In this document: one piece after another, positions 1-64,000 of the stretch
Layout: every line of letters starts with the position of its first letter
Numbering within the stretch: the first letter of the stretch is position 1
Assembly: GCA_037349105.1 (NCBI GenBank)
Contig: JAYJMM010000109.1
Coordinates: 838,501-902,500, forward strand
Source of the DNA: Limnomonas spitsbergensis
Taxonomy: Eukaryota > Chlorophyta > Chlorophyceae > Chlamydomonadales
DNA: 64,000 nucleotides
Reading direction: 5' to 3'
Position numbers and translations under genes: made by a program
Notes under the pieces: model-generated
What the model was told of the DNA's origin: nothing
Databases searched by the model: none
Seen by the model: only the letters and a program-made list of their open reading frames with translations

Positions 1-4
1 TCAC

Positions 5-130
5 CCTGCGTAAGCGGGTTTATAGGTCTCAGTTCAAATCAGGAGACTCCGCAGAGAAGCTGCGGAGGCTCCGTGGCCGCTAACGGCGGTTCAAACGGTT
101 CTGTCACGTATACGGTAATATACTGTGCCA
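5..130 (-). mobile_element. Partial terminal repeat, inverted copy of 59980-60104
   Basis: Read on the minus strand this segment matches 59980-60104 over its whole length with scattered substitutions. Both copies hold a GACTCCGCAG hairpin (here about 45-69, with one stem mismatch) and the stretch TGACAGAACCGTTT. The minus-strand copy begins TGG/TGTCACAGTA, so a TG-starting LTR is possible. The element is cut by the window edge, so a solo repeat cannot be told from the end of a full element. Confidence 0.6.
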
Positions 131-139
131 TGAAGAGGG

Positions 140-686
140 GGGGCCGGAAAGGAACAAACGGAGAGGCCGGGAAGGCAAAGAAGAACAAGTCCGACACCTG
201 AGTTCCACTAGAGACTAGCCCTCAACAAAGCCTATAAAAAAGGTAAGTCCACAAAAGCAAGCGTATTCCACCCCTGCTTGGCCGCAAGGGCCCGACCAAA
301 AGGGAGAAGAGAGGAAAGTAGGGGCAAACAACAACAAACAAATGACCAAAGGAAAGGCCGGAAAGGCTAACGACACCGGCGCCTCAGAATCTCTAGAGAC
401 TAACCCTCAGCAATGCCCATAGCACAGTCCATAAAAGCAAGTGCATCCCACCCGTTGGTCAGCTAGGTACAACTGATGGAAGTTAGTGGCAGCGCCCTGA
501 GGACCTGCCCACCCACGGTCCCGTAACTCCTCCTTGACACTAGGGCACTGGAAGCATACATGTAGCGCATCCTCCACCTACTCGCTATCCCCCCATGCCC
601 AACACCGCTGGTAGCAGCGTGTCTCTCACCGCCGACCGTTGCGCCGTCCTCTGGCATCAGCCGTGCGGATCGCGCCGACCTGCAGT
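140..686 (-). mobile_element. LINE 3'-end fragments (two stacked copies)
   Basis: On the minus strand, about 620-430 encodes a degraded cysteine-containing tail of a non-LTR retrotransposon protein (EDALHVCFQCPSVKEELRD, then GWAGPQGAATNFHQLY). The same tail recurs at 22241-22029, 22960-22780 and 29714-29481. It is followed by a purine-rich 3' UTR and then a second short piece of the same 3' region (about 330-140). Internal stops show the copies are dead. The LINE clade cannot be assigned from this fragment. Confidence 0.6.
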
Positions 687-807
687 CGAAAATCGAGCAT
701 CTATGCAAAATATATGCGGGGGAACTTCCTAAGTTCGGACCCAAATTGAAAAGTGAAATGTTAAAATTCTTCCCAAGATTTTGCGGGGGTTAATTTCCAA
801 TTCCTAA

Positions 808-855
808 TTTTTTACCTAGATGCATCAATTTGTTTTGATGCATCTAGGTAAAAAA
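808..855. repeat. Perfect 21-bp palindrome with 6-nt loop
   Basis: Arm 808-828 (TTTTTTACCTAGATGCATCA...) is the exact reverse complement of 835-855, with loop 829-834. Such palindromes are common in chlorophycean organelle genomes. Here it is part of the AT-rich insert. Confidence 0.85.
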
Positions 856-906
856 AAAGTTGTCAAGCTATTTTGCAGTTTTCTGTTTTTACCTAAAATA
901 GACAAG

Positions 907-950
907 CGCAGAGTAGAGCAGTTTGGTAGCTCGTGGGGCTCATAATCCAA
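907..950 (+). pseudogene. 5' fragment of initiator tRNA-Met (fMet-type)
   Basis: The segment reads as the first two-thirds of a bacterial/organellar tRNA-fMet: acceptor 5' strand CGCAGAG, linker TA, D arm GAGC...GCTC with a GTTTGGTA loop, then a GTGGGG stem and a CTCATAA loop holding the CAT anticodon. The 3' anticodon stem is degraded and no T arm or 3' acceptor strand follows, so this is a truncated relic. The fMet-like D arm argues for an organellar rather than nuclear origin. Confidence 0.6.
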
Positions 951-1058
951 TGCATTTATTTTAAGTAGGTACCAAGCAGACCATGCAGAATTTTTTTAGC
1001 TTCGCTAAGATTTTGCTGCAGATTTTTTTCTTCTATGGCCGGTACCTGCATCTGTCGC

Positions 1059-1197
1059 AAATGTATGCACACACAACTAAGCACACTCCCTCTGGCTAGT
1101 GTGGCTCATGGCTTGCACCAGCACGGCATCCGCCGTGGATTGGAACCAAGCGCGGTAGGTCGCCGCAGATCTGTGCTCGGTGGTCGGGAGACAGAAA
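1059..1197 (-). mobile_element. LINE ORF fragment
   Basis: The minus strand matches the LINE-family segment seen at 20650-20790, 23000-23130 and 30110-30200, including the TGCTCGGTGG motif and the segment encoding an AYRAWF-like peptide. It continues the copy broken by the AT-rich insert. Confidence 0.5.
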
Positions 1198-1204
1198 AGG
1201 TGTG

Positions 1205-1450
1205 AGAAACTAGGGTCCCTCAGCTGGTGTGAGACGGGATTAGGTGTGAGGGAATGGGGTCCCTATGTTGGTGTTAACATACTGTATCAGGTGGGAGGGA
1301 CTGGGGTCCCTAAGTTGGTATGAGACAGATAATGTGCAAGGGCCTTGGATCCTTAAAGGAAGCTGGTGTGAGGCATATCAGGTGTGAGGGATTGGGGTCC
1401 GTATGCTGGTGCAAGAACGATCATGTGTGGGGGACCAGCGTCTTCAACAA
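1205..1450. repeat. Degenerate tandem repeat, about 60-bp unit
   Basis: Four diverged copies share the core GGTGTGAGGGA(A/T)TGGGGTCC. No coding potential is seen. Confidence 0.5.
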
Positions 1451-1544
1451 TTCTAGGGCGTTGGCTGTCTCGTATTCGGAGTCAATTTTGGAAGCATCAA
1501 TGCAAAAAACGTGCAACTAGTACTCCTTCGATTTACTTCGCAAC

Positions 1545-2300
1545 AAAGTGAGCAAGGGTTCATACGATATAATATATCGTCAAGGGAAAGCAATGCGGGC
1601 GTCTCTGTACGTAGGCGGTATCATACGTATGCACTTTACGAGGCAACATTAGACGGCATTGGGCTTCTTAGTTATCACCGCGGAAATATGAGAATCACTT
1701 CATTCGGGAGGATGGGAATCACTTCGGAAGTATGAGAATCACTTCGGAAGTATGAGAATCACTTCGGAAGCATGAGAATCACTTCAGAAGAATGGAAATC
1801 ACTTCAGAAGTATGAGAATCACTTCACCACTGTCGATTGTCATCAGTGAAGGAAGTATTTAGACAGCGGCTGTGGCGATTGTCAACAGTGACGGTAATAT
1901 TTCGACAGCGGTTGTTGTGATTTAACAAGAGAAGTCCGATAGGCGCTGTTGATTACCAACAGTCGCGTTTTACAAGCAACAGCCGATGTTGAAAGGGTTC
2001 CGTCACTGTTGGGATGATTCGACAATTGTGAAGTGATTCTCATACTTCTGAAGTGATTCTCATACTTCTGAAGTGATTCTCATACTTCTGAAGTGATTCT
2101 CATACTCCGAATTGATTCTCATACTTCCGAAGTGATTCTCATACTTCTGCGATGATTCTCATACTTCCGTTGTGATAGAAACCCCACCGTCGTCTTATGT
2201 TGCCCGCCACATATTTTATGCATATGACACCGACAGAGAAACTCCCAATGCTTTCCCTCGCTCGACGAGATATCGTATGAACCCTTGCTCCTTTCCCTCC
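1545..2300. mobile_element. Foldback element with long inverted arms made of 20-bp repeats
   Basis: The left inner arm (about 1687-1830) is seven copies of ATGAGAATCACTTCGGAAGT. The right inner arm (about 2030-2170) is seven copies of its reverse complement. Outside these, 1545-1686 and the reverse complement of 2171-2300 are also alignable: both start GAGCAAGGGTTCATACGATA, share GGGAAAGCA, TCTCTGT and GGCAACAT, and run into the repeats. The roughly 200-bp centre has repeated CAGCGG and CAACAGT words. No ORF encodes a transposase, so it would be non-autonomous. No clear target duplication was found. Confidence 0.65.
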
Positions 2301-2589
2301 TTCCGCATACATCAATCTCCCTTAAAAACGTACTTTTACTCTTGAACGTTTTAGTCAACTGACATGCCATGATGGCATTACTTACCAACTTTGCAAAGTA
2401 AGTGACGTCATGGTTTCCCATGTCCCCATCTTTGAAGAGGAGCGCACGCCATGAAATCCTGGCATTCCTTAATACTTACCGATCTCGGTTCCGATCGTAC
2501 CAACTGTCTAGAGGGCCTCCGTTGAGGAGGGGGGGTGCATGCGAGGGTGGACTATTTGCAGTTACAGCCCTCCTGAGGCGTGATTATAA

Positions 2590-3480
2590 AACAACCAAGA
2601 ACCCCGTGGCATGGTTCACACTAGCTAGGGCCAGTGGGCAGCAAGCCTAGACATGAAGTGAAGGACTAGAGAGGGAGCGCTGATCGCAATAAGCTACGGT
2701 AATGCGGGCGGGCTGTCGGTTATTCATATATTCAGGTTCATTGAGCTGAACAGCCGAGAACCCTGCATCATGGTGCATACTGTCTAGGACCAGTCGGCAT
2801 CTAGCCTAGACAGGAAATGAATAAATAAAACAGGGAGTTCTGACCGCAATAAGGTACGGTGATGCGGACAAGCTGAGGGTTCTTAATTTCTCATGTTCAT
2901 TGGGCTAAACAACCAAGAAACCTGCAGCATAGTGCACATTAGCGTGGGCTAATATGCAGCTAGCATAGACAGGAAGTGAAGTAATAGAGAGGGAGCCCTA
3001 CCCGCAATAATGCTCGGTGATGCGGACAGGCTGTGGTTTCTTAATTCACTGAGGTTCATTGGGCTAAACAGCCAAGAAACCTGCAGCATGGTGCACATAC
3101 ACTAGCTAGAGCCACACGGCAGCAAGCCTAGACATGAAGTGCTGGACTAAAGAGGGAGCGCTGGCCGCGTTAAGCTGCGGTTATGCGGACGGGCTGTCGG
3201 TTTTTAATTTAGTCAGGTTCATTGGGCTGAACATCTAAGAACCCTGCGGCATGGTGCACACTAGCTGATGTCAGTGGGCAGCAAGCCTAAACATGAAGTG
3301 AAGGCATAGTGAGCGAGCGTTGGCTGAAATAAGTTGCGGATATGCTGTCGGGCCATGGGTTCTTAATTTACTTAGGTGCACCGGACTTAACAGCCAAGAA
3401 CCCTTCAACATGGTGCACACTAGCTAGGGCCATTGGGCAGCAAGCCTAAACAAAAAGTGAAGGAATTGAAAGCAAGCGCA
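2590..3480. repeat. Satellite, about 160-bp unit, six copies
   Basis: The phrase AACAGCCAAGAACCCTGC recurs with changes near 2597, 2752, 2911, 3071, 3234 and 3391. Each copy also holds GCAGCAAGCCTAGACATGAA and a CGCAATAAG word. Copies are clearly diverged. No gene is seen. Confidence 0.65.
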
Positions 3481-3484
3481 TGAG

Positions 3485-3790
3485 CGGTACAAAAACACAC
3501 TGGTACTAAAGCAAAAATGCGATCATGCGTAACAACGTTTTCAGGAAATATATACCCTTACTAGAACAATAGACCGGTCAGGTGTAAGAGCGGTGCTTCT
3601 AAAGACTAGTTCCATAGCAATAGAGCGGTCAGGCACAAGTGCGCTAATTAAAGATACTAGCACCGGTATCTAAAGCAAGAAAGCACTCAGGCCCTAGAGC
3701 GGTGCTCGAAAAAGGCACCGGTCCGACGCAATAAGTACGGTAGAGCAATAAGGTGCAATGTAGTGGTCATGGGCAAGAGTGGAAGCGCCC
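3485..3790. repeat. Degenerate tandem repeat, about 58-bp unit
   Basis: Repeated words are GAGCGGTCAGGC, GGTGCT and ACTAGCACCGG, plus AATAAGTACGG-like ends. It borders the 160-bp satellite and is non-coding. Confidence 0.4.
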
Positions 3791-3884
3791 AAGAGCAGCG
3801 CACAATTTGATAGGTACAAATGAATTGTATCTATTATCCAAATAATCGTGGTATGATTTAAGAATCAGTGAAGGGGCACTGCTG

Positions 3885-4148
3885 TCATTCAGGGACTCGC
3901 TCAAGCTCAAGGTCCCCATCATCGAAGGTACCAGCCTCGGGCTGGGAGCCTGTCTTGCAAGGCTCTAGCATGTCCCATATGAATGGGTTGATCAGGAACT
4001 TAGAGGCCACTTTCTTCGAAATGTCGGACATTACAAAGAGCATGCGGTGGATAGACTTTTGGAAGTCAATGATATCATACCAAGTCGCTCCAGCCGGCCG
4101 CTTCTTGGCCCAATCCAAGCTGATGCCTTGCGCTCTAGAAAGCCTCAC
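3885..4148 (-). CDS. Unidentified ORF fragment
   Basis: An 87-codon frame on the minus strand reads like genuine protein (SLDWAKKRPAGATWYD, then FQKSIHRMLFVMSDISKK and KFLINPFIWDML) and ends in an acidic tail. The plus strand is also open, but its composition is less protein-like. I do not recognise the family. It may be one exon of a gene, or a transposon relic, since it sits among satellites. The 5' side runs straight into the 19-bp minisatellite, so any upstream exon has been lost or displaced. Confidence 0.3.
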   Translation of the reverse strand: MRLSRAQGISLDWAKKRPAGATWYDIIDFQKSIHRMLFVMSDISKKVASKFLINPFIWDMLEPCKTGSQPEAGTFDDGDLELERVPE

Positions 4149-4249
4149 GGTACGGTGTTGCGTCAGTAGTGTACCAGCGGATGAAAACTAGTTGTCCACC
4201 TCCAGCTCGGGGAACAGAGTTGCTCCCTGCCCAGAGCATGGGTGAAAGC

Positions 4250-5910
4250 AAGGGCAGGAGACATGAGCAGGAACAGGAAACAGAAGCAGGGACGGGAGCA
4301 GGGACAGGGGACAGGAGCAAGGACAGGGGACAGGAGCATGGACAGGGGACAGGAGCATGGACAGGACAGGAGCAGGGACAGAGGACAGGAGAAGGGACAG
4401 CTGCAGGGACAGGAGACAAGAGCAGGGACAAGGTAAAGGAGCAGGGACAGGGGATAGGAGCAGGGACAGGGGACAGGAGCAGGGACAGGGGACAGGAGCA
4501 GGGACAGGGGACGGGAGCATGGACAGGGAACAGGAGCAGGGAACATGAGCATGGACAGGGGGCAAGAGCAGGAACAGCAGCATGGACAGGGGACAGGAGC
4601 ACGGACAGGGTAAAGGAGCAGGGAACATGAGCAGGGACGGGACATGAGCAGGGACAGGGAACAGGAGCAGGGATAGGGGACAGGAGCAGGGACAGGGGAC
4701 AGTAGCAGGGACAGGAGCATGGACAGAAAACAGGCGCATGGACATGGGACAGGAGCCGGGACAGGAGCGGGGACGGAGGAAAGAAGCATGGACATGGGAC
4801 ACTCAGGAGCAGAGACAGGGGACAGGAGCAGGGAATAGGGGACAAGAGCAGAGGGCATATGCATGACAGGGGACAGGAACATGGACAGGAGCATGGGACA
4901 TGAGCATGGACCAGAGGACAGGAGCAGTGGCAGGGGACAGGAGCAGTGACAAGGGACAGGAGGAGGGACAAGGGACAGGAGTAGGGACAGGAGCATGGAC
5001 AGAGGACATGCTCAGGGACAGGGGACAGGAGCATGAACAGGAGCATAGACAGAGGACAGGAGCAGGGGCAGGGGACAGGAGCGGGGACAGAGGACAGGAG
5101 CAGGGACAGGAGACAGGAGCATGGACAGGGGACAAGAGCAGAGACAGCAACGGGGACAGGGGACAGGAGCAGGGACAGAGGAAATGATCAAGAACAGGGG
5201 ATAGGAGCATGGACAGGGGGCAGGAGCAAGGGACTGAGACAAGGGACAGGAGCAGGGACGGGACAGGAGCTGGGACAGGGAACATGAGCAGTGAAAGGGA
5301 ACATGAGCATGGACAGGGAACAGGAGCAGGGATATGGCACAGAAGCAGGGACAGGAACAGGGACAGAGGATAGGCGCATGGACAGGGGATATGAGCAGGG
5401 ACATGAGCATGGACAGAGGAAAGGAGTATGGACAGGGGACAGCAGCATGGACAGGAGCATCGACAGGGGATATGAGCAGGGACATGAGCATGGACAGAGG
5501 AAAGGAGCATGGACTGGGGACAGCAGCATGGACAGGGGACAGCAGCATGGACAGGAGCATCGACAGGGGACAGGGGCAGGAACAAGAGCATCGACAGGGG
5601 ACAGGAGTTGGGACATGGGACAGAATCAGGGACAGGGGGCAGGAGCAGGGACGGGGGGCAGGAGCATGGCCAAGGGACATGAGCAAGGACAGGGGACAGG
5701 AGCAGTGACAGGGGGCAGGAGCAGGAACAAGGGACAGGAGCAAGGACAGGGGACAGGAGCAGTGACAAGGGACAGGAGCAGGGATTGGGGACATGTGCAT
5801 GACATGGGACCGGAGCAAGGACAGGGGACATGAGCATGAGCAAGGAAAGGAGCAGTGACATGTGACAGGGGCATGAGCAGGGACAGGGGGCAGGAGCAGG
5901 GACAGGGGAC
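4250..5910. repeat. 19-bp minisatellite, about 85 copies
   Basis: The unit is CAGGAGCAGGGACAGGGGA with variants (CATGGACAG, AACAGGAG). The plus strand is almost free of pyrimidine runs and rich in GGGG. The unit has no stop in any frame on the minus strand, so 19-bp periodicity creates several spurious long ORFs (Cys/Pro/Ser-rich on minus, Gly/Gln-rich on plus). A G-rich tail with GGGCAGGA words continues to about 6055. Confidence 0.85.
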
Positions 5911-6059
5911 GATTTTGAAGTACGATTTTGCAGGAGGAGGGCATGATTGTAGGAGGTTATGACAGTAGGAGGGCATGCGGGCATAAAGGGCAAGAGGGTA
6001 GGTCATAGGTGGGCAGGAGGGAAGGAGGGCAGGAGGGCAGGATAACAGGAAGAGCAGCC

Positions 6060-7540
6060 AACAAATAAACATGACACGTTAGTTGCGTCAGAAGATCGAA
6101 ACTTGATGTTAACTAGCGTAAATGATGGAGAGCGTGTTCAGAGGAGCATATTCATTCACACACACATGCATGCAAATATGCAATCTCTGAACTAGCATGG
6201 GATGGGATGGTAGTATTTACATGCCATGCTACGCTGGGAGTTGAAGGCATTATTTGTACCAGGTTTTCTAAATCCATTTGTGCGCTGTAGATGATGCGCT
6301 CCTCTTATTCCATCTGCCGTCCAGTTCGTGACACGATAATCGAGGGCTGCTGATTCAACAATTGGAGTGTTGCGATTCCGTCTGAGTCGCATCTACCAGT
6401 AAAAATCAAAGGTCCAACCTGAAGGGCGGGGAATGCAATAGCCTGTATGAGAATAAGATACGATGGATTCCGAGGAACACCTTTGACGAGGAAAAGTGGG
6501 AGAGCCGACGTTCAGCTACAAGAAACGACTTTTGAGAAAGCTGTACAGCGACAGCGAGTTTCACACTGTTCGCTGTTCGTTTTAGCACAATATCGACAGC
6601 CGATCGCCTCCTGCTGTCGAAAGCGACAGGCTGTCGCTTCGTGCTGTCGAAAACTGACAGCACGCCAAAAGTAGGATGGGGACACAGCGGAATCGACTTT
6701 CCCCCTAGCGTCGGACCCCTCTACTTTGGGGCCAGTAGGGGGGGCATCTGGGCATGCATGGGGGCTGTCTGCAGGCCTGCAACCATCGTCATGTCTTTGT
6801 ATGCTACTCTGTAAGCCAGAATGTGCCTACACAAGTTTTTGACTGCAAAGTACTGATACTCCGAGCCCGCCGTATTAAAGCGGAGCGGACCGGACCGGAG
6901 GAGAAGCGTATCCGGATTGTGCTACCTTGAAGTCGACTCCCTGATAGATCATCAAGCGAGTCCCCCCATTTGAAGATCGCCTACAAGCGACTTCCCTGAA
7001 GATCATCGTACCCTGTCATCAGCGTACTACATCTTCGACTGCTGCTACAGTCACCTTCGGAAGGGTCGACCCATCAGGCAATCCTGTCAACTGTAGAGAA
7101 TAGTCAGGTAAGTAGTCCAGGGGATACTTATCTTAAATACATCGACTGATTCCCAGGTTTACAGCTGGAAATTCGAGTCTCAATAGCAGTGATCAGGAAT
7201 CTGTCATATTCCTGAAGTCACAGCACTTTTCTAAGAAAGAAATAGTGAAAGGGTGTCTTTCATACTTGCGCAGTCATTTACTCGGCGCAGCCCTTAGCCC
7301 CGACAGATGGTCACCCAAGCAAGGCCTCAGTAACCAACCGTGCTGTCGCGGACAATGAGCCAGGTGAACCCCTCCATGCTTTAATTAAACCTCTGCCCAC
7401 AACGTGAGACCAGAGGCACGCCTTGCCACCCTAGAGACGATTGAGATGCAGTGCCCTACTGGAGCATTTCCCTCGTCTCAGCCACTCAATTTCACCAGCC
7501 CTTGCTCCGCTTCTACAATGCAGCGGTGGCACCGGCATTA
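6060..7540. other. No recognisable gene; short hairpins and a dispersed repeat
   Basis: 6590-6660 holds repeated CTGTCG / CGACAG words able to fold into hairpins. 6770-6930 matches 10745-11070 in part, best in the TACTGATACT...CGAGCCCGCC and CCGGATTGTGCTACCTTG portions, so it is a dispersed repeat. No convincing coding frame was found. Confidence 0.4.
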
Positions 7541-7915
7541 CGGCAAGACAGCCCACTCATGGCGGCTGACCTGCACCTTGCGGTCCGGGAGAACACCGGA
7601 GGGCCTACATGACACTGTGAGTTGATGGGGGCACTGGAGTGTAGAGCAGCTGTTTCCATATTGTGTCAGGCAGTCTCTAACCTACAGCCACTCCCATTCT
7701 CAGAGGTGCTACAGCTTGTGGACGCGGCCTGCAAGCAGGTGCAGTTGGAGGCCACTGGCAGAGGAGAACCAAGGGACCCCTCCACCTAGCACAGGCCTGC
7801 AGCTGCGCCATCTTACAGCTTCACCAGAAACAGGGCGTGTACTGGTTATGGTTCGCACAATTGACAACGGTGCAAACATCAACAGCGTGAGATATGCTGA
7901 TGCCAGCGGTGCTTA
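7540..7915 (+). mobile_element. LINE ORF fragment (plus strand)
   Basis: The plus strand encodes pieces of the same protein seen on the minus strand at 20.5-21.1 kb and 30.0-30.4 kb: a serine-proline-leucine then MAADLHLAVR-like peptide, a CQAVSNLQPLPFSEV stretch, and LVDAACKQVQLEATGRG. Frames are interrupted by stops. This copy is in the opposite orientation to the main LINE clusters. Confidence 0.55.
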
Positions 7916-7929
7916 GCACCCGGAGGATT

Positions 7930-8760
7930 TGCTACATGTTTGATTCCAGTGTCTTAGTGCCATGAAGAAGCATAGAGACAAGGGTTGAATAGGTCTCCTT
8001 GGGAGGTTGAAATGAATTTCACCAGTTGTCTGGGCAGGTGGGGAATCTGTCTTTCGTAGATGATGTCATTCTTGAAGGAGAGCAACTTGTTGGAGGGGAT
8101 GGGGGATTGAATTCTATCCCTCACATGTACCTTATTTACTTTCTCTTCTTCTGTACTTCTGTCCCAGGTCTTTTAGATCCCTGTTAGGTTTTTGTTGTGT
8201 GTGTTACGGAGCATAACTTACTGGTTACTGTTTACAGAGCGATGGCATATATTTTTGAATCACACTGTTCTCTGAGCGGTTATTTGGCGTTACTTCATTC
8301 CTGATGGACCTGTGTAGATTCTCCACATGACAAATGGAAAGGGATACAAGTATGTCTCATTGTGGTAGGCTTCCTCCGTGTCGTGGCAGACAGGTTTCGA
8401 GAGTTTGACACATTTCAGCATGATTCATACCCAGACAGTAGTATGAACAGATATTGCAATTTTTGACATGTTTCTCCCATCCATCTGGAACAAAGGTTGT
8501 TAGTCCTAAACAACTCAATCAGCGTGCACTTAACAAGCCCGCGTTTATGGTAGAGGCAAACTTCAAGTAGGAAATGATAAATTTGAACTCCGTGGTTGGC
8601 AATGGATGCATTCTTCCAACTTGCCTAACTACAAAATTTGCACTGCAAATTTTGCATTCCATCCATCACTCTGTGTCAGACAAAATACGATGTGTTACAC
8701 GATGCACGATATGCTTGGACGATGTTAAGTCACATGCAAAGTGGACTGTGCAAGCCTAGA
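7930..8760. other. No recognisable gene
   Basis: Moderately AT-rich sequence without a long frame, tandem repeat or RNA gene that I can recognise. It lies downstream of the 3' end of the minus-strand glycoprotein gene. Confidence 0.4.
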
Positions 8761-8841
8761 GTATATAGTACACTGGATATGGTCAAAATAAATTAATTAC
8801 TAGCACAGTTACTACATAATCTTTTGGCGCCACTGCCCAGC

Positions 8842-10383
8842 TTAGGCAATAGGGCTAGGGGGAGAAGGGGGAGAAGGGCTAGGGCTAGGGGGAGAAGGGG
8901 GAGAAGGGCTAGGGGGAGAAGGGCTAGGGGGAGAAGGGCTAGGGGGAGAAGGGCTAGGGGGAGAAGGGCTAGGGCTAGGGGGGGAAGGGCTAGGGGGGGG
9001 AGGGCTAGGGGGGGAAGGAGGTAAAGGAGAAGGAGGGACAGGTGGAGAGAACACAAAGGAAGGAGGATGGGGAGGGGAGGGGGGAGGGGAGGGGGGCAGA
9101 GGAGGGCTTGGAAGGGGTGGGGGTGCTGGAGGGGGAGAGGGGCTAGGGGGCTGTGGAGGAGTAGGGCTTGGGGGTGAAGGTGAGGGTGGGGGAGGACTAG
9201 GGGGAGGAGGGGGAGGGGGGCTAGGTGGTGGAGGGGGAGGAGGGGGGAGAGGCGATGGAGGGAAAGGAAGCCCGGCAGGTTTAGGGGGAGGTGAAGGGCT
9301 GGGGGGTGGCAGGGAAGGGGGGCTGGGGCTGGGGGGAGGGATCACATATCCAGGGGGGAAAGGAGGTGGGGCCGGGAGTGGGGGTAGAGGAGAGGGAGAT
9401 GGTGGCATGGGAGGGGGGGGCGTGGGAGGTGTTGGGGCTGTGCGGGCACCATAGACAGCGAACTTGCGGATGGCCTTGGGGTTGAGGGAGGTGGGGAACC
9501 ACTTCTCTCCAAACCAACTGATGTAGGTGAAGAGCGCGTATGGCAAGCAGATGGAGAATTGGACGCAGGTGTTGGTTTCCCAATACAGGGCAGGGTTGTT
9601 GATTGTGTTCTGGGCATATGGTCCACCAGTCACGCTGTAGATTCCGCCTCCGGACGCGTTTAGTGAGTTGGGGTTACCGGAGAAGTTGAAAGACAGGACG
9701 GAGCTGAAGGTCGCCTTTACGTAGTCAGAACCAGGCGTCTCTGGTAAGGTAGTAGGCCACGCGCTGGCCTCGATCGAACCAATGAACACTGTCTCGAGCG
9801 GATTCGTGAGAGACTTGGGTGTTGGCACGAAAAATACCTGGTGAAGGAAAAGAGAAATAAGACCATGCATGGCATTAAGCACAGTAAAAATACTCCGGCC
9901 CTCAGGTAGGTTCCGTCGCAAGTTTATCAAGAGCCAACGGCATCGTCTGGTTCGGGCAGATCTGGCGGGAGATTTTGGCCTGGCAGGTCCGCCCCCGACT
10001 TCCATATACTGTAAGCATACCTGGGCGATGGCAGCGGCCAAGTCAGCTTGAAACTCCAAAGCTGAGCCACCTGGGTTGGTGCCGTTGGTAATGGCGGAGA
10101 AGCTGGTCCTGATGTACAGGACCCAGCGCTGAGGGAGGCTGAAGTTGAAATGCGGACCGTCCTGGATGATGGTCATGTCGCGGGTCTGGTTGAGGTTGGA
10201 GGTGATCGCCATAGGGGGCGACGGCGGGGCGGGGGAACGCGGGGGGGTGGGAGGCAGGGGAGTTGTTTGGGCGTCTGAAGAGGTGGCGAGAACAACGAGC
10301 ATGACAGCCATGAGGCTGCAACGAAATTGGGAAGTCATGACTGGCGCTGAAGGGCCTCCGATGAGGGTGTAGAGGGGTTGCAA
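8842..10383 (-). CDS. Secreted hydroxyproline-rich (Ser-Pro) glycoprotein
   Basis: There are two exons, 10383-10021 and 9837-8842. The 183-bp intron has donor CAG|GTATGC and acceptor ACCAG|GTATTT; it is itself open, so an unspliced frame is also readable. The start is either 10383 or, more likely, Met16 (10338), which begins a signal peptide (MTSQFRCSLMAVMLVVLATS). A short PPTPPRSP linker comes next, then a globular domain of about 260 residues with several N-glycosylation sequons (NQT, NFS, NGT, NAS), and from about 9435 a roughly 200-residue tail of (SP)n and PPPP runs ending SPIA. This layout is typical of volvocalean wall and extracellular-matrix glycoproteins. The globular part lacks the cysteine pattern I would expect of a pherophorin domain and I do not recognise it. 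Confidence 0.75.
   Translation of the reverse strand: MQPLYTLIGGPSAPVMTSQFRCSLMAVMLVVLATSSDAQTTPLPPTPPRSPAPPSPPMAITSNLNQTRDMTIIQDGPHFNFSLPQRWVLYIRTSFSAITNGTNPGGSALEFQADLAAAIAQVCLQYMEVGGGPARPKSPARSARTRRCRWLLINLRRNLPEGRSIFTVLNAMHGLISLFLHQVFFVPTPKSLTNPLETVFIGSIEASAWPTTLPETPGSDYVKATFSSVLSFNFSGNPNSLNASGGGIYSVTGGPYAQNTINNPALYWETNTCVQFSICLPYALFTYISWFGEKWFPTSLNPKAIRKFAVYGARTAPTPPTPPPPMPPSPSPLPPLPAPPPFPPGYVIPPPSPSPPSLPPPSPSPPPKPAGLPFPPSPLPPPPPPPPSPPPPPPPSPPPPSPSPPSPTPPQPPSPSPPPAPPPLPSPPLPPSPPPSPPHPPSFVFSPPVPPSPLPPSPPSPPPPSPSPPSPSPSPPSPSPPSPSPPSPSPPSPSPPSPPSPSPSPPSPPSPIA
8855..9030 (-). repeat. Minisatellite encoding the Ser-Pro tail
   Basis: Plus-strand units GGGCTAGGGGGAGAA repeat about ten times and end just inside the stop codon. 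On the coding strand they give (Ser-Pro-Pro/Ser-Pro) runs. The length of the protein tail is therefore set by a length-unstable array. Confidence 0.75.
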
Positions 10384-10539
10384 CAGGCGTCACTAAAGAG
10401 CAAACATGCGCTGTCGGAATGTATGAATCGATTCAGCTTCTAATAACCGGAAACAGTGGTACTAACAACCGGGGGCACGTTTCGGTCATTAATTGGCACA
10501 TCTTTATGTTTTACGTGCATAAATGTGGTCGTAATGGTG

Positions 10540-10625
10540 GGCGTAAACGACCGACTCCTCCACAACCGACTCCTGAACAACCGACTCTTAAACAACCGAC
10601 CATAAACAGCCGATCGTAAACAACC
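10540..10625 (+). repeat. 15-bp tandem repeat
   Basis: About six copies of CAACCGACTCCTGAA and variants lie upstream of the minus-strand glycoprotein gene. Confidence 0.6.
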
Positions 10626-10639
10626 CACTCGCGGCGACA

Positions 10640-11683
10640 CAGGTGGAAGACGAAATCGTCGCCATCACCGATAGTCGTCGGTGGTCATTATTGCCAGCAT
10701 TGTGTTGGCCTCAATCTGCATGCATGGGGCCAAGTTGTTAAACATGCAGGATGAACGATGCGTTATCATTGTTATTTTTCGCACTCTGGTATGCAAGCCA
10801 GTCAATTGGCGCCTTCATTGCCAAAATAAGTTGCTCGCTGAAGGCACCATGATGACACTATTACGTGCATGGTGACCCACGGTAACTGAGATATTGAAGT
10901 GGTAAGCTATTGTGTGTGCATGACAAGAGCCATTGGTTGGCATAATCTAGCATTAAACAAGTGTTGACTGCATATTACTGATACTGCTAGCGAGCCCGCC
11001 ATATCGAATGAAGCGCAACGGACAGGAGCATAAGCAATTCCGGATTTCCGGATTGTGCTACCTTGTCCGACATGACTTATAGGCCATTGTAATAGGTGGT
11101 GATTAGAATTCACACTGCCTTTCCTTCCCCTTCAATTTGTGTGTGACAAGCCAGTGTCCGTTGTCATACAAGGAGCCCCTAGTTGAATGCGTTTGGAACT
11201 CATAGAGCAGACATGGCTATGACTGTAATAGGTTAAGAATGGTGTGCACACGTTGGGCCCCACTCATTACAGCTGGGCAACATGGGGTTGGAAAAGGATC
11301 AGCATGCACGTTGAACTAAGTTACTAACATAACAACTCTGGTCCCTGCTTCTCAAAAATGGCTTGCCAATGCTCGTTGAGCTAACTTGCAAAGCGTCACA
11401 TGTGATGTATGTACGGTATGGGACCGCATCTAACCGTAGACCGGCACATAGATAAACTCATCCACTTGATACCAGGAATGCCAGGACAGCAAGCGAAAAT
11501 CAGTTAACCCCATGGGCAAGTAGCCAACGCACAAACACAGGGCAATGGTGTGGGAATAAACCCCAAACCGTAGTGCATAAGAAAAGCCCCGGTCATAAGA
11601 CGACATGGCGTGGGTGCAAAAGAGTTCGGTTGAACTGCGGAAGTGGCATGTGGGTTGTTATGATTGCGCATGCTCATTTAGCC
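10640..11683. other. No gene; dispersed-repeat copy at 10965-11070
   Basis: Contains a diverged copy of the repeat at 6835-6930 (GCGAGCCCGCC, CGGATTGTGCTACCTTG). Nothing else is recognisable up to the Harbinger left end. Confidence 0.4.
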
Positions 11684-11713
11684 TTAGGGGTCGGTCAGAT
11701 TGCGTTACGTTTG
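11684..11713 (+). repeat. Left TSD and terminal inverted repeat of the Harbinger element
   Basis: TTA (11684-11686) followed by the 27-bp inverted repeat starting 11687. It pairs with 14838-14864. Confidence 0.85.
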
Positions 11714-11894
11714 ATGTTGCGTTTGGCTGTTGCGTTTGAGTTGCGTTTGGATTTCCCGTCAATCAGACGCGAAACTGGTCACACAGCGTTTGGGCATGAC
11801 GTCAGGGCAAGGCGTCAGGGTTTGATCATCTGCGCCACCATTTGTTTCTCTCTCTAGTTCGTTTGCCTCAGTTGTTTCTATATTGTCAGACACA

Positions 11895-13071
11895 ATGTTG
11901 ACACCTCAGACAATGATTGTATTCATGTGCTTGATCTCTATGCAAGCTTCGCTCATGAACTATATCCTGCTGAATATGAACATTGAGGACGTCGATGGCA
12001 TCGACATTGCTGCCATTTGCGCTACATTGCTCACGGGTCGGAGGTTCAAAAGAGTCCTTGGGCTGGTCCAGGCACGTTCGTTCCGGTCTGTCCGAGCTAT
12101 CGGGTCTTGCGGCTTTTATGAGAAGCAATTCTGTGGCGATTGGGTTCAGCTGGAGGCCAAGGGTGGTACCCACCTTGAATACGTGGAAAGCCGCATGAGG
12201 CAAGCCTTCAGAATGGACAAGCAGACATTTCGCTGGTTGTACATGTAAGTGGGCAGCCAAGTCCTCTGTCATTTGTCTTCCCACTTGTCTTCTCACTTGT
12301 CTCACTGGATTGCCTTTTCATGCCCAGAAACTACGGCTGCCGCTTAGGGATAGAAGAAACTGCCCTGCGAGATACAATCCCAGCAGAGAAGCGTATATGC
12401 GTGTTCCTTGATTGGCTTTCTAGTGGTCAGCCCTACCAGGTTTTAAGCAGGATGTATGATATCAGCAAGGTTGCAGTGGTGTCAATCATTCACGATGCTC
12501 TTAATCTTTTTTCGGTGGAATTTGTTTACGCCATGATTAAATTCCCAACAGGCACCGAGGTAGTTCAAGTCATGCATGATTTTGAGATGTTGTGTTCCCT
12601 GCCCATGTGTCTGGGGGCGATAGATGGGACATTTATGCGTATTACCAAGCCTGCTAGGTTTGGTGGTGTTTTTTTCTGCTACAAGAAGTATTGTGTTGTC
12701 ATCATATTGGCTTTTGTAAATGCACATGGGCATTTTACGTATGTCAGATCTGGAGAACCAGGTAGTGATGGTGATGCCGCCACATGGAACCGGTGTCCGA
12801 TGTCCCTGAATTTAGCACAGCTTTGCACATTGCCTCATGGTGTCCCGCCCAAACGTATTTCGGGTGTTGATATTCATCCCTACATTGTTGCTGATGGGGC
12901 CTTCAGCTTGGGAGAGAACATCATGAAGTGTTTTGAGACTCCGAACCCAACTGCTGAGCAGTTCAATTTCAACTATGCCTTGATCAGGACAAGGAGGGTG
13001 GTTGAGTGTGCTTTTGGCCGTTTGAAGGGCCGGTTTAGAATTCTGGATAACAGTAGGCTCAAGGATGACAG
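11895..13071 (+). CDS. HARBI1-like DDE transposase (spliced)
   Basis: Exon 1 is 11895-12244 and exon 2 is 12328 to about 13071. The 83-bp intron is AT|GTAAGT...CCCAG|A and keeps the frame. The protein has an N-terminal helical region, a DNA-binding-like segment (QAFRMDKQTFRWLY, then AEKRICVFLDWLSSG and YDISKVAVVSII), and the DDE nuclease core: first Asp in LGAIDGTFMRI (codon near 12621), a GSDGDAATWN segment, second Asp in VADGAF (12892-12894), and the Glu in RRVVECAFGRLKGRFRIL (13003-13005). All three catalytic residues are present. The usual C-terminal segment after the Glu helix is missing: a possible donor at CAG|GTTTGC (13072) or the following minisatellite replaces it. Translation straight through gives an Ala-His-Leu repeat tail that is unlikely to be native. 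Confidence 0.85.
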
Positions 13072-13109
13072 GTTTGCGGCTTCCTCCTTCTCAGCGCCAC
13101 CACTTGCAG

Positions 13110-13430
13110 GGCTGGGCTCACTGGCCCATGCCCATGCCCTGGCCCATGCCCTGGCTCTGGCCCATGCCCTGGCCCAGGCCCATGCCCTGGCCCAGGCCCA
13201 TGCCCTGGCTCTGGCCCATGCTCTGTCTCTGGACCATGCTCTGCCCCTGGCCCATGCTCTGGCCCTGGCCCATGCTCTGGCCCTGGCCCATGCTCTGGCC
13301 CATGCTCTGCCCATGGCCCATGCCCTGGCCTTGGCCCATGCTCTGCCCCTAGCCCATGCCCTGGCCCATGCCCATGCTCTGGCCCATGCCCATACCCATG
13401 GCCATGCCATGGCCCTGGCCCTGGCCCATC
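13110..13430. repeat. GGCCCATGCCCT minisatellite inside the Harbinger element
   Basis: Units of about 12-18 bp built from GGCCCATGCCCTGGCC repeat between the two convergent ORFs. They extend the transposase frame as Ala-Leu-Ala-His and the opposite frame as Met-Gly-Gln-Gly. A similar CATGCC word-repeat occurs at 18.5-19.0 kb and in PUS1-like intron 1. Confidence 0.75.
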
Positions 13431-13439
13431 AGGGCGCAA

Positions 13440-14523
13440 GCAAGCAGCTCAAACAACTTATGCTGACCATTCATCATCATCGTCAGGACATGACGCTGAT
13501 CCTTCTTATCCTCTCGCCGTTGCTCAGCCTTCAGTACCCTGTCCTCCTTCATCATGGCATCTACAGCCCGAACCTGGGAAGTGCCAGTTGGGGGGCGCGT
13601 ACCAGAGTGCACTTGCTCTTTCTTCACCTTGGGGGGAGACGAGACCTCCACATCAGAGTCCACCTCAACAACAGCGGACTCGTTCATGGACGAGCGCTTG
13701 CCTTGCAAGGGGGGCAGCATAGTGTCCTCAATGTCGTGGAGGCCGGGGCAAAAGGTCTTGTGCTCCATGAAGAGGTCCACCCACAGTCCGAAGCACATCC
13801 ACTCTGCTTTGACAGCATCCATGTCCAGCCGCTCCACCGCACCGACGCCGGATCCGGTGGCAGGAGGCTTCAGGTTCTTCGTGATGATCTTTTCGCCAGC
13901 TTCTTCCTGTTGTCAAACAGGTTTTTGACAACATCAGGGTTGTAGTAGTCTTCGCTGGGCAGAGTGATGCCCATGTCCAGGGAGAACGTAGTCAGCTCTG
14001 CTGAGATGGACCTGAACTGCATTGCAGAGCTGCATGCCAGCTGCTGAGGTGGCTGACTGCTGCTTGACAGCCTGAGCGCTGACTAAAAGCTGGCTGACTG
14101 CGCACCTTGCTGCGGCGCACCTTCATCATCCCATCAGTGCCGCTGACATGCCTGTGAAAGCACCTCAGAGCGAGCTCCTCTCCCTCTCTATACCAGTGGA
14201 CCTTTGAACCAGAAGACACCATCTTCTCGGAGATTTGAGCGGCCGTGAGGCCGCCTGCTTGATAGTCCACCACACTATCCTTCGCCTTCCGCCCTTTCGA
14301 CGGCTTGATCTTGGGCTGCGCTTTGCCCTTGCTCTTGTGAAGAGCCATGAGATCTTCAGCGGCCTCCTCTGCTTCAGTCTCCTCCTCCTCGGGCGGAGCC
14401 TCGTAGTCGGAGCTGGGAGGAGATGCAGGAGGAGGTGACACATCGTTGCGGTACCGGGGTGGGGTTGCTGCCTTCCGCTTCGTCCTGCGAGTGTCCGCCT
14501 CGACACCGGAATCATTAAATACA
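13440..14523 (-). CDS. Second Harbinger ORF (accessory DNA-binding-type protein), probably disrupted
   Basis: The minus strand holds three protein-like blocks in order. 14523-14033 has an acidic SSDYEAPPEEEETEAEE stretch, a basic KIKPSKGRKAK stretch and VHWYREGEELALRCFHRH. About 14018-13890 follows a CAG acceptor (FRSISAELTTFSLDMGIT, then YYNPDVVKNLF). 13860-13440 has GAVERLDMDAVKAEWM and FGLWVDLFMEHKT, then a charged C-terminus. The last two blocks lie in different frames around 13890-13910, meaning either a short intron (acceptor at CAACAG) or a one-base frameshift. Its position opposite the transposase matches the Myb-like accessory gene of PIF/Harbinger elements, but I cannot confirm a Myb/SANT fold. 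No ATG was found upstream, so a 5' exon may be missing. Confidence 0.5.
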
Positions 14524-14837
14524 GTCTAAATCTTCCATGTTTGATTTCTTAAGTCTTTGAAGCCACCCGCAGCCGCGTTTGCCTCAAGGATGTGCCCTGA
14601 AGTATGACCATGTCCATTTTTGTGTGCATTCCGACTCCTCGCGACTCGTTGTTGATATTGTCGTATACTATAGCATGTATATTGTTCATTTCCAGCTTCA
14701 GATCATTGCGATATATCAAACGCGAAAACTCAACCCCCCCCCCCCTGCGTTTGCGTTTCGCGTTTATTTGGGCGCGTTGCGTTTGGCGTTTGGGTAGTGT
14801 GACCGGCGTCGCGTTTGCACTTTTTCGTGACGCAACC

Positions 14838-14867
14838 CAAACGTAACGCAGTCTGACCGACCTCTTA
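14838..14867 (-). repeat. Right terminal inverted repeat and TSD of the Harbinger element
   Basis: The inverted repeat ends at 14864 (…CTGACCGACCTC) and is followed by TTA at 14865-14867, identical to the left target duplication. Confidence 0.85.
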
Positions 14868-16716
14868 TGGGGGAAGCTGCATGCGAGGGGAAGTTGCTAG
14901 CTAACGTCCCAACTTCCTTGCCACGCATGGTTTACAGCCTCTCAGATCAGGGGGACCCCCCTGTTTCAGATGGCAGTGCCATGCATTGCTTCTGATTTGC
15001 TGCCTGTTTTGCTGCATTTGCCGTGCATTGCTTGGCGTCTGTATGTCTGCCTCACTTACCTGTACTTTCTACCTTTTTTACCACGACGACTTTGCTGACA
15101 TCGCTTACTTACTACTCTGTCATTTTATTGCACAGTGCACAATACTGCGACGACACTGTAGTATGTTTTCAGTCCAAACCACTGCCGGTACCGCTTGCAG
15201 TTCGCGCGGCATTGCACAGCATAATTATAATCTGGTATATTCTGTTCGTATCCGAGTCCTTGCATAAGTGCATATCTGAGTCGACGGCTGGACGAGGGGA
15301 CGCCTCAACTAGTATCTCGTCAGCAATAAGATGGATGCGATGATTGGGGTTTCAGACCTTGCTCAGACCCCTCTGCAAGATTGTAAAATCCATGGGACAG
15401 CAAACAGCCGGGCATTATATATCGGACGTTAATTCATTCAATGCTTTCTTAGAGACATGTCGTCATTATGGTGGGCGTTGACAACCGATTAATGCTATCC
15501 TTTATTTTGACACACGTGGAATTAATATGTACTCGATATACAACAGCCGGTTGCAAATCAAGCTTTCGGCAGAGCCCTCCTGGGTGGCCGAAGGTCGCGG
15601 GGGCGAAGCCCCCAGAGTCACCCCGTATCCGTCCGTCCGTCCGTCCGTCCGTCAGTCTGTCTGTCCGTCTGCCTGTCTGTCTGTCAGTCCGATGTTTCAA
15701 GAACGTCCCGGAAACTTTATGCGCAACAGCGCAAATTAACCGGCTGTATTTATTAAGATAAGGTTATTCCTGTCAGACCTCAAGGCCGAGGTGCAGAAAT
15801 GAGAAACTAAGCTACCAAGGCTGGATCTCACAACTAACGGATGAGCTAAGTTGTCGTCACGCCGTCCCCTGGTGCCACGCGATAGGCCGACAGATGTGGC
15901 TTTGCTTCTCTATTCGCAATTCGATATGCATCATTAAAACCACGCACTTAGCCAGCGATAGAGTTGTGTCAAATATTTTGAAATCCTGCAACATGGCAAG
16001 GGGGTTTGCATTGGGTCCAGGTGACCCTGTCCGCACCTGGCTGCGCCTGCCCTCTGAAAAGTCACCGTTTTTTGTGCTGCGCAGCAGCACCTCTGATTAC
16101 TGGTCGAGTCGAAATCGGCGTCAGATTCAGATTGAGGCGTCTCCATCCGGGGTCTCCATCGCTGTTTACATGCTTCTTATCTTGAATCGGTACTGGTGGC
16201 ATGAACATGTGGCATACATACTTATATCAAGATTTCATCTATCGGACTGATCTCAGTCGCCTGGACGCACGTACCCGCCGGTCGACAACAAGCTTGAGTC
16301 CTCGACTTTATTCTAACTAAGCTGAGGCCTATTGCCACAGCCTACTATGTGGTGTTTCCATTAATGGTCAGGATTGGTGGTGTAGCGAAAATGATATCAA
16401 GGCAGCCAGTTTGAATTCGGTTCGATGCGACCAATCGCTTTCATTTAGCACACTATGAGAGGTATCGATCTTTCTTAAATAGGTAGGTCAATAAGACTGT
16501 AACGCTTCAACGTTTCAGCCTAACGACATGGCATAACTTCCAGCGTTGAAGGGTGTGCCCAATTATCTATTATAAGCTACGTTTCCGAGGCAAGCCATAC
16601 ATAAAAGAAATTACCCACGCAAATGAAACAGAGTAAATCCACGGGGGCGCGCTGAGTTCCGTGTCTCAAGGGCTGAGATCTGGAATGGGACATGATACAG
16701 ATTTGTTCTCTAGAGC
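14868..16716. other. No recognisable gene; (TCCG/TCTG) microsatellite at 15625-15695
   Basis: A tetranucleotide run of GTCC/GTCT repeats is preceded by a GGGGGC-GAAG-CCCCC hairpin near 15599-15613. ORFs here are short and of mixed composition. I see no supported gene. Confidence 0.4.
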
Positions 16717-16719
16717 TAA

Positions 16720-17392
16720 GACCGTGTTTCCACTGGCGATTCCTCATCCAACCGACTCGGATTAAGGACGCTGAATGTGGCAACCGACGGCAACTGACAC
16801 GGATTAAGGACGGATTAAGCCTCCGAAAAAAGAATAGCTTAATCCTCGTCGAGGACCAGGATTAGCTTAATCCGAAAGTTGGTTGCCTACTTGGTCACTA
16901 TGCGCTCACAACGCTAAATGTCTTTGAATCGTATCGCCGCTATTTTACTTGTCTGATAGAAACCAGAGGCGGCACTTGTGGTGCGGAGATCGCAAAGGTG
17001 CATCATTAGTGCGTAATCGGTGCATATTGGATGGCGGCAGAGCACCAGGCCTGTGTTTTACAACGCGAACGGACTAGTTCCCGCGTTTAAGTAGTTTCCT
17101 TCTGGATTTGCGCAAAAGCTTAGTCGTGTAAGCATGTGGCGCCATTGCTATGGCATGTTGCACCATTGTGCAGACTTTCGACCGCTTGATGTCGCCATGC
17201 AAGAGGATTCGTTCCATTTGAGGTCCGATCTGGATCCTGTTGGGGCAGCGCTACAGCTGGCTGTAGCATTTCTTCGTTGGTTCCAGTCCGATTTCAGTGG
17301 AAACACCAAACGGATTAAGGAATTCTTCGCGACCAACTGCTTTTCAACCAACCCTGATTAAGGAATCAAAAATCGCCAGTGGAAACACAGCC
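16720..17392. mobile_element. Harbinger/Tourist-type MITE, 673 bp
   Basis: The left end reads TAA|GACCGTGTTTCCACTGGCGATT and the reverse complement of the right end reads TTA|GGCTGTGTTTCCACTGGCGATT. The TAA duplications are at 16717-16719 and 17393-17395. Shared terminal core: GTGTTTCCACTGGCGATT. Several GGATTAAGG words sit beneath both ends. No transposase frame is present. The ends differ from those of the autonomous element at 11.7 kb, so it was mobilised by another family. Confidence 0.75.
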
Positions 17393-17395
17393 TAA

Positions 17396-18290
17396 GAATG
17401 CCTGCCATTCCAGCTTCTTTGTGCGAGGAACGAATTTTCCCCTGGCTCCACTTCTCACTCATCCAGCCTGGCAGACAGGCGGTGGTCGAGGGCGGTGGCG
17501 GTGGTGGCAGGCGACGAGCTCAAACAATAGCATCTCACGATGGAATTGCAATACCGATCATGAATTACTTACCTCGGAATTGGATCTCGAAGATCAGGGT
17601 GAGAGTTGGAGCAAACCTGCAATAAGCCGAGGGCGGCCTGTTCGGAGTCGTCGGGAAGGGGTGCAATTGTGCAAGGCACCTCGGCATTGCGCAGGTGAGA
17701 CGTATAACAATTTTGGCCTTAAGATCGCAAGTCGAAATGGGATGACTGCAAGCGGGTCGGAGCGATGAGGGCCCGGTCGGAGCAGGCAGGGTCGCAGGCG
17801 ATGCACGGCTCCTCGGCATTGTGCACGCAAGCCATCAATCGATGCAGGTTAATCAAAACGATTAAGATCCTCGCAGGAAAGATCGCTGCCACTCAGACCA
17901 GCTCCAACGATGGGGGTCCCAGCAGGAAGCGACATGCCTGGCATAGCCGCGTGCATAGCCACAGCCATAGATTGCGCACTTTGCTTGAGACATGAGACCA
18001 GGCAGTCAAGTGTGGTCACCCATCCCATGCAGCCCCAGGCCCCATCTAGAAACATGCATGGCATGTCGCCCACACCTCCTGACTTGCATGGGGCACTAGG
18101 ACGAAGGAAACCGAGGCAAGTGCAACCCGCCCGATTGGCGCCCACTTCCCTAGAGACATCCCTTGCAAACACATTTGAGGTCATTGTCAACTGCATTGGC
18201 AAGGCAAGCACCGAGCCCAACATTGCATTTCATTAAGAGATACTAAAAGGGAAGGGATTTTGGGTATAGTGTCTTTTCTGCCGATGGCAG
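17396..18290. other. Ambiguous region with short overlapping ORFs
   Basis: A 124-codon frame on the minus strand (18223-17849) and a 108-codon frame on the plus strand overlap. Neither has a recognisable motif. The plus strand also shows two diverged copies of a GGCTCCTCGGCATTGTGC-like word (about 17680 and 17805). I make no gene call. Confidence 0.3.
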
Positions 18291-18449
18291 TCCATTACCC
18301 AGAAGCCATTGTAGCTAGAACCAGTCCAGCCACCGGGCTTGTTGTTGTTGAACCCCGCCCACCGGTAGATGCTGTAATATCACCACGTTCGCTATTGTGT
18401 CTTGCAACGATGACATGTTCCAGCCAGTTGTAGCAGATTCCTAAAGCAT

Positions 18450-19030
18450 GCGCCTTGCTCGCAATGCCCGTACCGACCCCTCCCCATGCAGTGATCCATC
18501 CCCTGTCCCCGTCTCTACCCCTGCCCAGTTCTCTGCCCCTGCTCTTACTCTTACTCGTGTCCATGCTCATGCTCATACACATGTCCGTTACCATACCCTG
18601 CCCGCGTACCTGCCCATGCTTCTGCTCCTGTCCCAGCGCAGCCATGCGTGAAATCTTGCTCCATACCTCGTCCATGCTCGTGTCCAAGCCCATGCCTATG
18701 TTGCACTTGTTGTCAACCATGCTTCCATTGATGCCCATGCCCGATCTCGTCCTTATCCATGCTGCTGCACATGGTCCTGCCAATTTCTGGTCTTGCCTAT
18801 GTTTATGCCCATGCATCTGCCCCCAAACCTACCCAAGGGTCTGCCCCTGCCACTACTACGTCTTCTGCTCATGTTCCCGTCCCTATCCCTGTCCAAGGAC
18901 ATGTAACTCCACATGCACCTGTCCCAGATCCTACCCGCGTTCATGTTCATGCTCTGTTCCAGCCCATGTCCGTACTCAGGCACCTGTCCTTAATCATGCC
19001 CCTGTCCACGGCCCAGACTGGAAATACCGC
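18450..19030. repeat. Degenerate CCCATGCCCTGTCC low-complexity region
   Basis: Irregular 6-12-bp words (CCCATGC, CCTGTCC, GCTCATG) give Cys-Pro-Ser-rich spurious frames. It resembles the 19-bp array at 4.3 kb on the other strand and the array inside the Harbinger element. Confidence 0.5.
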
Positions 19031-19284
19031 TGAAGCTACTAGCCTCTTGCCATTCTCTTGCCCTCCCATGCTCCTACGTGTTGACAGTGAATCGTAATTT
19101 ATCATGGCATTATGCCCCTAAAGCCAATGCGCCATGCCTCGAGGGGTGTGGGCGTGTGGCGTCCCATACATGCGCTTGCAACCCGACATATTTGAACAAG
19201 ATTCGGTTGATATATATGCAATTTTATTTGCAAGCCATGTCTGAAGTATAGATTCGTTTTGACGAGCTGGTTTTGGGGGGTACT

Positions 19285-19495
19285 CAGCTCAACATGACCC
19301 TCAAAGCCCTGCGTCGAGGGGCATCTGGCAGCCATAGCCAGTGTAAAATGACTGATTTGGACCTGAACATTATTATGTTAGCTTTGCTAGATGCCCCTTT
19401 AGCCCTGCCTCAAGGGGCATCTGGCAGCCATAGTCAGCGTAAAAGTGACTGGTTTTGACCCGAACATTATTATTTTAGCTTTGCTAGATGCTCTT
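19285..19495 (+). repeat. Tandem duplication, about 105-bp unit
   Basis: Two close copies share CGAGGGGCATCTGGCAGCCA, AGTGTAAAATGACT/AGCGTAAAAGTGACT and TTAGCTTTGCTAGATGC. A shorter diverged relic lies at about 19105-19150. Confidence 0.7.
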
Positions 19496-19799
19496 TAAGG
19501 CTGTGCGCATACGAACGGGGGCTGTGCATCCGGGCGGGCTGCACTAACTTACAGCCATAAGGCAGTCAATGCAGATGGGGAGCTACACATACGACAGGAC
19601 GCTGTCAACAATTTATGTGGGTGGGTGGCTGATTGGGCGGCGGGGAATGTGCATGCGGATGGGTGCGGGGCGCATAGCATACGGGTTGGGAATGGTAAAT
19701 GCGGGCGGGGGGCTGTGCGTGCAAGCGGGAGGCTGCGCACACAGGCTGAGAGCCGCCCATATGGGCAGGACCCGTGCATACAGGTGGGGGCTTACGGGT

Positions 19800-20385
19800 G
19801 AGTAACAGTGAATGCGGATGGGGGATGGGGGATGGGGACCGTGCGGGCAGATGGGGGTAATAGTGCATACAGGTGGGGGCATGTGCAGAATGCGGATGCG
19901 AAAGGCGGTTGGGGATGGGGGCTGTGCGGGCAGATGGGGGTAATAGTGCATACAGGTGGGGGCATGAGCAGAATGCGGATGCGAAAGGCGGTTGGGGATG
20001 GGGGGCTGTGCGGGCAGGTGGGGGTAACAGTGCATACAGGTGGGGACATGTGCAGAATGCGGATGCGAAAGGCGGTTGGGGATGGGGGGCTGTGCGGGCA
20101 GGTGGGGGTAATAGTGCATACAGGTGGGGACATGTGCAGAATGCGGATGCGAAAGGCGGATGGGGATGGGGGGCTGTGCGGGCAGGTGGGGGTAACAGTG
20201 CATACAGGTGGGGACATGTGCAGAATGCGGATGCGAAAGGCGGATGGGGATGGGGGGCTGTGCGGGCAGGTGGGGGTAATAGTGCATACAGGTGGGGACA
20301 TGTGCAGAATGCGGATGCGAAAGGCGGATGGGGATGGGGGGCTGTGCGGGCAGGTGGGGGTAACAGTGCATACAGGTAGGGGCCT
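19800..20385 (+). repeat. 84-bp minisatellite, about seven copies
   Basis: The unit carries AATGCGGATGCGAAAGGCGG, GGGGCTGTGCGGGCAG and CAGTGCATACAGGTGGGG; copies step by 84 bp (19888, 19972, 20056...). Since 84 is a multiple of three, long artificial ORFs appear on both strands. Degenerate related words reach back to about 19500. Confidence 0.85.
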
Positions 20386-20524
20386 GTGCATACAGGCTGT
20401 ACCTATGGGTGGGTAACAGAGGATACAGATGGGGACAAGGGGTCCGTGCGGGCGTGCGGAAAATGTGCATGGTGGTGTGGACTGAGTGAGCTCACGGGTA
20501 GGGGATGGCTTATGCGGTTGGCGG

Positions 20525-21820
20525 CTATGTGTGCAAGCCTTGACTGTTGTTGTACGGTAGTACGGATGAGATTGAGAAGATAAGTACGCCGTCCTTTTGT
20601 ACCAGCCGTGCTAACCGCACCGTGCCGTTACCGTAAGTTGGTGCGCACACAAGCACACGCTCTATGGCTGGTGAGCTTACAGCATGCAGGAACCAGACAG
20701 GATGCAGGCAGGCAGCATGCAGGAACCATGCACAGTATGTGGCCGCAGACATGTGCTCGGTGGTGGGGTCCCTGGGGTCCCCTCTGCCAGTTGCCTCGAG
20801 CTGTGCCTGCTTGTAGGCTGCGTCCACTAGCTGAAGAACCTCCGGGACGAGGAACGGCTGCAGGTCAAGGACTGCCTGGCAAAGTTTGGGGACAACTGCT
20901 CCCCGCTTCATCTCCTCCAGTGCCCCCATCAGCACCGTGCACGCCCACCCTCCTACCTACATCTACCCATGCTTTACATTACGGATACATGGTCGGGTGT
21001 CATTGAGTATTTCTTTAAGAGGTAGGCACCCTCTTTTGTTCTGTCGAACCGCAAGCTGCAGGTCGGCCGCCATGGCTGCCGCCATGAGTGGGCTGTCTCG
21101 CTGTGTTGCCGTTGCCACCGCTGCGTTGTAAAAATGGAGCACGAGCTGCCACCGGGCTTGATGTAGCGGCTGGATTTGCAGCTCCCGTATGACCCCCAGT
21201 TGACAGCAGATGCAGGAAGCCCGGCGCCTGACACAGGTGCTGAAGTAGGCTGGACAGGCTTTATGCCTCGTAGGCAGTGCTGCGGTCGAAGGTGACCGGT
21301 GGACCACACCACATCCCTGTAGTTTGCCATAGACGTTGCATGGACAGTCGCTAGCCGGATACATGTGGGCAGATGCTGCTGCAGACGCACCCTGGTGGCC
21401 ATGCGGCACACACGGTGCAGCGCGGCAGCCAAAGGCACCTCTTTAGTCTATGGCCTTCCTCATGCGGCCGCTTTCGTGCTGAATGATGCCTATGAACTTG
21501 GACAGGCTTCATCACTGTCCTATCTGGGCCGTACATGCAGACATGGGCTCGCTGTTGGCGCTGCGCTGCTAAGCGGCTGCCAAATTCCAAGATCTCTGTC
21601 TTGCTGACATCGACCTGAAGCTATTTATCCGCTGCAAAGGCATGACGGGCATCTAGTATGCATCGCCCCGCCTACAGCACAACACCCTCCGCATGGCACA
21701 TGGCTGCGATCATGCCCGGCAGGTCGCTAGGGTAGAGGCTGAAGAGTAGAGGGATCATTGGGCAGCCTTGCTTGATGCCTCGGGTGCACGGCACAGGGCC
21801 GGTGCGTTTAAGGCCATCTG
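20525..21820 (-). mobile_element. LINE copy A with degraded reverse transcriptase
   Basis: Reading 5' to 3' on the minus strand, the copy begins within the reverse transcriptase: GIKQGCPMIPLLFSLYPSDL near 21785-21725 (the GxxQGxPLSP motif). After a stop comes LQVDVSKTEILEFGSRL near 21610-21560. The YADD-bearing segment between these is missing, so the enzyme is dead. 21400-20970 holds LATVHATSMANYRDVVW, LVLHFYNAAVATATQRDS and AAAMAADLQLAVRQNK. 20935-20600 holds PKLCQAVLDLQPFLVPEV and LVDAAYKQAQLEATGRGDP. Multiple frameshifts and stops are present. Confidence 0.75.
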
Positions 21821-21821
21821 T

Positions 21822-22274
21822 CAATGACGTTACACCTCTGGGCCCTGCTCAAATAAGCCTCAGCCGCGTGGGCGCCTAACTAAAGAGTGGGGAGGAAAGA
21901 TGGAAAGAAACACAGAAGGGGGCATGACAAAAGAAAGGGGTTAAGTGGGGGGGGAAAGGGAAAAGACAAAACAAAAGGCTGGAAAACACAAATACAAAGG
22001 AAGTTCCAACCTCTGAAAATATGTAAGCCTAAACGATATCTACCACAAAGGCCAGGGCATCCCACCCAAGCCTGCTCTGGTGTAACTTTAAAAACTTAGT
22101 TCTAGCACCGTTCGGAGGACCTGCCCATCCCCGCTCTTTAAGTTGATCATGCACGCTGGGGCATTGAAAACAAGCATGCAGCGCGTCCTCCCAGCCTGAC
22201 ACAGGCCTGCCATGTGAAGGTGCTGAGACAGATGCTGCCATAGCTGCCTCTGCGGCACGCTGTCATAGGCCTTG
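21822..22274 (-). mobile_element. LINE copy B, 5'-truncated, internally deleted
   Basis: The copy starts at the reverse-transcriptase motif KAYDSVPQRQLWQHLSQHL (about 22262-22210). It jumps into the C-terminal region (LKERGWAGPPNGARTKFL) and ends with a purine-rich UTR and the conserved tail (21822-21880: GGCGCCCACGCGGC...CAGAGGTGTAACGTCATTGAC on the minus strand). Its 5' end directly abuts the tail of copy D. Confidence 0.65.
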
Positions 22275-22520
22275 GTTGATGACATTACACCTCTGGGCCA
22301 TGCTGAAATGAAGCTTGGCCACGTCGGCAAACAAAAAGACAGCTAGGAAAGTCATGGGAGAAAGCAAAAGAGGAAATAAGGGATAGCAAGTTCACCCACC
22401 AAACAAAAAGAACACAAAGGTCGGACAAACCATATCCCCTGCCCCTGGCCTGAGGGGACTAGCCTTCAAAAAGCTTCACTAAAAGAACAATATCCTGGGC
22501 CTCCCACCCCTGCCTGCGGG
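22275..22520 (-). mobile_element. LINE copy D, 3' UTR and tail only
   Basis: On the minus strand a short remnant of the C-terminal region (about 22520-22440) is followed by a purine-rich UTR and a tail reading CCCAGAGGTGTAATGTCATC at 22300-22280. Confidence 0.5.
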
Positions 22521-22539
22521 CTCTCCGACGTCCTGTCTG

Positions 22540-23290
22540 CTTGGAAGGAAAAGCAAAGGAAGCAAAGGCTAGGAGAAAGACAGAGAGGCGCACAATGGGC
22601 GAAGACAACACCCCACCAGAAAACGGAAAGGCAGACGGAAGGATCCCTGCCTCTGAAAGCAAGAGAGAGACGAAAAGGGAAAGAGCCAGCCCCCCGGGAG
22701 GCAAAAAAAAAAAAAAGCAGACTAGCCCGCAACAAAGTCTACCACATCTCCAGCAAAAGCCGGAGCCTCCCACCCATGCCTGCCTTGGTAGAGCTGCTGA
22801 ATATCCGTGGCGCCCTCCAGGGGGCCTGCCCAACCTCTCGCCCTCAGCCTCTAATTTACGCTAGGGAAATTGAAAGCACACATGCATCGCATCCTCCACA
22901 TGTTGGCCGTGTCCCTCAGCCCAACACCGTTGGCAGTAGCGTGTGTCACGCTGCTGATCGCTGCGCCGTCCTCTATTATCAGCTGTGCTAGCCGCTCCGA
23001 GTCACAGCATTAAGTTAGTGCACACACGAGCGCACGCCCTTTTGCTATTGCGGTTCCTGGCTTGCGCCAGCAAGCGCCTGCTGTAGGCTGAAACCAGGCG
23101 TGTTAGGCTGCCGCAGACCTGTGTTTGGTGGCGGGGTCCCTAGGATCTTCCCGCCGACGACCTCCATCTGCGCCCGTTCATAGGCAGCGTCCACTAGCGC
23201 TAGCACCTTTGCGACGGGGAGAAGCTGTAGGTCAGCCACTGCTTGACGCACTTTGGGGGCGGCGGCCTTGGTGACGTCCATGATGGCCAC
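22540..23290 (-). mobile_element. LINE copy C, ORF fragment and 3' UTR
   Basis: 23290-23045 encodes PKVRQAVADLQLLPVAKV and LVDAAYERAQMEVVGG, the same block as copy A. 22990-22740 is a degraded C-terminal cysteine region. 22740-22540 is the purine-rich UTR, including an A13 run on the plus strand near 22706. Confidence 0.6.
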
Positions 23291-23414
23291 ATGCAGCTTG
23301 CCACGGCCTCCAGCGCTACCAGAGAGGAGCTGAGAAGCTTGTCAGGAAGAACTCGACAAAGCGACAACGCACAATTACATCATAATACTCCTCTTCTACT
23401 CCTGCTACTCCCTA

Positions 23415-24163
23415 AGCTCTAGCTCCTGCTGCTGCTGCTGCTCCTGCTGCTGTCGAGCATGCGGCTGTAGCTGAGCCTCTCGCTCTTGCAGCAGCTGCTG
23501 GTCTTGCTGCTGAGGCTACACCTGAGAGCCCGCAGCAGCAGCTCCTATCTCCGGATGTAGCAACCGAAGTAACTCCCGATGTTGTGGTGTTGCAACAGCT
23601 TTCCATGGCAATTCTGGGAGACAGTGTGGGCCGTGCTGACCTCATGGTTCTGTTCAGAGCTAGCGGTTATGAGGAGCCCTTCATCTCAGCCATGTTCAAT
23701 ACCGTGGACAAGCAGAATGTGCCGGTGACCTACCGGCTGCTCGATGGCCTCCGGCAGCTCAAGCTGGATGAGGAGTTTGCCACTCAGCACCCCACTAGGG
23801 TGCCCTCCAGCGCGCCCGCCTTCTCGGTACAGCCATGTATGGGCTGCTGATGCCAATCACCGGAGTGGAGTGCTCTATCAGCGAACTGTTGGTGCTCGTC
23901 AGCAAGTCAGCGCACATGCTCTTCGTTATGTTCAGAGCTCCTGGAGGCAGCACCAAGTTCATACCTACAGTCATGTACCATGATATCCAAGCCTGGGTAA
24001 AGACAGTGTTCTGGAACGTCATCAAGATTCAGCTCAGCGGGTGGAGCAGAATTATCACCTCCAAGCAGCACATCAGCACGCTCAAGTTAGATGCTAGTTT
24101 GATGCCACTCATGCGCGAGTCCTCTCGTTTCTGGAGCCTTGTGGTCTCTAGCGAGGATAGGTA
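23415..24163 (+). pseudogene. Transposase-like protein remnant, frameshifted
   Basis: An open frame with an Ala-rich lead (AVEHAAVAEPLALAAAAGL) runs into VVLQQLSMAILGDSVGRADL, FRASGYEEPFISAMFNTVDK and LLDGLRQLKLDEEFATQHP, then stops at about 23850. In the next frame, 23835-24163 continues as MYGLLMPITGVECSISELLV, KSAHMLFVMFRAPGGSTKF, IPTVMYHDIQAWVKTVFWNV. A one-base change near 23835 explains the break. The segment 'F(I/L)P...Y.DIQ..VK..F..V.K' resembles a block I recall from transposase-like proteins of large fungal and algal DNA elements. That link is from memory and unverified. Confidence 0.5.
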
Positions 24164-24169
24164 GCTGGC

Positions 24170-25450
24170 AGATGGTAGCTAGAGCAGTGTTATATATTCT
24201 TTTGTTTCACCGCTGGACATTTTTGAACTATCTACATTTATCGACACCATCAGAAGCGCACTGATAAGCTGATTGAAATTCCGTTTATAAGATTTTCCGG
24301 TACCCCAGCAGACCTTGCATAATCATTAACTCCTTTCTGCTTGGGGCCCCTCCTTTAGGGTAAGTATTGACCCCGCTCCCATACTTATATTCTGACTTTT
24401 GACTAAGAAATTAAGGTATTACTAGGTTCCGGAGGCGGGGGGGGGGGTAGTCAGGGGTCGTTTGATATTTTTATTAGGATGGGGTGTTTGGCTTTCTTTT
24501 TGCCCCCCCCCTCGAACTAGACAGGCACTAAAACACACAGAGAAAACGGGTGAAGATTTAAACAAAAACAGAAGACAGAAGCAGAGGCAGGGGGGTAACA
24601 GACAGTCAACCGAAAACAGAACAAGAAGCCCAGGGCGGGGAAAGTGTGAAACAAACAACTAGGGACGACGAGGCCATGCAGAGAGTTAATATGGTATGGT
24701 GTTCAAGGACATGGGCCCCCACCAGTACTTCATCCTCAAGAGACACTGCATGCACATCTCATGCAAAATACGATGGCAACTCTACCGGTTTGATGCAGAC
24801 CATTGTAGCGATCCCAGTTGGGTACAGACGCTGCTACTTTGATTGATGGCTTAGTGCCGCACGGCATGCCCATTTAGGCATGCCTGGACGGGCTGATATC
24901 CCTTGGGAGTTGGGATGGATGTGCCACACAGATTCACGCGAGGTTGGGGCGTGTATCATTATAAAAGCTTTCCTAGCGTTCTCATAACGCTACAACCATA
25001 CACGTCAGCTATACACCGACGACGCCGGCCAATCCCCATGCATCGACCCAATCTGGCCCACGGAAATCCGCACTAGAATTGCCGTCTCCACAACTATGCA
25101 GGCACGGCACCAGCTCACAGCTCGTGCCCTGCTCACCTTCGCAAAAGCTCGTCGTGGGCGATGCATTCATTCGTTGGCGTAGGTGCGCCCGTCGTGCCCG
25201 AAACCCTGATCACCACGGTGCACCGTAGCCTGGAACTTATTCAAACGGAAAGGTGCGGTGGATTTGAAACTCCAAATCGATCTTGCTTTGCTTTGCAGCA
25301 TCGGCGCGCCATGGTGTGTACACCGCGGGTATGGATCAGTGGTATGGATCGGTGGTATGGATGGCGCGCTGATGTTGAAAACACGGATGCTGAAATCTGA
25401 AGCAAGTCCACCGAGGCTACTTTACGTTAGTTTGCAGCATAGGCTCGCCT
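24170..25450. other. Intergenic, no gene recognised
   Basis: Includes a G-run with flanking purine-rich sequence (24425-24660) like the LINE 3' UTRs. A repeated GTATGGATCGGTG word occurs near 25330-25355. No coding frame is supported. Confidence 0.4.
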
Positions 25451-25455
25451 AACCA

Positions 25456-25463
25456 TATAAATA
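25456..25463 (+). promoter_or_regulatory. TATA box of the F-box/ankyrin gene
   Basis: TATAAATA lies 74 bp upstream of the ATG at 25537, a normal spacing for a start about 30 bp downstream with a short leader. Confidence 0.45.
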
Positions 25464-25536
25464 CTGGAATACGTGATTTGATTGCGAGGTAAACACAAGT
25501 ACTAGTATTCTATTTCACGCCTCCCCAACCGATATT

Positions 25537-27032
25537 ATGGACGCCCAGATGGCGCATCTTAAGGACACTCTTGTCACAACTTGCACCCACGGCCTGGGCG
25601 AAACTTGCATCCAGGATCTTGACCAGTCTGTCCTCGGCCATATTCTTAGCAGCGCGGGTGCGTGGAAGCTAGACGGTATCCGCCCATGGCGCCCTGGCTT
25701 CCGCGGCCGCTGGATCGCGCCTTGGAGTGTGTGCAGGCAGTGGCGGGATTGCTTGTGGTCCTGCCCCAGCCTAGTGGCCAGCCTGCTGCTGGAGGTTCAC
25801 GATGACCCAGGTGATGCTATTATTAGGGCTGTGCATAACACCAGCAAGACAGGGAACCAGCAGGGGGCACTGGTCAGGGCAATACAGCTTTCAAAGCAAA
25901 CCAGCAGAGAATACGGCCAGCAGCAAGAGAAGGCAATCAAGGCACTGGTGGTAACTGCTGGTAAAGGACAGGAGAGGGTGGTGCAGTTGTTGCTGAGCCG
26001 GCCACAGGATGCGCCCCGTGCTGATTGCCAGTTTGGGAGGGCGCTTATTGAAGCTGCAGAGGAAGGGCATAAGGCGGTAGTGCATGCGACTGTTGCTGAA
26101 ATGGCCCGAGCATGCGCCATGCGCTGATTGCCGAAACGGGCTGGCGCTGATTCGAGCTGCAAAGAAAGGGCATGAAGCCATGGTGCGCATGTTGCTGGGA
26201 TGGCCCGAACATTCGCCCCACGCCGATTGCCAGGATGGGAAGGCGCTGTTTCGTGCTGCAGAGGCAGGGCATGAGGCAATAGTGCGAATGTTGCTCGAAT
26301 GGCCTCAGCATGCGCCCCTCGCTCACTGCCAGGATGGGGAGGCGCTGGTTCAAGCTGCGGGCGGAGGGCATGAGGCAATAGTGCAACTGTTGCTAGATTG
26401 GCCTCAGCATGCGCCCCACGCTGACTGCCAGGATGGGGAGGCGCTGATTCAAGCTGCGGGCGGAGGACATGAGGCCGTGGTGTGACTGTTGTTGGGATGG
26501 CCTCAGCATGCGCCCCACGCTGATTGCCAGGATGGCATGGCGCTGTTCCGAGCTGCAGATTTAGGGCATGAGGCGATCGTTCAATTGTTGCTGGGTTGGT
26601 CCCAACATCCACCCTGCGCCGATTGCCAAGATGGGAGGGCGCTAATTCGAGCTGCATGCAGAGGGCGTGAGGCTGTGGTACGGTTGTTGCTGGAATGGCC
26701 ACAGGATGCTGCCCATGCTGACTGCCAGTACGGAGCTGCCCTGTTGGGATCTGCTGCTCGTGGCCAAGAATCGATGGTGCAGCTACTGCTGGGATGGGCC
26801 GAGCATGCGCCCCGTGCTGATAGCCAAGACGGTGAGGCGCTAGTACGAGCTGCGGTCGGAGGGCATGAGGCAGTGGTGCAGCTGTTGCTGGAATAGCCCC
26901 AACATGCGCCTCGTGCTGATTGCCAGAACTGGACAGCTCTGACAAGAGCTGCTGGCAGAGGGCATGAGGCGATTGTGCAGTTGTTATTGGGATGGCCGCA
27001 TAGTGTGCCCCATGCTGATTGTTGGGATGTGT
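25537..27032 (+). pseudogene. F-box-like / ankyrin-repeat protein, broken
   Basis: The N-terminus (about residues 25-90) has an F-box-like pattern: LDQSVLGHILSSAGAWKLDG ... WSVCRQWRDCLWSCPSLVAS. From about residue 145 come roughly ten ankyrin repeats of about 33 residues with the signature HADCQDGEALIQAAGGGHEA-V-LLL-WPQHAP. A one-base shift near 26090 moves the frame (the first frame ends after CAMR), and in-frame stops follow at 26483-26485 (TGA) and 26894-26896 (TAG). Repeats nevertheless stay clearly readable to the TAA near 27032, so decay is recent. Family role would be substrate recognition for an SCF ubiquitin ligase. Splicing is unlikely to rescue it, since each break lies inside a repeat without GT/AG borders. 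Confidence 0.7.
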
Positions 27033-27119
27033 AAGCGCTGATTTGAGCAGCAGACGACGAAGGGCTTCGTTTCTGAAAGCATTTTGTGTACGACGGTAAC
27101 ACTTCTATGGTGAGCACTT

Positions 27120-27205
27120 TTCTTTGGTAGTCATTTGGTAAGCACAACCCTGTTTAGGGTTTGGTAAGCACAACCTTGTTTAGGGTTTGTTAAGGACAAC
27201 CCATT
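27120..27205 (+). repeat. About 30-bp tandem repeat with TTTAGGG words
   Basis: Three copies of TTTGGTAAGCACAACC-TGTTTAGGG lie just after the ankyrin pseudogene. Confidence 0.55.
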
Positions 27206-27514
27206 TTTATCCTAACGAACGGTCAGAACCCTCATCCAAGACTCAGGGAGGCATGGCTGGTATTATTGAGGGCCTTGGCTATATTGCCATGACGCAAGCG
27301 TTCATGCATGCACCAGTATACCACATATGTCAATATGTTCACGCCCTTCACTTCCTTGGACACACTGGGTGGGCTACATGTTGTTTTTGTGTACATATTC
27401 TCTCTAGTGGAACTCAGGTGTCGGCCTTGGTCTTCTTTGCCTTCCCGGCCTCTCCTTTTGTTCCTTTCCCCCCCTCTTCCTTTTAGTCTCTTCTTTTCTC
27501 CCTCCTGAACAGTT

Positions 27515-27580
27515 GGGCGCCCACGCGGCCGAGCTTTGAGCGGGCCCAGAGGTGTAACGTTATTGACATGTTCTTATTCA
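27515..27580 (+). mobile_element. Solo LINE 3' tail (plus strand)
   Basis: Contains GGGCGCCCACGCGGCCGAGC, then GAGCGGGCCCAGAGGTGTAACGT and ATTGACATG. This is the conserved tail seen at the end of LINE copies at 21.8 and 29.3 kb. An upstream T/C-rich strip (27430-27510) is the matching 3' UTR. Confidence 0.6.
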
Positions 27581-27859
27581 GTCTAGCAGCTTGTTGAGCC
27601 TGCTGAGTGAGTCAGGCCATTGTCCATTCTGTATGGTTTTCCTTTATGCTACATGTTTTTATCTCTGCTCTTCCGGTTTCCATTTTTTGTCTTCTTTGTG
27701 CTAGCAACGGATTCGATATATTCACACTGTAAAAGCATCCTATGGCGTGCATTTGATGCCGCAATAGCACTTACGAAAAGGTGAGGATTGTTTTCCTCAT
27801 TTTTTTCCTTTCTCTCTCATTTCCACTCATGCCTCAATTTTTCTTATCCCAATTTGACT

Positions 27860-27920
27860 TCTGGGCCGAGACTTTTTGAGCAAGGGCACAGGGCCCAGAG
27901 GTGTAACGTCATTGATGACT
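27860..27920 (+). mobile_element. Second solo LINE 3' tail (plus strand)
   Basis: GGGCCGAGACTTTTTGAGCA, then GGGCCCAGAGGTGTAACGTC and ATTGATGACT. It is preceded by T-rich UTR-like sequence with no recognisable ORF. Confidence 0.55.
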
Positions 27921-28344
27921 TGCGACAAGGACAAGAATATAACATCCTAGGTCCAAGATAATATGTCAGAACATACATATAAAAAGAAACATAAGGCATA
28001 CAATGATATTGAACATGACAGTGTCGGCATGGATTCCTGGAATCCTGGATTGTGTGGGAATGGTGCTCGTAAACTGGGACGAACACGCAATGGACTCGAA
28101 GTGCAAGCACAAAGCCAGGGACCCTCCTGAGCAAGCAACCAGCATACAGCCACATAGAGAAGACTGATGATGCTTATTGAGAGCTGCCATTCTCCGAAAT
28201 CCTGGCACACTCAGACTAGGTAGGATGTGGAGGATGTGCAGTATTGTTCTGATCCACAGAATCCAGTGAGGCATCTTTGGCTGCCATGCCGCAACGAGGC
28301 CGTTGCATGACCGCTTATGAAGGTGCGTCGTAGGCAACATTTTC

Positions 28345-28640
28345 CTTACATGCATCTGGCTATCCTAGTGCCCGCCTGTGTAGCGCATGCGGCCAACTAC
28401 GGAGATGAAGTGTGGGCCACCGGCCGCGGCACTGCCTCAATAACACAACGTAGTCCAGACTGTTTCAGCACCTGCGCTAGACTGCGGGGCTACCTGCATC
28501 TGCCACCAGCTGGAGGGTCATGAGCTACTTATACATCAAGCCGTTACAACGAGCCTGTTGGCAGCACTTGCTCCGCTTCTAAAAGGGGGCGATGGCACCA
28601 GCAAGACAACAAGACTGCCTTTTCCTGGCTATAGCCGTGG
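28345..28640 (+). mobile_element. LINE ORF fragment (plus strand)
   Basis: Encodes a degraded version of the LATVHATSMANYRDVVW to GGSSCSIF segment of LINE copy A, here as HAANYGDEVWATGRG then CFSTCARLRGYLHLPPAGG. The opposite orientation to the neighbouring copies shows an independent insertion. Confidence 0.5.
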
Positions 28641-28924
28641 TATCCTACAGAAGATAAGCGCCAATCACAAAACATGGCGTGGGTGCAAAGGAGTTAACTT
28701 GATCCCTGCCTACTAAGTTAGGGAGATAACAGAACATTTTTCAACAGTGTTAGTTGAAATGAAATTCCCTTTAAAATCCAACCAGCCCACGGCCGTAGGT
28801 ATCCTATTTATTCCACCAACGTTAATACTTCCACCTCCCGGAGTCCTGGCCATGCCCGCCCCGGGCTTTTGCTGCTCAACTCCCTTGCACCCAGGGTTAA
28901 TGGTTACCGGTACACACGTTGCGG

Positions 28925-29100
28925 GAGGGAGACATGTGTTCGGTGCCGGCAGGGTCCCTAGGGCGGTAGGGCCCCCTGGCCGCTGGCGGTGTCTGCCTGC
29001 TTGAATGCTGCATCCATCCACGCTTGCATCTCTGTGACGTGTGGCGGCTGTTGGTCAGTCGTTGCTTACTTGCTTGACGAAGTTAAGTTACGGCTGCTCC
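28925..29100 (-). mobile_element. LINE ORF fragment
   Basis: The minus strand matches the LVDAAY...GRGDP / TEH block of the family, with TGTTCGGTGCCGG on the plus strand corresponding to TGCTCGGTGGCGG elsewhere. Heavily diverged. Confidence 0.4.
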
Positions 29101-29262
29101 CCATTTCTCGACCCCCAATGCACCCAGCCACCCAGCAATTAATTGCACTCGCGCGGTGCACATTGCTTCCGGTGCTGTGCCTGAAGCCTCGAACGCGAGC
29201 AAGAAGATGCGACCATACGGGGGTCTGTTTTTTCGCTTGCTGTCCTAGTCGTTAAGTCAATG

Positions 29263-29720
29263 ACATAAAACCTCTGTCCTCTGGGCCCTGCTCAAAAGGG
29301 CTCGGCCGCGTGGGCGCTTAACTGTTCCGTTGGGAGAAAAGAAAAGGAACTTAAGGTAAGAGGGAAAGAAGGAGAAGAACACAAAGGAGAAAGAAATACC
29401 CCCCCAAAAAGGAAAAGACGAAGTATCCCTGCCCCTTGCTCTCAAGCCTATTCCCCAAGATGGCAAAGAAAAGCAACAAACTAGGCCTCAACAATGCCTA
29501 CCACGTCCTCAATAAAACTCAGAGCCTCCCACCCAAGCCGGCCCTGGTACAACTGTTGAAATTCTGTGGCTCCCTCCAGGAGGCCTGTCCAACGTCTCTC
29601 CCTAAGCCTCTCCTTCACGTTAGGGCACTGGAAGCGGAAATGCAGCGCCGGCATCCTGTCAGCTGTGCTAACCGCACTGAGCCGCAACTTAAGTTCGTGC
29701 GCACACGAGTGCACGCCCTA
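29263..29720 (-). mobile_element. LINE 3' end with conserved tail
   Basis: 29714-29481 encodes ELKLRLSAVSTADRMPALHF and QCPNVKERLRERRW, then EGATEFQQLYQGRLGWEALS, the C-terminal cysteine region. A purine-rich UTR follows, and the tail at 29325-29263 (minus: AAGCGCCCACGCGGCCGAGC ... GGGCCCAGAGGACAGAGG) ends at a TCATTGACTTAACG border. Confidence 0.65.
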
Positions 29721-29954
29721 TTGTTGGTGCGTGTAACAGAGCTGGCAGCTAGGCTGCCATGCTTCGACGCGTTTCCATACTTGTGTTTGACTGCTCTCTG
29801 AAACCGATAGCTGATTGTTTATACGCCGCCAAGCGTCCATGACTGTTTCTGCAGGCCACGTATTTATGGCCTGCCTGTTTGAACTGGCGTACGTTACCGG
29901 TATGTTCCTATTTAGTCTTGACTTCTGCAGACTCTCATGATCTTTATGCTACTG

Positions 29955-30445
29955 TGATCACAGTCTGACTGAGCCTTGCAACCAGTGACCTGCGCTGCTA
30001 CGTTGATGTAGCATGTAATCGCCGACCGCTTCCCCGCTTGCCGTCTCCTTTAATCTCTCAGTCTCAAGTAATGTGTCCCATGCATCGGGAATGACACATG
30101 ACCGGGCTGTGCGGCTCCTACCTTGCGCCAACACGCCGCCCGCCGTAGACTGGAACCAAGCCCGGTAGGCGGTCGCAGACCTGTGCTCGGTGGCGGGGTC
30201 CTTGGGGTCTCCTCTGCCAGTCGCCCGAAGCTGCACCTGCTGGTAGGCTGCGTCCATTAGGTATAGCACCTCTGGGACGGGGAGCGGCTGCATGTCAGAG
30301 ACTGCCTCACACAGTTTGGGGGCAGCTGCTCCACGTTCCAACTCATTCAACGCCTCCATCAGCTCACCGCGCCATGTGCACTCTCCGCTCCAGTGTTCTG
30401 TCGGAGCGCGAGCTGCATGTCGGCCGCCATGCCTGCTGCCATGAG
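29955..30445 (-). mobile_element. LINE ORF fragment
   Basis: 30359-30130 encodes EALNELERGAAAPKLCEAVS, PLPVPEVLYLMDAAYQQVQL and RATGRGDPKDPATEH. Upstream (30440-30400) is the AAAMAADMQLALR-like block. The part downstream of 30130 is not shared with the other copies, so the copy is rearranged. Confidence 0.6.
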
Positions 30446-30449
30446 TGGG

Positions 30450-31080
30450 CTGTTAAAACAAGTGCCTGAGCCAGTTTGCGGGTTCCTGCTGTCTCATGCA
30501 CCAAATGTGATGAGTGCTCCACTGGACTGCAAAATATCCACATTTTGTATCATGCATTTCAAGATCAAGGGCTCCATGTGCCTCCAATGCTTTTCTCACT
30601 GATGCTCGTAGACAGATGTCCCGGCATAAAGCAGTCCACCTTACCTCCCTCCCCATACACAGTTATAACAGTTGGCCCGGGGGGTGGAAGGGTGGTGGTA
30701 TTCTGATGTCACCTACGTGGGAGAGCCTGGAGGACAGGCAGTGAGGCCTCCAGGGTAAATTGGTGCGCTGATGCGACATGTCGAAGCTAGCCGGCCGTCA
30801 ACGTCTTTTGACCCAGAGGTGTTATGTCATGGCCCATTTCTGCATGAGGAATACGATGCAGATCTCATGCGAACTCGTCCCGGCTTCAATCACCTGAATT
30901 GATTGATGTGTGTAGGTCCTTTCGCTCTGGCTGACGGGTTCAGTTGGTTCCGTTTTCAGCGTCGTCAGACCGTTCGTTGCTGACGTTTCGTACGACGTGG
31001 GACGATAAGCCTGCACGTCAGCGTCAGCAGCTTCACAGATATTATTTGCTACCAGGGCTTTCATTTTTTCGAAACCTTCT
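30450..31080. other. No gene recognised
   Basis: Short ORFs only. A tail-like CCCAGAGGTGTTATGTCATG at 30813-30832 may be one more LINE 3' end relic. Confidence 0.35.
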
Positions 31081-31083
31081 CAC

Positions 31084-32293
31084 ATGATTCGAACCCGAAC
31101 ATCCTCAAGGCTGTACGCCAGCTGCTTGCAGCTGCTCCTCCTCGCCTTGACCACGTGGGTTTCCGCGAAAATCGACCCTGGCGCATTTCCCGGGACTCGC
31201 AGGTGGGTGCTGAGCGGAACTGCGAACCCAGGCATTCTACCAGTGATGCTGCATTACGTTCCAAATCATGGACCATATAATGGCGGGCACAGTATAAGTT
31301 TGACTAGGGCTTGATAGCCATACACAAAACAGCTGCTGTACCACACTGTATGCAGTCTCACAGACACGATTAAATTAGTCCTGTCAAGCAAAATTTGTTT
31401 GGCGACATAGAACCCACTCTGGCAGAAAATGAAAATAAACCCAAAGAGCTTGATTCATGGACACCCTTCTTTAAGGTGAGCATTTTTTTACTGCTGATGT
31501 GTAGGCAATTTAATTATGGGGAAATGAAGGAAATCATGCCAACCATGTCGAGTTCAAATTCAAACTCGAATTCAAAAATCTCTGTTCAGGGGCCTGCTCG
31601 GAAGGCGCTCACTCAGCGACAGCGGCGGCTACGTTGATGAGGCTTCAGAGCTGGTTGTGACATCTGCCGCTGGCAGCAGCGGGCCTGTCGCTGATGTGCC
31701 GAGCACAAGCGACACAAGCGACAGAAAGAGTCTCACTCAAGTCAGCCAGCAAGACACGCATCAAGTGCTGGAGGATAAAAGACGCCGCCTTAGGTGTGGT
31801 GCCGTATGCATATCCCTCCTTTATTTTCTGTCATAACCACAGCTGATCATATACAGGCAATCCGAAAAAGTGCCTGGCCAGCCGGCCAGCTCGCCTACCC
31901 GTCTGCCTTCCTGCCTTCCTGCCCACCTGCCTACCTGCCTGCCTGCCCGCCTGCCTGCCTGCCTGCCTGCCCGCCCGCCTGCCTGCTCGCCTGCCCGCCC
32001 GCCTGCCTGCCCGCCTGCCTGTCCGCTCGCCTGCTTGCTTGCCTGCCCGCCTGCCGGCCAGCCAGCTTGCCTGCCCGCCTGCCTGCCCACCTGCCAGCTT
32101 GCCTGCCCGCCTGCCGGCCAGCCAGCTTGCCTGCCCGCCTGCCTGCCCACCTGCCTGCCTGCCCGCCTGCCTGCCTGCCTGCCTGCTCGCCCGCCTGCCT
32201 GCTCGCCTGCCCGCCCGCCTGCCCGCCCGCCTGCCTGTCTGCTCGCCTGCTTGCTTGCCTGCCCGCCTGCCGGCCAGCCAGCTCGCCTGCCCG

Positions 32294-32336
<43 letters not shown>

Positions 32337-34660
32337 ACCAGCTCGCCTGCCCACCTGCCTGCCCGCCTGCCTGCCTGCCTGCCCGCCTGCCTTCCCGTCT
32401 GCCTTCCTGCCTGCCCGCCGTCCTGCCAGCTCGCCTGCCAGCCTGCCTTCCTGTCTGCCTTTGTGCCCGTCCTCCCACCCGCCTGCCCGCTAGAAGACGC
32501 CACGCCTCCGGGGGCTGTTCCACTATAAGCAGCAACAGGACTTGTTGTCAAAAGGGAAGAGATGAATCTATGCCCATCAAGGCTTCACAAGTCAGATTCC
32601 TGAAACATTGGACACCCTCCTCCCAATTCGGTCATGTGCCGCCACTGACATCGGGAAAGAAAGGTAGCGCTCGAACGCTGGCGGCTCACCCGAAAAATTG
32701 AACTGGAAAACTGGAAAACCTGAAAAAACGGGATGAATCAAAGTACTGCAATTCTTGTATTGCGATTTCTGGCTGTGTGACCACTATCGGCTGCTGACAG
32801 GGGCAGGAAGCTTTCAGAACAGGCGAGCGAGGCAAATGAAGCGGCACAGCTGACCAGGCTCATATATTGGACGACCACGGGGATCCTCAGACCTGCCCCA
32901 ATCGCTGCAGCCCCTAGCTATCCCATCAGTAACTTCGCTGCAGACCCCAAAAAAAAGACAGGGTGAGTGTCGAGTAGTAATCTCGCGGCATGACCTTAAT
33001 GCCCAGCCAGCCCAAGATGTGTGGTATGGACATAAAAGGCGTTCACACCTGTTGCAACATCTGAAGTCCTCACTTCTGCCCGCCTCAGCTCATAACTCTT
33101 TCTTTCGCAGTATCTTTACGGTGTTATGCACTTTCTTTATTTCAGCTTTGCAGGAGTCTCCACGTGCTGAGCAGACGCATGAGGTTGGGTCGCGAGTGCA
33201 TGGCACACCCTGCTGCCCAAATGATGGTCAAGAGTTTCCCTCCTAGGGTTTAGGGTTAAGTCTTTAGGGTTTTCCACCGGTTTTTCCCATAGGGTCCACC
33301 AGGCCACCTTCTGCTGGCCGCATGGCGGTCAGCACTGGACTGCTGATGAGGACCAAACCTGGAATGGCCTATGGCCGGGGGCCCAAGTAGCTGGGTTTGC
33401 AGCACCAGGCCCCTCACAGCTGGAGGCCGTGATGTAGCTGAATTATAGCTGAATCACCCTGAAATATGGACTGATGTGACAGCAGCGTAAGGCCCTACCC
33501 CTGATGCCCCCCCCCCCCCAAAAGCAATGCTTGCCCTTCTTAGTCCACCCCTTATTAAGTATCTCCACCCCTTATAAAGTATATCATTATGTTCATTTCT
33601 GTCTTACCATTGGCGTCTCTAGCGCCCTGTTTTTCTGGTGTCATCAGGGCACCCCTCCCCTGAAGCCCAGATTAGTAATTCTTTAAGAACTTCAATCCAA
33701 AGGAACATGTGCATTGTTATCATGTCTCTCTATCTGCTGCTCTGCTGCAGTAGCGGTGATGTTGAGGAAGGCAGCAAGCAGCCGGCCCCGAGTGGTGGCG
33801 CACATGGGAGGCGCAGGTGGGTAGGCTCCAGACCTTCCAAGGATGTTCAAACCCCGATAACTTGGCGCAGCAAATAATGTGTCTCCCTTTCATTCCGCAT
33901 TGAAGACCTCACTGAATGGCTGATGTGGCGCATCGTCATGCAGGATCCTCGATGCACGTTATGCCTACCCCCCTAGCTACATGAATCCCTCAATGGCCGC
34001 CGCTACACCTCAGAGCTCAGGGACCTCTATAGCTTATATCGCCACCGTGATGAGCAGTCTTGGAAAGCTGCGTCGTCTCACCAGGTGTGCTCCTTTTACA
34101 GGCCTGGCCTGTTTACGGACCTGGCCTTTTTCCGTTTTTTTTTTGACAGGCCTGGCCTATCCCTGCACCCAATGGCTTTTTGAACGCCAGGCATTGCGGA
34201 CATGTACCAGTACCGGTATTATCTGTTTTAACATGGATACATATTGATGCTCGCCTTCAAATATCACGAAGGCGAGAATCCCCCAACAAGGAGGGGAAGC
34301 ATGGCAGTGTGTGATGACGGTGTTTGAGGGGGACTGAAGACTTGACTGAACCACTGATGTGGCGCATCCTGCAGGGTCCGCCAAGAGCGCAGTAGCTCCT
34401 ACCCCCCTGGATACATGAATCCCATGTTCGCTGCCGCCACGCCTCAGTCCTCGGGGACCTCCACGGCCAATATCGCCACCACGATCGGCATGATCAACAT
34501 GTATGAGGGCCCAGCACCCGCGCCTGTGCCCGCCGGCGGTCCGATGGGAGTCGATGGAGGAGGCAAAGCAGTGGCCGTCACGGCATCAGCAAAAACGCCC
34601 GCAGAGGGTTATGCACCCTCGCCCTCGACGGGGCTTGTCACCGGTACCTTCAAAGGGTGA
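31084..34660 (+). CDS. Candidate multi-exon gene for a secreted protein, with duplicated exons
   Basis: Five segments with GT...AG borders join in frame: 31084-31202 (signal peptide; CLQLLLLALTTWVSA), 31590-31793 (SDSGGYVDEASELVVTSAAG ... VLEDKRRRL), 33751-33816 (SGDVEEGSKQPAPSGGAHG), 33944-34084 (YPPSYMNPSMAAATPQSSG) and 34375-34660 (YPPGYMNPMFAAATPQSSG, ending GLVTGTFKG and TGA). Every junction splits a codon after its second base (AG|GT donors), so exons are symmetric and could be skipped or duplicated. The last two exons are clearly copies of one another. An optional exon at 31379-31475 also follows exon 1 in frame but ends in another phase. Further exons between 31.8 and 33.7 kb are possible (for example 32496-32670). 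The product is not recognised, and the gene model is provisional. Confidence 0.4.
31890..32490 (+). repeat. GCCTGCCTGCCC low-complexity minisatellite
   Basis: Tetranucleotide CTGC/CCGC/CTGT words in larger blocks. A block of about 130 bp containing CTGCCGGCCAGCCAGC recurs near 32050, 32110 and 32265. It would lie in the intron after the 31590-31793 exon and yields spurious Pro/Ala/Cys ORFs on both strands. Confidence 0.8.
33240..33280 (+). repeat. Interstitial telomere-like motifs
   Basis: CCTAGGGTTTAGGGTTAAG and CTTTAGGGTTTTCC show short TTTAGGG-type runs, the plant and green-algal telomere motif. Confidence 0.4.
33915..34500 (+). repeat. Tandem segmental duplication covering an exon
   Basis: 33915-34060 and 34346-34485 align from CTGATGTGGCGCATC through the acceptor CAG and the exon body to ATCGCCACC. 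It creates the paired YPP-YMNP exons of the candidate gene. Confidence 0.65.
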
Positions 34661-36130
34661 TGGGATGGAGGGCTCCTAGGGAGCTTATCTGCCCGCAGGG
34701 TGCAGGCGGGCCATGTCTAGGGGCCTGACACAGAGGGACACGCATCATGCAGGATATGCTGTCGTGCGTGTTTATATTTTGTGGCTCGGCTAAGATTCAG
34801 TCACAATCAGGTACCACCTGGCCTCCAGCTGGAGGCCCTATGCACGGCCAGCTATATGTTTTAGGCCAATGGCTGTAGGCCAGTCGAGCATTGCTACCCA
34901 ATCCCAGGGTCTTTGTTGGCCTCAGGGAGGCTTGCCTAGGGTGGATTCGTCGCAGAAAAACGAAAGACTGATTCACCAAGTCGGGGACGGGCATGCCGGA
35001 GCTGCTGGCTGGTTGCCTCCATCGATGCCCCATGAGGGAACTAAGGGCCAGCTGTCCCAGCCTGCCTCCCCACGCCTTCGCTGTGGGATGCTTAATACCA
35101 GTACTTACCAATGCCTCCTTTTCCTGGCCTCTTGATTAATTCCCGTGGCATATCGAATAAATGGCGGTCACCTGTTCACCCAAAATCTCACGGGTCGTGA
35201 GTTGCAATTGAGCTTACACCATATAAGCTAAGCAAAGTTGCTAAGCTTCTTATTATGTTTTTTTCTTCTGTATGTCCATGCATGTGCGTAAGTCCCAATG
35301 AACCACCATTAGGGCACCCAATGGCCTGCAAACCCTAATATGAAGGCCATTGTATACCGTAACCAATAAATGGCACTGCGTGTGAGAGTCATAATCCAGG
35401 GCTGGCTGCTTTAGTGTGGCTTTATGTGGCTTTATAAGCCACTTGCATTTATTAATCCATCATCCTCTGATGCAGCTATGATGGCGTTCAAGTCATGTCG
35501 GAATGATGAGTGGCCATTGCGCAAATGTTCGTCCAATATCAACTTTTTGTCTGATCGTGTTTTAGCTGGCATTATCTTTTTATGGTTTGCTTCAATGATC
35601 GTCTTTCTAGATCGAATATGCAAATATGAAATATCGTTAATCTAATTGCACTCGATTTTGAAATTTTTTGTTTCTCTACTTACCATTTTGGATTGGTTAT
35701 TTGGTTCATTCGCCATGGATGCAAACTGGAGGCCATAATTTACGCTTCCAGATGAAAGTTGTGCGGCGCCCCCAATGTGCTGATTATTAAACAAGTACGG
35801 TCAGTTATCAATGGAGGTCAGTCATTTGCGGGCTTGCCCCGATCCCAAAAAATTGAAGTTCATTTGCTTGGTGAAGTAGGAGACGTTTGGTACTTACATT
35901 GCACTCGAGCACTGTTCTACTGCAGGCATCTCTGTGTCGGTAAGAGCCGATTAACACCTAGTTCAGTTCGCCGTTTCGGTTGATTGGTTCGGCGTCAGAA
36001 AGCCCTCTTGCGGGAAGCTCAGTACGTGGGGCTGGTAAGGACTGCGTTTGAAAAGCTGCCCTGGCTTGCATTATTGTTGAGGGCTACACCACTGGGGAGG
36101 GGCTGGGGTCGATGGCATGTACTTGTATCA
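34661..36130. other. No gene recognised
   Basis: Mixed-composition sequence with short ORFs only and no clear repeats. Confidence 0.35.
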
Positions 36131-36134
36131 GACG

Positions 36135-36190
36135 CCCACACGGCCGAGCCTTTTTTAAGCAGGGTCCAGAGGTGTGACGTCATTGACTTG
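36135..36190 (+). mobile_element. Solo LINE 3' tail
   Basis: CGCCCACACGGCCGAGCC, then AAGCAGGGTCCAGAGGTGTG and ACGTCATTGACTTG match the conserved tail. Confidence 0.55.
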
Positions 36191-36985
36191 TATCAGACAT
36201 AAGTCCTGAGACTCCGGACTCCTGAGGCATCATGGGACAAGGGAGGCAACGGGCGCCAGAGGAAACCGGGAAACGTAGGATGGGGTCAACAATCACTTGT
36301 CACATCAATCTAGCAGCAATCGATACCGCTAGTAATAAGGCTCACACAGCCTGACCTGACAGTCACAGCAACAACAAAATACCAACAGGCCACGAAGATC
36401 GGGAGTGCACAGGGACAATTCAGTGACATCGTCATTTGAAACCGCCATATACCGGGTGGCAGAAAACGTGTACGATTAGGAAGCTGGGCTGCAACTGGCA
36501 AGCCAGCTGTCGATTCAAAAAGGGGCAAAAAGACAGGTGCACGTTATTAATAAAACTTAGGCCGCTCGGAGCATGGCACGACGCTTCACCCACAGTGAGA
36601 CGCCGGATTGTTCGGGCGTGTTAATGTCACAACTTCATTAATTAGTAAGCAAGGGTTGAAGGCTGGTACTTTGGTACATTGCTCGGTACATCCCTCGTAG
36701 TACTAGTGGGTGGGCCGCTGGTCGCATGAAGGATCCTCATGCGCCTGCGTGCATTTGATTTTGAACCCATGCGCCCCCAAGTGAAAACACCAAAACATGA
36801 AAATTCTCACAATGACCACTGTTGGCAGCTAGTTTAATTTCAGGACCTTGTTGCATCGCTCTGGAACCCCAAATTCGCTTCAAATTCACCCATAAACACG
36901 AACTCCCCTGGAACACCGGCTCCCCCCGAACAACCATGCTCCGAAAAATATGCCATGCTCCTCATTGACTGCCTTTCGCACATGT

Positions 36986-38878
36986 TCAGATATACCAGCG
37001 CGCGGATCGTTGCTGGAAGACTAAGCTGCAGGCCGCTGCTGCCGCCGCCGCCGTCCCACTGCTGCTGCCTGCTCGCCGAGGTGCGGGGCTGTGATGAGCG
37101 GGCGAAGCCGCCACCTCCTGACCGCTCCTGCTGGCTGGTGAGGAGTCTGCAGTGGTCGCCTGCAGTGCACTGCCTACAGAAGCGCGCTGCAGGCCCCAAA
37201 AGAGGCCAAGCTTCCTCAGCCTCTCCGCCGGTCCTCCTGAGACCAAGTACTTGTGCCCCAGGGCGGCTTTTGAGGAGCCCTCGCCCCCGCCTGGCCAAGC
37301 GAACAAAACGGTCAAGGCCAGGGCACCCTTCCCTGGACGCCCACCTGCTGCCGTCAACGGGGCAGTGACGGCGGGCAGCAGGCAACAGGCAGCGTCCACC
37401 GAGCCAGCCGCCAGTAGCCGGCCACCGCCCGCAGCGCGCATACCGCCACAGCCAGAGAACGAGAAGCGCGCCTTGGCGGGCACACGGCCCTCCTTGCCTC
37501 GACCTCCAGCTCCTCCCAGGTGCGGGTGGTCGCCGCTGCGTGTCGCCTGTGCTGCAGCTATCCCAGACGCACGCGGGCCAAGGGCAAACAGCGCACCGTG
37601 CTTCACTGCGGATGTCGAGGCGCCCAGGCCGTCTCCTGCTGCCTCATACTCGCTGGCAGCTCTCACAGCCCGCTTAGTTTCCATTTTGTCAGAAAAGCCT
37701 GGCAGTGACGGCACAACCGATGCGGCAGTATCAGCAGTAGCAGATGGCTGCCAGCCCCCCACAACGAAGGGTGGGGAGGATCCAGCTGCGGCCTGGGCAG
37801 CTGCCGGGGCCTTGCAGCCAGAGGCAGATGCCGCAGCAGTCTTGGGCAGTACTGGGCGCGGCAGGCGGAAAAAACTAGCAAGGCTATTGAGCAGCCCCAA
37901 ACCTCGGGTCCCGCCCGGGGCAGGCCCGCTGCCAGATCCAACACGCCCAGATCCAGAAGATCCGTATCCAGGATCTACATCAGATCTGACCGCTGCGGCA
38001 TCCCCGCTAGCAATGCAGATCGGGCCAGCAGCGAGCCTCGTCCCAACGGTTCCCGCTGAGCGGGCCACAGCGCCTGCGGGTGGCTGCTTGCCCCGTGCGG
38101 CGCTAGCAGCCGCCGCCTGCCAGCCGCCGCCCCGCTCGCAACCGGAGGCGTGCGCTGTGCTCAACAGCACCTGCCCACACAGGGCTACGCCCGATGCCGA
38201 GGCTCGCTCCTCTCCTTTTCCTTCTTCTCCGCCAGCTCCCCGCGGCCGAGTGGGTGCGTCTGCCCGCTCTCGCCCGCCGTTGACCACCCTGGAGAGAGGC
38301 TGCACCAAGCCCCCCGTCAGCCGCTTGAGCCACACGGGCATCACGATCGGCCGCGGGGACACCAAATTCCGCAGCTCCGCATGCCAGCTACCAGGCAGCT
38401 TCCTTTCATCATCCGGCAGACAGACAGTGCCCGACAAAGCAGCACCATCGTCCAACCTCTCACCCCCGCATCTGACTTCAGTTCCAGATCCGCTACCATC
38501 GGATCTATCCGACCTGGATCCGCAGGCAGATCTGGACCTTTTGCCAGGCAGCGCAAAGCCACTGGCTGCTGCTACCAGAAGCGGCGAGACACACAGGGTA
38601 GCGACGGAGGCTGCGTTACCAGATCCAGCAGCTGCGGCCACCAAGGCAGATAATGACATCGCGGGTGATCGCGGGCGCGCCGCTTGAACCGTCTTGGTAC
38701 TGCTGACCCGGAGAGTAACTTCCGCAAGGCCTCGCACCCAGCCAGATGCTGCTAGCCCGGCGGACGGGGATAGCGCCGCGAGCGCCCTAGCAGAAGCCAG
38801 GCTCAGTGTCAGCGACCTGCGAGCACGGGGCATAAGTTTTAAGCGTGCACACTTAACCCTCCCCATCCTGGCAGTCAA
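36986..38878 (-). CDS. GC-rich 630-codon ORF, strand uncertain
   Basis: The minus frame encodes an Ala/Gly/Ser-rich protein with some ordered-looking parts: MPVWLKRLTGGLVQPLSRVV, GLGLLNSLASFFRLPRPVLP, GFSDKMETKRAVRAASEYEA. A 511-codon frame on the plus strand (37152-38687) is open in the register that shares third codon positions with it, so third-position GC cannot choose between them. I prefer the minus frame because it is longer and less Pro/Ser-dominated. No known domain is seen. It could be a fast-evolving nuclear protein or an open GC-rich stretch with no product. Confidence 0.35.
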   Translation of the reverse strand: MTARMGRVKCARLKLMPRARRSLTLSLASARALAALSPSAGLAASGWVRGLAEVTLRVSSTKTVQAARPRSPAMSLSALVAAAAGSGNAASVATLCVSPLLVAAASGFALPGKRSRSACGSRSDRSDGSGSGTEVRCGGERLDDGAALSGTVCLPDDERKLPGSWHAELRNLVSPRPIVMPVWLKRLTGGLVQPLSRVVNGGRERADAPTRPRGAGGEEGKGEERASASGVALCGQVLLSTAHASGCERGGGWQAAAASAARGKQPPAGAVARSAGTVGTRLAAGPICIASGDAAAVRSDVDPGYGSSGSGRVGSGSGPAPGGTRGLGLLNSLASFFRLPRPVLPKTAAASASGCKAPAAAQAAAGSSPPFVVGGWQPSATADTAASVVPSLPGFSDKMETKRAVRAASEYEAAGDGLGASTSAVKHGALFALGPRASGIAAAQATRSGDHPHLGGAGGRGKEGRVPAKARFSFSGCGGMRAAGGGRLLAAGSVDAACCLLPAVTAPLTAAGGRPGKGALALTVLFAWPGGGEGSSKAALGHKYLVSGGPAERLRKLGLFWGLQRASVGSALQATTADSSPASRSGQEVAASPAHHSPAPRRAGSSSGTAAAAAAACSLVFQQRSARWYI

Positions 38879-38924
38879 TGACCTGCCAGCACAGGCTTCA
38901 CGTTTTGGTCTTTAAGGGAGCCAC

Positions 38925-39080
38925 CTAAGCCATTTCAGGGTGCCACGTAAGCCCTTGTGCCACCTAAGCCTCTTTCAGGGTGCGACGTAAGCCCATGTCC
39001 CACCTAATCCTCTTTAAGGGTGCCACATAAGCCCTTTCAGGGTGCCACCTAAGCCATTTCAGGCTGCCACCTAAGCCATT
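38925..39080 (+). repeat. About 25-bp tandem repeat
   Basis: Six to seven copies of GCCACCTAAGCCATTTCAGG and variants lie just upstream of the minus-strand ORF. Confidence 0.65.
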
Positions 39081-39650
39081 TCAGGGACAACCACCTGCTG
39101 GCCGGTAGGCGCTGCTGCTTTCGGCGCCAGCAAGCTTGAAGGCTAGGGGCAGGACAGGAACCTGGATGCAGTCATTAGGTACAAGGGTTCCCCGCTTCCT
39201 TTCACTGCTAACAGTGCTTGTTCTGAGGATCACTGGGTTGGAGTTACAAAGTTAACGCATCCACCCACAGCCTTATTCTAAACGGCCAGGCAGAGCGAAC
39301 CGGGGAGGGTAACCAGCAACAAGAACCAAAACAGAACCTGAAACAACTGGATCGAATGCCATTCCGTCCCACGCCCCACATTCACACATTCCCACACCCC
39401 ACATTCAGGACCTGGTGGCACCCCTGGGTGGCACAAAAGAGGGTCAAAGGATTCATCCCCGGCCCAGATATTAGGGTTTCTCTTGCGCAGTGGTAGGGTT
39501 GATAGTTCCTAGGAGGGTGAGGATTTTTAACGTCAAGATACAAGGGGGTGTTGACCCCACAGGCTTAAGGGTTTAGGTCCTGAAGCTATCAGGGTTTTCA
39601 CCCTCTTCAGGTTGGACTTCAAGGGGTCCCTTTTCAAAACACATAATTAT

Positions 39651-42600
39651 TTATAAGTATACTGTACCGTACTGTTTATTAAAAAATAGCCCCAGCGGCC
39701 TGCCCGTTCTAGACCAAAAGCATATTTCGTCCGAGATAACCGTACAGAAAAAATAGTTGTTTAAGGACCCGACTGGCTCTAGCGCTGACTTTGAGAGATG
39801 CGGGTTCAGTTCGTACCTGACGATCATCCATGCATGCCATCCACAAAGGGACGCCACCGCTGCCGCTGATACGTCCGCGGATCGCCGCACTGCACCCCAG
39901 TTCTCCACATCAGTCACCACCTGCAGGAGGGGAAAGAACACATGCTTTCTGCAAATGATTTCCACCTACTTTCTACCCTACCATACCGATACATGATCGA
40001 TAGTTTTTACATGATTTCCACCTTATTCATGATTTCCGCCTAATTCATGATTTCCGCCTAATTCATGATTTCCGCCTAATTCATGATTTCCACCTAATTC
40101 ATGATTTCCACCTAATTCATACCGCACACAATTTATACTTTTTACATGATTTCCAGCCATAACCACTGCCCTTCCACAGACCGCCGCAATGTGCCCCATT
40201 CCTCCACATCTATATCCACTGCGCGTCCATCATATCAGATACTTGAACACTGCCATTTCTCTCACTCATGTGCACCCCTCACCCAACCACACCCCTCACC
40301 TGCATCCCCCCCCCCCGAGCACCACACCCACCAACTCATGCACCTCCCACCTGTGACAGCGAGATGAAGGGCCAGTGTAGATGGCTCAGCGCCCCCTCCT
40401 GCTTCACCTTGCATAAGTACTGTGGGGGGAAAGCAACGCCAAACAGGAGGTCAAGCTGAGACAACGCATACCAGGCACAAACAGTGTTCAGATTCAAGCG
40501 GACACACATATGCAGGTGGCTCAGCGCCCCCTCCTGCATCACCTTGCACAAGTACTGCGGGGGGAGAGACATCGCATACCAGGCACAAACAGACAAGGAG
40601 GCAACACCAAACAGGAGGTCAGGCTGTGACAGGAGGCAACACCAAACAGGAGGTCAGGCTGTGACAGGAGGCAACACCAGACAGAAGGTCAGGCTGTGAC
40701 AGGAGGCAACACCAAACAGGAGGTCAGGCTGTGACAGGAGGCAACACCAAACAGGAGGTCAGGCTGTGACAGGAGGCAACACCAAACAGGAGGTCAGGCT
40801 GTGACAGGAGGCAACACCAGACAGGAGGTCAGGCTATGACAGGAGGCAACACCAAACAGGAGGTCAGGCTGTGACAGGAGGCAACACCAAACAGGAGGTC
40901 AGGCTGTGACAGGAGGCAACACCAGACAGGGGGCCAGGCTGTGACAGGAGGCAACACCAGACAGGGGGTCAGGCTGAGACAGGAGGCAACACCAGACAGG
41001 GGGCCTGGCTGTGACAGGAGGCAACACCAGACAGGGGGTCAGGCCGTGACAGGAGGCAACACCAGACAGGGGGTCAGGCTGAGACAGGAGGCAACACCAG
41101 ACAGGGGGTCAGGCTGTGACAGGAGGCAACACCAGACAGGGTGTCAGGCTGTGACAGGAGGCAACACCAGACAGGGGGTCAGGCTGAGACAGGAGGCAAC
41201 ACCAGACAGGGGGTCAGGCTGAGACAGGAGGCAACACCAGACAGGGGGTCAGGCTGAGACAGGAGGCAACACCAGACAGGAGGTCGGGCTGTGACAGGAG
41301 GCAACACCAGACAGGAGGTCGGGCTGTGACAGGAGGCAACACCAGACAGGAGGTCGGGCTGTGACAGGAGGCAACACCAGACAGGAGGTCGGGCTGAGAC
41401 AACGTACCCCAGGCACAAACAGTGCGCACATTCAAGAAACTCACATTTTGCAAGGGACCTGAATTGAGAGTGAAGCAAACGCTTCAAAGGATCACAACCC
41501 TGTATCTCACCCCAGCCTCCAGCATCGCACCCCCGCCTCTGCTGGTTCACACGGTAGCAGGTCACCGACTTGGCAGAGGCGGTATGTTACTATTTTGGGC
41601 TGTGAAATACAAAAAGAGGAACACGGATTTCTCTGCCGGTTAGGCTCGCCCCTCCCGCCCCCTTCCCGGCCACACACACCTTCTGCTTTACATGGTAGGC
41701 CGTGCTCCTCTCCTTCCCAGTCAGATGCTTCACCAGATTGTTGGCATAATGCCTGCATGGTAAAAGTGCCCGCTCGGAGGGGCGTAATGGATGGGTCAAA
41801 GGGCCTGGATTTAATGGATGGGTCAAACAGCCTGGATTTAATGAATGGGTCAAACAGCCTGGATTTAATGGATGGGTCAAACAGCCTGGATTTAATGGAT
41901 GGGTCAAACAGCCTGGATTTAATGAATGGGTCAAACAGCCTGGATTTAATGGATGGGTCAAAGGGCCTGGATTTAATGAATGGGTCAAACAGCCTGGATT
42001 TAATGGATGGGTCAAACAGCCTGGATTTAATGAATGGGTCAAACAGCCTGGATTTAATGGATGGGTCAAAGGGCCTGGATTTAATGGATGGGTCAAACAG
42101 CCTGGATTTAATGGATGGGTCAAAGGGCCTGGATTTAATGGATGGTACGAAGGGCACAATGGGAGGTGGTCAACATCGTGTTCAGATAGGGACAAGGATG
42201 GTGGGCGGCCTCTATGAGGGTGGGACGATATGAGAGGGCATGTGAACCAACTTGGGCACCACCATGAAGGAACAAATGTTTCAAATTCAAATTTTGAAGC
42301 ATCAGGCCACTTGCAGCAATTCTTGCAGCGCTCGTATCCCCCAATGCAGCTTTCCTAGGCATCTACATTGGATACAGCTCTGCTCTAGCAACCGCCACCG
42401 GGGACATTCAAATTCAAACGATCAAATTCAAGCATTCCTCCCCCACCCACCTGCAATCGTTGTTCATCAGTACGTATTTGAGCGGTTGGGAGTTGTTGAA
42501 GCTGCGGATATGGTGTGCCGACAGCTCTGTGGTGCCGATATGCACCACTGGCAGCTCAGGGGGCAGCTCCGACAGACTGTGCTCACGGATCTCACCACAA

Positions 42601-43329
42601 ATACCTGAGGATGGCAAAAGGATGAACATGTGTGTCAGGGAATCCAAGAAAGTGTGCAGCTTGGGCTTCACAAAGAGTGAGAGTGAGAGTGGCGAGATTT
42701 AACAAAGTGTGTACACATCCTTGTGTCTCTTTTGCTAGGACTTGACAAGGTGTGAGACCAGCCGCCCAACCCTAAAATCATGAGACGCAATCACAAAAAA
42801 AGCCCGAGTGCGCATGCTGCCCTCTTCATCAGCCGAGAAAAGGCGAGCAGGAAACAGGAAAGGCTTGTGTGGAGGATTCAGAGTGAACATGAGTGTATCG
42901 TGGGAAGTGTGGAAGTGCAGAAATCAGGTGGAGTGGCGGTCTTCCGATCTTTTTGAGCCTCTTTTTGGTTTAAAGTTTGGTTTTTTGGTACGAGCTGCAC
43001 TGCCACAAGGACACCTTGCATAAGATGTCCTAGTGGCAGGAGTGAGGCCCTCGTTCCCCTTGAAGCAGAGCTCATGACCATGCTTGATGACAAAACAAGA
43101 GCAACGACACCAAACTCTTCAAATTCAACAAATGAAAGAAATGGACCGTTTTGTTTTTCCTAACCCCGCCTCATCAGACAGCACTGGCGCGGCCTCCCCA
43201 CCTGGCCCCTCCCCCTCCTGGTCCCCTGCACAGCCGTTGAGAAGGTGGAGTCCCTCCAGCCCCTTGATGTGCACGTCACGTCCACCTTGAGGTCCAAAGT
43301 CCCATTGTATCAGACGGCCCTCAGAATCC
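39651..43329 (-). CDS. Multi-exon gene, possible permuted papain/LRAT-like protein (5' end missing)
   Basis: Five exons join in phase on the minus strand: 43329-43202 (DSEGRLIQWDFGPQGGRDVH), 42604-42451 (EIREHSLSELPPELPVVHIG ... PLKYVLMNNDCR), 41752-41680 (HYANNLVKHLTGKERSTAYH), 40419-40351 (YLCKVKQEGALSHLHWPFIS) and 39920-39817, or on to a stop at 39651 (VVTDVENWGAVRRSADVSAA). All have CAG acceptors and GTGGG/GTGTG/GTACG donors. The VVHIG strand followed by NDCRHYANNLV recalls the Cys-His arrangement of circularly permuted NlpC/P60 or LRAT-type hydrolases; this is inference. A further exon-like piece (43072-43024) and an additional copy of the 40419 exon (about 40560-40490) exist. The first exon(s) lie beyond 43329 and were not found. 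Introns hold 27-bp and 35-bp minisatellites. Confidence 0.55.
40000..40115 (+). repeat. 18-bp tandem repeat
   Basis: About six copies of CATGATTTCCGCCTAATT (C/A at one site) lie in the last intron of the minus-strand gene. Confidence 0.75.
40360..40565 (-). repeat. Exon duplication (about 40560-40490 and 40419-40351)
   Basis: Both copies have CCCCCGCAG/CCCACAG acceptors and then encode YLCKV(M/K)QEGALSHLH. The upstream copy continues without the shared donor. Only the lower copy joins its neighbours in phase. Confidence 0.6.
40597..41400. repeat. 35-bp intronic minisatellite, about 23 copies
   Basis: The unit starts GGAGGCAACACCA(A/G)ACAGG and repeats every 35 bp. Reverse-complemented, it resembles the intron sequence just before the acceptor of the 40419 exon (CTCAG-TTGACCTCCTGTTTGG), so it was probably seeded there. 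Confidence 0.85.
41785..42145. repeat. 27-bp intronic minisatellite, about 13 copies
   Basis: The unit contains GGATTTAATG(G/A)ATGGGTCAA with an AGG/ACAG variant, and fills the intron between the 42604 and 41752 exons. Confidence 0.85.
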
Positions 43330-43833
43330 CTGCGGCCAGGAATTAGTTGTGTGTCGAGGGGTGAGGGGGCAGGTTGACTTCAATTGGGTAGCAGGGTTTA
43401 GGCGGGTCGGGTTCAGTTGTGTGTCAGGGGAGCGGGGCAGGTGAGATTCAGATCAGTGTCAGGGGGGCGGGCAGGTGGTAGGGTCGCGGGTCTGAATGCA
43501 GGACTGGATGCTATTTTATTACAAAAGACCCACTCCAGGTTGTCTAATGATTACTCCTCAGTCTCCACACACCTGGGGCTATCCCCCCCCCCAAGGGTGT
43601 CTCATCACTCCATGGAACATATCAGTTGTCCTGTAGTAGGCGAGTGGTAGCCATTTCCTATCAGTACTGCGGGTTGAAAGTAAGTCGGATTAGCGATTTC
43701 AGCCCAGCCACTCGCCAAAATACAAAATAAGCCGGCTCGCTGAAGATGCCGGCTGTGCCCACTTTCACACTTGTTCACACCCTTGGCTCCTAGAAAAGGA
43801 AGTGCCGATTTCGACATCAGAAACACTGGAGGG

Positions 43834-45350
43834 TCATACAGTATGCCACTTAAGGGCAGGAGGGTCATAGGGTATGCCACTAAAGGGCAGGAGGGTCATA
43901 GGGTATGCCACTAAAGGGCAGGAGGGTCATAGGGTATGCCACTTAAGGGCAGGAGGGTCATAGGGTATGCCACTTAAGGGCAGGAGGGTCATAGGGTATG
44001 CCACTAAAGGGCAGGAGGGTCATAGGGTATGCCACTTAAGGGCAGGAGGGTCATAGGGTATGCCACTTAAGGGCAGGAGGGTCATAGGGTATGCCACTAA
44101 AGGGCAGGAGGGTCATAGGGTATGCCACTAAAGGGCAGGAGGGTCATAGGATATGCCACTAAAGGGCAGGAGGGTCATAGGGTATGCCACTTAAGGGCAG
44201 GAGGGTCATAGGGTATGCCACTAAAGGGCAGGAGGTTCATAGGGTATGCCACTAAAGGGCAGGAGGGTCATAGGGTATGCCACTAAAGGGCAGGAGGGTC
44301 ATAGGGTATGCCACTAAAGGGCAGGAGGGTCATAGGGTATGCCACTAAAGGGCAGGAGGGTCATAGGGTATGCCACTAAAGGGCAGGAGGGTCATAGGGT
44401 ATGCCACTAAAGGGCAGGAGGGTCATAGGGTATGCCACTTAAGGGCAGGAGGGTCATACAGTATGCCACTAAAGGGCAGGAGGGTCATAGGGTATGCCAC
44501 TAAAGGGCAGGAGGGTCATAGGGTATGCCACTAAAGGGCAGGAGGGTCATAGGGTATGCCACTTAAGGGCAGGAGGGTCATAGGGTATGCCACTTAAGGG
44601 CAGGAGGGTCATAGGGTATGCCACTTAAGGGCAGGAGGGTCATAGGGTATGCCACTAAAGGGCAGGAGGGTCATAGGGTATGCCACTAAAGGGCAGGAGG
44701 GTCATAGGGTATGCCACTAAAGGGCAGGAGGGTCATAGGGTATGCCACTTAAGGGCAGGAGGGTCATAGGGTATGCCACTAAAGGGCAGGAGGTTCATAG
44801 GGTATGCCACTAAAGGGCAGGAGGGTCATAGGGTATGCCACTAAAGGGCAGGAGGGTCATAGGGTATGCCACTAAAGGGCAGGAGGGTCATAGGGTATGC
44901 CACTAAAGGGCAGGAGGGTCATAGGGTATGCCACTAAAGGGCAGGAGGGTCATAGGGTATGCCACTAAAGGGCAGGAGGGTCATAGGGTATGCCACTAAA
45001 GGGCAGGAGGGTCATAGGGTATGCCACTAAAGGGCAGGAGGGTCATAGGGTATGCCACTTAAGGGCAGGAGGGTCATAGGGTATGCCACTAAAGGGCAGG
45101 AGGGTCATAGGGTATGCCACTAAAGGGCAGGAGGGTCATAGGGTATGCCACTAAAGGGCAGGAGGGTCATAGGGTATGCCACTAAAGGGCAGGAGGGTCA
45201 TAGGGTATGCCACTAAAGGGCAGGAGGGTCATAGGGTATGCCACTAAAGGGCAGGAGGGTCATAGGGTATGCCACTTAAGGGCAGGAGGGTCATAGGGTA
45301 TGCCACTAAAGGGCAGGAGGGTCATAGGGTATGCCACTAAAGGGCAGGAA
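43834..45350. repeat. 31-bp minisatellite, about 49 copies
   Basis: The unit includes AGGGCAGGAGGGTCATAGGG then TATGCCACT(T/A)A. Units differ mainly at one T/A site (CTTAAG or CTAAAG). Rare variants are shared at exact multiples of the unit: GGTTCAT at 44234 and 44792 (558 bp, 18 units) and CATACAG at 43835 and 44455 (620 bp, 20 units). The array may lie in an upstream intron of the minus-strand gene. Confidence 0.9.
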
Positions 45351-45399
45351 GGCGTGTCCACAACCGATCTGTGGTTGTAAGACCCGAAGGTATACCCTC

Positions 45400-45535
45400 C
45401 CCTCCACTTCGCTCTAGGGAACATGGCGTGTCCACCCTCCCAGCACTGACCTGATGATCACCAGATAATGGTCCACTTCGTTCTAGGGCAACATGACATG
45501 TGTCCACCCTCCCAGCACTGACCTGATGATCACGA
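45400..45535 (+). repeat. Short tandem duplication, about 75-bp unit
   Basis: GTCCACCCTCCCAGCACTGA CCTGATGATCAC occurs twice (about 45430 and 45500), each after CTAGGG-AACATG. Non-coding. Confidence 0.55.
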
Positions 45536-46300
45536 GAAAGTGGCAGATACCCATGTCCAGTATGCACTGCTTCAAAGGGGTTGAAAGGTTTCGAAACGCC
45601 TTCCCTGCAGGGTGGACGCAGCGGGGTGTAAAATGTTTCAGAGGGACAGTCAACCAGCGGTGGCACTGGGATGGAAGGCAATAGCAATTGTGCACCATGG
45701 TGGCAATACAGCATGCTAAGGCACAGGTTCAGCCGCCCGGATTGTACTACCAAGGGAGCACAGTACGGCACAGCTTTCGCCAAATTGTGCTCCCATGTTT
45801 TTTGTACATTGCTCGCAAGAAAGGCTTTTCAACACCCCTGGTCAGAACCTCTGTTGCGGTGACTGGGGGAGCGCCTGCGCCTGCATAGTTCATTTGCGGA
45901 TGCTGAAGGTCCCATGTGTAGTTTCACGTTCGGGCGGAGCACCATTCCCGACTTTCTACTGGAGCACATGTTCTGGAACAGATGCAATTCACAGACACAT
46001 GGGACATCAGCATGGGTGTTATAAAACCTTGTCATATCTTCTGAAATGGCACCTTTCCAATGGCACCAGTACCAGACCTCTACCAACCAGAAACCGTGGT
46101 GCAGGCCAGGCCCTGGCGGTACTACCGCTACTCTATTCTCGCTGGCTGATTCCGTACATGGAAAGTCCACAGTCTGATACGAGGGAATTTCGAGCTCGGA
46201 AGCCAAACATCACATGATAAGCCATTAACACGGTCTGTCAAAAATACCATATCAGACGATATGATATCATATGATGACCCATAAGACCATACCGTGCTAC
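45536..46300. other. No gene recognised
   Basis: A 125-codon frame on the minus strand and a 140-codon frame on the plus strand overlap without recognisable motifs. Confidence 0.3.
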
Positions 46301-46301
46301 C

Positions 46302-46643
46302 ATGCGTGGTGGCCCAGCACAGACAAGTGCCCATGAAAACCCATGCGGATTTCACAGCCCCAGTGACGACGCACACCAGCCCTCAAAATATCAGTTTCCA
46401 TGGCAGCTTGAGCCAGATTTTAAGAGGCATCGTCCCATATATGCTTCTTGGATCGGGCTTGAGATGCAAGCAAGGGCAGCCACGGCTGCAGAGTGGGGAA
46501 AAGGACATTTGGAGCCCTCTGCCATTCCAGCAACGCGTTCGCATGCGCGTTACTGGAAATACTTGTCGGAAGTAACCACTTTCGCCTCGGCAACGCCCGC
46601 CGCCCTTCTGAACCCGCCTGGGAGTTTGATCGGCTGGGAGTGA
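46302..46643 (+). CDS. Unidentified ORF or exon
   Basis: The plus frame has protein-like composition (FPWQLEPDFKRHRPIYASWI, ATAAEWGKGHLEPSAIPATR, HARYWKYLSEVTTFASATP) and ends with TGA at 46641-46643. I do not recognise it. An alternative is a shadow of the 99-codon minus frame. No splice partner was identified. Confidence 0.25.
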   Translation: MRGGPAQTSAHENPCGFHSPSDDAHQPSKYQFPWQLEPDFKRHRPIYASWIGLEMQARAATAAEWGKGHLEPSAIPATRSHARYWKYLSEVTTFASATPAALLNPPGSLIGWE

Positions 46644-47054
46644 ATGCCGAGAAGCGTCGAGACCCGTCACCCCAGGTCGCATGCGGCGATCGCTAGCTAG
46701 CCTACCTCAACTCGGATTTCCAACTGGGTTCACGAGTTTGAGTGGGGACTGGGGGGGGGGGTACATCGAGCCCCAGCTAGCCAAAGCGTTTTTTTGAATG
46801 GAGTGTCCGCGCTGCAGAAAAGAGGCTCTTTCGCTGCAGCGATTGGTGCCGCATGCTTAAATACCGAAAGGTTATCATGCAACAATAGAGTCGTAGAGCT
46901 GGGGGGGAGGCATCCGTTAAAGCATGATTACTCGCGGAGGTTAAACATGGGCTGCACGACTTAACTGTCTAAAGATCCAGCATCACCTGTCATCCGTATC
47001 GACAGGAACACGTTTCCTTGTTGAACTCCTGTAATCTCAAAACCTCACCTCCCC

Positions 47055-47462
47055 AGCAGCTGAAAGCGCGGGACGCAACATAAACGTCGGAAGGCCCGTC
47101 GTCTGCTGCCCCGCCGCTGTTGCTTGCAATTCTCTTCAAGTTATGGGATGCGGTGCTCTCGCTGGTATCGAGCATTGTCAACGCTGTGGGCTCGGACACG
47201 CTGCGTCGCATGCGCTGGGCAGCTCTTCTGTCCGGTTGGTTGTCCACCACTGGCATTTGACGAAGCATTTGCTGTGCCCCCGCTAAGTTGTTGCTAACGT
47301 GCTGGGTCCAAATTCCACCTTTCTCAACCACGTTGCACAGAGCCCGCGGACACTCCAACGCCGGGCCCGGTATGAAAGCGTGTAGTGACAGTGGCGATTC
47401 GAGAAGTTTGTTGAATACAAGGGTTGCAATAGTTTCGGGAGGAATAGCATCTAGAGTGATGC
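47055..47462 (-). CDS. Exon of an unidentified protein, F-box-like start
   Basis: Following an acceptor ACCAG|GC near 47462, the frame reads ITLDAIPPETIATLVFNKLL, SPLSLHAFIPGPALECP, CNVVEKGGIWTQHVSNNLAG, QQMLRQMPVVDNQPDRRAAQ, then a Ser/Thr-rich region, with a donor GGGGAG|GTGAGG near 47053. The first block loosely resembles an F-box. The frame lies head to head with the PUS1-like gene, whose ATG is about 490 bp away; a shared promoter region is possible. Other exons were not established, though 47700-47615 may be one. Confidence 0.4.
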
Positions 47463-47949
47463 CTGGTCAAGTATACGAATCCCGCGATCGGAGTGATTCA
47501 CACAACTATGATTGATCCATTGATCCACACGTGTTACTCTTCGTGTGACTGCTCGAACCCGCCAGTAGCCAACCCTTCGCCAAGCTCCCTGTCCAACACC
47601 TAAATAGCTCACCCCAAATGCTGTAGACTGTCGCGTTGGAGGATTCTGATGAAATTTAAATACAGTGTGACAGCGTAGGTTCACTTTCTTAAGGGCAGGT
47701 GTTGCTAACCTTCCACGCGTGCACGAATCCTGAATTCCTGATCAGATTGAATAGCTGATCCCCTGGCTGATCCCTTCTTCCAGCTTGGCTAGGGTTTTGG
47801 GACGGGTTCAGTACCTCGACAGGCTTGTTGCGAGAGTGCGAAGCCCTGCACCAATTCATCGCGCCTCGTCATTGAATATGCACATTTGAATTGAACGTTT
47901 GAGTATACTCCAGCCCCTTGGCCATCGCCCGCACTAGCCGTCACGCAAC

Positions 47950-50900
47950 ATGGCGACCGATGCCACAGCTACTGTCGTCGCCGCCCCCCCCGCTCCCGAC
48001 TTCAAGAGCCTATCAAAGAAAACAGTAGCTCTCCATGTCGGATACGTCGGCACGGGGTACAAAGGTTCGATTGTTTTTCTATCTGGGGGGGTCTGGAAAT
48101 CCCCCATTCAGTAGTGGGCGCGTCCCATCTCGATGCCATGCACAGCCATCGCATGCCTGTGTACTCTGCCTTACGTCATGCAAAGATGAACAGTCACATA
48201 TTCCTCGTGACATGCCCCATGCCAGTTCCTATGCAGGGCCCCAAATCCATTCCCCATGGCAGGCCCCATATCAGACCCCATGCCAGTTCCCATGCCAGAC
48301 CCCACGCCTGGCAACATGAGCGGCCCATGCTTGAACCCATGACATCACGTATGCCTGGCCCCATACCAGGTCATGCATCAGAACCTATAGCAGGCCCCAG
48401 GTCAGGAAGTGTGAGCAGTGCACTTATACGCCCTCCACAATTTCTGCCTCACTCTACCTTGAACCCTAAACCTCGCTCCCTCGCCCTCGCTCAGGCTCGG
48501 CAGTGAATCGGACGCTCGGAGAGGCTGCCACAGTGGAACAGGTGTGGGCAATCTTATCTAGGGTTCGGGATTAGGGTTGACCAAGTGTGAACGATTGTCT
48601 GTAGGGTTAAGCAAATGCAGGCAATCGTCTTCATGTTTCGTGTCTTGGGTTGAACATGTGTGATGTTTGGTGGGTGTATGGGGGGAGGTAGGTGGGGGAG
48701 GGAAGAGCATATTACGCGTGTTGTCGGCTTGCTGCACTGCATTGTGTTGCTCTGCTGAACAAGTTGTACGTCATGGTAGTACTGCTAGATAGACATTGTA
48801 CTGCACCGCTATCAACATGTCCACACACACACGCTTCCACACTTCCTTCGCCTGTATCAGGTTCTGGAGGAAGCCATCCTAAAAGCCGGGTTGATGAACG
48901 AGTTGAATTTCGGGTCGTTTAGCAAGATCAAGTGGACACGTGCATCGCGCACAGACAAGGGGGTGCACTCACTGGGGACAGTGAGTGGACACATCAGGGC
49001 TTGATTCACTGATCTTCTATCTTCTGCCCTTATGCCGAGGGAGATGGTGAGTGGACGCATCAGGGCTTGATTCACCGATCTTCTATCTTCTGCCCTTATG
49101 CCGAGGGAGATGGTGAGTGGACGCATCAGGGCTTGATTCACCGATCTTCTATCTTCTGCTCTTGTGCCGAGGGAGATGGTGAGTGGACGCATCAGGGCTT
49201 GATTCACCGATCTTCTATCTTCTGCTCTTATGCCGAGGCATATGGTGAGTGGACGCATCAGGGCTTGATTCACCGATCTTCTATCTTTTGCTCTTGTGCC
49301 GAGGGAGATGGTGAATGGACGCATCAGGGCTAGATTCACCGATCTTCTATTTCGCTCTTGTGCCGAGGGAGATGGTGAATGGACGCATTAGGGCTTGATT
49401 CACCGATCTTATATCTTCTGCTCTTATGCCGAGGGAGATGGTGAGTGGACGCATCAGGGCTTGATTCACTTGTTTTCTATCTTCTGCTCTTATGCCGAGG
49501 GAGATGGTGAATGGACGCATTAGGGCTTGATTCACCGATCTTCTATCTTTTGCTCTTGTGCCGAGGGAGATGGTGAATGGACGCATTAGGGCTTGATTCA
49601 CCGATCTTCTATCTTCTGCTCTTATGCCGAGGCATATGGTGAGTGGACGCATCAGGGCTTGATTCACCGATCTTCTATCTTTTGCTCTTGTGCCGAGGGA
49701 GATGGTGAATGGACGCATCAGGGCTAGATTCACCGATCTTCTATCTTTTGCTCTTGTGCCGAGGGAGATGGTGAATGGACGCATTAGGGCTTGATTCACC
49801 GATCTTATATCTTCTGCTCTTATGCCGAGGGAGATGGTGAGTGGACGCATCAGGGCTTGATTCACTTGTTTTCTATCTTCTGCTCTTATGCCGAGGGAGA
49901 TGGTGAATGGACGCATTAGGGCTTGATTCACCGATCTTCTATCTTTTGCTCTTGTGCCGAGGGAGATGGTGAGTGGACGCATCAGGGCTTGATTCACTTG
50001 TTTTCTATCTTCTGCTCTTGTGCCGAGGGAGATGGTGAATGGACGCATTAGGGCTTGATTCACCGATCTTCTATCTTTTGCTCTTGTGCCGAGGGAGATG
50101 GTGAATGGACGCATCAGGGCTAGATTCACCGATCTTCTATCTTTTGCTCTTGTGCCGAGGGAGATGGTGAATGGACGCATTAGGGCTTGATTCACCGATC
50201 TTCTATCTTTTGCTCTTGTGCCGAGGGAGATGGTGAATGGACGCATTAGGGCTTGATTCACCGATCTTCTATCTTTTGCTCTTGTGCCGAGGGAGATGGT
50301 GAATGGACGCATTAGGGCTTGATTCACCGATCTTCTATCTTTTGCTCTTGTGCCGAGGGAGATGGTGAATGGACGCATTAGGGCTTGATTCACCGATCTT
50401 CTATCTTTTGCTCTTGTGCCGAGGGAGATGGTGAATGGACGCATTAGGGCTTGATTCACCGATCTTCTATCTTTTGCTCTTGTGCCGAGGGAGATGGTGA
50501 ATGGACGCATTAGGGCTTGATTCACCGATCTTCTATCTTTTGCTCTTGTGCCGAGGGAGATGGTGAATGGACGCATCAGGGCTTGATTCACCGATCTTCT
50601 ATCTTTTGCTCTTGTGCCGAGGGAGATGGTGAATGGACGCATTAGGGCTTGATTCACCGATCTTCTATCTTTTGCTCTTGTGCCGAGGGAGATGGTGAAT
50701 GGACGCATCAGGGCTTGATTCTCCGATCTTCTATCTTATTCTGAGGGCACATTTGTGCAACCTTTACATACCGATATGGTTTAATAAACTTAGAAATAAG
50801 ATGCATGGTTGTTTATACCGGTAGAGTTATGCTAACGATATCATTGGTGACTGTCCTGTATGTGGGTGTGGATCAGGGAGGCCTTCCATGGCTTCATCAG

Positions 50901-53900
50901 CAGCTTTTAATCAGCCCGGCTACTGCCGTCCCGCCCCTCTCCGCAACCACCTGACAGGTTTCACTCCATAGCATGAAGGGGGCTGCAGCAATCTGTAGCA
51001 GCCAAGCTGCGGGGCTCTACGGCCTCGATATCTTGGAGAAGGGGACCCCGCTTCGCTCCGCATCCCCACTTAGCCCCTCACCCCCTGCACCCCTCACGCC
51101 CCGCACCCCGCACCCCCCGCTCCCCTCCCACCCCACACTCCTCACACCCCACACCCCTCGCACCCCACACCCCACACCCCTGCCTTTCCTGTTCCTGCTC
51201 GCCTTTTCTCAGCTGCTGACGAGCGCCCTATGCGCACCCGGACTGTTTTTGTGTGTTAGTGTCTCAGGTTTTCTAGGGTTGGGCGGCTGGCCTCACACCT
51301 TGTAAAGCCAAAAAAAAACTCACCCCCCCCTCACACTCTCTGATGCTTGCACCATCTCCCTCGGCACTTCTACTAAACCCATGCCCATTGTCGTTCCTCC
51401 CTCCCTACCCGTTGCAGGCGACGTCCATGCGCCTCCGAGTGCACTATCATTCCACACTTAGTCCTGAACCCCAGACACTCATCTCTAAAACCTGAACACC
51501 ACGCCCAGCCTGTGTGGGTAGGCGTCTCATGTTTCCCTTCACCCCCTGGTTTCAGGTCATGTCTATGCGCCTCCGTGTGCACTATTGTTCCACACTTAGT
51601 CCTGAAGCCCAGACACTCATCTCTTAACCCTGAACACCACGCCCAGCCTGTGTGGGTAGGCGTCTCATGTTTCCCTTCACCCCCTTGTTTCAGGTCATGT
51701 CCATGCGCCTCTATGTGCACTATTGTTCCACACTTAGTCCTGAACCCCAGACACTCATCTCTTAACCCTGAACACAACGCTCAGCTTGTGTGGGTACGTG
51801 TTGAATTGTTCCCTCCCCTCCTCCTTTCAGGTCATGTCCATGAGCTCAGCCTGCATGGCTACATGTGAAATGGTTCCCTCCCCTCCCTTCCTTGTTCAGG
51901 TCATGTCCATGAGCTCAGCTTGCATGGCTACGTGTTCAATGGTTCCCTCCTCTCCCCTCCTTGTTCAGGTCATGTCCATGAGCTCAGCTTGGATGGCTAC
52001 GTGTTCAATGGTTCCCTCCTCTCCCCTCCTTGTTCAGGTCATGTCCATGAGCTCAGCTTGGATGGCTACGTGTTCAATGGTTCCCTCCTCTCCCCTCCTT
52101 GTTCAGGTCATGTCCATGAGCTCAGCTTGGATGGCTACGTGTTCAATGGTTCCCTCCTCTCCCCTCCTTGTTCAGGTCATGTCCATGAGCTCAGCTTGGA
52201 TGGCTACGTGTTCAATGGTTCCCTCCTCTCCCCTCCTTGTTCAGGTCATGTCCATGAGCTCAGCTTGGATGGCTACGTGTTCAATGGTTCCCTCCTCTCC
52301 CCTCCTTGTTCAGGTCATGTCCATGAGCTCAGCTTGCATGGCTACGTGTTCAATTGTTCCCTCCTCTCCCCTCCTTGTTCAGGTCATGTCCATGAGCTCA
52401 GCTTGGATGGCTACGTGTTCAATGGTTCCCTCCTCTCCCCTCCTTGTTCAGGTCATGTCCATGAGCTCAGCTTGGATGGCTACGTGTTCAATGGTTCCCT
52501 CCTCTCCCCTCCTTGTTCAGGTCATGTCCATGAGCTCAGCTTGGATGGCTACGTGTTCAATGGTTTTCTCCCCTCCTCCTTTCAGGTCATGTCCATGCGC
52601 CTCCTGGTGCATGATGATCGTTACAGGGCCAGCGGTGACCCCGAAGGCCTCACCCATGCGGACCTCATCAATGAACACCTGCCGCCAGCCATCCGCGTCT
52701 TCGCGGTGCAAAAGACAAACAAGGTACACTAAGGATTGAAGGTTGAGGCAAACTGGCGCAATAATGCTCGAGAGCACCTGTTCCTCCTCATGGTGATAAG
52801 AGGTTCTGGGGTGAAGGGTTAAGGGCTGGGGACACTCGGGGGAACATCCAGCTTCATCACTCTTAGGGCTTATGGTATCAACACATGGGAAGATTGCTGG
52901 TTGGTGAGCATGCAGATACAGGGTAACCCCGGTCGAGCCATGAGAAACACACACACACACATGTCTGCTGCCTCTGCTGACCTAAAGCTGGAACTAGCTA
53001 GTCCGAAACTGCATTCTGCGGCGCTAAGGATTCGGAATCCTCACACCTTGTCCACACTTGTCCCATCCACAGAAATTTAATGCGCGGCACCAGGCAATCA
53101 GCCGTGTCTACGAGTACTACCTGCCAGTCTCACTGTTAGGTAAGCAGTTAATAGTGTGATGTTAGTTGTTACTCATGTTATGTCAGCAGAGATTCGTTTC
53201 ATGTAAACACACACTGCTGTGGGTTAAGCAGTTACTGGTGTGACAAAAGCAGTTCCTGATGTGATGTAAGCAGTTACTGGTGTGATTGTAGCAGTCAGGG
53301 GTGTGATGGTAGCAGTTACTGGTGTGATGGTAGCAATTAGTGGTGTGATGTAAGCAGTTGCTGGTGTGGTGGGAGCAATTAGGAGTGTGATATAAGCAGT
53401 TGCTGGCACCATGTCAGCAGAGGGTATCATTGTGTGGGGTTCTGTTTGCATCCAGGTGCCCGCCCAATCTCCCGTGCAGTGTCTGTGCTTCCTGATCATC
53501 TTCCTTGCACATATAAACCATTTCCTTGTGCCTACATGATTGTCTTCATTGCCCCCCTTAAGAATCTGTTACTTTCTGTTACTTTCTTTCCTTGACCTGT
53601 CCCTGGTGTCTGAGTCGCTTGTCCCCTCCTCTTTGTGCCGGCTGTCGCAGAGCTGCAAATGGACGGCAGCGAGTTTGATAAAGAGCGCATTGCTTTGTTC
53701 CGCAAGACACTTAATACATACCTGGGTTCACACCCCTTCCACAACTTCACCAAGATGAGGTGATCAGGGGGGGGCGGGGAGGGGAGGCAGGGAGAAGGGG
53801 AAGAGGGAGGGGGGGAGGAGGGAGTTCCAAAGTTTGAAAGCCCAGCCCAGCCCAGCCCAGCCCAGTCCAGCCATTATTGTAAGGAGCGAGGATGGCGGGG

Positions 53901-56900
53901 GCAGGGAGGATTTTGACAACTGTACTGAAAGTTTCCAAACATCCAGTCCAGGCCAGCCTAGCCCAGTCATGAATGATTTTCGAGTTCCCCTGTCAAGTCT
54001 TCCAGCTGAACCCTGAGCTCTATGCCCTAATGCGCTGTGGCTGTGTCCTGCTTTTCCAGGCAGCACGATGGCGGGCGCAACCTGACCAAGGGGTACAACA
54101 AGGTGGGTCAGAGGCAGTGTTTCTTCTTTCAGCTGCCAGTCCACCTTCAATAGGCCGCCCCGCGGCCGCCATAGGCCCGATTTGGACCAACCCTTGTCTG
54201 GCCTACGACTGGTGGGTCAGAGGCAGTGTTTCTTCTTTCAGCTGCCAGTCCACCTTAAGTAGGCCGCCCCACGGCCACCATAGGCCCGATTCGGACCAAC
54301 CCTTGGCCTATGACTGATGGCTAAAGCAGCATGGCTGGCCACAAACGGGGCCTCCAGACAGAGACCGGGGGGTAGCTGAGCTGTAGCTAAGTCAGAAAAG
54401 AGAGACACTGGGCAGAGGAGTACTCTACCTTAAAGGGGTACGGTCTGTGTATCCTGACCGAAGTGTACATCAAGAGTGGTTAGGGTCGGTCGATGCAAAG
54501 TGACCAAGGGGTAGAAGAACGTGGGTCTTAGGGTTACGCAGCACGACCCAGGGCTCGAGCAGTGTGGCTGAAAGCTGAATGCTGAAAGCCAGGTACCCTG
54601 CTAGGTGCTTTGATCACGCATCACAAATATGTTGCCAACACAGCTTTTGAGCCATGTTTTCCCATGCAACATTGCCCCATGCAACACCCCCCCATGCAAT
54701 ATTCCCCCATGCATCATTCCCTCATGCAACATTGTCCCATGCAACATCGTCCCATGCAGCATTGCCCCATGCAACATTGCCTCATGCAACATCCCCCTGC
54801 AACATCGTCCCATGCAACAGTGTCCCATGCAACATTTCACCATGCAACATTCCCCCATGCAATATTCCCCCATGCAAACTTCTCCCCTGCCCACTTCCAG
54901 GCCCGCATGGACGCAGCAGCTGATGCGCGTTCACGTGGTGAGGACCCCCGCGTCCCGGCGGGCGAGGTCAAGGCGATACTTGCTGAGCGAAAGCAAGCAA
55001 GCAAGCTGCTGCTGGAGCAGGAGCTGCGGGGGGAGGCAGGGGGTGTTGCTGATGTTGCTGCTGTTGCAGCCGGAAGTGTCACGGCTGTTGCAGCCGAAAG
55101 TGTCACGGCTGTTGCAGCCGAAATAGCCACAGCTGTTGCAGCCGAAAGTGTCACGGCTGTTGCAGCCGAAAGTGTTGCGGCCATCACCGAGCCAACTGCC
55201 GGCACGGAGCCGTCGGCAGTTACGGAATTGATGACAGGTGCTGAACCAATGGCAGTCGAGGAGGAGCTGCTGGCAGTGACTGAGCCGTCGGCTGTTGCGG
55301 CGCAAGAAGGCGGCGGCGAAGAGACGTGTGTGGGAGCAGGAGCGGGAGAGACGGGGCAGCCATTGCAACAGCAGCAGCCGGGCCCACCGCCTGCAGATGT
55401 GCATCGGGGCGCCAAGCGGGGACGGGGTGAGGCGGAGGAGGAGGAGGAGGAGGACGGCGATGAGGACGGCGATGAGGAAGGGGAGCTGGACGATGAGGCG
55501 GACGAAGCAGGGGCAGGTCCGGGGCCGACGGACGGCGCAGGCGGGCCTGCCAATCCAACCTCAGAGGCAAAGCTTGAGTGGACTCGGGTGAGGTGTGGGG
55601 AGGTGTGAGAACTCAACAGCATAATGTGTGGATATGTGTGGATGTTAACGCATGTGACCAACCTCCAACCTTCCACCCTTACGAGCTGGGCACCCACTAC
55701 GCAGTGAGTTTGGAAAGCCCCAAAGCACCCACATGAAACATCCACCAGAGAAAAAATGATCGTGGCAGAAAAGCTGTGTACTGTGTTTTGTTTGGCTTTT
55801 CCTGGTCGTGATGACCCCTGTCAAAAACGAAAATGCTGCATTGCTTTTTGTTTACTTCCTATCCACAAAGCTGGATGGCTGCTGCTCCACCTCCAACCTC
55901 CAACCTCCAACCTCCCAACCCCCAACCTTAAACCTTAAACCTCCCAGTCTCCAACCTCCCAACCTCCCGAGCTTCAACCTCCTAGCCTCCAACCTCCAAC
56001 TTGGTGCAGGATTGCGACCGCTCCAATTCCAACCTCCAACCTCCCAACCTCCCAACCTCCCAACCTCGAACCTCCCAACCTCCAAATTCGCAACCTCCAA
56101 CCTCCCAACCTCCCAACCTCCAAATTCGCAACCTCCCAACCTCCAACCTCCAACCTCCCAGCCTCCAACCTTCAACCTCCCAGTCTCCAACCTTCAACCT
56201 CCCAGCCTCCAACCTCCAACCTCTCACATGTGCAGGATGGCGGCCAATCCAATTCCAACCGGGTGACTCAGACCTTCTATCGCAACATCTACAGCTTTGA
56301 GGCTGCGGATCCGGCGCCGCTGGTGGCGGGCGGGATCTCCTGCATGCGGCTGACAGTGCATGGACAGAGTTTCATGCTGCATCACATCCGGCATATGATA
56401 GGCACAGCGGTGAGGGGGGAGGGGGGCCAGGGGGCATACTTGGAAAAGTGGGGTTGGAAGTTTGCATCCCTTCAAATATAAAATTGAAAGCAGATACGAT
56501 GATATGACGCTTGATAGGCACAGGGGTGAGGGGAGACAGGAGGGGGTGATTGCTTTAGGAGCCAGGGTTATGCTTGGGGTAGTAGGTTGGAAGTTTGAAA
56601 CCCATTCGCCAAAGACGACACATGATCGGCACAGCAGTGAGGGGGATGAGGGTGGGTGGGGTGGGGGGATGGATTGCTTTAGGGGGATGGGTTAATGCTT
56701 GGAATAGTGGGGTTGGAAGTTTTTGACCCTTTTGCCACCTCTGACACATGAAAGGCACTGGGTTGGGGGATGGACTGCTTCACGGGCCAGGGTTCGTGCT
56801 GGGAAGAGGAGGTTGAAACCCTATTTTGGCACATGATGAGGTGATGGCGAGGGGGGGTGGGGGGCTTTATGGGCTTATGGGTTTATGCTTGGCATAGTGG

Positions 56901-59173
56901 GGCTGGAAGTTTGAAACCCTTTTCCACATCCGGCACATGATAGGTAAAGCGATGTGTGTGTGTTTGGAGCGAGGGTTAGGGTTTGAGTGGAGGGACTAAA
57001 CTCCTTTCCACACGTCTCCCTCATGAGAAACACTGTCAAGCCAGAGGGGGGGTGGATTATTTGCTCGTACCGGTTTGCGGGCACCTGTCCCATGCATCTA
57101 GTGTGATGATGCGCTGGACTGTGAACACTTCACATTTGGGGGGGAATATCAGTCGGGGTCGGATGAGGGATGGAGGGATTGCCACCTTGGAACTAAGCCG
57201 GCGTATGCCTCCCTGAAGGAGTCCAGGCCCCCTCTCACATCAGTCTGCCCCCTTTCCCGCCACACCCTCCTGTCTTGCTGTTGCCATGCAGATCGCTGTG
57301 ACAGTGGGGGTGTTGCCTCAAGAGCTGCTGGAGGCCTCCCTGAAGGCCCCCTCTCGCATCAGCCTGCCACGTGCCCCGCCACACACCCTGCTGCTCAGCG
57401 ACTGCCGCTTCAGCCGCTTCCCGACAGCCCCAGGTGAGACCTTGGTCAAGCTTAGGGTTGAGCCCCAGAGGTCAAAGGTGAGACCCTAAGCCCTAGGGGA
57501 ATACTCATTGTCATTCAAAAGTCACGACCACATCTGAACCCTGAACCTCCACACTTTATTCACCCTAACCTTCCCTATCCCTATCCATCCAACCTGCCCA
57601 TCCATCCCCATCCCTCATCATTTCCAGCCCCCTTCCATTTGCAGCCCTGTCCCTTCCTCCCCTCTGTCCCTCTCTCCCCCCTGGTCAGGCACGGACAGCG
57701 GGCTGCATAAGATCAGCGGCGAGCGCTTGTCGTTACACGAGGGGGGCATTGCCCGCAAGGAGGCGTTCAGGCGCGACGCGCTGCAGCCCGCGCTGCAGGA
57801 GCTGGTAGAGCTCCCAGAGTGGCAGCAATGGCTTGCCAGGTGGGGCCAGGGGGGGCCATCAGGGGGGTCAGGGGGGGTCAGCAGGGGGATCGGGTGGGGG
57901 CCAGCAGGGGGGGCCAGGGGGAGCCAGCAGGGGGGGCCAGCAGGGGGGCCAGCAGGGGGACCAGCAGGGGGGCCAGGGGGGGGCAGGGGGGCCAGCAGGG
58001 GTTCAGGGGGGCCAGCAGGGGATTCAGGGGGGGCCGGCAGGGGGTTAAGGGGGGGCCAGAGGGGGCAGCAGGGGGGTGGGGGCAGCAGGGTGGCCAGGGG
58101 GGGGCCAGGGGGGTCAGGGGGGGCCAGGGGGGGCCAGCAGGCAGGCCCAGGGGGGGGCCAGGGGGGGGGCCAGGTGGGGCCGGCAGGGGGCTAGGGGGGC
58201 CAGCAGGGGGGCCAGGGGGGGGGGCAGGGGGGGGGCAGGGGGGGCAGGGCTGGGCAAAAGCAAGGGTGGGGGTTGCACCGGAACCCCAAAGATCTTTGGC
58301 TTCCTTGTGGGGCCATTCAATGTGTCTGCTGGCCGCTCCACCTGAACCCTAGTTTTATTTTGTCCTACAGGTCCTAGCATAAGTCTTGACCCTGACCCTG
58401 GGGCTATGCCATCCACTGCCAAACCTTCACTAGAGCGTTATTTGATTGCAGCTTGACCCTGAACCTTGATCCCTACGCCCTGAACCTTGATCCCTACGCC
58501 CTGAACCTTGATCCCTACGCCCTGAACCTTGATCTTATGCCTTGAGCTTGGTGTGTTCGGCCCGGAGCCAAATGTCCTGTGCTTCAAGCCTTTGGACTGA
58601 GCCTCCCCCTTGCCTTGTGTGCAGCTTGAGACAGTGTGCAGGTTTTGCCCCTGTGCGATTGGAATCCTTTCTCTCAGAGTTCAAGGAGTGGACTGCCTCC
58701 GTCAAGGAGAAAAAGGTGGGTGGGGGCATGCATCTGAAAGGGGCTGGGGCATGCCATCAGGATGCAATGGAACAGGGGCATGCCACCAGAATGGGCGGAA
58801 TTATGCCATAAGGATGAAATGGGATCTTGGGCTGCCATAAGGATGCAAAATAATGGGGGCATGCCCTTAGAACCTTATCCTGCATTGCCTGAGCTTTATG
58901 TCCTTGCCCGGTGATCTCTGGTGGTGGCAGGCAAAGCGGGCTGAGGAAATCGCTGCCAACGGGGGGACGGTACCTCCCTTCTTGGAAGGTGACGATGCGG
59001 ACGAGGGCGGGCAGCGTCGCGCGGTGGAAGATGAGGACGAGGGCGGACGCAGTGGGGGCGGCCGGGGGCGAGGCGGCGGAGGCCGCGGCGGGTGGAGGGG
59101 CCGAGGCGGCGGCGGCGGCGGTGGGGGCAGGGGCAGGGGCGGGCGTGAACAATGGTGGAAGAAGCGAAAATAA
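47950..59173 (+). CDS. PUS1: tRNA pseudouridine synthase, TruA/PUS1 family (13 exons)
   Basis: Converts specific tRNA uridines to pseudouridine. The exons are 47950-48064, 48495-48541, 48861-48980, 52586-52723, 53073-53139, 53651-53759, 54060-54102, 54901-55587, 56236-56409, 57292-57433, 57689-57839, 58625-58715 and 58931-59173. All joins keep phase and sum to 2127 nt (708 residues). Motifs in order: HVGYVGTGYKG (nucleotide-fold start), RASRTDKGVHS with the catalytic Asp (codon 48954-48956), the active-site Tyr region RVYEYYLP, YLGSHPFHNFT, and GQSFMLHHIRHMIG. Exon 8 inserts about 230 mostly low-complexity residues (AVAAES repeats, then acidic EEEEEEDGDEDG) between the catalytic halves. The C-terminus is an RGG/Gly-Arg box ending WWKKRK, suggesting RNA binding and nuclear location. 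The length exceeds the usual 400-550 because of these two parts. Introns are filled with junction-derived repeats. Confidence 0.92.
48981..50735 (+). repeat. 66-bp minisatellite built on the 5' splice site of PUS1-like intron 3
   Basis: About 26 copies. The first copy begins at the real donor (GGGACA|GTGAGTGGACACATCAGGG); later copies carry GAGATG|GTGA(G/A)TGGACGCAT. GTGAGT-type and GTGAAT-type units are mixed. The unit is 66 bp with no minus-strand stop, giving an artificial 453-codon ORF. Confidence 0.92.
51410..52585 (+). repeat. Acceptor-derived minisatellites (137-bp, then 69-bp units) of PUS1-like intron 3
   Basis: Three units of about 137 bp start TTTCAG|GTCATGTC(C/T)ATGCGCC, copying the acceptor and about 25 bp of exon 4. 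Then about eleven 69-bp units carry GTTCAG|GTCATGTCCATG followed by AGCTCAGCTTG. The last one is the true acceptor at 52585/52586. Confidence 0.92.
53140..53415 (+). repeat. About 21-bp repeat built on the donor of PUS1-like intron 5
   Basis: The intron begins GTAAGCAGTTAATAGTGTGA. GTAAGCAGTTACTGGTGTGA and variants (GTAGCAGT...) recur about nine times to 53415. Confidence 0.8.
54103..54531 (+). repeat. Donor-containing duplications in PUS1-like intron 7
   Basis: 54103-54195 (starting at the donor GTGGGTCAGAGGCAGTGTTT) is repeated at about 54210-54302. A separate piece at 54498-54531 copies the end of exon 7 plus donor (TGACCAAGGGGTA-AA-AA-GTGGGTC). Confidence 0.8.
54655..54890 (+). repeat. 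15-bp repeat CATGCAACATTGCCC
   Basis: About 15 copies lie directly upstream of the exon 8 acceptor at 54900. Confidence 0.85.
55075..55180 (+). repeat. In-exon repeat encoding AVAAES units
   Basis: A 24-bp unit (GTTGCAGCCGAAAGTGTCAC) repeats about five times inside exon 8 of the PUS1-like gene and keeps the frame, expanding the inserted linker. Confidence 0.75.
55885..56225 (+). repeat. CCTCCAAC repeat in PUS1-like intron 8, seeded from exon 9
   Basis: The array of AACCTCCAACCTCCC words contains, at 56001-56035, a decoy acceptor plus exon start (TGCAG|GATTGCGACCGCTCC, then AATTCCAACC). It mimics the real one at 56231-56260 (TGCAG|GATGGCGGCCAATCC, AATTCCAACC). Confidence 0.85.
56385..56965 (+). 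repeat. About 110-bp repeats copying the exon 9/intron 9 junction
   Basis: The real junction ATATGATAGGCACAGCG|GTGAGG (56409/56410) is echoed near 56514, 56620, 56743, 56829 and 56931, e.g. ACATGATCGGCACAGCA|GTGAGG. Each echo is followed by TTGCTTTAGG... and TAGTGGGGTTGGAAGTTT. Confidence 0.82.
57206..57272 (+). repeat. Partial copy of exon 10 within intron 9
   Basis: TGCCTCCCTGAAGG...CCCCCTCTCACATCAGTCTG...CCCGCCACACCCTCCTG mirrors exon 10 at 57332-57394, about 125 bp downstream. Confidence 0.75.
57840..58255 (+). repeat. G-rich GGCCAGCAGGGG array from the donor of PUS1-like intron 11
   Basis: Exon 11 ends TTGCCAG|GTGGGGCCAGGGGG. Words GGCCAGCAGGGGG and GCCAGGTGGGGCC repeat for about 400 bp. 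The plus strand is G-rich throughout, with many runs of four or more G. Confidence 0.8.
58444..58545 (+). repeat. 21-bp repeat and decoy acceptor in PUS1-like intron 11
   Basis: A decoy TTGCAG|CTTGACC at 58451/58452 resembles the real GTGCAG|CTTGAGA at 58624/58625. It is followed by four copies of CCTGAACCTTGATCCCTACG. Confidence 0.75.
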
Positions 59174-59978
59174 GGCTGATGTGGGGTGGTGATGGTGGCT
59201 GGGCCGGTTAAGGGATGAAATGCGGTGCACTCCAGAAGGATTGGACCTTGTGGGCCTGCCTGCTGTACTAGCTGCTGCAACATCTGGGAAGATGACGTTT
59301 TTTTACCGGCAGCAAAAGCTGTCGTCTCTCCCCGTCGCTCATGTTGCATGCCTGACGCCTGGAGTGCATGATCAGGGCGGCCGAAGGTATCCGTGACTGC
59401 TGGTTGAAGATTTGTGTGGGCTTGCCCAGTGGGCCAGGAAACTTTCTTTTAGGGTCTGGAGATCTGTTTACTGTACCGTAGGTTTGACATCCAAGTTCTT
59501 GTCCACGCCTGCAGCCTCCTGCCTGATTTTGCAGCATTTGTCTAGGAGAAGGCAGGTCAGTGACATAACCTCACTGTGCCTTGCTCGAGAATAAAGGCTC
59601 GGCTGAGCAAATGCCCAATAGTCACGTTGAGGGGGAAATAATAGAGGGGAGCATGAAAGCTAACAAATACAAAGGAAATTCTGCCAGTCAGTGATAGGGA
59701 ATTAAATGCAGGTTGATAGTGAACTTTTCAGCTCATCTGTACAGTTTGCCTGCGTTGCATGAAAAGAGAGCATGGGCATTAGAGCACAGCAACACGGATT
59801 GCCAATTAGCCATGCACTAGCCATGGACGATGCTGTTGTCATGACGTAGGACCGCGCGATGTATGCAAACAGTTTGCCTGTACATTGGACAAAGCAATGT
59901 CTCCCTCATTGGCACATTCCATGTTCTCTTGCCCATCTGACTTTTGCAGTGATACCCTTCGTTCCACCCTAATGGGGT
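59174..59978. other. 3' flank of the PUS1-like gene; no gene
   Basis: 59555-59610 has a weak LINE-tail-like match on the minus strand (GTGACATAACCTCACTG, CTCGGCTGAGCAAATG on plus). Otherwise nothing recognisable. Confidence 0.35.
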
Positions 59979-59979
59979 G

Positions 59980-60180
59980 TGTCACAGTAAATTACAGTAT
60001 ACGTGACAGAACCGTTTAGACCGCAGTTAGCGTCATCGGTGACTCCGCAGCTTCTCTGCGGAGTCTCCGGATTTGAGCTGAGACCTAGAAACCCGCTTAC
60101 GCAGTTAAGTTTGACAGGTTCTACCGTACTCTGTATTGGGCCTGCCGGGTCCCTGTATCCAGGCAATTGCCTTGGCTAGT
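59980..60180 (+). mobile_element. Terminal-repeat-like sequence of a retroelement (start)
   Basis: Begins TGTCACAGTAAATTACAG, and its first 125 bp are repeated in inverse orientation at 5-130. It contains a perfect hairpin GACTCCGCAG-CTTCT-CTGCGGAGTC at 60041-60065. It lies upstream of a long gag-like ORF, so it may be a 5' LTR or the inverted terminal repeat of a DIRS-type element. The far boundary is not defined. Confidence 0.45.
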
Positions 60181-60182
60181 TA

Positions 60183-60630
60183 CTTCGTCCCTTTCTAAAG
60201 GACAGACCTCTATTTGTAACAAGCACCGGCCGCCTTCGAGACCTACAGCTTACACATAAGTCAGTACCTTAATTCGAGTCAAGCCTAGCTCAGCCTCCGC
60301 TGAACTAGCTGGAGACAAGTACCCCAGTAAGAGAAACGAGACCCTGCAGAAGAAGAAGTACGCAGTCTACGTCCCGTCCATCTCTCCGCGTGATACGCGG
60401 TAAGTGCCCTTAACATAGCCCAGCTGGATCGCGACCAGACGGCCAGAAGGCCTATGCCCCTAAGTCAATTGTTATATACACAAATAACCAGCCAGCTGCT
60501 TAACTCGAAGAGCACTCGCAGCCAGTGAATAGTCACTGAGCCTGCCCGTAGGCGTCCATCACTGCCGTGAGGAAAGAAGTCCGCCACGGACCCGAAGCGC
60601 ACATCGCGTGTCCTTTAGAAAGGGACGAAG
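60183..60630. mobile_element. Tc1/mariner-type MITE, 448 bp
   Basis: The terminal inverted repeats share CTTCGTCCCTTTCTAAAGG plus three further bases (60183-60204 and 60609-60630). Each is bordered by TA (60181-60182, 60631-60632), the mariner-family target duplication. No transposase frame lies inside. It is probably nested within the retroelement leader; alternatively the repeats are part of that element's own terminal structure. Confidence 0.6.
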
Positions 60631-60632
60631 TA

Positions 60633-61311
60633 GATCTAGCCTGATCAGCCTGATTTGCCAATTCCTGCTAAAGGTGCTTGTGCAGTGAAGTTGGAATTTT
60701 GTTTATATGCAAACGACCTTGGACAGCATATGAACTGCACTTTGCTGTGGTAATCTCCATAGAGAGTGCCAAGTTAAGCCCTGAGAATCACTGAGAGTGG
60801 CAACTTAGTGTTGAGTCCAGGAGAGGCTTGAGGATCTGGCTGTGGATTTATACACCCAGCAGATAATTCCTGTGTGACTGCAGATTGTGATCAGGTGTAT
60901 CCAATCGTTCATCATTGACAGAAGTGAACTTGTTGATAGATCATCCAAGTTTAAAATTTTGTGGTGTACCAAAGGATCCCCGCAGGTGTCAGAGAGGAAC
61001 TGACACAGCGCAAGAGGATATATCCGCCCGGAGGCGAGACATCCGCAAGGGACGTGTGCCGGCTAGAAGCAGCCCAGCCAGCAAAGGTGGGAGGGACTAA
61101 AAAGGGCGAAGAAGGATTCCGCCAGATTAAAAGTTTAGTGAGCATAAAAGCAGAGGGCAAGGCCTATCCTGCGAAATTGCTGTACCTGCCGTCCGGCCTT
61201 GACTAGCAGATCCTCACCAGATTGCAGTAGGGATAAGGGGCAGAAGCCTAACGTTAGCAGGTTTTGTAGGGGGTGTCGCCAGCACACCTGCAGGACAGTG
61301 CGGTTCGTAAA
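60633..61311 (+). other. Leader of the gag-like ORF
   Basis: No long frame. A 61-codon ORF (60915-61100) and an overlapping 81-codon ORF (60961-61206) precede the main ORF, and the frame of the main ORF is closed by TAG at 61267. A primer-binding site could not be recognised. Confidence 0.35.
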
Positions 61312-64000
61312 ATGCCTGTGGAAATGACAGGCGTAGATCTGAACCCCGATAGGCACCAGCACCCTGACGTCCAACGGAAGAGTGGGCGTCTAAGGGGGCT
61401 GGAGCCGGGTGTAGACCTAAAAAATGCTAGTGCTGAGATTGTAGCAGAGGCCCTGTTGATGGCGGAAAAGCTGGCAGGGCCAGTGGAGCCGCCTGCAGAG
61501 GATTGCAGGGTACCTGAGCCGGGCCGCGTACCACCCAGAGGGGCAGGGGCGCAGGCAGATGGGGCAGTACTAGTAACACGAAAAGGCATTGGTCGAGGGG
61601 GTCCATTGCCCGCTGGTTCCGACAGCAGTCTGAATTTCGAGCAGGGGCAGACTCAAGCAGGGACCCCAGAGCTGATCTTGGATCAAGCAACGGAAGCATC
61701 CCAGAGCTGTGACACGCGACAGAGCAGTGAACCTGAGGCCGAGCTGCAGCAGAGCCTGCCCAGGATGGCGAGTGTTGCACAGCGGGTTGAAAAAGAACCC
61801 AGCCAACCGGATCTAAGGACCAAGGTAGCCGCAGCTTCAGACAAGTTTGCAGGCTGTGATAAAACCGGCACAGACAAACCTCGAATAAAGACAGAGGAAG
61901 ATGGGGCCAGGAATGTGCCCGCAGGGGTCAAGCACGAGGAAGCTGAGCCCCAGCCAGCAGCGGGCAGACAGAGCTCGCAGGCAGGCAAGGAAAAGGAGAA
62001 ACCAGCTGAGCCGGTAGGGGAGCCTTGGGCTGACCTAATATCCGAGGAAGGACAGCCAGACCCAGTTCAGAAAAAGCAGGGGCAGCAGACGACAGCAGAA
62101 CTGCGTACCGTGCAGCAGCTGCAGCCGCGCAAGGCACTAGTTAGAAGAGGAGCTGGATCCACAGTCTTCGGCACACCGCTGTCCAGTTTTCCACCCAGTG
62201 CAAACAGACCTGCGCAGACATCCAAGGAGGGATCTAGCAGCCAGATGCAAAGAGAGCCAGAGCGCTCCGAGGCTGGGGGAGTAGTGTGCGGCAATGAGGA
62301 GTCGGAAGGGCCGATTGGTTGGGCAGGAATTGTGCAGTGGGCAACAGACCTGTGGAAGCAAGTGTGCTCCAGGACGTTCTTGCATTTCCATGACCAGGTC
62401 ACAGCCATTGAGGAGTTCAAGGCCCATCATCTGCGGGGGTGGGCAACAAAGGCCATGTTGGGTATCCCCCACACAGGGTTGGACAGGGCGATACTGTTAG
62501 CCGCCCTTGGACAGGTATCCAAGGGAAGGGCGGGACACGAAGCAGCCAGGGCTGTTAAAGCCTTCGCAGATGAATGGTGCAACGAGGTCACAGGAGACCA
62601 GGAAGAACCTGGATCAGAACCAGAGGATGAGGAGGACCAGGCGTGGGAAGGATTTGAAACAGAGGTGCAGCGGCCTGAGGGGCGCAGGGAGGTGCAATGG
62701 TGGCAGCAGCAGGCGGGAGCCGCGCCAACACCAACACTCAGATCTGCAGCTTTCGAGGTCAGCAGTGAGCCCAGCCTCAGAGGACGGCCAAGGGGCAGGG
62801 AAGCGCCCAGAGCCAGCAGTCCAGCCGCCAGCGAAAGGGCGGAATTGACTAGCCGATCACTCGCCAGGATGGCAGAGCAAAGCACAGCAGCACGCAGAGC
62901 AAGCAGGCAAGAGTCTTATGAGTTGCTGCGCATAGTCGAGGACAAAGAGAACGCATACCAGGAAACCCAGGTGGATTACATCAAGGAATTCCTGAGGAAC
63001 AGGCAGTCAGGCGCAGCAAGGGGAGCCAGGAGGAATGAGCCTGCAGGCAGCGCACGGAGCAGTGGTCCAAGAATACAGGAGGCCAGAGAGGAAACACAGT
63101 CTGATTCCTATGCCAGGAATTACACAGGCGGGACGCAGCCAGGTCGGCAGAGCCAGGAGCCGCCCAGGGGGCAGGCATACTCCAGGGAACAGCCTCACCA
63201 GCACAGCCAAGAGCCGCCCAGAGGACAGGCAGAGGGCAGGGAACAGCCAAGCCAGCAGAACCAGGAGCAAGCCAGGGGACCAGCGGAACACAGCAGAGGA
63301 GGGCGGCAGGAATGGCAAGACCAGGAGCTGCCCAGGGGACAGGCAGAGCCCGGTAGAGCACAGTCTCGAAGGCCTGGATCTGGCAGCAGACCAGGCAGAA
63401 GCGAATCAGAACGTCCGCCACCCGAAGGAAGTAAAAGCTCGGCAGGCAGAGCGGGCAGACAGCCATCACAAGACGCTCACGATCAGGATGAGGATTATAA
63501 CAGACATGACAGGTATCATTCAGGCCGCAGCCCATCGAGGGGCGGCAGTGGAGGACCGGGGTCGCGGTCAGAGTCAGTAGATTCGGGACCAGGAGGAGCG
63601 GACAGACGCAGGTCGGGGGCCAGACAGGAGTCCAGCGACCAGGAAATGAAAAGGCTCGATCGGGAGCAGGCGAGGGTGAACCTGCAGCTGCAGCAGCAGA
63701 TGGTACTGCAGCTGGCAGGGGTAGCCAAGGTCGCCAAGATCCCAGCCATCCAAGGCAACGTACCAGTCCTGGATATGTCACACCCAGGCGCAGTTGCAGC
63801 CAGGAAGTATTGCCAGGCGTGTGGATACTGGGGATCGCACAACAGGTTGGCAATGTCAGATGACCAGCCAGCATTGGCTGTGGTAGCAGGTGAAATAGCT
63901 GGATCATGCCAGTCGCCGTCAGCTATGACGTTGCTGATCAAGTCGCTGGTCAAGCTGTGGGACAGCAAACCGGCCAGCATGAGGCCGCTGATGGCGGCCA
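61312..64000 (+). CDS. Gag-like / unidentified retroelement ORF (runs off the window)
   Basis: An uninterrupted frame of 896 codons from ATG 61312 to the window end. The N-terminal third is Glu/Gln/Pro/Ala-rich and looks disordered. A folded-looking segment follows (IGWAGIVQWATDLWKQVCSR, HFHDQVTAIEEFKAHHLRGW, AILLAALGQVSKGR; 62308-62535). Next comes an Arg/Gln/Ser-rich region with repeats of about 17 residues (SQEPPRGQA-SREQPHQ; 63140-63350), and a C-terminal ordered part (MKRLDREQARVNLQLQQQMV, KIPAIQGNVPVLDMSHPGAV, YCQACGYWGSHN). The C-x2-C...H piece is only a partial zinc-knuckle. Size, basic and disordered composition, position after a terminal repeat, and codon use unlike the PUS1-like gene (many AGG/AGA and CAG) suggest a gag or capsid-like protein. 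No protease, RT or recombinase is visible within the window. Confidence 0.55.
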   Translation, partial: MPVEMTGVDLNPDRHQHPDVQRKSGRLRGLEPGVDLKNASAEIVAEALLMAEKLAGPVEPPAEDCRVPEPGRVPPRGAGAQADGAVLVTRKGIGRGGPLPAGSDSSLNFEQGQTQAGTPELILDQATEASQSCDTRQSSEPEAELQQSLPRMASVAQRVEKEPSQPDLRTKVAAASDKFAGCDKTGTDKPRIKTEEDGARNVPAGVKHEEAEPQPAAGRQSSQAGKEKEKPAEPVGEPWADLISEEGQPDPVQKKQGQQTTAELRTVQQLQPRKALVRRGAGSTVFGTPLSSFPPSANRPAQTSKEGSSSQMQREPERSEAGGVVCGNEESEGPIGWAGIVQWATDLWKQVCSRTFLHFHDQVTAIEEFKAHHLRGWATKAMLGIPHTGLDRAILLAALGQVSKGRAGHEAARAVKAFADEWCNEVTGDQEEPGSEPEDEEDQAWEGFETEVQRPEGRREVQWWQQQAGAAPTPTLRSAAFEVSSEPSLRGRPRGREAPRASSPAASERAELTSRSLARMAEQSTAARRASRQESYELLRIVEDKENAYQETQVDYIKEFLRNRQSGAARGARRNEPAGSARSSGPRIQEAREETQSDSYARNYTGGTQPGRQSQEPPRGQAYSREQPHQHSQEPPRGQAEGREQPSQQNQEQARGPAEHSRGGRQEWQDQELPRGQAEPGRAQSRRPGSGSRPGRSESERPPPEGSKSSAGRAGRQPSQDAHDQDEDYNRHDRYHSGRSPSRGGSGGPGSRSESVDSGPGGADRRRSGARQESSDQEMKRLDREQARVNLQLQQQMVLQLAGVAKVAKIPAIQGNVPVLDMSHPGAVAARKYCQACGYWGSHNRLAMSDDQPALAVVAGEIAGSCQSPSAMTLLIKSLVKLWDSKPASMRPLMAA

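Follow-up and report, generated by a model that had tools for sequence, protein, structure and literature searches.

How can an intron be spliced correctly, and how did it come about, when both of its ends are crowded with copies of its own splice sites? The question is raised by a gene of Limnomonas spitsbergensis, an Arctic snow alga, which lies in a stretch of 64,000 nucleotides of its genome (referred to as the window; positions are counted from its first letter and refer to the forward strand unless stated otherwise). The gene occupies positions 47950..57432 and codes for a PUS1-type tRNA pseudouridine synthase: the product matches Pfam family PF01416 (PseudoU_synth_1, E value 3.3e-15), and the best homologue, from Chlamydomonas sp. 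UWO 241, is 67% identical across 89% of a query of 253 aa. Ten exons were modelled (47950-48064, 48495-48541, 48861-48980, 52586-52723, 53073-53139, 53651-53759, 54060-54102, 54901-55587, 56236-56409 and 57292-57432), and further exons may follow. The spliced frame stays open across 547 aa over exons 1-10 as modelled. Intron 3 extends from 48981 to 52585 (3605 bp), and the joint between exons 3 and 4 was free of insertions in the four homologues inspected by eye from a total of 38 hits. It is therefore highly improbable that exons 3 and 4 are unjoined and belong to two genes or to a dead gene, because ten exons give one open frame and the four inspected homologues are contiguous across the joint.

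The 5' end of intron 3 consists of tandem units that each carry a donor site. The motif GTGA[AG]TGGAC is present 27 times, namely in the unit of the true donor (ACA/GTGAGT at the end of exon 3), in 25 further full units and in one degenerate end copy, with spacings of 66 bp except for one of 64 bp. Tandem Repeats Finder reported 26.7 units of 66 bp with 94% matches (48981..50737) and placed the start of the array at 48981, the first base of the intron. The donor junction score of 70 exceeded those of all 200 dinucleotide-preserving shuffles (maximum 29), and the original prediction of about 26 units of 66 bp with a 5' splice site was borne out by copy number, spacing and score. The units have the 5' end of the intron in common with the true donor, and the end of exon 3 was undetected in them (p=0.44 in an anchored comparison; local score of 18 with a null maximum of 31). 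This counts against the reading preferred below, which then needs either a break right at the junction or subsequent decay of the exon bases. The common ancestry of the units with the terminal splice-site sequence, which had also been claimed, holds for the acceptor side (see below) and, on the donor side, for the intron's 5' end. The 27 donor units represent 14 sequence types, and a run of units is repeated inside the array, units 5, 7, 8 and 9 being identical to units 11, 13, 14 and 15. An inverted 18-bp copy of the donor-unit junction (GTGCCGAGGGAGATGGTG) is located on the reverse strand at 51350..51367, shortly before the acceptor array; its 15-mer core was found 24 times in forward and once in reverse orientation in 260 Mb, always within intron 3. 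We discarded RNA docking via this copy as a means of site selection: the duplex is possible (-39.2 kcal/mol), yet a single copy cannot mask 26 decoys.

After a middle part without either array (50738..51417), the 3' end of the intron is filled with acceptor copies. The motif CAGG[TC][CG]A[TC]GTC[CT]ATG occurs 15 times with the true site as the last one, and the spacings are 138, 138 and 137 bp, followed by ten of 69 bp and a final one of 65 bp. A first array (51418..51830) contains three units of 137-138 bp, each with CAG/ followed by a match to exon 4 up to base 26, and a second array (51831..52585) contains eleven decoy acceptors at 69-bp spacing up to the true acceptor at 52585/52586. The acceptor junction scored 80 (null maximum 31 in 200 dinucleotide-preserving shuffles) and the copied start of exon 4 reached 37, whereas the null maxima of three shuffle runs were 28, 32 and 30; it was matched over 15-28 nt in all 14 decoy units (scores 25-37). 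Because the acceptor units span the boundary and carry exon 4 bases, the arrays are derived from the intron's own sequence. Spacings and exon matches agree with the three units of about 137 bp and eleven of 69 bp that had been predicted, and the true sites are indeed outermost, the donor being the first of 27 and the acceptor the last of 15. The 69-bp unit aligns with the latter half of the 138-bp unit (score of 60), whereas comparisons of the 66-bp unit with the 69- and 138-bp units gave scores of only 12, 12, 13 and 18 versus a shuffle 95% point of 20-21. The dissimilarity supports the earlier proposal that the arrays at the two ends arose separately.

The copies allow 405 donor/acceptor combinations, and none of the 404 non-outermost pairs holds an open frame through exon 4. 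From reading frame and homology, we infer that splicing of intron 3 uses the outermost pair. The local strength of the donor would not favour this choice: on a matrix built from the 32 introns of PRP8, an unrelated gene, the true donor scored 3.8 bits versus 5.2 bits for 18 decoys and 8.6 bits for the other 8, so that all 26 decoys rank above it. The hexamer GTGAGT is shared by the true site and eight decoys and GTGAAT is present in 18 decoys; the pairing energies with what we take to be the U1 sequence were -6.5 kcal/mol for the true donor, -10.0 for the GTGAGT decoys and -5.4 for the GTGAAT decoys. The true acceptor, at 18.1 bits, shares the top score of its array with one of the 14 others, and on this side strength could therefore decide. 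Nested splicing within one array, removing it unit by unit, looks unlikely: no AG of the donor array scores as high as the weakest PRP8 acceptor, and three GTs at most in the acceptor arrays score as high as the weakest PRP8 donor, although such tallies largely count a single unit over and over. After retraining on PRP8 and PUS1, a gene finder recovered 32 of the 32 PRP8 introns, which were its own training set, but predicted only one gene of at least 450 nt in the window and two in a 200-kb stretch (C4). Its PUS1 model started within the donor array, used an inner donor and lacked exons 1-3, a result that counts against use of the outermost donor. A self-trained version (window plus the C4 stretch) was dropped after drifting into repeats, and a repeated C4 gene taken by eye for an amidase had no Pfam match.

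The 66- and 69-bp units are confined to this locus. When they were searched against the 260 Mb genome with an index that skips common words, 12 pieces were obtained for the 66-bp unit and 6 for the 69-bp unit, every one of them in intron 3 or its end; the search covered these two units and the 15-mer. Introners are repeated, dispersed intron sequences in algae and a known way of filling algal genes with similar introns. Intron 3 resembles them as repeated intron sequence in an alga, but introners are dispersed, whereas in 260 Mb the 66- and 69-bp units and the 15-mer of the former are present only at intron 3, with no similar copies at many unrelated sites. Since the 66- and 69-bp units match PUS1 intron 3 only, they are not a mobile element, and insertion of an introner-like element or a dispersed repeat has an almost negligible probability. 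It is scarcely more credible that the arrays are an assembly artefact of collapsed or inflated repeat copies. Long tandem arrays are difficult to assemble and the copy number may be off, but the donor units are diverse, with 14 types among 27, similar structures exist at other loci, and the published assembly was made from PacBio long reads with Illumina polishing, the read L50 length of 32.9 kb exceeding the 3.6-kb intron (PMC11228838).

A search for further introns with self-derived arrays, as suggested by the original prediction, found them in PUS1, in PRP8 and in further donor clusters, so intron 3 is not a single oddity. Copies of their own junctions are present in five of the nine PUS1 introns (donor junction in four, acceptor junction in two), and in PRP8 they are clear in two of 32 introns and borderline in three (donor junction copied in 2/32, acceptor junction in 1/32). 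The donor start of PUS1 intron 5 (53140..53650) recurs in a 21/42-bp minisatellite, with a score of 34 versus null maxima of 26 and 29 in two shuffle runs. In intron 7 (54103..54900), 109 bp are duplicated from a point no more than one base away from the donor, and the end of exon 7 is copied at 54495-54519. Intron 8 carries a copy of its own acceptor junction including 25 nt of exon 9 (55976..56034; score 68, null maximum 31); the exon 9 part alone exceeded the null maxima with a 50-nt query (30 versus 27 and 24) and failed with an 80-nt query (30 versus 32). Intron 9 holds divergent copies of its donor and of the end of exon 9 at 56616-56655 and 56925-56951 (span 56616..56951), and the 3' part of this intron (57207..57272) is a copy of the exon 10 interior (57334-57390; 76% identity over 66 columns, score 55, null maximum 31). 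Among the other donor clusters, all four that were read show the pattern, and in two of the four both intron ends are copied. The array periods there are 44 bp (locus L047), 106 bp (L045) and 117-131 bp (L046), the sequences differ, and the array starts inside the exon, by 33 nt in L045 (or perhaps by 78 nt with a gap) and by 64 nt in L046. Exon bases within donor-side units are present in L045, L046 and PUS1 introns 7 and 9. Downstream copies were absent from all eight 10-mer singletons examined (L001-L008), a weak control in that several are unlike splice donors. Genome-wide counting of the donor pattern discriminates nothing, because the reversed control was commoner (5143 versus 4054).

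The reading we prefer, with a probability of about 0.72, is that intron 3 grew inwards from both ends by tandem duplication of its junctions, that the duplications were random and tolerated, and that the sites are chosen by position. A duplication spanning an exon-intron junction would be tolerated because splicing at the outermost copies leaves the mRNA unchanged, and the unit would then be amplified by unequal exchange or slippage. Decoys could build up because the splicing machinery of the alga would choose by position. Under exon definition, both ends of each exon would be paired first, so that the donor beside exon 3 and the acceptor beside exon 4 would win, though the local sequence gives the donor no advantage. 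In C. reinhardtii, a cassette-exon fraction of 22% has been reported, which is similar to the value for multicellular plants (PMC2397502) and makes exon definition conceivable; against it, a Volvox study argued that intron definition probably holds for Volvox and Chlamydomonas (PMC4378016). A special trigger at the junctions would not be needed, as intron interiors duplicate too. It is possible, though doubtful, that introns grow genome-wide from both junctions inwards and that the outermost sites are also taken despite dozens of equal or stronger copies.

Alternatively, some feature of transcription or splicing, such as R-loops, a paused polymerase or lariat-templated repair, might cause exon-intron junctions to be broken or copied preferentially, so that arrays nucleate there. 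The exact start of the donor array at the first intron base and that of the intron 7 duplication within one base of the donor would fit this idea, as would the inverted 18-bp piece before the acceptor array, which templated end-joining could leave, and the report that tandem repeats become denser close to intron-exon junctions in C. reinhardtii and V. carteri (PMC3887541). However, windows with tandem copies amounted to 6/18 at junctions versus 11/27 in interiors for PUS1 and 3/64 versus 6/90 for PRP8. In these two genes, junctions do not evidently stand out as places where copying begins, the interior copy rate being similar or higher, and the L045 and L046 arrays start well within the exon; we regard such a trigger as unlikely. 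We consider it very unlikely that the arrays are functional, with decoys that titrate U1/U2 or reduce PUS1 output through regulated alternative splicing. U1 pairing is indeed stronger for eight decoys than for the true donor, and as every one of the 404 wrong combinations disrupts the frame, incorrect splicing would switch the gene off. The opposing evidence comprises the locus specificity of the 66- and 69-bp units, the different sequences and periods of arrays at other loci, and the normal splicing reported beside comparable arrays in amphioxus (PMC3087553, PMC3902484).

These amphioxus arrays, termed mirages, are minisatellites at intron/exon boundaries of globin, Adh, TnC and PGBD5 genes (PMC3087553, PMC3902484). 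Their tandem units duplicate the boundary with its splice site; those of intron 3 likewise contain the splice site of the adjacent boundary at both ends, with exon bases detected on the acceptor side. Further common features are location at a 5' or 3' boundary, minisatellite-like turnover and a most diverged unit at the array end. Mirages comprise few units, e.g., 6 and 3 in two BflGb6 haplotypes, compared with 27 donor and 15 acceptor units in a green alga, and arrays at both ends of one intron are not described in the parts of these reports used here. In the open-access literature, we found boundary minisatellites neither in green algae nor at the two ends of the same intron. The paired arrays had been called unfamiliar in the original prediction; their paired form and the lineage look new, while boundary minisatellites as such were already known. 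The repeat excess in C. reinhardtii and V. carteri concerns related green algae and likewise increases towards intron ends, but that study counts repeats, and units with splice site and exon bases are not described in the sections drawn on (PMC3887541). In intron gain from AG/GT proto-splice sites, as put forward by Rogers and in later work (cited in PMC3087553), tandem duplication likewise carries splice signals, but it yields a new intron, whereas in intron 3 an existing intron lengthens. Nothing in intron 3 shows intron gain.

Choice among near-identical splice sites is usually studied with designed minigenes. Intron 3 represents a test built by the genome itself, with 27 donors, 15 acceptors and one workable pair, whose donor is locally weaker than every rival on the PRP8 matrix. 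It also offers a simple and testable route by which introns of algae could lengthen. Full-length transcripts and an annotation have been produced for L. spitsbergensis (PMC11228838, which names BioProject PRJNA953517 and a GFF at Zenodo 10.5281/zenodo.10478697). If transcripts show the outermost pair only, shortest-pair models (intron definition) would fail for these introns, which would oppose the suggestion made for Volvox and Chlamydomonas. Should genome-wide growth from the junctions and choice by position both prove true, the paired arrays would be a natural experiment excluding intron definition for these introns, and they would connect the duplication of junctions, as a mutational process, with the great length of green-algal introns.

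As modelled, the PUS1-type pseudouridine synthase gene (47950–57432, forward strand) comprises ten exons that join into a single open frame of 547 codons. Its protein contains PF01416 (Pfam, E 3.3e-15), and the closest homologue belongs to Chlamydomonas sp. UWO 241 (67% identity, 89% of the 253-aa query covered). The assembly used here contains 124 contigs with 260,226,709 bp, and the window has a GC content of 0.5405; the published genome description of Limnomonas spitsbergensis, a snow alga from the Arctic, gives 124 contigs, 260.248 Mb and 54.15% GC (PMC11228838). Intron 3 (48981–52585) is 3605 bp long, whereas introns of the species average 788 bp according to the same description (PMC11228838). 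It opens with a forward-strand donor array, in which 27 copies of GTGA[AG]TGGAC, the last of them degenerate, follow each other from intron base 1 (48981) at a spacing of 66 bp, with one spacing of 64 bp. At the other end, 15 forward-strand copies of the 3' junction are present: three decoys with a spacing of 137–138 bp come first, eleven with a spacing of 69 bp follow, and the true acceptor (52585|52586) closes the series after a final spacing of 65 bp. The copies of both junctions exceeded every one of 200 shuffles.

All 14 decoy acceptor units match the start of exon 4 over 15–28 nt, and the presence of these exon bases is the hallmark of boundary duplication. The end of exon 3 was not detectable in the donor units, although the intron start is present. 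The 138-bp acceptor unit aligns through its second half with the 69-bp unit, so the shorter unit was probably derived from the longer via an internal deletion. In the donor array, units 11, 13, 14 and 15 are identical to units 5, 7, 8 and 9, which suggests a six-unit duplication. Donor and acceptor units showed no resemblance to each other (scores of 12–18, with the 95% point of the shuffles at 20–21).

Searching the genome with the doubled units returned 12 pieces for the 66-bp and six for the 69-bp unit, all at the intron 3 locus; the index used skips common words, so misses are possible from these searches alone, and the 138-bp unit lay outside them. The 15-mer GCCGAGGGAGATGGT occurs 24 times in forward and once in reverse orientation in the genome, always inside intron 3; its reversed control does not occur. 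A dispersed element was therefore rejected as the source of the 66- and 69-bp units, which like the 15-mer matched only this locus. The single reverse occurrence of the 15-mer belongs to an inverted copy, 18 bp long, of the junction in the donor unit (51350–51367, reverse strand), just upstream of the acceptor array. This copy could represent a scar of templated repair or a pairing partner of decoy donors in the RNA, with a duplex of −39.2 kcal/mol.

Tandem arrays with a period of at least 10 occupy 23% of the window and 8.8% of a 200-kb stretch of contig C4; one of those in the window (43828–45349) contains 49 copies of a 31-bp unit at 98%. The window also contains an open frame that encodes a DDE_Tnp_4 transposase domain (12320–13942, forward strand; E 2e-20) and encloses a GGCCCATGCCCTGGCCCA minisatellite. 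A further open frame of 513 aa, on the reverse strand (8845–10383), has a long tail rich in proline and serine and matches nothing in Pfam.

Pairing each of the 27 donors with each of the 15 acceptors gives 405 combinations, and exons 3 and 4 share an open frame only with the outermost pair (0 of the 404 others). Four homologues inspected by eye, out of 38 matches, show no insertion at the exon 3–4 joint (P0001, P0002, P0003 and P0005). In a splice-site matrix built from the 32 introns of the comparison gene PRP8, a score of 3.8 bits places the true donor under the lowest PRP8 donor (4.9), with 18 decoy donors at 5.2 and eight at 8.6 bits. Predicted U1 pairing of the true donor amounts to −6.5 kcal/mol; the eight GTGAGT decoys pair more strongly (−10.0) and the 18 GTGAAT decoys more weakly (−5.4). 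Local strength as predicted here therefore cannot account for the donor choice. The true acceptor scores 18.1 and is joint best (one of the 14 decoys ties, 13 score lower), so its choice could be explained by local strength. The innermost donor (50695) and acceptor (51417) copies are only about 0.7 kb apart, and a machinery that joins whichever intron ends lie closest together would therefore be expected to pick wrong ones; after retraining with PRP8 and PUS1, a gene finder picked an inner donor. We infer exon definition as the selector, in which pairing of the two ends of each exon (3 and 4) would lead to the outermost sites. A Volvox study considers intron definition the probable mode in Volvox and Chlamydomonas, given their short introns (PMC4378016), and a cassette-exon fraction of 22%, close to that of multicellular plants, has been reported for C. 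reinhardtii (PMC2397502).

Junction copies recur in five of the nine PUS1 introns (3, 5, 7, 8 and 9), affecting the donor junction in 4/9, and the acceptor junction, the exon end and the exon start in 2/9 each. At intron 8, the exon part of the junction alone was above the null with a 50-nt query and below it with an 80-nt query (30 vs. a null maximum of 32). Intron 9 contains copies of its donor and, towards its 3' end, one of the exon 10 interior. Its acceptor is located downstream of the latter copy (both within 57207–57291), as if exon sequence had turned intronic through duplication and a new acceptor had replaced the old one. PRP8 (18 kb on contig C29; introns of 157–568 bp) was picked irrespective of repeats, and a 988-residue stretch of its 2184 in-silico-spliced residues aligns with solved PRP8 chains. 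Copies were found there at 2/32 donor junctions, 1/32 acceptor junctions, 2/32 exon ends and 1/32 exon starts, against a chance expectation of about 0.4 matches (128 tests, 300 shuffles each); introns 21 and 23 are clear cases, and introns 4, 13 and 29 scarcely exceed the null maximum.

In the 200-kb C4 stretch, copies were present at seven of 22 distinct predicted junction pairs, of which 18 come from a tandemly repeated gene and four from another; some of the seven represent one junction in two gene copies, and part of the predicted introns are probably wrong. The repeated multi-exon gene is arranged in blocks (L025–L035, C4:1000001–1110000), and its first 301 residues have no Pfam match. 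Two tested copies of one of its introns share the same duplicated acceptor, and its 82-bp array recurs along the stretch. The motif GTGAGTGGAC was counted at 1041 genome places, and the 100 listed contain at least eight clusters with a spacing of about 170 bp or less. Four of the eight were analysed (L045–L048), and all four were above shuffles, each following an open frame. L047 and L048 carry donor-junction copies (39 vs. 31 for L048), with the L047 exon end alone not above the null (23 vs. 25). L045 and L046 carry exon-end copies: the exon end is found nine times (33 nt) and the next exon's start three times in L045, and seven times (64 nt in the best) and once, respectively, in L046, where the start of the exon whose end is copied also occurs four times in the preceding intron (L046 1–556). 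With exons predicted from frame and splice signals, these two are additional introns with copies at both ends; the proteins spliced from them had no Pfam match.

Duplicated intron/exon boundaries, called mirages, have been described at 5' or 3' boundaries of the amphioxus globin, Adh, TnC and PGBD5 genes, and splicing beside them was reported or suggested to be normal (PMC3087553, PMC3902484). The acceptor side of intron 3 fits the definition of a mirage, whereas its donor side lacks the exon part, and the arrays would thus belong with the mirages as a variant form. Neither boundary arrays in green algae nor arrays at both ends of a single intron were reported among the openly licensed literature matches listed.

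Copies were found for 6/18 junction 50-mers of PUS1 and 3/64 of PRP8, and for 11/27 and 6/90 interior 50-mers of the same introns, respectively. In this small sample of two genes, junctions are thus not copied above interiors. A survey describes tandem repeats as commoner near intron–exon junctions, notably in C. reinhardtii and V. carteri (PMC3887541); this excess may count against duplication at any position or may stem from other repeats. Most simply, introns would be hit by tandem duplication at any position, and those duplications spanning a junction would persist since the outermost copy would still splice.
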